Virus record (IMG/VR): IMGVR_UViG_3300029268_000088
Location: 1 to 31,259 of that record
DNA: 31,259 nt
DNA from: a virus
Reading direction: 5' to 3' (one strand)
Below are positions 1 to 31,259 of the stretch, in pieces. A program made the position numbers and the translations under genes. Every line of letters starts with the position of its first letter. Position 1 is the first letter of the stretch. The notes beneath the pieces were generated by a model. That model had not been told where the DNA came from. It did not search any database and saw only the letters and a list, made by a program, of their open reading frames with translations.

Positions 1-20
1 GCTCGGAGACCGGCCCCTAC
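1..20. other. possible host flank outside the phage end
   Basis: GC-rich 20 bases that precede the TG of the putative phage terminus. Mu-like phages carry random host DNA outside both ends, so this would be host sequence if the end call at position 21 is right. It is too short to identify. It may equally be ordinary phage sequence if the end lies elsewhere. Confidence 0.4.
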
Positions 21-85
21 TGTAACAAAAATAAGTCGTAAAAGGGTAGTATAACCCAAAATATGTAACGCGAAAAGGGTACTAT
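21..85. repeat. putative right end of a Mu-like phage with two transposase-binding repeats
   Basis: TG dinucleotide at 21-22 opens TGTAACAAAAAT, matching the 5'-TG form of Mu-family termini. Two copies of AAAAGGGTA[G/C]TAT lie at 40-52 and 73-85, 33 bases apart (about three helical turns). TGTAAC itself recurs at 64-69. Tandem sites near the terminus are what a MuA-type transposase binds. The last tail-side gene stops inside the second copy, so nothing else fits between the genes and the end. The opposite end is outside the window, so the match between ends cannot be tested here. Confidence 0.55.
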
Positions 86-315
86 TTTACCTTTTTCGCT
101 TTTTTATTGTTCTTGAACATCAAGGTGTATTCTTTGACTATTTGCCAGTCTGATTCCTTTTTGCTTCCCTTGTCGCGCTCCTTAACGGTTAGGCGCTTAT
201 CAAGGTGCTCGGTCTTCTTTTCCTTTTCTACCTTTGAAGCCTTCTCAGTCTTGTTCGTAATTGCGGCTAAAGAGGGCATGGAAAGAAGCGTTACAACCAG
301 GAGAATACGGATCAT
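82..315 (-). CDS. small secreted lysine-rich protein at the phage end
   Basis: A 77-residue protein of unknown function. It opens with a clear Sec-type signal peptide (MIRILLVVTLLSMPSLAA, probable cleavage after Ala). The mature part is very rich in Lys and Glu and probably forms a charged helix. The start at 315 is chosen because GGAGG lies five bases upstream and its ATGA overlaps the stop of the preceding gene, showing translational coupling; an upstream in-frame start at 381 would run through that gene. It is the last gene before the putative phage terminus, a position where Mu carries non-essential accessory genes. Its role could be lysogenic conversion or virion-related; the sequence does not decide. 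Confidence 0.7.
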   Translation of the reverse strand: MIRILLVVTLLSMPSLAAITNKTEKASKVEKEKKTEHLDKRLTVKERDKGSKKESDWQIVKEYTLMFKNNKKAKKVK

Positions 316-776
316 AGGGACCTCCATTCCTGTTTGTATTGTGGCCACGTGGCGTTCAAGATCTGGTTTGTCTCGCTGCACTTGTCACAGACGTGGGTAT
401 AAAAGTACTCTTTTTCGGAGTATGGGGCTGGTGTCGCCTTGCCGTTAAATACCATTTGACCGCCACAACGTCCATGCGGATAGGCTTTTCTCAATGTTAT
501 AAACTCGCCGCGTTCCCACAAATCAGACACAGGACCATCTGCGGGCATACTATAACGGCACCTAAAGCAATTACAGATGCGTTTAACTGGTTCATTGGCC
601 TCTTGAACAGCTTTCAAGTTAGAGAGGCCTTCTGACCATACTGAAGACCTGACTTTCTCCTTGGCTGGGATGTCTTTATTTGTCAGCACTTGTAATCCCT
701 TAAAGAAGGGAAGAAATGCCAAAACAACGATCACTGTCAGTATGATTGTGCAAATACATGGACTTATGTTCTTCAT
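312..776 (-). CDS. membrane-anchored protein with paired cysteines
   Basis: A 154-residue protein not assignable to a family by eye. Residues 5-27 form one hydrophobic segment, giving an N-terminal membrane anchor. The C-terminal half holds several Cys pairs (CNCFRC near residue 70, a CGG near 104 and HVCDKC near 130) that could bind zinc or form disulfides outside the membrane. The start is preceded by GGAG with good spacing, and its ATG overlaps the stop of the upstream gene (ATGA). It is one of six consecutive genes at this end that all start with an export or anchor signal. Confidence 0.75.
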   Translation of the reverse strand: MKNISPCICTIILTVIVVLAFLPFFKGLQVLTNKDIPAKEKVRSSVWSEGLSNLKAVQEANEPVKRICNCFRCRYSMPADGPVSDLWERGEFITLRKAYPHGRCGGQMVFNGKATPAPYSEKEYFYTHVCDKCSETNQILNATWPQYKQEWRSL

Positions 777-1648
777 AGTGTCTCCAAAATAATGCCGTTT
801 TTCACGGCGTTCGTTACGCCATTGATGACCATATTGGTGGTCGCCCCTTCCCAGATGTTGTCTCCGTCGTCGATCAACAGCGTCCCGAGCAGATCGAATC
901 CTTTACCGCTTCCGGTTGGGCTTCCAAACAGAGCTTCTCCATTCCAGTCCCGGACAGAGTTTGTGAAGGCAATTGGGATCTCACAGCGGAACCAGTAGCA
1001 AGTGTGCGTGCCGGACTGCAGTGTTATAGGCACCAATACAGGAAAGGAGTTCGTTGTCGTCTCAGAGCTGAAGCGTTCAACCGTTCCGTCATCCCTGGTG
1101 CGTGCGTACTCGATCAGGATCACGGCAGGGTTAGTTGTCGCCGCCTCGTTAAAAGCAACGTAGTGATCTTCGCACGCCTTTCCGTTGACGTTGGTAGGCT
1201 GCACCCACACCGTACGGCCCAATACGTTCTGGCGGTCGTGATACGGAAGCCTGTCCGGGCTGTGCCAATCAAACGACAGGACCACGGTATTGTTTGTTTC
1301 AACGAAAGACTGGACCGCTGCTGACACATTGGTCGCTGTTGCGATTGCGTTGGTTGCGATAGATACCGAACTGACAGCCTGGGTGTTCGCCTGATAAGCT
1401 GGCATCAAAGCCCACTCCTGGCCGTGCCAGAAAAGCATCCGGAACAAAGAGGCTGCAGGATTGACTCCCTTGCTCCCGCCGCTAAGGGTGCACATGCACA
1501 CAAGCATGAACGCCACGACCTGCCCAGGGATTCCAAGCGACTTCCACACGCGGGACAGTTCTGCCATGTACTGACGCGCTGCTCCGCTTTCGTAATAGCG
1601 TGCAATCAGATACGCACAGAACAGAATGGCGATAAAGAAAATCAGCAT
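773..1648 (-). CDS. membrane-anchored tail-region protein
   Basis: A 291-residue protein of unknown function. Two hydrophobic stretches lie near the N-terminus (about residues 1-16 and 44-60), followed by a stretch rich in Asn, Thr, Ala and Val that resembles beta-structured phage fibre material and ends in a TN-rich tail. The start at 1648 is chosen because AAGGAGCT sits just upstream and it begins shortly after the previous stop at 1657; a longer reading to 1789 would overlap that gene and lacks such support. Operon position, following the fibre genes, suggests a tail or receptor-related role, but a membrane-anchored conversion protein is equally possible. Confidence 0.75.
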   Translation of the reverse strand: MLIFFIAILFCAYLIARYYESGAARQYMAELSRVWKSLGIPGQVVAFMLVCMCTLSGGSKGVNPAASLFRMLFWHGQEWALMPAYQANTQAVSSVSIATNAIATATNVSAAVQSFVETNNTVVLSFDWHSPDRLPYHDRQNVLGRTVWVQPTNVNGKACEDHYVAFNEAATTNPAVILIEYARTRDDGTVERFSSETTTNSFPVLVPITLQSGTHTCYWFRCEIPIAFTNSVRDWNGEALFGSPTGSGKGFDLLGTLLIDDGDNIWEGATTNMVINGVTNAVKNGIILETL

Positions 1649-1656
1649 ATAGCTCC

Positions 1657-2391
1657 TTACATAGGGGTGGGTTTGACAACGATTCCACCCACGACCTGAT
1701 ATAGGTTCGTCACTGACTGGACAACATTCGTCAGCGTGCAAGTCGCCCCCGCTCGACCGTCGACCGTGATCCCTCCGAAAACTAGCCAATAGAGTCCTGA
1801 ACCGGAAGCCCCTGTTGAGTTATCGACAATACGGAAGAATGCTTGTGTGTTATCCGGCTTCGCAAGGGTGAACTGATACGCTCGAACGGCATTCGTCACG
1901 CCTTCAGGAATGTCAGTGATCGCGACTGTGGCAGTGATGTTAGACCATGCTCCGCCGTTTAAGGATTGCCGCCAGTCCAGCACGGGTGCAACCAGCGGAA
2001 CCTGCTTGACGCTTCCGACAATGACGACATTTGAACTTGCAACGGCTACGCTATGGATTCGAATCGTCTGATTAGACGCGTCGTAAGGTACTCCGCCGAT
2101 GCTCTGCACATAAACGGTGGAGGTCACCACGAAGTTGGTCCTGTATTGATCCGTGCGAGCCATTGCCGCAATTGCAACTGTCTGGGCAGCCGTAGCCGAC
2201 GCCTGTAAAGCCTGTGCCTCGGTAAGCGTTGTCTCGGCTGTGGTCGTTGCATCGTTTACCTGCGCTGGGGTGGCTATGCTTTGAGCAGGACGCGTATTGC
2301 CAGAGTCATCAATCAAGACGGCTTTGCCAATCTCATTTGTTGTGGCCGCAATCAGGGACAAAGGGAAAAGAAAGAGGGCTATATACTTCAT
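1657..2391 (-). CDS. secreted fibre-like protein with coiled coil
   Basis: A 244-residue protein. It starts with a signal peptide (MKYIALFLFPLSLIAA). Residues of about 45-85 are Ala/Thr/Gln-rich heptad-like sequence suggesting a trimeric coiled coil. The remainder is beta-rich and contains two Gly/Ser turns. This shape suits a tail fibre or fibre accessory protein. The start at 2391 is chosen for AGGAG nine bases upstream and an ATGA overlap with the upstream fibre gene. A Sec signal on a cytoplasmically assembled tail protein would be unusual. No family was recognised. Confidence 0.75.
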   Translation of the reverse strand: MKYIALFLFPLSLIAATTNEIGKAVLIDDSGNTRPAQSIATPAQVNDATTTAETTLTEAQALQASATAAQTVAIAAMARTDQYRTNFVVTSTVYVQSIGGVPYDASNQTIRIHSVAVASSNVVIVGSVKQVPLVAPVLDWRQSLNGGAWSNITATVAITDIPEGVTNAVRAYQFTLAKPDNTQAFFRIVDNSTGASGSGLYWLVFGGITVDGRAGATCTLTNVVQSVTNLYQVVGGIVVKPTPM

Positions 2392-4430
2392 GGCAAAATC
2401 TCCTGGACTGCAAAGGTTCCGTTTGTGATGTCCCAGTACATGCGATAGGTCGCGTTTGTTCCGGCTGCTGTCCACGTTAGTGAGCTTCTTATCATTGTTG
2501 GGTGGGCCAGCGCGGACGCGTTGTGCACGTCGATTGGTACGCTTGCTGGAATTGTTAAGCTAAAGAACGTTGGAGTTCCTGTTCCTGTTCCGATGTAAAG
2601 GTTTCGAGCGCTTGTAGCGTTTCCACCCATTCGTTTAAGTCTTGCACACACGCGAAATGCGTTGGTGCTGACGGATGGGACATATATGGAAATTGATGTT
2701 TTGCCCATGGATGCCGGGATTGTGAATGGTGGCCCGCCGTCGCCCCATTCGCTCATTACGTCTGTTTCTAGGTCTCTTCGATAGATTTCGAGTTTGTACT
2801 GTTGGTCGCCTGCTTCGTTCTCGTATGCGTAAATATCGGCGTTGACGTATGTTCCCTGGACAGTTGTGAATGTGTTATTAGTATCTCCAACTGCAAGTAC
2901 ATAATCTCCGACATTTCCCGCAAGGAGTGCGACTACTGCGTTGGTTGCCAGTAAGCTTCCAGATGAGTCGCCCACATAGGTAGCGTTTGTTGGGGAGAAT
3001 GTAAAAGCCGTTGTTTTGGCTGCGGTCATTCTAACGACGAAGTTGGCCGATGATGATTGCGCTATTTGGTTGGATACTGTTGAAGCGCTGACAAAGTTGC
3101 TTGGGTTGGTGTTAGAATAAGCCCCAACTCGTGCAGCCGTAACAGAATGAGGATTGTCAGTTCGACTTAGATGTGCTACCGCTGCTAAGAATTCTGCTGA
3201 ATTCGTAGAAACCACTCCGCTTAAATCAATAGTTGCCACTGCCGCCTGAAGATCCGCCACCGATGCGAAGGTCTTCACAGTGTTTGTGAATATTCCAGTT
3301 GTTTTGTAAATGAAAAAAGAGCCGTAAGCCCCGTCTTGCGGTTGGACAGAAAAGGGGAAACCAACAGGTTCTAATGTCACATACCAAGCCGATGGAGGGT
3401 AGTCGGAATCTATTCGCGTGTTTAATGATCCGCTTTCTCCAACTGTAATAGTCCAGCCATTATCTGTCACGGTAGTTGTTGGATTAACTAGGTCTTTTGG
3501 AAACGTATATCCAGAAGGAAAAAGAGGGGGCATAAGGTTTCCGCTGAGGACATCCTCACCATAGGTAATCGTGTACTCTTCAACATTACCTGAGTTGACG
3601 AGCAACACAAGATTGGTTCCTGAAATTCTCACGAAATAGTTGCTGTCCAGGCTGACGATCTTGGTATTGTCATACGATGGTATCTGTGCGGCCGTGATCC
3701 ACGGCGGGTTCGTGATCGATGCAGCGTCATGCTCATGGCTCGACGGAGTATAGGTTGAAGGTGGATTTGTGATAGAGGACCATGCCTGATTATGATCGCT
3801 TGGTGGAAATATGGTTGGTTTACCTGAAATATCGTTCCAGGATGGAAGCCAATCGAATGCCCTATACAGACCCGCGTGAGAACCCCAGCTAAAGGCGATG
3901 GATGCCTTAAAAACTGTAGAAGTATATGTTGCATCCGTCGCGCTTACCTTCCCAGCCATTTCCGTCCAAAAGTTTGTTGACCAAGAGACTGGCAACGGGC
4001 TATTTGTGGAAGGGTAGTATAGGCCGGATAACTTGACTATGCCGCTTGCCCGCATGATCCGGGAGGCGTTCGCCTGGGCGCATTCAAGCGTCCAGGTTCC
4101 GGTTGTAAGCTGGTACGGAAGCCAGTCCTCGACGCTGATCCGGACGCTGGCCGTTCCGTTGGATCCAGCCGTGCCGCTAATCTGGAAGGATGTCCCGGCT
4201 TCCATTCCATTGGTTGTGGCGTGCAAGGTGACGGTTGCGCCGGTGATATCCATGACAGTACCGTATGAAAGGAACTGCATATCAAGGTCGACCGTCTCGC
4301 CTCGGCGAAGATTGAGCTGGTTCTCTTGAGGGTTGGATGTCTCAAGCTGGCGCTTGATCCGGCTCACGCTGATTTGGGCGGTTGCCGTCAGTGATAGCAT
4401 CAATGCTGTCAGTAGTAGGATTGTTCTCAT
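2388..4430 (-). CDS. putative tail fibre / receptor-binding protein with signal peptide
   Basis: A 680-residue protein. Residues 1-18 look like a signal peptide (MRTILLLTALMLSLTATA). About residues 35-145 resemble the beta-sandwich found at the N-terminus of baseplate upper (BppU-type) proteins: LRRGETVDLDM, then GTAS and TWTLECA strands. About 195-250 show repeated WNDISGKP / WSSITNPP / SHEHDAASI units typical of phage fibre shafts. The C-terminal 400 residues are beta-rich and Asn/Thr-rich and could be the receptor-binding tip. GGAGG lies five bases from the start at 4430, which overlaps the preceding stop as TAATG. Fibre assignment is fair; the exact receptor role is inference. Confidence 0.7.
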   Translation of the reverse strand: MRTILLLTALMLSLTATAQISVSRIKRQLETSNPQENQLNLRRGETVDLDMQFLSYGTVMDITGATVTLHATTNGMEAGTSFQISGTAGSNGTASVRISVEDWLPYQLTTGTWTLECAQANASRIMRASGIVKLSGLYYPSTNSPLPVSWSTNFWTEMAGKVSATDATYTSTVFKASIAFSWGSHAGLYRAFDWLPSWNDISGKPTIFPPSDHNQAWSSITNPPSTYTPSSHEHDAASITNPPWITAAQIPSYDNTKIVSLDSNYFVRISGTNLVLLVNSGNVEEYTITYGEDVLSGNLMPPLFPSGYTFPKDLVNPTTTVTDNGWTITVGESGSLNTRIDSDYPPSAWYVTLEPVGFPFSVQPQDGAYGSFFIYKTTGIFTNTVKTFASVADLQAAVATIDLSGVVSTNSAEFLAAVAHLSRTDNPHSVTAARVGAYSNTNPSNFVSASTVSNQIAQSSSANFVVRMTAAKTTAFTFSPTNATYVGDSSGSLLATNAVVALLAGNVGDYVLAVGDTNNTFTTVQGTYVNADIYAYENEAGDQQYKLEIYRRDLETDVMSEWGDGGPPFTIPASMGKTSISIYVPSVSTNAFRVCARLKRMGGNATSARNLYIGTGTGTPTFFSLTIPASVPIDVHNASALAHPTMIRSSLTWTAAGTNATYRMYWDITNGTFAVQEILP

Positions 4431-6784
4431 TATGGCCTCCATGCTGGTGTGTTAGTGGCTGGCGTAAAGCCACGCCCAAGGTGAGTAAAGTTCCAGTCGA
4501 CAACTATCATGATCCGTGAGTAGTTAAGTCTGTAGCCTACGCTGTACAGGTATTGCCAGCCAATTTCCCTAGGCCCGCTCGATGCAGTAGTCCAATCAAA
4601 GTAAGCGTAGCGGCTGGCAGGGTCTGCGTGTGTAATAGTACGCTCTGGGAGGTCAAAAGTGATAGGGCCTGTGGGGCTGTTGGTCTCATATATCTTTGTA
4701 AAAATAGCACGGTCTGTAAGCCCCAGATTGCCTGCCCCGTAATATTGACGGTCCAGTCCGTTTATTCGAGTTGATGGAACGGAGTGACTTGGTGTATTAA
4801 AAGTCAATCCGGGAGATGATATACCGAAGTTACCCTGATTCCAGTATTCGCCGTCGACCGTATGAGAATAGAAATCGCCAAGTGCTGTCCATGAGTAATA
4901 GGACTCAGTACTTGTTTCTATTGCTTCAGCCACGGCATAAACTTTGACGGCTGCCACGAAATTATTAGTCAGCGCCCAAAGCGACGGATAAACCACGCTG
5001 CACCCTGTAAAGGCATTATGCTTGCGTTCGTTGGAATATCCAAAAATGGTGACGTAGCTCCACCATTCCGGAGTAGAATCGATTGTCGCCAAGCCGCGTT
5101 CTTGAAACGAAAACAAAGTTTCGGCGAAGTAGATTGGCGAGGTAGCTGCATAATTATTGGTCGCTGTTTGGGTGATAGCCGAGAAGTCGGCCAGCAGATC
5201 AGCTTTCGTGTAGCTGTCATAATAAGCCGGTGCGTCGCCAGAGCCGTACTCAAACTCGCTGACATAGTTCGTATAAGGATGGCTGTAAACAATCTCAGTA
5301 CGGCCTGTGCAGGTCAAAGCATTTATACCGCCGATATAGACGGTCCGGTTCAAGTTCGTCAGGATCTGGGCGAAGGCATTCAGCTTGTTGGTCGTTATCC
5401 GGCGGTCATCCGTTGCCGTAAAAGCCGAGGCGACTGCGTTTGACGTTGCCGTGGCCGTGATAGCTGAAGAAGTCGAAAGGTCAGATGTCACGTTGAAATA
5501 AGCATTTGTTTTAGCATAAGCAGCTGTTTTAACTGATATCGCAACATAGATTGGCGCGACATTCGTCTGAGCTGGAACCCATATTTTGAGGACGGAAAGC
5601 GAGTTCGTAGGTGTCGGAATCGGATAGCCAGGATAATAAGGTTCCGGATATGCCATCACGTCTAAAAACTGATATGATGGACCGCCACCGCCAGAATACA
5701 TAAACAAATAATCCCCGGCGACAATGCTCCAAGCCAGGCTTTCGTAGGCTGCTGCCCCTTCTTTCTTGATATAAAAATTAATCTGCCAGTTTTGCGCCCA
5801 CGTCTTATTAATGGAATAGTCAGTTTCGTAAGGTCCACCAGAGTAGTTATAGAGGTAAATCGGAGAAGCGGCCGATGGAGGCTGAACGTATGCAGATTGA
5901 ATGGATGTGTGGCCGGAGACATCCATGATGCTGCAAAGCGAATAGCCGGGATTGTTGGTATCCGTCAAGCTGGCATTAAACGTCAAGGCAAGCGAATTCG
6001 TGCTGAGCCAGAAAAGGTTTGTATATGCCACATTGCTTGCCGAGTAGGCAAACATGGTCACACGGCTATGCGTCGGATAACTCCATTGCTCCCAGGGAAA
6101 GGCATAGGACCACTCAAAAGGCCACCCGGAGCCTGCGGTCTGAAATCCGTTGGTATTAGACAGGCTTAAGGCTGCGCCACGGCCGTAGACGAGATTAGCC
6201 AGGGGGACGTTTGTCAGGCTTACGGCCGTGTAGATCGGTCCTGATCCGTCATCGGTCGTAATGGTCTCATGGAAAAGGCTGTTGTTTGTCCATTGCCGGC
6301 TTGCGGTCGTAACGATGGTATCTGCAAAGGTGTTGGTCGAATACTGATAATAGCGATTAGTCACGGCCCAGCCGCCGCCGTTCAGTTCATCCACCACGTA
6401 TCCGGCCACTTCCTGCGTGTCGCAATAGCTGCCATAAGAAACAGCCAGCTCGGCTGTGTTGGAGAAGGTTGCCGATGTCCAGAATATAGCCCCGTCTGAC
6501 TTAGTAACGACCTGACGGACCTTGTTGGCCATGTTCAGGATGTCCTGATATTTGGTAGGCGAATAGATGCTGTTTGAGGGGTAAGCGTTGCCATAGCTGT
6601 TGACGGATTCCCAGTCCGGAACCTGCGTTCCAGTCAGGTAAGGCACGACTAGGACCTCTTGAACCTGCTCAAAGATATCGGCGGTATCCTCACCCATGAC
6701 GCGCGGATCAGCGGGACGGTTAAGCCAGACTACCCCTGCAACCAGGATTGCAGCAGAGATATAGTAATGACCGTATTTAATCAT
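4430..6784 (-). CDS. large membrane-anchored tail-tip or fibre protein, unknown family
   Basis: A 784-residue protein with no recognised family. An N-terminal hydrophobic segment (about residues 8-22) would anchor it in a membrane or act as an uncleaved signal. The rest is rich in Tyr, Thr, Ser and Asn, with many aromatic-rich beta stretches, resembling an adhesin or tail spike. The start is uncertain: Met codons at 6784, 6793 and a GTG at 6808 are all possible. 6784 is preferred because it begins directly after the upstream stop at 6786-6788, but no start has an ideal ribosome site. Its place after the tail-tip genes suggests a central tip or spike role. Confidence 0.65.
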   Translation of the reverse strand: MIKYGHYYISAAILVAGVVWLNRPADPRVMGEDTADIFEQVQEVLVVPYLTGTQVPDWESVNSYGNAYPSNSIYSPTKYQDILNMANKVRQVVTKSDGAIFWTSATFSNTAELAVSYGSYCDTQEVAGYVVDELNGGGWAVTNRYYQYSTNTFADTIVTTASRQWTNNSLFHETITTDDGSGPIYTAVSLTNVPLANLVYGRGAALSLSNTNGFQTAGSGWPFEWSYAFPWEQWSYPTHSRVTMFAYSASNVAYTNLFWLSTNSLALTFNASLTDTNNPGYSLCSIMDVSGHTSIQSAYVQPPSAASPIYLYNYSGGPYETDYSINKTWAQNWQINFYIKKEGAAAYESLAWSIVAGDYLFMYSGGGGPSYQFLDVMAYPEPYYPGYPIPTPTNSLSVLKIWVPAQTNVAPIYVAISVKTAAYAKTNAYFNVTSDLSTSSAITATATSNAVASAFTATDDRRITTNKLNAFAQILTNLNRTVYIGGINALTCTGRTEIVYSHPYTNYVSEFEYGSGDAPAYYDSYTKADLLADFSAITQTATNNYAATSPIYFAETLFSFQERGLATIDSTPEWWSYVTIFGYSNERKHNAFTGCSVVYPSLWALTNNFVAAVKVYAVAEAIETSTESYYSWTALGDFYSHTVDGEYWNQGNFGISSPGLTFNTPSHSVPSTRINGLDRQYYGAGNLGLTDRAIFTKIYETNSPTGPITFDLPERTITHADPASRYAYFDWTTASSGPREIGWQYLYSVGYRLNYSRIMIVVDWNFTHLGRGFTPATNTPAWRP

Positions 6785-6785
6785 G

Positions 6786-7283
6786 CTACTCATGGAATAG
6801 AATAACACTCCCCCTGCGGTCGCAGGTCACTGTGCAGGTCTGGCCGTCCGAGCTGGCCGTGATGTCATAGAGAGCCAACGGCAGCAATTCAGGTGTCGCT
6901 GGTGTCCAGACGTAATTCATCGCCGCCGTAATGACACCCGTGCTTGTATTGTAGACTACACACACAACGCCATTTGCAATGGTAACCGTGGGCTCGGTAG
7001 CCAATGTCAGATATTGGCTCTGGATCTGGAAGTGGCAGCGCGTCAATGTAATGATCCCGGAGGATATGCTTTTAATGTCAAAGGCTCGTGGATAAACGTT
7101 TGTTACCGGGCGAGACTCACGGCTTGGCTGCTGTGCAAGTGAAATTATTTTACCGTTAAGTGTCTGCTTTTCGGACAACCCGAGACCGGTCGTGACATTG
7201 TTTTTGATGATGGATATTACCATCGCTCTAATGTCATCTGCCCGAATCTCTTCTTCTTTTTTGGGTTGTCTTAACGAGTTCAT
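6786..7283 (-). CDS. tail-tip region protein, unknown family
   Basis: A 165-residue protein with no signal peptide. The N-terminal 30 residues are charged and helical (KKEEEIRADDIRAM). The rest is beta-rich, with small-residue strands and a late Cys pair (TCTVTC). The start overlaps the stop of the upstream gene (ATGA at 7280-7283), so the two are coupled. It lies between a tape-measure-linked protein and the large tip protein, which suggests a structural part of the tail tip. No catalytic motif is visible. Confidence 0.7.
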   Translation of the reverse strand: MNSLRQPKKEEEIRADDIRAMVISIIKNNVTTGLGLSEKQTLNGKIISLAQQPSRESRPVTNVYPRAFDIKSISSGIITLTRCHFQIQSQYLTLATEPTVTIANGVVCVVYNTSTGVITAAMNYVWTPATPELLPLALYDITASSDGQTCTVTCDRRGSVILFHE

Positions 7284-8059
7284 ACAGCCGGCGTTTCATA
7301 TAAGTCTGTATCCCAGGAGTCAGCACCCTGCCAAGTTTCCGTCCGTAGCCACGTCTTATCCTGCTGCTGAACTGCTTGATCCGAGTTCTTCAGATACACA
7401 TAATCCGCAATGTTTACCGTTGGCGTTTCGATCATTGCGCAATTGCCTGTATTCGGCATGCTGCTGTAGGTCGATTTTTTTGATATGACAGGGGAAAACG
7501 CAAGATAACCCTCAATCCCTGCTGCAAGCTTCTGGCAAACCTTCAGTGCTTCGCTATCTGCAGGTAGATCTTCCCAGTCAGCATCAACCATCGGATCCGC
7601 CTCGCGTGTCAATGTGTTTAGAGGCACTTGATAGTTGCGCTTGCGCTGCTGCGGTGAATCCCTCCAGGCTGATACCAGATCAATGCAGGTCTGTGTTGCA
7701 CCGCTTCCCTGGGAGACGAGTTTAGGGTTGGAAGTCAAAGGCTTCTCAATAGAAACCCAGTTAATTTCCCATGTGGTATCCAAAGCGTCAGGATATGTGT
7801 CGGTCGTGGTACCCTTGCTAACGATATTAAGCGTAAGCTTTGCCATTGCTCCCGGAAGCAGACGCATATCAGTTGATAGAATAACCCAGTCAATTTCATA
7901 CGTGCTGCCCTTAGCATACACACCATTCTGAAGGGCCTCCATGGTTGTACGCTTGCCCTTGATAACCACTTGCCGAGTAATCGTATCAGCAACCGTCTTG
8001 CCGCCCTCAGCCTGGACTTGGTTGTCACAGTTGCCTTTATAAGTTACTGGAGTGCTCAT
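7280..8059 (-). CDS. tail protein downstream of the tape measure
   Basis: A 259-residue protein of unknown family. It contains alternating polar/hydrophobic beta strands and no membrane segment or signal peptide. It starts with an ATGA overlap on the tape measure stop, so it is translationally coupled to it. In siphoviruses the gene after the tape measure usually encodes the distal tail protein or another tail tip component, and this is the most likely role. The sequence itself is not close enough to a known distal tail protein for a firm call. Confidence 0.7.
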   Translation of the reverse strand: MSTPVTYKGNCDNQVQAEGGKTVADTITRQVVIKGKRTTMEALQNGVYAKGSTYEIDWVILSTDMRLLPGAMAKLTLNIVSKGTTTDTYPDALDTTWEINWVSIEKPLTSNPKLVSQGSGATQTCIDLVSAWRDSPQQRKRNYQVPLNTLTREADPMVDADWEDLPADSEALKVCQKLAAGIEGYLAFSPVISKKSTYSSMPNTGNCAMIETPTVNIADYVYLKNSDQAVQQQDKTWLRTETWQGADSWDTDLYETPAV

Positions 8060-9456
8060 GCGTATACTGCCTTTGTTGATGTGCTTTTGTCTGCGATGCG
8101 CTGCAGGACATTTAGCATGGACTTGGAAATAGAGACGTGCTCGCGGGTCATATCCGCAAGCCGGGATGTAGAGTCGCTACCGCCGATGGTTCCGCCGATC
8201 CGCTGGAGGGCGTCTGTGGCCGCTGCCTGACCGGCTGCGTTGGAAAGCGCCTTGATTGGGCTGTCCGGGAGAGCGATTGCTCCTGTGCCTTCAGGCCCCT
8301 TCTGGTTTGCCGAGGTGTACAGGTCGCGTTTCTTTTGCTGATAGGTGGTAGAAGCGGCATTGAAAGCGTCTGAAATTTCTTTTTTCTCCTGGCTCGCATC
8401 GTAAATCTTGTTTCCTTTGCCGCCTTGCGCCATGCCCTGCAGGTCTTCAAGGTTCTGCGTCCACATGTCCTTCATGCTCGTCATCTGGAATCCCTCGAGC
8501 CCTAGAACCTTGTTGACTCCAGGTATCTTGGACAGGCCGAGCATGATAGCTTCAAGCTGCACTTGCCAGCCGGTTGCGAAGGCTGCGAGCGGATCGGATA
8601 GGATGTCCCAGATTGCCTTGCCGATGTCCATGAAGACGCTGATAATCCCGTTGGCTGCTTCTTTGATGCCGATCATTAAAAGGTTGCCTACCAGGATACC
8701 CCAGTCATTCTGCCGGAACATCTGTACGACCGTACCGATGAAATCGCCGATCATCTGGCCTACCCCTGTAAGGTCAATCCCATCCAATGCAGCCGTCACT
8801 TCGTCAAACATAGGAGCGATCCCCTCGGCTATGCCAGCCCAGAAGCCCTTGGTCTTTTCCTTGATACGGCCCATGCGGTCGCTGATATTGTCAAAGGCTG
8901 CCGCGCTTCGGTTCATGACGCCTGGCAGACTCCCGAGGCTGTTGGCTGCCGTGCTGATGGCATTGGGGTCCTTTAGGAAGGAAAGCATCTGATTGCCGGA
9001 TCGCCCGAAGATGCCCATGGCTGCAGCCGTCTGTTCGGTAGGGGATGCCAAGTTACGGATCGCCGCACCGATGGTGTCAAACTGCTGCTGCGCCCCCATG
9101 CCTTTGAGCGCTTCCATGGAAAGCCCTAGGCGGTCAAACATCTTGTTTGTAGGCTCGCCATTCTCACTGACCCCAGCAAGGCTCCGGCGCATGATCGCTA
9201 AAGTCTGACCGAGAGATTCAGCACCTACACCCGTATCCGTGAAGGCTTGCTTCAGAATCATGAGTTGTCCGGGTGCTTCACCCGTCTGAGCGGATAGATC
9301 CGTCAGGGCTCCGCCCAGGTCAAACGCATCCTTAAGCTTGCCGCCAACGTCCATGGCAACGTTAGCCAGCAGCTTCATGCCTTCGACAGCCTTTCCGAGT
9401 GGGGTCGTGAACGCCCCGCCGTCGAGCTTAAGGATTGCGCTTAGTACGAGTGCCAT
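8056..9456 (-). CDS. tail tape measure protein
   Basis: A 466-residue protein with the typical tape measure make-up: Ala/Gly/Met-rich helices, repeated amphipathic stretches, a segment FDRLGLSMEALKGMGAQQ like that of phage TP901-type tape measures, and a hydrophobic stretch around residues 255-285 that may be membrane-active during DNA injection. The start at 9456 is preceded by AAGGAA with eight-base spacing, and the frameshifted chaperone reading frame overlaps it by 29 bases. At roughly 1.5 angstrom per residue the length predicts a tail of about 70 nm, short for a siphovirus. It is far shorter than many tape measures, but no truncation is visible. Confidence 0.9.
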   Translation of the reverse strand: MALVLSAILKLDGGAFTTPLGKAVEGMKLLANVAMDVGGKLKDAFDLGGALTDLSAQTGEAPGQLMILKQAFTDTGVGAESLGQTLAIMRRSLAGVSENGEPTNKMFDRLGLSMEALKGMGAQQQFDTIGAAIRNLASPTEQTAAAMGIFGRSGNQMLSFLKDPNAISTAANSLGSLPGVMNRSAAAFDNISDRMGRIKEKTKGFWAGIAEGIAPMFDEVTAALDGIDLTGVGQMIGDFIGTVVQMFRQNDWGILVGNLLMIGIKEAANGIISVFMDIGKAIWDILSDPLAAFATGWQVQLEAIMLGLSKIPGVNKVLGLEGFQMTSMKDMWTQNLEDLQGMAQGGKGNKIYDASQEKKEISDAFNAASTTYQQKKRDLYTSANQKGPEGTGAIALPDSPIKALSNAAGQAAATDALQRIGGTIGGSDSTSRLADMTREHVSISKSMLNVLQRIADKSTSTKAVYA

Positions 9457-10053
9457 GTTTAGTTTCCTTGATAATTCCTACTTTTTTGCGAAGCTTGTCC
9501 AGGGCTTCCACTTCTTCCAGGGTGAATCCGGTGCTCTCACCGCTTGCCGACTTGATCTGCCTCCACATCAGCATCAGCTGGGATACGGAGGTTTCCATAA
9601 TCTCGGTCCACGACCATCCGAAATTAAGCGCGATGGTCGCGGCGAGGGCGACTATCCAGCCGTCTCCGTTTTTTTTTGACCGTCTTCTGATCCGGAGGCA
9701 GGAACCATGCCTTGAGGGGCTACGTCACTGATGCGCTGCATGATGCGCTTCATGGCCTGTACGAGCTTGGCTCCATCCATGACGGGTATTCCCTCGCCCC
9801 ACTCACAGACGGCCCTGTCAAAGCTCTTATCGGCCAGCATGCGCTTGCATTCAAACGCAGGGGTGGCCAATACGAAAATAGTCGGCAGCACATCGCCAAG
9901 GGTGATGTCTTTAGCCTTCTTCCCGGACATGACAGGGCTGTTGATCGCCTCAAGGATCGCAGCCTTAGACAGAGAAACTTCGGAAAGCGTGACCTTTCCG
10001 ACCGTCTCGCCGCATGCATTGATTGCCGCCAAAGCGGATTTTGGATTATCCAT
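9428..10053 (-). CDS. tail assembly chaperone, -1 frameshift fusion product
   Basis: Predicted 208-residue fusion made by a -1 slip on a run of nine A (T9 at 9669-9677 on the plus strand; message reads CAA AAA AAA A). Without slipping, translation stops after 133 residues at 9652. With a -1 slip after the codon ending at 9670, the frame continues for 80 more codons (N-G-D-G-W-I-V-A-L...) and stops at 9428-9430, inside the start of the tape measure gene. This G/GT-type arrangement directly upstream of the tape measure is conserved in tailed phages, including Mu gp41/42. The second part has no own start codon or ribosome site near the slip, which supports recoding. Confidence 0.8.
9652..10053 (-). 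CDS. tail assembly chaperone, unshifted product
   Basis: A 133-residue protein, helical, with no membrane segment. It includes TPAFECKRMLADKSFDRAVCEWGE, resembling the helical core of phage tail assembly chaperones (gpG-like). It lies between the tail tube gene and the tape measure, the standard place for this protein, which coats the tape measure before tube polymerisation. Its last codons contain the A9 slippery run that yields the longer fusion ending at 9428. The C-terminal tail GQKKTETAG is polar. Confidence 0.8.
   Translation of the reverse strand: MDNPKSALAAINACGETVGKVTLSEVSLSKAAILEAINSPVMSGKKAKDITLGDVLPTIFVLATPAFECKRMLADKSFDRAVCEWGEGIPVMDGAKLVQAMKRIMQRISDVAPQGMVPASGSEDGQKKTETAG
9669..9677 (-). 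promoter_or_regulatory. slippery A9 site for programmed -1 frameshift
   Basis: Nine consecutive A in the message, read C-AA AAA AAA A-CG in the zero frame. The P- and A-site Lys codons can re-pair perfectly after a -1 slip. It lies six codons before the zero-frame stop at 9652. A polymerase slip or an assembly error could mimic the effect, but the location is exactly where chaperone frameshifts occur in tailed phages. Confidence 0.8.
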
Positions 10054-10075
10054 AGAGTCCTTTCTCCGGATCCGA

Positions 10076-10426
10076 TTAAGCGAACGTGCTGTTCGTGTAC
10101 TTCTTAGCCGTGATGGACCACTTGGTCAGTCCCTTGCCTTCGGCATTCTTTTCGCTGCTCATGACAAGCAATCCGGCTACGCCGTCGATCTGGAGAACAG
10201 TTCCAGCGTCAGGCTTCGTACCGGCTGACGGTGCCAGAATTTCAAGCTGCACTGTCGATTCGATGTCATAAACGACTTCTCCGACCGTCGCGCCCATGCT
10301 GTTGGGTACGGGTTCGGTTTTCGCGTCATCCTTGAGGGAGTGACTCAGGCAAGTGCCGAGCGTCGTGATTCCGTCCGCTCCCCACTTGACATTCGATCCG
10401 CCTTTGATTGTGTATGTGTTCGCCAT
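10076..10426 (-). CDS. tail tube (major tail) protein
   Basis: A 116-residue compact beta-rich protein beginning MANTYTIKGGSNVKWGADG, with Gly-rich turns and strands such as STVQLEILAP and GVAGLLVMSS. Size, composition and the place between the tail terminator and the tail chaperone all fit a tail tube protein. AGAGGT upstream gives a good ribosome site. No roughly 450-500 residue sheath gene is found beside it, so the tail is probably non-contractile (as in D3112/B3), unlike Mu itself. Confidence 0.65.
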   Translation of the reverse strand: MANTYTIKGGSNVKWGADGITTLGTCLSHSLKDDAKTEPVPNSMGATVGEVVYDIESTVQLEILAPSAGTKPDAGTVLQIDGVAGLLVMSSEKNAEGKGLTKWSITAKKYTNSTFA

Positions 10427-10434
10427 AAATACCT

Positions 10435-10905
10435 CTATTCCTCTGTTGTTTCTTCAACTTCATCCGCATAAAGCGGCTCATAACGCAGGGCGTAGCCGTG
10501 CATCGCGCTGCCGTCCTGATACTGCAAGGGAACCATTCCCTTATAGACAGCCTGTGATACCAGGTCAGTAATGTCTTCCGTCCGGATCAACTTGCGAAGG
10601 GATGCTATCTTATCCAACACGGATATTGAATCTCTGCCGTCCCGTATCTTCAGCCCCTGCTTCTGTGCCACGCCGATCCGGATGTTCGGACGTAGAAGCG
10701 TATCTTCCAGGAATTCATCATTGGCGGGTTCATCACCGCCATAGAACAGGACAACCGCGCAGCCGTTAGTCTGTCCGGCTGAAAGTAGATCTATCGCATG
10801 CGCCGGATCATCCGCAACCGTGACGCGAGCGTTGTTATCAGCCGCCCACTTGGTACGGATAAGCTCTTCGTATGCGCTCAAAAGTTGTGAAGGTGTCATG
10901 TTCAT
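10435..10905 (-). CDS. probable tail terminator (Mu gp37-like)
   Basis: A 156-residue protein. Features include a central RPNIRIGVAQKQGLKIRDGRDSI stretch and a C-terminal beta strand region (MHGYALRYEPLYADE), resembling Mu gp37/DUF1834-like tail completion proteins, in which a conserved strand-turn is followed by 'Y.L.YEP'. Position after the connector and before the tube supports it. The start overlaps the stop of the upstream connector gene (ATGA). A second Met two codons later is an alternative start. Confidence 0.55.
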   Translation of the reverse strand: MNMTPSQLLSAYEELIRTKWAADNNARVTVADDPAHAIDLLSAGQTNGCAVVLFYGGDEPANDEFLEDTLLRPNIRIGVAQKQGLKIRDGRDSISVLDKIASLRKLIRTEDITDLVSQAVYKGMVPLQYQDGSAMHGYALRYEPLYADEVEETTEE

Positions 10906-11294
10906 GCCATCAGTCCTGTGGTTGGGGTCGCCGCGAGTTCGACAGTCTGGGCCTCACCGGCTCCGCTCGCCCCTGCGTCCGGGCGTTCAGCCCCGGATGA
11001 CAGGTTTGTCAGCCGCTTTTCAGCAGCGTTGGCTTGCGAAGAGAAAGGATTGGCCTTATCCGTGAACCCACGGCGACGGAAGAGGATCTCCAGGATAAAG
11101 ACCTTCAAGGCATAAGCCGCCGGTGCCGCGTATTCAGAAGGTGTCGCCCCGCCGAATGCGTTTGTCACGCGATCGGCTGCCGAGGCCTGCACCTGCGTCC
11201 ATGCCGCTTCATCTGCCGTGCCGTCTTTGTTGTCATCCAGCGCGTCAGTGATATCCGTCAGCGTCATCTCACCTTGAAGGTCTGTTATTTCCAT
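10902..11294 (-). CDS. probable head-tail connector (Mu gp36 / DUF1320-like)
   Basis: A 130-residue protein. Pattern: a short N-terminal TLTDITDALDD, then helices with AADRVTNAFGG and YALKVFILEILFRRRG, then NPFSSQANAAEKRLTNLSSG. This follows the layout of gp36/DUF1320-type connectors (N-terminal 'lT..DL', a helix listing residues that pack in the neck ring, and a conserved R-rich helix). It sits directly after the major head gene as in Mu. The C-terminal 30 residues are Ala/Gly/Thr-rich and likely disordered. Confidence 0.55.
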   Translation of the reverse strand: MEITDLQGEMTLTDITDALDDNKDGTADEAAWTQVQASAADRVTNAFGGATPSEYAAPAAYALKVFILEILFRRRGFTDKANPFSSQANAAEKRLTNLSSGAERPDAGASGAGEAQTVELAATPTTGLMA

Positions 11295-11309
11295 GGTTAT
11301 CCCCTTGGA

Positions 11310-12257
11310 CTATGCAACTGCTGCCCAAGCCGTCACGGCGATGCCGCCGCGATAGGCCAGGAACGGGAGCGTCAGGAATGCTTCGCCGCGAGCGTCTGTA
11401 CCATAGAGGTACTCATTGCGCATGAACACGTTCTCATCCGTGTCTTTGGCCATAGCCGTAAACACAGGCAACTTGCGCTGCTGGACGCATACCGGCTTGA
11501 TGCCAGCCTTCTCGGCGAGAATGAACCAGGCAGCCGCGTTATCGCCGACAAGGTTCTCATCCACGCGGACCTGCAGGCTCATAGCCGGGGAGACGTTGGA
11601 CACGCTCACCGCTCCGTCGCTGATCAGCGTCGCCTCGCAGATAGCCTTAGCCGTCGCTTCCAGGCTCGGGCCGACTACCAGGTACTTAGGCGTGACCTTT
11701 GCGGGCTGGTTGCCGTAGAGCATCCAGGAGCGCATGGTTGACAGGCCAGTTTCGACAGCGGCCTTCGACAGGGCCGTTGTAGCGCAGTTCGTGATGCTAA
11801 TGTTAAGATCAGCATTCAGAATGCGGCCTGTGCAGAAGAACTTATTCTGGTCCGCCCAGTTTCCGTTTGCCAGGAGAGCGGCGATCCCGAGTTCCTTCCA
11901 GAGTTCCTGCGCGGCGGCACCCATGGAGGACATCAAGGGCGAATAAACGCCGAAGTTATCATCTTCGATTGCCGTGCGGGGAACACCGATAGTGCTCTCG
12001 AAACTACGGTTTGTCACAGTGATCTCGCCGACGTTGAGGTTATTGATCTGGCGTTCGCCGATCCATTCCTTCATGCCCGGAACCTGGTTGAGCCATGCGT
12101 GAACAGTGGCTGCACCGGAAACGACCATCATCATGGCCAGCTCAGTAACGATAAGCTGGTTGACGTAAGCGCGTGTCATCGCGTTCGCCATCGCATCATT
12201 GAATCCAGTTTTGTACGTCTGGAAAAGGGATGCCAAACTTGCTGCATTGATAATCAT
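11310..12257 (-). CDS. T: major head protein, Mu gpT family
   Basis: A 315-residue major capsid protein. It matches Mu gpT along the N-terminal third: an N-terminal helix LFQTYKTGFNDAM, then VPGMKEWIGERQINNL, NRSFESTIGVPRTAIEDDN and FGVYSPLMSSMG, in the order known for the family (strand, 'lkEW.G.R', 'n+.fe.tigi.R..ieDD'). The family uses an HK97-like fold. Start at 12257 is chosen because it opens with the conserved short MIINAASL segment of gpT; a longer frame to 12314 would add a low-quality extension. The ribosome site (GAGAAAA) is weak for such an abundant protein. Confidence 0.93.
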   Translation of the reverse strand: MIINAASLASLFQTYKTGFNDAMANAMTRAYVNQLIVTELAMMMVVSGAATVHAWLNQVPGMKEWIGERQINNLNVGEITVTNRSFESTIGVPRTAIEDDNFGVYSPLMSSMGAAAQELWKELGIAALLANGNWADQNKFFCTGRILNADLNISITNCATTALSKAAVETGLSTMRSWMLYGNQPAKVTPKYLVVGPSLEATAKAICEATLISDGAVSVSNVSPAMSLQVRVDENLVGDNAAAWFILAEKAGIKPVCVQQRKLPVFTAMAKDTDENVFMRNEYLYGTDARGEAFLTLPFLAYRGGIAVTAWAAVA

Positions 12258-12323
12258 AGTAGTATTTTCTCGTTTTGGGGTTTTGGTTTGGGGGCGGGCC
12301 TCACACGAGGCCACGCCCTAAGA

Positions 12324-13211
12324 TCAGGTTCCTACGGTCATCGTAGTGCTGCCAAGATTAATGGCAACCCACACGGAACCGGTTGAAATGAATCGGACAG
12401 CCGCGCCGATCCGATGGCCAGTGCCATACGTGATACTGTCAGCAGCTGCATCATTCGGCGCGATCAGCGTGTCAGCCGTAGCAGCCGAAACAGTGGGTGC
12501 GCATGAGTCACTGCCGATGATGACAAGATCAAACCACGAACCAGCAGCCGCCCCGTTCGCCGGTAGCGTAATGGCCACGGTGTTGTTGGTATTGAGCAGC
12601 AACACCTTGCCGTAGTGCGCACTGGTGATGGAGAGGGTTGTCGCCGTGATTGCAACGGTAGACTGCACAGACGGCCTCAAAGCCCCGGTTACAGTCAGCG
12701 TTCCGCCGACCGTCGCCTCGCCGGTGATGTCCGCCGTTCCGGTTGCCGTGAGATTTTCCACGGTCGCCGTGAGCAAGACATCCTGATTGTAGGTGTCCAC
12801 CCATACGCCGTAGGCATCAACGTCGACCACGCGGCCGGCCGGGATGTCATTGACAGCCGATGCCGATTTCCAGACGCATACCGAATTACTGACGTAAGCC
12901 AGCTTTCCGATATCCCCGTCATCAAAGCTCGCGCCATTCGTCCATCGGAACACCCCGCGCTTGATCAGCACGGTTGCGCCTACTGCCGCTGACTCTTCCG
13001 CACGGCCAAGGACTGCATAGTTTGCGGTGTCCGCAGCCGGATAGGCTTCGTCATCGCTCGACAGGATCGCAACCATCTCGCCCTTGACAATCGCCGCCCC
13101 TGCAGTAAGCTGCACGAACTGGCCATCACGCTCAGGCGTATCACGCTCAGCGGCGATCACACAGGATGCCAGCGACAACGCGACCATAATCAACACATTC
13201 AATTTCTTCAT
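12324..13211 (-). CDS. putative capsid decoration protein (DUF2190-like) with lipoprotein-type signal
   Basis: A 295-residue protein in the place of the Mu J/DUF2190-like decoration gene, between scaffold and head gene. Residues of about 24-145 follow the decoration pattern: a basic start to a beta barrel, KGEMVAILSSDDEAYPA, YAVLGRAEESAAVGATVLIKRGVF, then DIPAGRVVDVDAYGVWVD. The C-terminal half is a beta-rich repetitive domain (GTADITGEATVGGTLTVTG). Unusually it starts with a hydrophobic signal peptide ending LASC, a lipobox, followed by VIAAE. Start at 13211 gives GAGG eight bases upstream; 13217 is also possible. Confidence 0.7.
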   Translation of the reverse strand: MKKLNVLIMVALSLASCVIAAERDTPERDGQFVQLTAGAAIVKGEMVAILSSDDEAYPAADTANYAVLGRAEESAAVGATVLIKRGVFRWTNGASFDDGDIGKLAYVSNSVCVWKSASAVNDIPAGRVVDVDAYGVWVDTYNQDVLLTATVENLTATGTADITGEATVGGTLTVTGALRPSVQSTVAITATTLSITSAHYGKVLLLNTNNTVAITLPANGAAAGSWFDLVIIGSDSCAPTVSAATADTLIAPNDAAADSITYGTGHRIGAAVRFISTGSVWVAINLGSTTMTVGT

Positions 13212-13221
13212 TTTCATTTCC

Positions 13222-13244
13222 TCAATTTCAGTTTCAAGTTCCAG
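13222..13244. repeat. short-period repeat, family B (TTTCAAGTTTCCAG type)
   Basis: Degenerate copy of the 'TTTCAGTTTCAAGTTCCAG' type, between protease/scaffold and decoration gene. On the minus strand it reads as GAAACTTGAAACTG-like purine-rich leader and ends in the GAGG ribosome site of the downstream gene. Confidence 0.6.
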
Positions 13245-13253
13245 GCTTCCACC

Positions 13254-13276
13254 TTTAACTTTTTACTTTTTACTTA
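13254..13276. repeat. short-period repeat, family D (AAAAGTAAAAAGT type)
   Basis: TTTAACTTTTTACTTTTTACTT, reading on the minus strand as AAGTAAAAAGTAAAAAGTT. It overlaps the stop region of the scaffold gene and lies next to the family B copy. Confidence 0.6.
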
Positions 13277-13719
13277 CCTTTACCGTATACCTTCTCTGGA
13301 TCCTGACCGCAGGCCAGAGCAATCGCACGCTGTTCTTCCGTGATCGTACCGATAGCGCCTTCAGCCACATGGGCCGGAGTCTGGGCGCTCAAGGGAACCG
13401 TCACCGGCAATGCCGCGACATGCTGCTTCAGGGCGTCCAGCGAGAGCTGGCCGATAGCTTCAGCATTCAAAGCCACTACTTTGCCTTCGATCCGTGCCGA
13501 CAGAATGACCTGCTCTTTATCGCGCTTGGTCATCTCGGTGCGGAAACCTTCAATGCTTGCATTCAGCGGGGCTACCGCGTCATTGACAAGCTTTGCGACA
13601 TCCACGCTCAAAGGAGCGGGTGCTGCAGGGGCCTTCATGGCCGCTTCCAAAGCTTCCATGATCTGTTCGTCCGTTGCTTCCGGAGCGAGTTTGAGCATGG
13701 CAATCAGTTTATCTCTCAT
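13270..13719 (-). CDS. Z: capsid scaffold nested in the protease gene (Mu gpZ-like)
   Basis: Internal start at Met180 of the protease gene, in the same frame, giving 149 residues. An AAGGAA ribosome site lies seven to eight bases before this ATG, and the sequence before it (TNQNKEQ) is a polar linker. The product is helical and Ala/Glu/Lys-rich, the expected make-up of a scaffold. Mu and many other phages place their scaffold as the C-terminal part of the protease gene with its own start, so the same protein is made both fused to the protease and alone. Confidence 0.75.
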   Translation of the reverse strand: MRDKLIAMLKLAPEATDEQIMEALEAAMKAPAAPAPLSVDVAKLVNDAVAPLNASIEGFRTEMTKRDKEQVILSARIEGKVVALNAEAIGQLSLDALKQHVAALPVTVPLSAQTPAHVAEGAIGTITEEQRAIALACGQDPEKVYGKGK

Positions 13720-14256
13720 GAGTTGTTCCTTGTTTTGGTTAGTACTTACCAGCAATGCACTCAGAGGCACATCAACGAATTCCATTCCCGGCACCGCGCC
13801 GACGCGGCACAGCGCCACGCTGGTGATCCCCACTACGTTTCCCTGCTTATCGCACAGGGGCGTAGCTGATACGTCAGCATAGTTATGCGCCTTGTCGAGT
13901 CCGAGCGGAGTCCACGAATGAATCAGCATGTACACGCCATCCTTCGGCACAACTTCAAAGCCCACGTATCCGGCCACGTCACGCGGCTCTTTCGAATCCG
14001 CATAAGCCGTGGTGCCGGGCGTAGTGTTGTGTTCGAAGTCAAGCGGCACCTGGTTGAACGGGTAGACAGGACTCTTCATGTTCGAGAGCAGCATGTCGCC
14101 CACTACGACCTTTGCGCCCCGCGCATTCAGATTCTCGCCCCAGTTCAATACCTTCACGCGCTTCGGCAGTTTGCCAGCCTCTATCAGGCTTGGCATTGCC
14201 GCCGCGAGTGTGATGACGCATCCATTTTTCTGTGTCGCCCAGTGATTGCTTTTCAT
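13270..14256 (-). CDS. I: capsid maturation protease fused to scaffold (Mu gpI-like)
   Basis: A 328-residue protein. The N-terminal protease domain (about residues 1-165) carries the family marks: DFEHNTT with His76 as likely catalytic His, a GYVGFEVVPKDGVYMLIHSWT segment, YADVSATP with Ser130 as likely nucleophile, and VALCRVGAVPGME at the position of the family's 'alTN.Pa..g'. The C-terminal half is the scaffold, whose own start is at 13719. It cleaves scaffold during head maturation. The start at 14256 has no good Shine-Dalgarno site, and lies about 16 bases after the predicted start of a late transcript. Confidence 0.88.
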   Translation of the reverse strand: MKSNHWATQKNGCVITLAAAMPSLIEAGKLPKRVKVLNWGENLNARGAKVVVGDMLLSNMKSPVYPFNQVPLDFEHNTTPGTTAYADSKEPRDVAGYVGFEVVPKDGVYMLIHSWTPLGLDKAHNYADVSATPLCDKQGNVVGITSVALCRVGAVPGMEFVDVPLSALLVSTNQNKEQLMRDKLIAMLKLAPEATDEQIMEALEAAMKAPAAPAPLSVDVAKLVNDAVAPLNASIEGFRTEMTKRDKEQVILSARIEGKVVALNAEAIGQLSLDALKQHVAALPVTVPLSAQTPAHVAEGAIGTITEEQRAIALACGQDPEKVYGKGK

Positions 14257-14278
14257 GGCCGGAATATTATCTTAATCC

Positions 14279-14304
14279 GTTATATAGCGCGTGTGCGCGT
14301 GGGG
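14279..14304 (-). promoter_or_regulatory. putative late promoter for the head operon
   Basis: On the minus strand CCCCAC (14304-14299) is followed by 12 bases of alternating purine-pyrimidine GCGCACACGCGC (14298-14287) and TATATAAC with TATAAC at 14284-14279. The start of the motif lies 20 bases before the -10. No -35 sequence is seen. The same layout occurs before the rightward lysis-packaging genes at 26974-27000, with 21 bases between. Late promoters of Mu-like phages lack a good -35 and need an activator, which would bind the alternating block. Confidence 0.55.
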
Positions 14305-14316
14305 TCCATGGGGGAA

Positions 14317-14350
14317 GTTCTAAAGTTCTAAAATGCTAAAGTTCTAAAGT
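14317..14350. repeat. short-period repeat, family C, left arm
   Basis: Tandem GTTCTAAA-type units (period about 8). It forms an inverted repeat with the copy at 14387-14424 around the terminator hairpin. Confidence 0.7.
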
Positions 14351-14355
14351 AAAAT

Positions 14356-14386
14356 GAAAAAGCCGCGCCAACGAGTGGCAGCGGCT
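14356..14386 (-). terminator. rho-independent terminator flanked by inverted repeats
   Basis: On the minus strand AGCCGC (14386-14381) pairs with GCGGCT (14366-14361), with extra CC/GG pairs near a small loop, then TTTTT. It ends transcription from the gpG side before the protease promoter. The adjoining family C repeats would extend the structure. Confidence 0.65.
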
Positions 14387-14424
14387 AGAATTTTAGAACT
14401 CTCGAACTTTAGAACTTTAGAACT
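14387..14424. repeat. short-period repeat, family C, right arm (inverted)
   Basis: TTTAGAACTTTAGAAC-type units, inverse orientation to 14317-14350. On the minus strand it supplies the final Phe codon and TAA stop of the gpG gene (TTCTAA at 14422-14417). Confidence 0.7.
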
Positions 14425-14857
14425 GTTTCTTCAGATGGCCCTCCAAGACTTCCTTGATCGCCTTTTCAGCTGCAGGCAGCGCGGTCCCGTTGGCTGCTAT
14501 CGGAATGAAGGGACGCGCCGGTATGTTCTTATAACCGAAGTTCTGAGCATTCGCCTGGGGCCGGTCGCTGCCGATCTCGATCTGGTCGCTCTGCGGCGCA
14601 TTCGCCATCAGAGAGCGCATGAGAATGCCTTCATCCTTCAGCGGCTTGTCATGCCCCTTACGCTTGATCGTTGCAGCTGACAATGCTGGCCATGACGTCA
14701 TGCGCATGCGCATGCCTGGATTGTTGAACGACTGCTCGCCAATCCCGATGACAGCTTCAGCCGCAAGCTTCAGCAATGGCCGCTTATCCTTCATCTTATC
14801 CATTGCCCTACGCAAGTCCGGGCTGATCAAGTCGCGTATGTTTAGTTCAGCACTCAT
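14417..14857 (-). CDS. G: virion morphogenesis protein, Mu gpG-like
   Basis: A 146-residue protein matching the gpG / virion morphogenesis family: an N-terminal helical part, then SFNNPGMRMRMTSWPALSAATIKRKG with the W-x-x-L-x-x-x-T pattern, then a K/L..GILMRSL segment and a C-terminal IPARPFIPI, which is typical. The family acts in tail completion or head-tail joining. The start overlaps the stop of the small zinc-type gene upstream (TAATG at 14855-14859). The last codon and stop lie inside repeat family C, which suggests the repeat arose inside or replaced the original gene end. Confidence 0.85.
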   Translation of the reverse strand: MSAELNIRDLISPDLRRAMDKMKDKRPLLKLAAEAVIGIGEQSFNNPGMRMRMTSWPALSAATIKRKGHDKPLKDEGILMRSLMANAPQSDQIEIGSDRPQANAQNFGYKNIPARPFIPIAANGTALPAAEKAIKEVLEGHLKKQF

Positions 14858-15057
14858 TAGCTTATCGCCTTAAAGTCCGGGTGAATGGCCCCGCCATTAG
14901 GACATACGTTTGCAAAGTGTTCGCACTTGCCCTTACGGCAGCTATACCGTTCAAACAGCCCGTTCGCACCTCTAGCCTCAAATACATTTTTTGCCTGATG
15001 ATAGCGCCCGCAACAATGACGCAGAGGACAGTTTCCGTTTACGCATTTCTTATCCAT
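14857..15057 (-). CDS. small Cys-rich, probably zinc-binding protein
   Basis: A 66-residue protein with CVNGNCPLRHCCGRYH at the N-terminus, then C-x4-C (CRKGKC) and a later Cys, a pattern suited to one or two zinc sites. It is not identified. Start at 15057 (MDKKCVNG) is chosen because the frame upstream only reads through family B repeat sequence (KLETRNLKL). Its stop overlaps the gpG start as TAATG. The place between head genes suggests a small regulatory or assembly accessory protein. Confidence 0.65.
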   Translation of the reverse strand: MDKKCVNGNCPLRHCCGRYHQAKNVFEARGANGLFERYSCRKGKCEHFANVCPNGGAIHPDFKAIS

Positions 15058-15439
15058 TGCCCACCTCCCCAGTTTCAAGTTTCGAGTTTCCAGTTTCAAC
15101 CTTCTTCACATAATCATCCAAGTGGCAACCGATACGAAGCAGCATAGCGATTGTCTGGACAAGCTCTCTCCGTGCAAGCTCCCTATTGCCGATCAAAGCG
15201 GCCTCCAAAAACTCCATGTATTCTTCACCAAAAATAGAGTACCCGGTACAACCGTCTTTCGATTCATTATTAAATCTGGCTCTGTTGAGCTGGGCTTCAA
15301 CCTCGGCTAAACTGTCAGCAGGATACAGCACATCCGGCCACTCCGGATAATACTCGACTGCACTATAAAGCTCCACAATCGCATCATCACATAAAGCTTC
15401 TAGCGCCATCTGCTCTATGACTGTCTTGATTTTATTCAT
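15050..15439 (-). CDS. small acidic helical protein, MazG-like features
   Basis: A 129-residue protein with EEYMEFLEAALIGNRELARRELVQTIAMLLRIG, recalling the Glu-rich EExxE helices of MazG-like pyrophosphatases and phage homologues; the catalytic pattern is incomplete by eye, so this is only a hint. Its C-terminal 16 residues (VETGNSKLETGEVGNG) are coded by a family B repeat, so the tail is probably a recent extension. The start at 15439 has AAAGGACA upstream, supplied by a family F repeat. Confidence 0.65.
   Translation of the reverse strand: MNKIKTVIEQMALEALCDDAIVELYSAVEYYPEWPDVLYPADSLAEVEAQLNRARFNNESKDGCTGYSIFGEEYMEFLEAALIGNRELARRELVQTIAMLLRIGCHLDDYVKKVETGNSKLETGEVGNG
15070..15100. repeat. 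short-period repeat, family B
   Basis: Three units of the TTTCAAGTTTCGAGTTTCCAG type; translated in the minus gene as TGNSKLETG. Located at the 3' end of one gene and the 5' side of the next. Confidence 0.75.
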
Positions 15440-15442
15440 GTT

Positions 15443-15466
15443 GTCCTTTCCGTGTATTCCGTGGTG
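15443..15466. repeat. short-period repeat, family F
   Basis: On the minus strand CACCACGGAATACACGGAAAGGAC. It directly precedes the ATG at 15439 and supplies its ribosome site. Confidence 0.65.
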
Positions 15467-15473
15467 AAAAAAG

Positions 15474-15839
15474 TTATAACAGTTCCACTATAATGCCGCC
15501 AGTAAGCGAGTATGTCTTATTCCCGACAGTAAACGTATTGTTTGACGTGGAAGGCGGATAAAGATCATACTTCTGTAACCTGTTCATCTTCATATCCTGT
15601 TCAACAAGTTTGAAGTTCTCATTACTGATTCTTATGTGATTCGTCAGGCATGACCACGCAGCCACCTCATTCATGTCGACAGCGTCGCAATTCTTGGCAA
15701 TACTGATAATCGCCTTCCACATGCGTCGATTATTGATTACATCCAGATACGATCCGCAAGTCATTACTAAAACACAAATTCCCAGTAAAAAAATTGCGTA
15801 ATCCCTCAAATCCATCCGTGTAATTAAACTTTTTTTCAT
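15474..15839 (-). CDS. small membrane-anchored protein, unknown
   Basis: A 121-residue protein with one membrane segment at about residues 14-30 (YAIFLLGICVLVMTCG), followed by a short helix and a polar C-terminal part. No family was recognised. It is preceded by AAAGGA with eight-base spacing; the AAAGGA belongs to a family A repeat lying between it and the head morphogenesis gene. The neighbours are virion genes, but the anchor suggests an accessory or exclusion role. Confidence 0.65.
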   Translation of the reverse strand: MKKSLITRMDLRDYAIFLLGICVLVMTCGSYLDVINNRRMWKAIISIAKNCDAVDMNEVAAWSCLTNHIRISNENFKLVEQDMKMNRLQKYDLYPPSTSNNTFTVGNKTYSLTGGIIVELL

Positions 15840-15848
15840 TTTATTATC

Positions 15849-15878
15849 CTTTGTGTCTTTGTGTTCTTTGTGGTTAAA
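15849..15878. repeat. short-period repeat, family A (TTTGTGTTCTTTGTGG)
   Basis: Three units of the CTTTGTGT type ending in GGTTAAAC. On the minus strand the first part gives the TAA stop of the head morphogenesis gene, and the last part the AAAGGA ribosome site of the next gene. Confidence 0.75.
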
Positions 15879-16593
15879 CTCTCTTCGCCTCGCCGTTCAG
15901 TTCCATCAGATTCTTTTCCTTGCCGCCGATCTCAACCTTGGTCGACCGGAAAGCCGTCGTGATATCCTTCCACTGATCCGGCGTGTAATCTTCTGCCATC
16001 CGGTCCATGTCCACCGTCAGATCCTTCGGGCTGAAGCTGAACCCATTCTGAGAAGGCCCCGGCAGCGCTTTACTGTCCGCAATACCCTTCTCTTCAGCCT
16101 GGCTCTTCGTCATCTTAATCACCATGCACCGGCAGCCCCAGTCCCACGGCGGGTAGTGCGTGTCCCAGAACGGATCATCCCAGGGAAGCACCTTTCCATT
16201 GAGCGCGGCATGCTCTGCGCGTTCCTTGCCGTCTGCCATGGTCACATACATCCAGTAAGGGAAGGCGTCTGACACTTCCACGGCCGACGCATAGCGCCCG
16301 ACCGCGTAAGCCTCAAAGCCGTTGACGCGCATGATCAGCTGCGCCCGAGCCTTTGCGCCCTCGACATCGCCGATCTCGGCTGCTATCTCATTGCGGACCT
16401 TGCGCCAGTCGCCGCCCTCGGGGATCTGGGCAACCAGATCCTGGATGCGCCGGAGCTGCGCCAGGTCATCCAGACGCGCAGCCGTAAAGGCCCTGGACTT
16501 CAGCTGATCCGGAAGCTTCCCGAACGCCCCAGGGGTCATTGTCGCCTTGCCCCTCAAATAATTCGCCGCCACCTTGTTCTCTTGAATCTTCAT
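15874..16593 (-). CDS. head morphogenesis protein (Mu gp30 / SPP1 gp7-like)
   Basis: A 239-residue protein. The signature lies at about 125-158: RAEHAALNGKVLPWDDPFWDTHYPP then WDWGCRCMV, the H-x-x-L..G and 'P..WGCRC' pattern of the SPP1 gp7/Mu F family. The N-terminal part is helical. Mu gp30 is about 430 residues, so this is a short member, missing the N-terminal portion. It overlaps the small membrane gene upstream (ATGA). In Mu it follows the portal gene on the same strand; here the portal is not next to it, and the terminase is on the other strand 13 kb away. Confidence 0.85.
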   Translation of the reverse strand: MKIQENKVAANYLRGKATMTPGAFGKLPDQLKSRAFTAARLDDLAQLRRIQDLVAQIPEGGDWRKVRNEIAAEIGDVEGAKARAQLIMRVNGFEAYAVGRYASAVEVSDAFPYWMYVTMADGKERAEHAALNGKVLPWDDPFWDTHYPPWDWGCRCMVIKMTKSQAEEKGIADSKALPGPSQNGFSFSPKDLTVDMDRMAEDYTPDQWKDITTAFRSTKVEIGGKEKNLMELNGEAKRV

Positions 16594-16793
16594 TTCCGAA
16601 ACCTCCTTTTGTTATTCCTAAAAATCACACCGAAAATAATGGCGCAGCAGGTAACCGGCCACAGCATGGCAAGCGCAAGGCTGCTGATCCAATTATAACG
16701 GGTGCGCCACAGATAGGTTATAAATGCATCCGTAGCCATGCACATAAGCGAAAAAGCCAAATACACTATCATGATAATTGATCCGTCTTTCAT
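16590..16793 (-). CDS. small two-helix membrane protein
   Basis: A 67-residue protein with two hydrophobic segments (about residues 6-24 and 37-56) separated by a short charged loop (TRYN), and a basic C-terminus (RNNKRRFRK). This could be a holin-like or other small membrane protein. It overlaps both neighbours: ATGA with the head gene downstream and with the gene upstream at 16790-16793. No family is assigned. If it is a holin, its place before a virion gene would be unusual. Confidence 0.6.
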   Translation of the reverse strand: MKDGSIIMIVYLAFSLMCMATDAFITYLWRTRYNWISSLALAMLWPVTCCAIIFGVIFRNNKRRFRK

Positions 16794-17095
16794 ATTGTCA
16801 TCTGTTTATAAATTCTGAGTGCTATCATCTGGGCTTTAAGCTCAAAGTCGTTTGTCTTCTCACGCCATTTCAACACAAGAAGTTCAATCCACTCTGGTGA
16901 GTTTACATCAAACTTCAGGCCGAAGTGAGAAGAGAGATCTACCATAATCATTTTAGCTGCATACGAGCTCGAAAGATAATTAAGGTTATGCCTAATAACT
17001 TTAGCCCACGAATTGACTATCTGCTTAGATTCCCACGAAAGAGACTCATAAGGCGCATGGCGACCCAGTTTCAAGTTTCCAGTTTCAATTTTCAT
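16790..17095 (-). CDS. small helical protein with repeat-derived N-terminus
   Basis: A 101-residue protein whose first 10 residues (MKIETGNLKL) are coded by a family B repeat. No other Met occurs before residue 49, and AAGGGATAAG just upstream fits a ribosome site, so this start is likely. The core is helical with EWIELLVLKWREKTNDF. It overlaps the next gene by ATGA. The function is unknown. Confidence 0.55.
   Translation of the reverse strand: MKIETGNLKLGRHAPYESLSWESKQIVNSWAKVIRHNLNYLSSSYAAKMIMVDLSSHFGLKFDVNSPEWIELLVLKWREKTNDFELKAQMIALRIYKQMTI
17065..17092. repeat. short-period repeat, family B
   Basis: CAGTTTCAAGTTTCCAGTTTCAA, on the minus strand encoding the first residues of the next protein. 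Adjacent to the composite repeat at 17100-17158. Confidence 0.75.
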
Positions 17096-17096
17096 C

Positions 17097-17693
17097 TTAT
17101 CCCTTCCGTGCCTTTCCGCCTGCCCGCCGTAGCTTTAGCGAAGGTGGGTGTTTTCCGTGAGCAGTCGATGTTTTCTGTTTCTGCTTCCAGCCGCCGAGCC
17201 CGTTGACATGCAGGTAATTCTCGCGCTCTTCGCTGCCATCCTCCCACATCTGCGGATTATCCATGCACTCTGCCAGGTGCCGGAACCATGAATCAAGGTC
17301 GAGGATCCAGCAGCCAGGGGAAATCTTCACAAGTTCGATATGCCCTGCCCGTGAGAGCCGCATCATGGTTTCGTATTTCCGGTTTCGGTTCATGTCCCGG
17401 AGACCAAGCGCAGCGCACAGCTCCGAACAGAGCCGGTACCACCGCCCGCCTACCGGAACAAAGTTATAGGTCCCGTCCGGCTGCGGGGCGAACTTGCCGA
17501 CCTGCATAGCCGGAACCTCTGCCCCCCGCTTCGGGACGTATGCATTCTTATCCGGAGCGACCCGAAGCATGTCCGGCTTAGACAGTTCATGGAACCGCTT
17601 GGCTGCCTCTTCCGTCATCTGGCGGTTGCGCGGTTCTAAAACCAGAGCCGGACCCCCGAAAAGATCATGTTGAACTAATTTTTGTGCGTTCAT
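17097..17693 (-). CDS. putative DNA-binding regulator, candidate late activator
   Basis: A 198-residue protein, start at 17693 with AGGAG upstream. Residues of about 105-145 read as a winged helix/helix-turn-helix region: a helix with NRNRKYETMMRLSRAGHIE, then VKISPGCWILDLDSWFRHL, like excisionase- or Mor-type DNA-binding proteins. In Mu the late activators Mor and C follow gam and gemA; this gene has the same order here (Gam at 18615, GemA-like at 17716), so it is the best candidate activator of the late promoters at 14279 and 26974. The C-terminal tail (SLKLRRAGGKA) is coded by the composite repeat, so its end is probably not native. This is inference from place and helix pattern. Confidence 0.4.
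   Translation of the reverse strand: MNAQKLVQHDLFGGPALVLEPRNRQMTEEAAKRFHELSKPDMLRVAPDKNAYVPKRGAEVPAMQVGKFAPQPDGTYNFVPVGGRWYRLCSELCAALGLRDMNRNRKYETMMRLSRAGHIELVKISPGCWILDLDSWFRHLAECMDNPQMWEDGSEERENYLHVNGLGGWKQKQKTSTAHGKHPPSLKLRRAGGKARKG
17100..17158. repeat. composite short repeat, families F and G
   Basis: On the minus strand a CACGGAAAACACC segment, an inserted CTTCGCTAAAGCTACGGCGG block (family G), and GGAAAGGCACGGAAGGGA resembling family F. It encodes the last residues of the regulator gene and supplies the ribosome site of the next. Confidence 0.6.
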
Positions 17694-17715
17694 CTGGCAT
17701 CTCCTTTTAAAATCG

Positions 17716-18330
17716 CTAGAACGGGCGGGGGGAACGGGGGGAAACGGGGGGTAAGCCATCGGACGCATCAACATGCGTTTTTTCTACACCCCCCCTTAAA
17801 TCGCATTTTAAAGCGGTTTCCGTCGATGCTGGCTTAGCTTGCTTTTTAGCCCTTGAGCGCAGGGTGAAGATTACCTGCCAGACCTGCTTAGCATTCGCAT
17901 CCGAAAGCTTCACCTTGTGGATCTTCTCCATCAGCGAATTGGCGTAACGCATGGCTCCCTCTTCGCCGCCGAAGGATGAACCAAGCTCTTTGCATTCTTC
18001 CTTAAGACGCCAGACCGCCCGGCGCACTTCGTCTGCAGACTGCTTGATTGAGCAATGCACCTGCACCGTGCGCTTGCCGGACAGCACAAAAAATCCGTCC
18101 AAAACCTTATTGAACTCCGTCTGGTTGATAGTCCGGAAGCTCGTCTTGCAGACAAGATCCCAGAGCGTCTGCTTCCGCCAGTCATCAAACTTCACATCCG
18201 TCAGCCCCAGCTCCGTCTGTTTCTTATGGGCTGCATTCGCCGCCAGAATCAATTCGCGTACCTGCTCGCGATTCAGGAAAAACGCTCCCTGTGCGACAAT
18301 CGCCTCTATATCCTTTCCCGCTTTACTCAT
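17716..18330 (-). CDS. possible GemA-like (Mu gp16) regulator
   Basis: A 204-residue protein, start at 18330 preceded by AAGGGA. The N-terminal two thirds is helical: FFLNREQVRELILAANAAHKK, LGLTDVKFDDWRKQTLWDLV and NQTEFNKVLDGFFVLSG. This pattern of a short DW segment followed by a helix with a conserved final hydrophobic pair recalls GemA/DUF1018 family proteins, which in Mu follow Gam; the likeness is weak. The C-terminus contains a Pro/Ser-rich stretch from a run of C (PPVSPRSPRPF), which overlaps a G-quadruplex motif on the other strand. Confidence 0.4.
   Translation of the reverse strand: MSKAGKDIEAIVAQGAFFLNREQVRELILAANAAHKKQTELGLTDVKFDDWRKQTLWDLVCKTSFRTINQTEFNKVLDGFFVLSGKRTVQVHCSIKQSADEVRRAVWRLKEECKELGSSFGGEEGAMRYANSLMEKIHKVKLSDANAKQVWQVIFTLRSRAKKQAKPASTETALKCDLRGGVEKTHVDASDGLPPVSPRSPRPF
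17723..17751 (+). other. G-quadruplex motif inside a gene end
   Basis: Plus strand runs G3 (17723-17725), G6 (17727-17732), G6 (17736-17741), G6 (17746-17751) with loops of one, three and four bases, a canonical intramolecular quadruplex. It lies on the template strand of the minus gene. Confidence 0.6.
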
Positions 18331-18408
18331 AGTATCAGTCCCTTCTTTCAACGTCTCACTTTAAAAATCCCCCCGGACTCGTCGCCGCCGGGAGTGTCGG
18401 CGGTGTGG

Positions 18409-18612
18409 TTACTCCGGCTTAGACTCTTCGCCTTTGCACTTTTTCACTTTTGACTTTTCACTTTTAGCTTTCTTCTCGGCTGCCTTGGCATCCTTATCAG
18501 CCTTCGCCTTGGCTGCCTTCGCATCCGCATCAGCCTTGTCCGAATCCTTCGCCTTCAGGATATTGGCTGTGGTCTTAGCGACCGTCTTTGTACGTCTCCA
18601 TACTGCTGGCAT
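18409..18612 (-). CDS. small lysine/alanine-rich protein
   Basis: A 67-residue protein rich in Lys, Ala and Asp (KADADAKAAKAKADKDAKAAEKK) forming one long charged helix. Start at 18612 has a strong GGAGGT ribosome site. The last third (KSEKSKVKK) is coded by a family D repeat. It sits between Gam and the GemA-like gene. A DNA-binding or histone-like role is suggested by composition only. Confidence 0.6.
   Translation of the reverse strand: MPAVWRRTKTVAKTTANILKAKDSDKADADAKAAKAKADKDAKAAEKKAKSEKSKVKKCKGEESKPE
18434..18468. repeat. short-period repeat, family D
   Basis: CACTTTTTCACTTTTGACTTTTCACTTTT type, minus-strand AAAAGTGAAAAGTC units, coding the KSEKSKVKK tail of the small basic protein. 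Confidence 0.7.
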
Positions 18613-18614
18613 AG

Positions 18615-19139
18615 TTATTCACCTCCTTCCTTTTTCAGTTCAACAAAAAAGTTTTCCTTGTTCGCGATCTTCAACCCGACCGCCGCCAGGTTGGCAATCA
18701 GCCCATCCTGCTTCATCGCGTAAGCCGTCAGGATGGCATCCTTGTCCAGTTCCGTCTTCTCACGCAGGAACGGCTTGAAGCCCGGATTCAGCTTCATCAT
18801 GTCAATGGTGTGCTCAATCTTCACGCCGCCGACCTGCTTCACAGCAGCCGGGCAGGTACGGAAGCCGATGATGCCATGGATCAGCTCGACGCTCTTGCGC
18901 GTCTCGAACTCCGCCTGGTTCAGCGTCGCCCACGCCTGGATATCACCGAAGAACGCCTCGGCCTTCTCCGTCAGCTCCGTCAGCTCCGTCTCATACCGCT
19001 TACGGATCGCATTAATCTTCTCCTCCATCTCCAATGTCTGCTGCTCCCGCTGAATCTCCAGCCGTGCATACTCGCCCAGGACTGTCTCCAGCTCCTCGCG
19101 GTCCCTGATCGTTGTCGGTTTCGTCATTTTCTTTGCCAT
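18615..19139 (-). CDS. gam: Gam host nuclease inhibitor / DNA end-binding protein
   Basis: A 174-residue protein matching Mu Gam: an N-terminal coiled coil (EYARLEIQREQQTLEMEEKINAIRKRYE), then ATLNQAEF, RKSVELIHGIIGFRTCP, and the C-terminal REKTELDKDAILTAYAMKQDGLIANLAAVGLKI. Length equals that of the family. Gam binds DNA ends and protects phage DNA from host nucleases. The start is at MAKKMTKP, and AAAGGACAGAGACT upstream gives the ribosome site. It lies after the terminator at 19193 that closes the preceding group, and starts the next group. Confidence 0.9.
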   Translation of the reverse strand: MAKKMTKPTTIRDREELETVLGEYARLEIQREQQTLEMEEKINAIRKRYETELTELTEKAEAFFGDIQAWATLNQAEFETRKSVELIHGIIGFRTCPAAVKQVGGVKIEHTIDMMKLNPGFKPFLREKTELDKDAILTAYAMKQDGLIANLAAVGLKIANKENFFVELKKEGGE

Positions 19140-19150
19140 AGTCTCTGTCC

Positions 19151-19192
19151 TTTAGAATTGCCTTATTGCCTTATTGCGTTATTGCCTTATTG
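19151..19192. repeat. short-period repeat, family E (TTATTGCC type)
   Basis: Four units of CCTTATTG/CGTTATTG (period 8-9), on the minus strand CAATAAGG units, between terminator and the Gam ribosome site. Confidence 0.8.
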
Positions 19193-19222
19193 AAAAAAAA
19201 GGGCAGGCCTGCGCCGCTGCCC
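19193..19222 (-). terminator. rho-independent terminator
   Basis: On the minus strand GGGCAG (19222-19217) pairs with CTGCCC (19206-19201) around a GC-rich loop, followed directly by eight T. It lies just after the gene at 19237-19560 and before Gam. It is strong and unambiguous in form. Confidence 0.75.
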
Positions 19223-19236
19223 GGTCGGCGGACCGG

Positions 19237-19560
19237 TTAGGCCGGTTCGTCTTTCACGTCCTGGGTCGCCACCGTGTTGGTGAACTGAACGGAGAAGAAC
19301 TGATTGATCTCAGTCCCGGCCGTATTCACGCTGCTGCTCTTAGCCATCTGCATCATCGTGGGCTTGTCAGCCGCTGCGAGTGCATCGTATACCTCGAACA
19401 ACTGGTTCAGCAGTGCGAACAATACCTTGCGGATATCGCCCGTAGTCCCGTCAGCCTCGGCGGCTGTCATCTCCGGAAGCGATGCGATTGGGAACGTCAC
19501 GTTCGTCGCGTTCTCACTCCAGCTTGCTACCCATGTACTTGGTTTGGGGTCAAATGCCAT
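19237..19560 (-). CDS. unknown small early protein
   Basis: A 107-residue protein of unknown function, acidic, with a hydrophobic helix DIRKVLFALLNQLFEVYDAL in the middle, followed by a Thr/Ser-rich region. AGGTGAATAGGAA upstream gives the ribosome site, so the start at 19560 is clear. A strong terminator follows. It lies between the MuB-coupled small gene and Gam; no catalytic motif is seen. Confidence 0.65.
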   Translation of the reverse strand: MAFDPKPSTWVASWSENATNVTFPIASLPEMTAAEADGTTGDIRKVLFALLNQLFEVYDALAAADKPTMMQMAKSSSVNTAGTEINQFFSVQFTNTVATQDVKDEPA

Positions 19561-19563
19561 TTC

Positions 19564-19839
19564 CTATTCACCTCCCTTCATGCCTGGCTGGCTCTCTTTC
19601 GTTGTTTCTAATTTATAAAGTTGTCCATGCTTTTCCCGAAGCAAAGCGACACATAAAACAGTTAAGATATCCTCGCGCTGCATATTAATATTTTCAAGGA
19701 ACACTCTCACCCATGTCGGATCGTACATCATGGCCCAACGGTTAATTGCATCAAAGCCTTCAATTCCGTATGCGGATCCATCAATTTTCTTAATAATCTT
19801 GAGCATCGGAATAGTTCGATCCATTGTGTAACTAGTCAT
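19564..19839 (-). CDS. unknown small early protein after MuB
   Basis: A 91-residue protein with no known family. It contains FDAINRWAMMYDPTWVRVFLEN, a helical stretch, and a hydrophobic segment DILTVLCVALL. It begins just after the MuB gene's stop at 19843, so it is likely co-translated with it. The function is unknown. Confidence 0.65.
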   Translation of the reverse strand: MTSYTMDRTIPMLKIIKKIDGSAYGIEGFDAINRWAMMYDPTWVRVFLENINMQREDILTVLCVALLREKHGQLYKLETTKESQPGMKGGE

Positions 19840-19842
19840 ATC

Positions 19843-20814
19843 CTACCTCCTCTTAAGAACAGCCTGAACCGCCTCGGTCACGGCTGGCACTTCAAGCCCT
19901 CTCGTGCGGATCCGGCGGGCCACGTCCCGGACAAACGCCATGCAACCGTTCTGGATGGCAGCAGGCTTGATGATGCGGGAAGCCATAATAAGCTCCTGCT
20001 TATCCGCGTCCGGGAAGATGTTCGCCAGATAGGACCGCACATCGCGCTCGCTGAACTCAAGCTTGACGCGCTCGCTGATCCGGTTGGTCGAGAGCTGACG
20101 GGCCTCGACATACGCCGCCTTGTGAAGCTTCGCCCACATAGCCGGGATTCCGATCATGACGAATTCCCCTGGCGTCCGGTTGGTCAGGCTCTTAACCACA
20201 TTCATGCAGTGGGGCCCCATGTGATGCGCCTCATCAATGATCAGGCAGCGGCGGGCGGCATTGAGCAGCTCACGGCACTTCTCAAGACGCTGCATCCCTG
20301 ACAGACCTGCCACGGATTCCCATCCCAGCGCATGCAGGATCTCGCCCAGCATCGAGCTCGGGGAATCGTTCCACATATCCGTCGCCTCGATCATGACAAT
20401 GCGTGAACCGTACTTACCGCACAGCACCTTGGCGGCGGTTGTCTTGCCCATGCCGGACTCGCCATCCACGAATACGACGCGATCCGTCCCCCAGCTCTTC
20501 ATGACTTCCAGCACGGCCAGCCGGACTGCCACCACGGCAGGCAGATCATCATACAGAAGCTCGCCGGAGTCATTGCCGGTCATCTCCTGGATGATCGTAA
20601 AGACGCCCTTGTAGTTGTTAAGCTGCTTCTCCAGGTCATAGCCGTCCAAGTTACCCTCGCGCATATCACGGAAGGTCTTCTCGCTGCCGAGCGCAGGGAA
20701 TTCCTGCATCAGCTTTTTGAGACTGAAGCCACGCCGCCCGGCGTAGCCATCAATGGCGCGGGAGATTTCCTGTATCTCAGCCGCCGCGTCAACCGTCATC
20801 TTCTCGTTACTCAT
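19843..20814 (-). CDS. B: MuB-like AAA+ transposition target protein
   Basis: A 323-residue ATPase. Walker A GESGMGKT lies at residues 118-125, Walker B LIIDEAHH at 191-198. A small helical domain precedes the ATPase, and the C-terminal region has EFVMIG and RTRGLEV. MuB binds DNA, selects target sites, and activates the MuA transposase. It is directly downstream of the transposase gene, as in Mu, though a disrupted small gene lies between. The start at 20814 is chosen for the AAAGGACACAT ribosome site; 20841 would add a poorly supported extension. Confidence 0.92.
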   Translation of the reverse strand: MSNEKMTVDAAAEIQEISRAIDGYAGRRGFSLKKLMQEFPALGSEKTFRDMREGNLDGYDLEKQLNNYKGVFTIIQEMTGNDSGELLYDDLPAVVAVRLAVLEVMKSWGTDRVVFVDGESGMGKTTAAKVLCGKYGSRIVMIEATDMWNDSPSSMLGEILHALGWESVAGLSGMQRLEKCRELLNAARRCLIIDEAHHMGPHCMNVVKSLTNRTPGEFVMIGIPAMWAKLHKAAYVEARQLSTNRISERVKLEFSERDVRSYLANIFPDADKQELIMASRIIKPAAIQNGCMAFVRDVARRIRTRGLEVPAVTEAVQAVLKRR

Positions 20815-20912
20815 TGTATGTGTCCTTTCTTTGAAATCCATCCCCGTTTTCGGAACGAAGGCTGGGGATTCCTTCTAGCCGGCCTGGCATTCGACCGTCG
20901 CCGTCTGCCAGT

Positions 20913-21149
20913 CTATTCCTGCTTAGTTCTTTCGCTGCCCAAGCTCAGCACCTCAATCTGTTGTTCACTTGCAATCTTTGTCAATCGAATCTGTTCAGCC
21001 AACCAGTCGCGCACCTTGATGTAATTCTCCTTTGATTTAAAAGCATGACCTTTATACATGCCCCATCCATTTCCGCCGTGACCAGCCCGCACCCAGTACT
21101 CATAAAGATCATGCTGCTCTTCCAGCCAAACTTAAATTGTATTTTCCAT
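20913..21149 (-). pseudogene. small gene with an in-frame TAA near its start
   Basis: From 21149 the frame reads MENTI, then TAA (21134-21132), and continues V-W-L-E-E-Q-H-D-L-Y-E-Y-W and about 60 more residues to a TAG at 20913-20915. The downstream part (GHGGNGWGMYKGHAFKSKENY) looks like a real, conserved-type protein. A good ribosome site (AAAGGCAC) from repeat family F lies before the ATG. Either a nonsense change broke the gene, or translation starts later, or the repeat replaced the true start. A sequencing error is also possible. Confidence 0.5.
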
Positions 21150-21176
21150 TTCGTGCCTTTCGTGTATTTCGTGGGT
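21147..21176. repeat. short-period repeat, family F
   Basis: On the minus strand CCCACGAAATACACGAAAGGCACGAAATGG, lying between the transposase stop and the small gene, and carrying its ribosome site and ATG. Confidence 0.75.
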
Positions 21177-21180
21177 AAAA

Positions 21181-22908
21181 TCAACTAATCATCAGATCCC
21201 GTTCAAGCTTCGCCCAGTCCGGTGCGACTTCATCCGCTTCATCCGCAACCGTCCTGACCACCGGCATTGCCGTCCCGAAGGCGAATGCTTCCTTGGAAGC
21301 CGTCTCGCCGACCGATGTCTTGGCCTTCACGCCGCGCTCGTCAAACGCAGCAGCCTTGGCTCCGATCAGGGCGCGTGACCCGCGCTTGATCATCCGGGCT
21401 TCCTCCCTTGAATCCTTTGCGCCTGCCATCCAGAGACCTTCTGCGCTCTTCCAGATCATAGGCGCTGGACTGATGCAGCCTGCAGCCGGATCAATGACAT
21501 GCCCCTTTGGGTATTCCTGAAAACGCTCTGCCAGTTCAACGACTGCACCGGACTGTATATCGGTCGGGTCAAAAGATACCAGCGCCTTAGCCCCGTCAAA
21601 CATATAGCCTTGAGGCATGGCGAAAAGATAGGGATGGTTGAATCCGAAAGGTGAGCAAGCCGTGACTTGTATCAGGCCGCCTCTGAAAATTGTCCTTACC
21701 TCGCGGACTGGAAGAGCGAACGCACGGAGAGAGGATTCAAGCTTGTGCCCGTAGCCGATGCCCTTACGTGAGGAATATTCAGCTGCCGGAACCCATGAAC
21801 CGTAAAGGTCGTTTTTGCTCTCAACAAGATCATTGTTCATCCAGGTTATGCTCTTATCCAAGACATTGAGAAACTCCGGCAACGTCGGGAAGTACTTACG
21901 CGGATCATCGCGCCCTTCACGGCAGGCAATCCACTGCTGGGTCTCAGTCTTCATTTCGCCCCTGAAACGTCCGATCTGACCGGAAGGCAGATTGACTGAC
22001 ATGACTCCCCAGAATTTATTAAACCACTGTTCGATAAGCTTCTGATTCGGACGTCCCTTAGCGGATATGACCTTGACACCTGCGGCCTTCATCATGTCAA
22101 GTGTCCGCCCCGCTTGCCATGCACCGCCTTCTAAAACGATTTCGTCAGGGGCGTATCCGTTCATCCTCCAGGAGCGTTCAATCGCCGCGCATACGTCAGA
22201 GGTATTGTACGCGTCATTGTTGCGCATGACGTAGGAATACCCCTTGCAAAAGCCCGTTGCGCAATCTATCGCGCAGAGGAACTGATAACGGGCCACCCGG
22301 CATCCGTACTTCACGACGCACGGATCCTTGCCGCGCACCCAGTCAACGCACACGCCGACGTTGACGCTAGCATCATCCCATACCTCACGCTGCCCAGGGA
22401 CAAGCGGAAGGTTTCCATCCATATCCATTCTCAGGAATCCAGGGCAGAAGTGCCCGTTATTCTGTCCGGCCTTCGGATCGCGGTACCTGGCAACAACTGC
22501 ATTGCCGATACGCATAGCTTTCTTCACCGATGAAGGAAGAGCGCTCCGCTTGCTCGCCCCCAGGATAGCCTCCCGGACTTCCGTCCGTAACGGGGACGTT
22601 GGTTCCTTGGCGGCCATCCGAGCCGCTAGAGTCATGGAACCCATGTCTTTCCGGCTATTGCTCTTCAGGTAAAGCTTGCGCAGATAGTCAGCCTCTTCGG
22701 AATTGACCTCGCACTTCGGAGGGCGACCAGTCCGCTGCAAGTCTGCCAGCCCGTCAAGCCCGGCTGAACGCTCCCGTTCATCCAGACGGGTAAAAGCCTG
22801 AACCGTCAAGCCAGATTCTGAACAGGCAAAAGCAAGACTCCATCCCTGGGATACGAGCCTTCTAATATTATCAAGTTTCGCCTTACGTTCTAACTGTGTT
22901 TTGTTCAT
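21181..22908 (-). CDS. A: MuA-type DDE transposase
   Basis: A 575-residue transposase, shorter than MuA (663). The N-terminal part has helix-turn-helix segments (about 10-60 and 65-140). The RNase-H-like core runs from about 170: VWDDASVNV (Asp178/179), CAIDCATG (Asp215, second strand), IVLEGGAW (Glu260) and IEQWFNKFWG (Glu293). The second catalytic Asp of the DDE triad seems replaced by Glu260 in LEGG, where most relatives read 'DNG'. The C-terminal tail is basic and probably binds MuB. MuB follows after the disrupted small gene. It moves phage DNA by replicative transposition. Confidence 0.92.
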   Translation of the reverse strand: MNKTQLERKAKLDNIRRLVSQGWSLAFACSESGLTVQAFTRLDERERSAGLDGLADLQRTGRPPKCEVNSEEADYLRKLYLKSNSRKDMGSMTLAARMAAKEPTSPLRTEVREAILGASKRSALPSSVKKAMRIGNAVVARYRDPKAGQNNGHFCPGFLRMDMDGNLPLVPGQREVWDDASVNVGVCVDWVRGKDPCVVKYGCRVARYQFLCAIDCATGFCKGYSYVMRNNDAYNTSDVCAAIERSWRMNGYAPDEIVLEGGAWQAGRTLDMMKAAGVKVISAKGRPNQKLIEQWFNKFWGVMSVNLPSGQIGRFRGEMKTETQQWIACREGRDDPRKYFPTLPEFLNVLDKSITWMNNDLVESKNDLYGSWVPAAEYSSRKGIGYGHKLESSLRAFALPVREVRTIFRGGLIQVTACSPFGFNHPYLFAMPQGYMFDGAKALVSFDPTDIQSGAVVELAERFQEYPKGHVIDPAAGCISPAPMIWKSAEGLWMAGAKDSREEARMIKRGSRALIGAKAAAFDERGVKAKTSVGETASKEAFAFGTAMPVVRTVADEADEVAPDWAKLERDLMIS

Positions 22909-22922
22909 GGCTTTTTACCGTA

Positions 22923-23960
22923 TTACGACATGATCTGGTTGATATGCTTCGCAACCTCATCCTTCAACTGCTTCCATCTGGCAATGAAATGCTCTTGTTC
23001 CTTACGGTTAGCATCGTGGATGCACACAACCGAACGGCTAATAGTCGCCATTGCATTAAGGAGCAGTTTCGCATGATCAGTCGGAGAGCGTTCCGTCCCG
23101 GTTGTGGATGCCGAGCTTGAAGCAGCAGCCCTCCAACGGCGTATCGGTGTATCCCCCTTCATGACGTTGTCCAGGGATATCTTCATAGAGGCGACCTGCT
23201 TATCATTCGCTTCATCCCATACGATTGTCTTATGCCCATCCTCTTCTTTGGTCACAGGAAACTTGGCTGTGTACATCGCCCGAAGGAGCTGAATACCGCT
23301 TTCGACGTCCTGTTTACAGACGTGCAACCGATCGGAAATAGCCTTTGGCGTATAGGATGGCTCACATGAGTCAACCCCTCTCTTTGCTCCAGATTTATGG
23401 GGGTCGCTATTCTCAATAGCCTCTTGAAGAACGCATACTTGATGCAGTGCCAGATATGCCATTATGCGTTGGCCCGTTGTTACTTTACGGCGCATCGTAT
23501 TACGGTAGACGCAGAAAGTATCAACATCAGCCCCATTCATCATGAACTGATTACAGATGGCCGTTTTAGCGCCTTTAGTCCTTAACCATTTAAGCCGTCC
23601 GCAGCCATCTAGAACGAAGAACTTATCAGGATCAATATCATGTTTACAAATTGTCAGAGGGTCATACCCCATAGCATCCATGGCATCAGATGCACAGGCT
23701 CGGTCATCCTCATTAGCCGGGAGGGCTAGCGCAGCCGGATGCTCAATCAGATTCTCCAGCGCGATTTCAGACGTGCCCATATAAACGGGCGTTGTATCTT
23801 TAGGCTGAACCGGTTGATTCCTTTCGACATACGAACCGCAAGCCTCGCTTTTCGCCTTAGCATTACGGTCAGGACATCCGCCTTTTTTGAAGTAATGACA
23901 ACCTGAACATGTCGCGTCTTTCTGAGATTCTTTGTGTTTCATTGTGTGTTTACCTTGCAT
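22923..23960 (-). CDS. ParB-like protein with N-terminal zinc finger
   Basis: A 345-residue protein. Residues 18, 21, 29 and 41 are Cys (CSGCHYFKKGGC then EACGSY), a likely zinc site. Residues of about 65-165 resemble the ParB/sulfiredoxin N-terminal domain: IALENLIEHPAALALP, FFVLDGCGRLKWLRTKGAKTAIC. A helix-turn-helix region follows (YTPKAISDRLHVCKQDV). The C-terminal region includes a long helix. A ParB-like gene beside the transposase occurs in several Mu-like phages. The start at 23960 or 23942 is undecided, since neither has an ideal site. Its function is unproven; DNA binding is likely. Confidence 0.75.
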   Translation of the reverse strand: MQGKHTMKHKESQKDATCSGCHYFKKGGCPDRNAKAKSEACGSYVERNQPVQPKDTTPVYMGTSEIALENLIEHPAALALPANEDDRACASDAMDAMGYDPLTICKHDIDPDKFFVLDGCGRLKWLRTKGAKTAICNQFMMNGADVDTFCVYRNTMRRKVTTGQRIMAYLALHQVCVLQEAIENSDPHKSGAKRGVDSCEPSYTPKAISDRLHVCKQDVESGIQLLRAMYTAKFPVTKEEDGHKTIVWDEANDKQVASMKISLDNVMKGDTPIRRWRAAASSSASTTGTERSPTDHAKLLLNAMATISRSVVCIHDANRKEQEHFIARWKQLKDEVAKHINQIMS

Positions 23961-23978
23961 TGTTTTTATTGCCCTTCT

Positions 23979-24182
23979 TTAGATTGCGTCATTAATAGCC
24001 TTACGCTCAGCAATTTCCGCATATCGTAAAAGCGTCGTTTGCGAGACAGTATCATCCATGACATAGCCAACATAAAAAGCGGCTTTTTTTGCAGAAACTC
24101 CAAGGGTTTGAAGAAGAATAAACCACCTTGCCATGATGGTAATCTGCTCCAATGTCCTTTTTTGTTTTCCCTTCATTCTCAT
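23979..24182 (-). CDS. small helix-turn-helix-like protein
   Basis: A 67-residue protein with a helix-turn-helix pattern: LLQTLGVSAKKAAFYVGY followed by DTVSQTTLLRYAEIAERK, the recognition helix. AAAGGACA upstream, part of a family A repeat, supplies the ribosome site. It may help regulate the early genes. No exact family is recognised. Confidence 0.6.
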   Translation of the reverse strand: MRMKGKQKRTLEQITIMARWFILLQTLGVSAKKAAFYVGYVMDDTVSQTTLLRYAEIAERKAINDAI

Positions 24183-24187
24183 ATTCT

Positions 24188-24218
24188 CTGTGTCCTTTGT
24201 GTTCTTTGTGGTTAAAAT
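24188..24218. repeat. short-period repeat, family A
   Basis: TGTGTCCTTTGTGTTCTTTGTGGTTAAAA; minus-strand AACCACAAAGAACACAAAGGACAC, which supplies the ribosome site of the gene at 24182. Confidence 0.75.
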
Positions 24219-24226
24219 TCTCTTTG

Positions 24227-24388
24227 CTACTTCGCCAGGCGCTCAATGACCGCCGACCATCCGATGATCACCGCCCAGCAAGCCATCAATAGCACTCCAC
24301 CTGCAACGCAAATGCTCACTACCAACATGCAGTGCTGCGTCTTTGTCCATCCATCATCCGTCCAAACTTTTTGAATACCGTATCTCAT
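24227..24388 (-). CDS. small membrane protein
   Basis: A 53-residue protein with a clear start at 24388 preceded by AGGGAGAA. Residues 21-43 form one hydrophobic segment (LVVSICVAGGVLLMACWAV), preceded by a polar N-terminus. It lies in the early operon and is of unknown function. It could act at the host membrane early in infection. Confidence 0.6.
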   Translation of the reverse strand: MRYGIQKVWTDDGWTKTQHCMLVVSICVAGGVLLMACWAVIIGWSAVIERLAK

Positions 24389-24400
24389 GTGTGTTTCTCC

Positions 24401-24637
24401 CTAGAGGTTTCCCATCTCGTCCTTTTGCGAAGCCGCCAGTACGCCATCCAGCGCCGGGCGGAAAGCTGAGCAGACATCAGGCGGCATGATCATGCCGCGC
24501 AATGTCCCATTCCTAAAATTGACCATGCAAAACAAGCCGCTTCCTTGAGTCTCGGGACCGATGCACTCGGCAAACGCATCCTGCATCTTCTTAATCTGAT
24601 CCTCATTCAGCGGCAAATTAAAGGTGTAGTACTTCAT
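24401..24637 (-). CDS. unknown small early protein
   Basis: A 78-residue protein (MKYYTFNLPLNEDQ...). It is soluble, with an amphipathic helix (EDQIKKMQDAFAEC) and a beta part. The start at 24637 overlaps the upstream stop (ATGA), with AAGGG upstream; earlier in-frame codons are unlikely as they lie inside the upstream gene. It belongs to a group of coupled small early genes between the switch and the ParB-like gene. Confidence 0.65.
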   Translation of the reverse strand: MKYYTFNLPLNEDQIKKMQDAFAECIGPETQGSGLFCMVNFRNGTLRGMIMPPDVCSAFRPALDGVLAASQKDEMGNL

Positions 24638-24960
24638 GCCATAGCCCTTTCCGTGTTTGCCCGGTGGCATCCGCAGGCCGACAGATCCGCAGCATGCCAG
24701 CACTGGGTCGGCTCGGCTGCAAACTCGCTGGCTGGCTGGATTGAGACGGCCATAACTCCGAACCGTGTTACCTCCGAAACTCTGAACGCCCAGCCGGATC
24801 CGCGTGGCGTGACCGTCGCCCGGCGAACGATCAGCCGGTCCGAGCAGGAATACAAACGCTGCCATCCACGTCCGGTCACATGCCATCCGGTCGACGGCCA
24901 GAATTCGTGAGTGCTGGGTGTTACCGTGATTCTGCTCTTAAAGATGGGTGTATCGTTCAT
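24634..24960 (-). CDS. unknown early protein
   Basis: A 108-residue protein with an ideal ribosome site (AAGGAGG) before the ATG at 24960. It is rich in Trp, Arg and Thr in a beta pattern (TGWHVTGRGWQRLYSC), with a C-terminal Cys/His cluster (CWHAADLSACGCHR) that might bind metal. The stop overlaps the next start. Unknown function. Confidence 0.65.
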   Translation of the reverse strand: MNDTPIFKSRITVTPSTHEFWPSTGWHVTGRGWQRLYSCSDRLIVRRATVTPRGSGWAFRVSEVTRFGVMAVSIQPASEFAAEPTQCWHAADLSACGCHRANTERAMA

Positions 24961-24975
24961 GGCGACCTCCTTAAC

Positions 24976-25191
24976 CTAGCGTGATTTCCACGCATCAATC
25001 ATCGTGGTAATTTCTACACGCATAACCATGGCAAACTTAGCCGGAGCCTTGATGTATCCCGGATTGCGCATCAGGTATACGGTCAGCGCAACGGCGTTCT
25101 TGCCTTCCTCATCAAGCTGGCGATACCAGAGGTTATCGCCCCACAGCTCGTTGGATATCTTCGCAACCTCAAGATTCTTTTGATCACTCAT
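24976..25191 (-). CDS. unknown small early protein
   Basis: A 71-residue protein, start at 25191 with GGAGGT eight bases upstream, overlapping the preceding stop (ATGA). Two helices are predicted (AKISNELWGDNLWYRQLDEE and NAVALTVYLMRN). No family is recognised. Its mostly helical, mildly hydrophobic core fits a small cytoplasmic early protein. Confidence 0.65.
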   Translation of the reverse strand: MSDQKNLEVAKISNELWGDNLWYRQLDEEGKNAVALTVYLMRNPGYIKAPAKFAMVMRVEITTMIDAWKSR

Positions 25192-25409
25192 GACTGCACC
25201 TCCGCGACCATGCTGGAGGCGAATACGCAGGCGGCGTAGTTCCGCGCTTCCATGGCTGTCGTATAATCCTTGACGATCTGATCGTAATTGTGACAATGCG
25301 CAGGCATTGATTTAACCTTGCGCTTCGCCCATTCAAATCCGGCATCCGCGTCCCGGTAATCCTTGAGCAGCTTCGTCTGTAGACTTGTAAGTGTGATTGT
25401 CTTTTCCAT
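25188..25409 (-). CDS. unknown small helical early protein
   Basis: A 73-residue protein (MEKTITLTSLQTKLLKDY...), helical, with AAGGGACT upstream of the start at 25409. It contains a cluster of Cys/His (PAHCHNYDQIV), not clearly a metal site. It is the first of a run of coupled small early genes after the Ner-like gene. Unknown function. Confidence 0.65.
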   Translation of the reverse strand: MEKTITLTSLQTKLLKDYRDADAGFEWAKRKVKSMPAHCHNYDQIVKDYTTAMEARNYAACVFASSMVAEVQS

Positions 25410-25474
25410 GATTTCAGTCCCTTTCTTTTTTCCGCTTGCTTATTTCCGTTCAATAGGTATAAGCTAAAAACCGT

Positions 25475-25696
25475 TCAGCAGCCCAGCGCCTCTTTTACAT
25501 CACTTACGATGCGTTTAGAGAGTGGGCCGTTAAGCTTGCCCTGCATCGCATACCAGGCAGTACTCTTAGGCCATCCGCGTGACACGACGAATTTAAGGAG
25601 CGACCCATGACCGAGACGCATAGCCGAGATACGTGCTTCAATAATGTTGATGGGGGCGTGCTTCATTTTTTTTGGGGCTCTATGAATTGTGTTCAT
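25475..25696 (-). CDS. Ner/Cro-like DNA-binding regulator
   Basis: A 73-residue protein with a helix-turn-helix (GSLLKFVVSRGWPKSTAWYAMQ, then LSKRIVSDVKEALGC), resembling the small Ner/Cro proteins found first in the early operon of Mu-like phages. The promoter at 25704-25732 would start transcription at about 25697, so the ATG at 25696 gives a nearly leaderless message; a second Met at 25666 gives a leader of about 30 bases. Neither start has a strong ribosome site. It is divergent from the repressor gene. Confidence 0.65.
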   Translation of the reverse strand: MNTIHRAPKKMKHAPINIIEARISAMRLGHGSLLKFVVSRGWPKSTAWYAMQGKLNGPLSKRIVSDVKEALGC

Positions 25697-25703
25697 GGCG
25701 TGT

Positions 25704-25732
25704 ATCTTATTAAGAGGGCTTAATAATGTCAA
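25704..25732 (-). promoter_or_regulatory. early promoter with operator in its spacer
   Basis: On the minus strand TTGACA (25732-25727), 17-base spacer, TAAGAT (25709-25704): a near-ideal sigma-70 promoter driving the early operon. The operator palindrome at 25707-25726 falls in the spacer and overlaps the -10, so a bound repressor would block it. Confidence 0.75.
25707..25726. promoter_or_regulatory. operator O1 (perfect 20-bp palindrome)
   Basis: TTATTAAG-AGGG-CTTAATAA, eight-base arms with a four-base centre. It covers the spacer and part of the -10 of the early promoter and the first base of the repressor start codon. Its 16-base core matches O2 with two changes in the centre. Confidence 0.8.
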
Positions 25733-26154
25733 TAACAAAATTAAGAGAACTTAATAAATTTTCTGATAGGCTTATTTTCCTGCGCGGAAAAAGGTCTAAA
25801 GCTGAATTTGCTAGGGAAATAGGTGTTTCTCAACCTCTTTATCACCAATGGGAAAACGGTGCAATACCGACCTATGATAAAGCACTCTTAATAGCAAAGG
25901 CGTGTAATGTTCCGGTAGACGTGCTGCTAACTGGACATAATGCAATGCACACGCTAACAGTTACACATCAGACAAACCGGACCGGGATAATAAGCTCAGA
26001 AGTCAAGGATGCTGGCGAGCCATACGGAACTTCTCAATGCGAAAACTGCGTGCTTCTGAAATCAAAACTTTCTGCCATGCAGGATCTGCTGGACAGGGCA
26101 AATGCATCCCTTGATATTTTCATCAAACACGAAAGAGAGAAGGCTAAGAAATGA
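25726..26154 (+). CDS. XRE-family phage repressor
   Basis: A 142-residue protein with an XRE helix-turn-helix at about residues 10-65 (RLIFLRGKRSKAEFAREIGVSQPLYHQWENGAIPTYDKALLIAKAC). No S24 peptidase domain follows, so it is not an SOS-cleaved LexA-type repressor; the C-terminal part is a helix (LSAMQDLLDRANASLDIFIKHERE) suited to dimerisation, with a Cys pair (CENC). GAGGG upstream gives the ribosome site, within operator O1, which suggests autoregulation. It starts the rightward transcript and is coupled to the membrane protein (ATGA). Confidence 0.85.
   Translation: MSITKLRELNKFSDRLIFLRGKRSKAEFAREIGVSQPLYHQWENGAIPTYDKALLIAKACNVPVDVLLTGHNAMHTLTVTHQTNRTGIISSEVKDAGEPYGTSQCENCVLLKSKLSAMQDLLDRANASLDIFIKHEREKAKK
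25740..25755. promoter_or_regulatory. operator O2
   Basis: ATTAAG-AGAA-CTTAAT, six-base arms, inside the first codons of the repressor gene. Its centre is 31 bases (three helical turns) from that of O1, so two repressor dimers could bind on the same face and cooperate. Confidence 0.75.
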
Positions 26155-26870
26155 GTAAGAAAAGCGGTGGTTGCGGCGGAACAATAGTAACGGTAATTCT
26201 TGTTATTGGAGGGTTCTCCATATTTGCATCGTTCATGGCAAAGAATAATAAGACTGAACCAGTCCCAGAAACTGGTACTCCCAAACAAGTCCAAAAGCCT
26301 GCTCCCGAAAAAAAGACAGTTAGCCCCGAAGATGCTGAGAAGATCAAAATAAATAAGGCGGCGCAAGACGCTTATTATTCAGGTCGCAAGTTTATCGAAA
26401 ATACATTGAAGGTTCCATCCAGTGCAAAGTTTTCAAACTTTTATGGAGACGAAAACACAGGATCCAGCAAAAACGATAATGGCAGGTATATCTCCTGGGG
26501 AACTGTTGAAGCTCAAAACGCTTTTGGTGTTCCATTGCGCGAATCCTGGAGAACCGAGATGCAAGCCGAAGGCGATAAGTGGCGTGTCGTTTATGCCAGG
26601 CTTGGTAATAAGACTCTGCTGGATACACGAAAAGAGTTTGTAACGGAGGAAATTGCCAGTACCAAAGAGTTTATCGGACTCACAAAAGAGCAGATGATTG
26701 CAAAGCTCGGGGAACCGATTAAGCAGATCAAGGAAAACAATAGCCCGGATGGTTCATTCATGATCTACACCTATTCCGAAGACAAGGGCAAGGAAACCTT
26801 TTTCACGATATTCTTCAAGGATGGAATCATTTCAAGCGGAATGTATAATGGAGTATCCTTCAGCAAGTAA
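26151..26870 (+). CDS. membrane-anchored protein co-expressed with the repressor
   Basis: A 239-residue protein with one membrane segment at about 9-30, a linker rich in Pro/Lys/Thr, and a soluble part. The stretch YSGRKFIENTLKVPSSAKFSNF matches a motif often found in small exported or anchored prophage proteins ('Lk.PssAkF'). It starts by ATGA overlap with the repressor stop, so it would be made in the lysogen. This fits a superinfection-exclusion or conversion role, but the sequence does not prove it. A terminator follows at 26896. Confidence 0.7.
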   Translation: MSKKSGGCGGTIVTVILVIGGFSIFASFMAKNNKTEPVPETGTPKQVQKPAPEKKTVSPEDAEKIKINKAAQDAYYSGRKFIENTLKVPSSAKFSNFYGDENTGSSKNDNGRYISWGTVEAQNAFGVPLRESWRTEMQAEGDKWRVVYARLGNKTLLDTRKEFVTEEIASTKEFIGLTKEQMIAKLGEPIKQIKENNSPDGSFMIYTYSEDKGKETFFTIFFKDGIISSGMYNGVSFSK

Positions 26871-26895
26871 TTTAAAGTACATATAACACGACCCG

Positions 26896-26928
26896 AGCCG
26901 TTCACCTTAACCGGTGAGCGGCTTTTTT
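26896..26928 (+). terminator. rho-independent terminator after the repressor operon
   Basis: AGCCGTTCACC (26896-26906) pairs with GGTGAGCGGC (26913-26922), one G-U pair, then six T. It closes the repressor transcript and separates it from the late genes. Confidence 0.8.
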
Positions 26929-26960
26929 CTTTGTGTTTTTTGTGTTCTTTGTGGTTAAAC
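26929..26960. repeat. short-period repeat, family A
   Basis: CTTTGTGTTTTTTGTGTTCTTTGTGG then TTAAAC. It follows directly after the terminator, and here no gene on its strand starts after it, so a ribosome-site role does not apply to this copy. Confidence 0.75.
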
Positions 26961-26973
26961 ATTAGGGCACCAT

Positions 26974-27000
26974 CCCCACACACACGCGCACGTTTATAAT
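26974..27000 (+). promoter_or_regulatory. putative late promoter for the lysis-packaging operon
   Basis: CCCCAC (26974-26979), 12 alternating purine-pyrimidine bases ACACACGCGCAC (26980-26991), three bases, then a perfect TATAAT -10 at 26995-27000. No -35 element is seen. The same layout stands before the head operon on the other strand (14304-14279). Intergenic location after a terminator and before the first late gene supports it. Confidence 0.55.
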
Positions 27001-27043
27001 GAATATGCCATGATGCGGCCTCATTCATAAGAGACCGACTCCC

Positions 27044-27100
27044 GGCGGCGGGTGGTGAAGCAATCCAGTCCTTTCGTTGATGATCCACCCGCCGCCTTTT
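27044..27100 (+). promoter_or_regulatory. long leader hairpin before the lysis-packaging genes
   Basis: GGCGGCGGGTGG (27044-27055) and CCACCCGCCGCC (27085-27096) are perfect 12-base inverted arms with a 29-base loop, followed by TTTT. In the message it would form a very stable stem just after the predicted start of transcription and 18 bases before the first ATG. It could be an attenuator, an antitermination target or a stabilising leader. Confidence 0.55.
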
Positions 27101-27114
27101 AGAAAGGCAACATC

Positions 27115-27477
27115 ATGGATACAGCGACAACGATCATATCAGGCCTCGTGACCATCGGCGCGGCATTCGCGACATGGCTCGTCTCTAAGCGCCGCGAGGC
27201 AAATAAGCAGCAATCCGAAAAGAACGCCCTTACACAAGCCGTCTATTCCGGCGATAAAGACGCACTTAATAAGCATCTTCGTAATTCGCTCTGCATCGGT
27301 TTCGCATTGCTATTTCTAGCCGGTTGCACGACGGCCCCTGTCTACGTTCCAGCCGACCGCGAGGTTTATCCGATGGTCAGCACCAACAACGTGCCGGGCT
27401 GGTTCGTTCCGAACGCGGTCATGGATGACATCTGCCGTAAGCTCTACGATGTCAAGTATGGCGAGGCTTCAAAGTGA
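27115..27477 (+). CDS. membrane protein with internal lipobox, possible spanin or holin-like protein
   Basis: A 120-residue protein. Residues 6-23 form one membrane segment (IISGLVTIGAAFATWLV), followed by a polar region. At about 57-72 a second hydrophobic stretch ends in a lipobox (LLFLAGC), followed by TTAPVYVPADREVYP, a Pro-rich tail like Rz1-type outer-membrane spanin lipoproteins. It may be a fusion of a membrane protein and an Rz1-like lipoprotein, or use an unseen internal start. AAAGG upstream gives its ribosome site. It is the first gene of the late rightward operon, so a role in lysis is likely. Confidence 0.5.
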   Translation: MDTATTIISGLVTIGAAFATWLVSKRREANKQQSEKNALTQAVYSGDKDALNKHLRNSLCIGFALLFLAGCTTAPVYVPADREVYPMVSTNNVPGWFVPNAVMDDICRKLYDVKYGEASK

Positions 27478-27495
27478 TTTGGCAATTCCGCCAAA
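27478..27495 (+). other. intercistronic hairpin
   Basis: TTTGGC (27478-27483) and GCCAAA (27490-27495) pair around a six-base loop, directly after the stop of the lipobox gene and before the ribosome site of the next. No T-run follows, so termination is unlikely. Confidence 0.4.
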
Positions 27496-27512
27496 GTTAA
27501 AGGAGATCAGTT

Positions 27513-27806
27513 ATGTGGAAATCAGTATGGACATGGATTACAGGTGCGGCTAAAGCTCTCTGGGAATTCATCGGCCCGAGCGTCAAGGCCGCCGCAATCG
27601 AATTCGTGAACGACAAGGCACTTCAAGCCGCAGCCCTCGGGGCTGTGAAGGCTGCAGCCAGCAAAGCACTGAAAGGTGATGATGCATGGGCCGTAGCCCG
27701 TGAGGTTCTCATGGATCAGCTCAAGCAGACGGGTAAGACCGTCGCGGATAACTGGGTTGACACCCTGCTGCAGAATGCCTATTTCGCATTCAAGAACCAG
27801 AACTAA
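27513..27806 (+). CDS. small amphipathic helical protein, unknown
   Basis: A 97-residue protein with Trp-rich N-terminus (MWKSVWTWITGAAKALWEFIG) and Ala-rich amphipathic helices. AAAGGAG upstream gives an excellent ribosome site. Place in a late operon with membrane genes suggests a lysis or membrane role, though no true membrane span is present. No endolysin motif is seen here or in neighbours. Confidence 0.6.
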   Translation: MWKSVWTWITGAAKALWEFIGPSVKAAAIEFVNDKALQAAALGAVKAAASKALKGDDAWAVAREVLMDQLKQTGKTVADNWVDTLLQNAYFAFKNQN

Positions 27807-27819
27807 TATACAAAGGGCA

Positions 27820-27841
27820 CTCCGGGGACGTCCACCCGGAG
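27820..27841 (+). other. intercistronic hairpin
   Basis: CTCCGGG (27820-27826) pairs with CCCGGAG (27835-27841) around an eight-base loop. It lies between two late genes, with no T-run, so a stabilising or translational role is possible. Confidence 0.4.
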
Positions 27842-27862
27842 ACGCTAATAAGGCATTACTCT

Positions 27863-28297
27863 ATGGAAACAGAAACTCTCACAGTCGGCGCAAGTGCTGG
27901 AATACTATCAGCAATCGGAGCTTGGCTTGCAATGTACCTGAAAACCCGTGTCACACAGAAGGTTGACGTGCAATCCCAGCCGCCGACACGTCTTGAGCCG
28001 AATCCCCTGGAGGTGCGCCTTGTTGATAAGTTTGTAACGCTAGAAGAGTTCACCGCCTTAAAGCAAAAGAATAGCAGCGCTCACATTGATCTGTTTGCAA
28101 AGGTAAGTGACTTTGTTCCCAAGAAAGATTTTGAAGCTCATGCCCTGGAGGATCGTGGAGACCACGCCGAATTATTCCAGACGCTTCGAGCGCATGAAGC
28201 CAGAGACGCAGACAACCGAGCCGGTATCAGCCAGCAGCTTGGCAACATTGACGGAAAGCTTGAACTGATTATTGCAACGATGAAAGGACATAAGTAA
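27863..28297 (+). CDS. membrane-anchored coiled-coil protein
   Basis: A 144-residue protein with an N-terminal membrane segment (ILSAIGAWLAMYLKT) and a long helical part (residues 60-140) with heptad character, including QQLGNIDGKLELIIATM. This layout recalls the short anchored coiled-coil proteins (DUF2730-type) that precede the small terminase in Mu-like phages. A weak AAGG site precedes the start. The stop TAA overlaps the next start (TAATG). Confidence 0.6.
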   Translation: METETLTVGASAGILSAIGAWLAMYLKTRVTQKVDVQSQPPTRLEPNPLEVRLVDKFVTLEEFTALKQKNSSAHIDLFAKVSDFVPKKDFEAHALEDRGDHAELFQTLRAHEARDADNRAGISQQLGNIDGKLELIIATMKGHK

Positions 28298-28566
28298 TGA
28301 ACCCACGTACAGTCATTCTTGCATTCCTGGCCGGACGCTCTCCGGCAGCCTACAGCGAAGAGGCTATCAAAACTCGGGTTACTGCCAGCGGACTTCTGGA
28401 CGCTACGCCCACCTCGGTCAACAGTGAGCTTTCCTATCTCGCCTCTGATCGCATGGGCAAGCTTGTTGCAGTCGATGTAAACCCCGCATCCATGGAAGCC
28501 GTATGGTACGCTACACCCGAAGGCGTAAGCCGCTGGGTTCGGGACGGCCGTCTGCACGTCGGTTAA
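28297..28566 (+). CDS. small winged-helix-like protein
   Basis: An 89-residue protein with a winged-helix pattern: SEEAIKTRVTASGLLDATPTSVNSELSYLASDRMGKLVAVDV, where the middle helix pair and beta-wing match, and a C-terminal ATPEGVSRWVRDG. It may bind DNA next to the small terminase. In Mu-like phages a small protein occupies this place, between DUF2730-type and DUF3486 genes. Start by TAATG overlap. Confidence 0.55.
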   Translation: MNPRTVILAFLAGRSPAAYSEEAIKTRVTASGLLDATPTSVNSELSYLASDRMGKLVAVDVNPASMEAVWYATPEGVSRWVRDGRLHVG

Positions 28567-28574
28567 GGAGCACC

Positions 28575-29210
28575 ATGAATACACGCTACTACAGATCAAA
28601 GATTGGCCGCCTTCCTTTCGCCATCCGCAACGAACTGAACGAACGGATCAGGGACGGCGAGAAGGGCAGCGACATTCTCGCCTGGTTGAATACGACCAAG
28701 GAATTCAAAGCCGTCGTGAAGTCCGAGAAGTGCGGCCCCCTGATCCCCCAGAATCTGACAGACTGGCGGGATACCGGTTATGCCGACTGGCTCACGGATC
28801 AGGGCGAAGCCGACCGCCTGCGCCGCGTCACAGAAAGCACGATGACTCTGATCCAGGCCACCGGCGGCGACCCGTCTACCGTAGCCGCCCGGATGGCAGC
28901 CGCCTCGCTGATCGACGCGGTGACGCAATCCGAAAGCCCCGAAGCCCTGAACAACGCCGCCCGTTCAATCGCTGCCCTCCGCAATGCCGAGCTATCCCAT
29001 GAGAAGAACCAGCTTAGCCGGGAGAAGCTGGCCATGGACGGCCAGACCCTGGAACTCGCCAAAGCCAAATTCCGGCGCGAGACCTGCGGACTCTTCTTGA
29101 AGTGGCAGGGCAACAAGGCCGCCCAGGCCATTGCCAAAGGCCCCGGCACAAACGATGACAAGATTCAAAAACTCCTCGCCTTCATGGACAAGGAAGAACA
29201 AGCGACATGA
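28575..29210 (+). CDS. small terminase-like protein (Mu gp27 / DUF3486)
   Basis: A 211-residue protein, start at 28575 with AAGGAG five bases upstream. The N-terminus reads RSKIGRLPFAIRNELNERIRDGEKGSDILAWLN, matching the 'lP..v+..l...l..g....iL..lN' helix-turn-helix of DUF3486. The C-terminal part is helical and Ala-rich. In Mu-like phages this gene directly precedes the large terminase; here a methyltransferase stands between them. It is thought to recognise the packaging start. Confidence 0.8.
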   Translation: MNTRYYRSKIGRLPFAIRNELNERIRDGEKGSDILAWLNTTKEFKAVVKSEKCGPLIPQNLTDWRDTGYADWLTDQGEADRLRRVTESTMTLIQATGGDPSTVAARMAAASLIDAVTQSESPEALNNAARSIAALRNAELSHEKNQLSREKLAMDGQTLELAKAKFRRETCGLFLKWQGNKAAQAIAKGPGTNDDKIQKLLAFMDKEEQAT

Positions 29211-29986
29211 ACGAACTCCCCAAACCATTCTACCAGTCTGACCGCGTAACCATCTATAACGCGGACTGCCTGGCCGTGCTTGCGTCCATGCCGGACAAGT
29301 GCGCGGATATGTTTTTCACAGACCCGCCTTATGGCCACAACAACAACAACAACGGTGACCTGATCGCAAATCGGGAAAAGGCTTTAGGCCAAAAGAAGGT
29401 TGCCGATGTGGCGCGTCCGATATTAAATGACGGCGAAGAAGCGGACGGAATTTTCTTGCTTTTTCTATATCGCGCTAAAAGAATTTTGAAAGATAGCTGC
29501 TGCTGCTGCTGCTGCTGCTGCGGCGGCGGCGGCCCAGATCCGATGTTCGCCCGGTGGTCGCTGGCCATGGATAGAGTCATGACGTTCAGGCAGCAGGTCG
29601 TATGGGACAAGGGGCCTATCGGGATGGGCTGGCAATATCGGCGGTCTACCGAGTGCGTGCTGGTTGCGACAAAGGGAAAGAAGAGCATGCGCTTTTTTGA
29701 TGACTCGCATAAGATTGAAAACATCATCCGGCCCGGCATGCACGGCATTAAAAAGATTATCCCCTCAAAGCGCCAGCACCCGACAGAAAAACCCGTCGCC
29801 CTTCCGGCGTTCTTTATCCGTTTACACTCGCAACCAGGGGAAACCGTAGTTGACCCGTTTATGGGGCATGGTTCAACAGGCTCGGCATGTCTTAAGCTGG
29901 GCCGTAAGTTCATCGGTATTGAGCTGGATAGCGACCACTGCCAGAAGGCAGCCGAGCGTTTGCAGAAAGAAGAGGCCGCCCTATGA
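29207..29986 (+). CDS. site-specific DNA methyltransferase with poly-Cys/Gly motif
   Basis: A 259-residue adenine- or cytosine-N4-type methyltransferase. DPPY lies at 39-42 (catalytic motif IV) and VVDPFMGHGSTG at about 214-225 (motif I, binding S-adenosylmethionine). The order DPPY first, FxGxGxT last, marks the beta class. Residues 98-109 are eight Cys then four Gly (CCCCCCCCGGGG), coded by (TGC)8(GGC)4; I recall similar Cys-Gly runs in other phage methyltransferases, so this may be conserved. A run of five Asn follows DPPY. ATGA overlaps with both neighbours. It probably protects phage DNA from restriction. Confidence 0.88.
   Translation: MNELPKPFYQSDRVTIYNADCLAVLASMPDKCADMFFTDPPYGHNNNNNGDLIANREKALGQKKVADVARPILNDGEEADGIFLLFLYRAKRILKDSCCCCCCCCGGGGPDPMFARWSLAMDRVMTFRQQVVWDKGPIGMGWQYRRSTECVLVATKGKKSMRFFDDSHKIENIIRPGMHGIKKIIPSKRQHPTEKPVALPAFFIRLHSQPGETVVDPFMGHGSTGSACLKLGRKFIGIELDSDHCQKAAERLQKEEAAL
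29498..29533 (+). repeat. trinucleotide microsatellite (TGC)8(GGC)4
   Basis: Pure trinucleotide tract inside the methyltransferase gene, coding Cys8-Gly4. It can slip, but in-frame changes alter only length of the run. Confidence 0.8.
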
Positions 29987-31259
29987 CCCTAGCCCCCTAC
30001 CAGAAAGAGCTGATCATGACAGGCCGCGACTACGGCATGCTGCTGATGCTCTGGCGCCGTCAGGGACGCAAGACTACCACGTTCGCCTGGCAGGCGCTGC
30101 GCTGGATGCTGGAGCATCCCGGCTGCCTCGTGACCTTCAGCACCTGCGCCCTGGCATTGGGCGCTGAGTTGACGGAGCGCGAGGTTCAAATGCTGATGAC
30201 CATCATTGACACGATCAAGAGCGAGTCGAATGCAGCCATTCAGGTAGAGACCGAAGCCGATAAACTCCCCTGGTATGATGTCGCCGACCTCTTCACCCGT
30301 AACCGCTTGGAGGTCACGATCCACCACGACCGCACCACGCGCAGCCGTACCAAGATCATCGCCGCAAACTATGCCACCGCGCGCGGTTATTCCGGTTATG
30401 TCCTCCTGGACGAAATAGGCTTCATCCGGGACTTCAAGCTTTTCTTTGAAGCCGTTGAACCGATCTTTTCTTCTAACCCCGCGTACCGTCTCTGGATGGC
30501 GACCACGCCGCCGGAAGATGACGCCCACTTTTCTTACGAGCTTTCTGCGTATCCTCCCGGACGTGAGTTCATTGCCAACCCCCGAGGCAACTGGTATTCA
30601 AACGACAGCGGCCTGCCCGTGCACCGCGTATCCGCCCAGGATGCAGACCTTGCCGGCGTAAGGCTCTATGATCCAAAGTCCCGTCAAGTCGTATCCCCCG
30701 AACAGCACCGCGCCAAAGCCCTGGACAAGACGGCATGGGACCGCAACTATGGATTGATCTTCACCCAAGGCGGCATCAGTGCCGTTCAGTTACTGCCACT
30801 GTCACAGGCGCAAGCAGCTGGATACGAGCTTGGCTGCCGGTACTATTGCGATGACCTCCCCTCTATATGGTCCGAGAATCTGGATCCCCGTTATGAGACC
30901 ACCGTGGGAGCCGATCCGGCCACCACCGAAAAAGAGAAGTCCAATCCTTTCGGCGTGGCAGTAGACCAACTCATTAACGGCAAGCATGTCGGCAAGATGT
31001 TCCTGCGCTTCCGTTCCTCCGATCCGGTCAAGTGCCGTATGATGCTCAAGCAGATATGCCTGGATGTCAAGGCCACCGGATCAAAGCTCCGGTGCCTGAA
31101 CATTGACGCGACCTCCGAACGCTTCTGGGCAGCCGAAACCCGGACGGCAATCCAGGAGCAAGGCATCTGCCCCGTCAACCTGATTGTATCCTCCGAGACT
31201 GTAGAGCACCTGAACGAAACAATGACGTTCAAGACCTACCTCGGCAACATCGCCATTAA
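29983..31259 (+). CDS. large terminase subunit (Mu gp28-like), partial
   Basis: At least 425 residues, open at the window end. A Walker A variant RRQGRKTT lies at 25-32, Walker B YVLLDE at 139-144, an ATTP motif III at about 173-176, and a nuclease domain with Asp311 (GADPAT) and Asp375 (LNIDATSE). It cuts and packages phage DNA into heads. The start overlaps the methyltransferase stop (ATGA). In Mu the portal gene gp29 would follow; it is not in this window. The remaining C-terminus is missing, so the full length is unknown. Confidence 0.9.
   Translation, partial: MTLAPYQKELIMTGRDYGMLLMLWRRQGRKTTTFAWQALRWMLEHPGCLVTFSTCALALGAELTEREVQMLMTIIDTIKSESNAAIQVETEADKLPWYDVADLFTRNRLEVTIHHDRTTRSRTKIIAANYATARGYSGYVLLDEIGFIRDFKLFFEAVEPIFSSNPAYRLWMATTPPEDDAHFSYELSAYPPGREFIANPRGNWYSNDSGLPVHRVSAQDADLAGVRLYDPKSRQVVSPEQHRAKALDKTAWDRNYGLIFTQGGISAVQLLPLSQAQAAGYELGCRYYCDDLPSIWSENLDPRYETTVGADPATTEKEKSNPFGVAVDQLINGKHVGKMFLRFRSSDPVKCRMMLKQICLDVKATGSKLRCLNIDATSERFWAAETRTAIQEQGICPVNLIVSSETVEHLNETMTFKTYLGNIAI

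Follow-up and report, generated by a model that had tools for sequence, protein, structure and literature searches.

Predicted late promoters with a shared direct-repeat operator on opposite strands of a Mu-like phage

The two late gene arms of the virus IMGVR_UViG_3300029268_000088 lie on opposite strands, and each is preceded by a copy of one sequence element. We consider it probable that these two sites are activator-dependent late promoters of a single regulon, with an operator of about 26 bp and a -10 hexamer 33 nt from the core of the middle repeat. This reading draws on computed features (the elements, their conserved placement, the match within each phage, the 9-bp period, the distance to the -10 and the position of the start codon), from which we infer activator binding and co-activation. 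Most simply, the shared element would act through a phage activator. A phage protein encoded in the early operon would bind about three 9-bp direct repeats head to tail, on an operator that would reach into the place of the -35, and would recruit host RNA polymerase at both sites, where a weak sigma70-type -10 would lie exactly 33 nt downstream of the CCAC core of the middle repeat. Recruitment at both sites would turn on the two divergent late arms together. The layout is class II-like for a sigma70 promoter, with the operator at a fixed distance from the -10 (at about half of the sites) and the -35 absent.

Two sites between terminators and late arms

The window (the whole 31,259-nt stretch of this record) belongs to a Mu-like phage, as indicated by Pfam matches to the I protease (PF10123), Mu-F (PF04233), gpT (PF10124, the major head protein) and Gam (PF07352), and it also encodes a MuB-like AAA ATPase and a transposase-like protein. 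From about 25.7 kb downward, the minus strand carries early genes, transposase, MuB, Gam, a gene at 17716-18351 in the gemA position, the gene at 17097-17693, F and G; after G come a terminator and then I, T and the tail genes. The plus strand carries an HTH repressor-like gene (25726), a gene at 26151, a terminator, and the genes from 27115 onward, which include TerS, a DNA methylase and TerL. Both shared sites are located exactly between a terminator and a late arm, with a terminator-like hairpin upstream of each (14387-14357 on the minus strand and 26893-26930 on the plus strand). A search of Rfam gave no match anywhere in the window. The features used below are as follows.

13270..14256, minus: Mu-I-like protease/scaffold gene, first of the minus late arm (PF10123, 2.6e-18; phrog_328, head maturation protease)
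14264..14269, minus: predicted -10, TAATAT, +33..+38 from the core (family -10 at +33, start codon at +45/46)
14279..14284, minus: TATAAC, the -10 of the initial annotation, which falls in the spacer in the family register
14289..14315, minus: predicted late operator with 9-bp direct repeats, CCAT-N5-CCAC-N5-CACG, CCAC core C0 at 14302
14357..14387, minus: intrinsic-terminator-like hairpin and T-run that ends the upstream (G) unit (-16.9 kcal/mol, z -3.7, 51-nt segment)
17097..17693, minus: candidate late activator, a winged-helix protein of the early operon, between the gemA-position gene and Mu-F
26893..26930, plus: intrinsic terminator that ends the repressor/26151 unit (-23.5 kcal/mol, z -6.0, 51-nt segment)
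26963..26989, plus: predicted late operator, GCAC-N5-CCAC-N5-CGCG, C0 at 26976, including CCCCAC
26995..27000, plus: TATAAT, the -10 of the initial annotation, in the spacer in the family register
27009..27014, plus: predicted -10, CATGAT, +33..+38 from the core (family -10 at +33)
27044..27096, plus: long hairpin in the predicted 5' leader, a 12-bp perfect stem followed by TTTT (86-nt segment, -31.5 kcal/mol, z -2.6)
27863..28297, plus: membrane/coiled-coil protein, whose look-alikes (judged by eye) are the first gene past the plus element in relatives
28503..31257, plus: packaging genes of the plus arm, TerS, DNA methylase and TerL (open at the record end)

The initial annotation had described the two sites as CCCCAC followed by alternating purine-pyrimidine bases (CA/CG) and TATAAY, and had proposed that they co-activate two late arms from opposite strands. 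Both sequences are as described: the minus site at 14304-14279 reads CCCCACGCGCACACGCGC-TA-TATAAC, with 20 nt from the motif start to TATAAC, and the plus site at 26974-27000 reads CCCCACACACACGCGCAC-GTT-TATAAT, with 21 nt to TATAAT. The minus copy precedes the Mu-I protease and the plus copy the packaging arm, nothing resembling TTGACA lies 16-18 nt from TATAAY, and a scan of the window for weaker copies found no third. The pattern CCCCAC-(RC)6-N2/3-TATAAY has exactly two matches in the window and none in 100 dinucleotide shuffles or 300 third-order Markov sequences, counts that overstate the case since the pattern itself was derived from the two sites. C(A/G) tracts of at least seven units were expected 0.003 times per window and seen twice. 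Plain alignment of the two regions was not significant; a transition-tolerant alignment confined to the two gaps between genes gave the pair as its best result, with 3 of 1,000 shuffles reaching that score. The minus operator (14289..14315) includes the CCCCAC of the earlier description and most of its alternating tract.

Other sequence features were seen around these regions. Repeats GTTCTAAA/TTTAGAAC in inverted orientation, at 14317-14348 and 14399-14423, flank the terminator before the minus late promoter. While the late sites are without a -35, the early promoter region (about 25690-25760, minus strand) has TTGACA and a -10-like box, together with two copies of a palindromic TTAAG..CTCTTAA sequence that are probably repressor operators.

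A predicted promoter architecture shared with distant relatives

Searches with single proteins (transposase and I protease) found no close relatives among viral contigs, genomes or named phages. Relatives were collected via TerL (12, later 21 viral loci, plus 14 genome loci); the named TerL loci were from Verrucomicrobiota and Kiritimatiellaeota, and I proteases were then located in those records. The genome of the cultured Geminisphaera colitermitum TAV2 has three I genes of this kind. The set compared consists of 24 distant genomes, a record count larger than the independent sample, as G022 is a duplicate of G014 and some viral records belong to prophages within genomes that are listed as well. 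In L056, the relative nearest by TerL (63-70%), the genes farther upstream are unrelated, and the element is absent.

The literal motif of the window was not found in other viral contigs; nonetheless, an element is kept in kind before the same operons. In most of the 24 relatives, the packaging arm and the region before I have a phage-specific element in common, which stands on the late strand (for example, CTCCCCACGCGCCCCACGG in G014, CCACCACGAGCCCCAC in G016, TTTCAGTTCTTYCACGCC in G020 and GCCACAGTGGCCACGCTAATTTGCGTGG in G004), in line with the proposal that late promoters on opposite strands are co-activated through one shared element. Alignment of the region upstream of I with the packaging arm exceeded shuffles in most of the 24 genomes, with scores of 20-41 in nine, and control upstream regions of other genes mostly scored 10-18, with exceptions in G023, G007 and G004 and at a duplicated gene in G006. 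No clear pair was found in several relatives (G018 in the plus arm, G019 and G005). The element differs strongly between phages and matches within one phage, a pattern to be expected if a phage-encoded protein binds it and diverges along with it. Several relatives carry extra copies, all on the late strand. In G003, G014 and G023 one such copy precedes a tail-module gene that looks alike in the three, and in G014 and G023 another lies before a small gene, again alike, upstream of G; these resemblances were assessed by eye, and the alignment scores of the weaker copies come close to noise. A third copy in G015 is exact over 25 nt.

Across the family, the element spans about 26 bp and mostly consists of direct repeats, two or three in number, that recur every 9 bp and have the core CCAC. 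Autocorrelation gave a single clear peak at lag 9 (z 6.1 for the I sites, 5.1 for the plus sites). The two copies within a phage agree from -12 to +13 around the CCAC core and are near background outside it. Beyond the operator, A34 and T38 recur, which are the key bases A2 and T6 of a -10 hexamer at +33..+38. A hexamer of this kind (cATnnT; A2/T6) lies exactly 33 nt from the core at 19 of 36 sites, compared with 3.8% at other offsets (binomial P 5e-18); the distance from operator to -10 is sharp to 1 bp. The repeat anchors of the relatives had been set by eye at a time when the +33 peak had not yet been noticed, and the two that were later moved by one base are left out of this P value. Excluding the window, the -10 at +33 was present at 8 of 16 I sites and 9 of 18 other sites, each significant separately.

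Both window sites carry a -10 at +33, and it is there, rather than at TATAAY, that the family places it. The starts at about 14272 and 27007 proposed in the initial annotation are accordingly displaced: the +33 register predicts the minus start at 14257/14256, on the ATG of the I protease gene, and the plus start near 27021. Nor did the alternating CA/CG block hold as the operator, since relatives have mostly C-rich 9-bp direct repeats and the alternation is peculiar to the window phage. We regard as unlikely a promoter whose operator is the alternating purine-pyrimidine block and whose -10 is TATAAY, 20-21 nt away from the start of the motif. Block and TATAAY do occur at both window sites, a combination unexpected by chance; however, the alternation is found in no relative, there is no family -10 signal at +18 or +19, and the two sites disagree by 1 nt in the spacing of TATAAY but agree exactly in that of the +33 hexamer. 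Closer relatives could still show that TATAAY matters in the window phage.

A promoter model trained on other phages alone, with zero window sequence, picked 14302 (minus) as the top position of its gap (8.7, next 3.0) and 26976 (plus) as that of its own (8.3, next 3.8), although the two rank 7 and 9 of 62,404 positions rather than 1 and 2, and dinucleotide-shuffled gaps reached these scores in 26 of 2,000 (minus, 8.7) and 139 of 2,000 (plus, 8.3) cases. The window sites are among the weaker matches to the family model, and the window is an outlying member. The model also found sites in other loci with an ORF start at +46/47. A model of the repeats without the -10 worked for G012, G014 and G023 and was set aside; it ranked the I site of the window just fourth and left the plus site unranked.

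The I start codon lies at +45/46 at 13 of 19 I sites, including the window (+46), and the first genes of the plus arms in relatives start mostly at +44 to +49. With initiation about 7 nt past the -10 and a start codon at about +46, late messages are predicted to be leaderless, and judging from these positions many late mRNAs should be so, including the protease mRNA of the window. The plus promoter of the window departs from this pattern: its first gene starts at 27115, and its leader contains the strong hairpin at 27044..27096, a possible attenuator. GGGCATG blocks in the plus arms are not start codons alone: some are, and some overlap the -10 block.

Such hairpins bear on Q-like antitermination, in which an antiterminator would be loaded through the shared element, the promoter itself being constitutive and a terminator following a short way downstream. 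Inspection by eye shows the element as the 5' side of a hairpin with a T-run in several plus arms, and the plus leader of the window has a hairpin and TTTT. Hairpins are absent, though, at many copies, among them the I site of the window, where no terminator follows shortly downstream and the start codon is at +46. Moreover, the shared sequence is the 5' half and not the hairpin, the absence of a -35 makes an unaided promoter unlikely, and start codons at about +46 in most cases leave no space for a leader terminator. We find this mechanism very improbable. Even less credence goes to an alternative sigma factor of phage or host that would read the C-rich block as a -35-like element with no activator: the element does overlap the -35 position at a fixed distance from the -10, but some 26 bp of 9-bp repeats that diverge between phages yet match within a phage are unlike a sigma box, the -10 resembles that of sigma70, and no sigma factor was recognised among the scanned proteins (a subset of the genes). 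The least probable reading is a Z-DNA or supercoiling-sensitive element, in which CG/CA alternation would act via DNA structure without a specific protein; alternating tracts of 14 and 16 bp occur at the two sites, but a third 16-bp tract lies at 14699 inside a coding gene and the corresponding sites in relatives lack such tracts. That third tract (14699-14714, CATGCGCATGCGCATG) is within the G gene and equals the plus-site tract in length.

The candidate activator and known systems

The protein encoded at 17097-17693 is the most likely activator, with a chance of about one half. The initial annotation had named this protein, and its standing as a plausible DNA-binding protein is upheld indirectly by homologues and fold, whereas a co-variation test did not single it out. 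Of 17 relatives, 16 have a homologue, in most cases a short way ahead of F, and no Pfam or PHROG family covers the gene. The predicted structure contains a confident winged helix (residues 82-163). For the model of a shorter homologue from a relative, the top structural match was Pukovnik Xis (Foldseek probability 0.97, Z 5.4, 56/56 residues), followed by BldC-DNA complexes (Z 4.7, 2.3 A), modest matches with no E below 0.001 that could reflect a common fold. Divergence of the operator was correlated with that of the candidate (r 0.36) no better than with that of T, G or transposase, and therefore gives the candidate no particular support.

The C site of Mu is dyad-symmetric, and in most of the relatives we found direct repeats at lag 9 instead (the G015 element is palindromic-looking). 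In Mu, activator C drives lys, I, P and mom from the late promoters Plys, PI, PP and Pmom (PMC4461284). The window phage is likewise transposable, and its predicted regulon has several late promoters with one activator site, one of them before gene I and one before lysis, as in Mu. Both systems combine a non-consensus -10 with an activator site at or upstream of the -35, and the extra late-strand copies in relatives resemble the multi-promoter C regulon of Mu, although the window itself has no third copy. Unlike in Mu, the operator here consists of 9-bp direct repeats that vary between phages, the late arms are divergent, and late mRNAs are predicted to be leaderless. The Mor/C domain (PF08765) had no match in the window or in 15 relatives, whose records may be fragments.

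BldC of Streptomyces, a MerR-like winged helix-turn-helix (wHTH) protein, binds its direct repeats head to tail, each 9-bp unit taking up one protomer (PMC5859096). The operators here have the same 9-bp period, which was detected before the comparison with BldC was made. The BldC repeat, by contrast, is AT-rich (AATTXXXXC), and BldC is a cellular developmental regulator (PMC5859096); the candidate, about 8% identical in sequence, carries an additional beta portion at its N terminus. Excisionases and recombination directionality factors (RDFs) were also compared, namely Pukovnik Xis, P2 Cox and 186 Apl (PMC7498355) and RdfS (PMC11963761). As is predicted for the candidate, these are small wHTH proteins of mobile elements; they bind DNA cooperatively, several of them on direct repeats, and some regulate transcription. 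They differ in that their repeats are about 10-11 bp apart; moreover, the window phage carries transposition genes (the MuB-like ATPase), and the sites are predicted promoters, not attachment sites.

A broader scenario, to which we assign somewhat less than an even chance, is that in a Mu-like lineage of Verrucomicrobiota a wHTH protein of the Xis/BldC type has replaced Mor/C and fires both late arms and tail promoters, with leaderless messages and diversifying operators. For the transposable phages of Verrucomicrobiota and their relatives, this would be a late-gene switch where a literature search found none described; it would also give a function to a protein family without annotation and predict, for dozens of phages, the positions of promoters and translation starts. 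A 9-bp direct-repeat operator at a fixed distance from the -10 makes a concrete promoter grammar that experiments can test, and if late phage messages are leaderless, as predicted, the way in which these hosts translate them becomes a question.

Minor observations concern packaging-arm genes. The DNA methylase gene of the window contains (TGC)8(GGC)4 at 29498-29533, encoding eight Cys then four Gly. The packaging arm of G006 has a second virion-morphogenesis (G-like) gene (L008:5508-5954) that looks like a recent duplicate. In the Geminisphaera TAV2 prophage (L005, about 10802-12119), TerL is split by about 1.3 kb with stop codons, an intron-like arrangement with no Rfam match.
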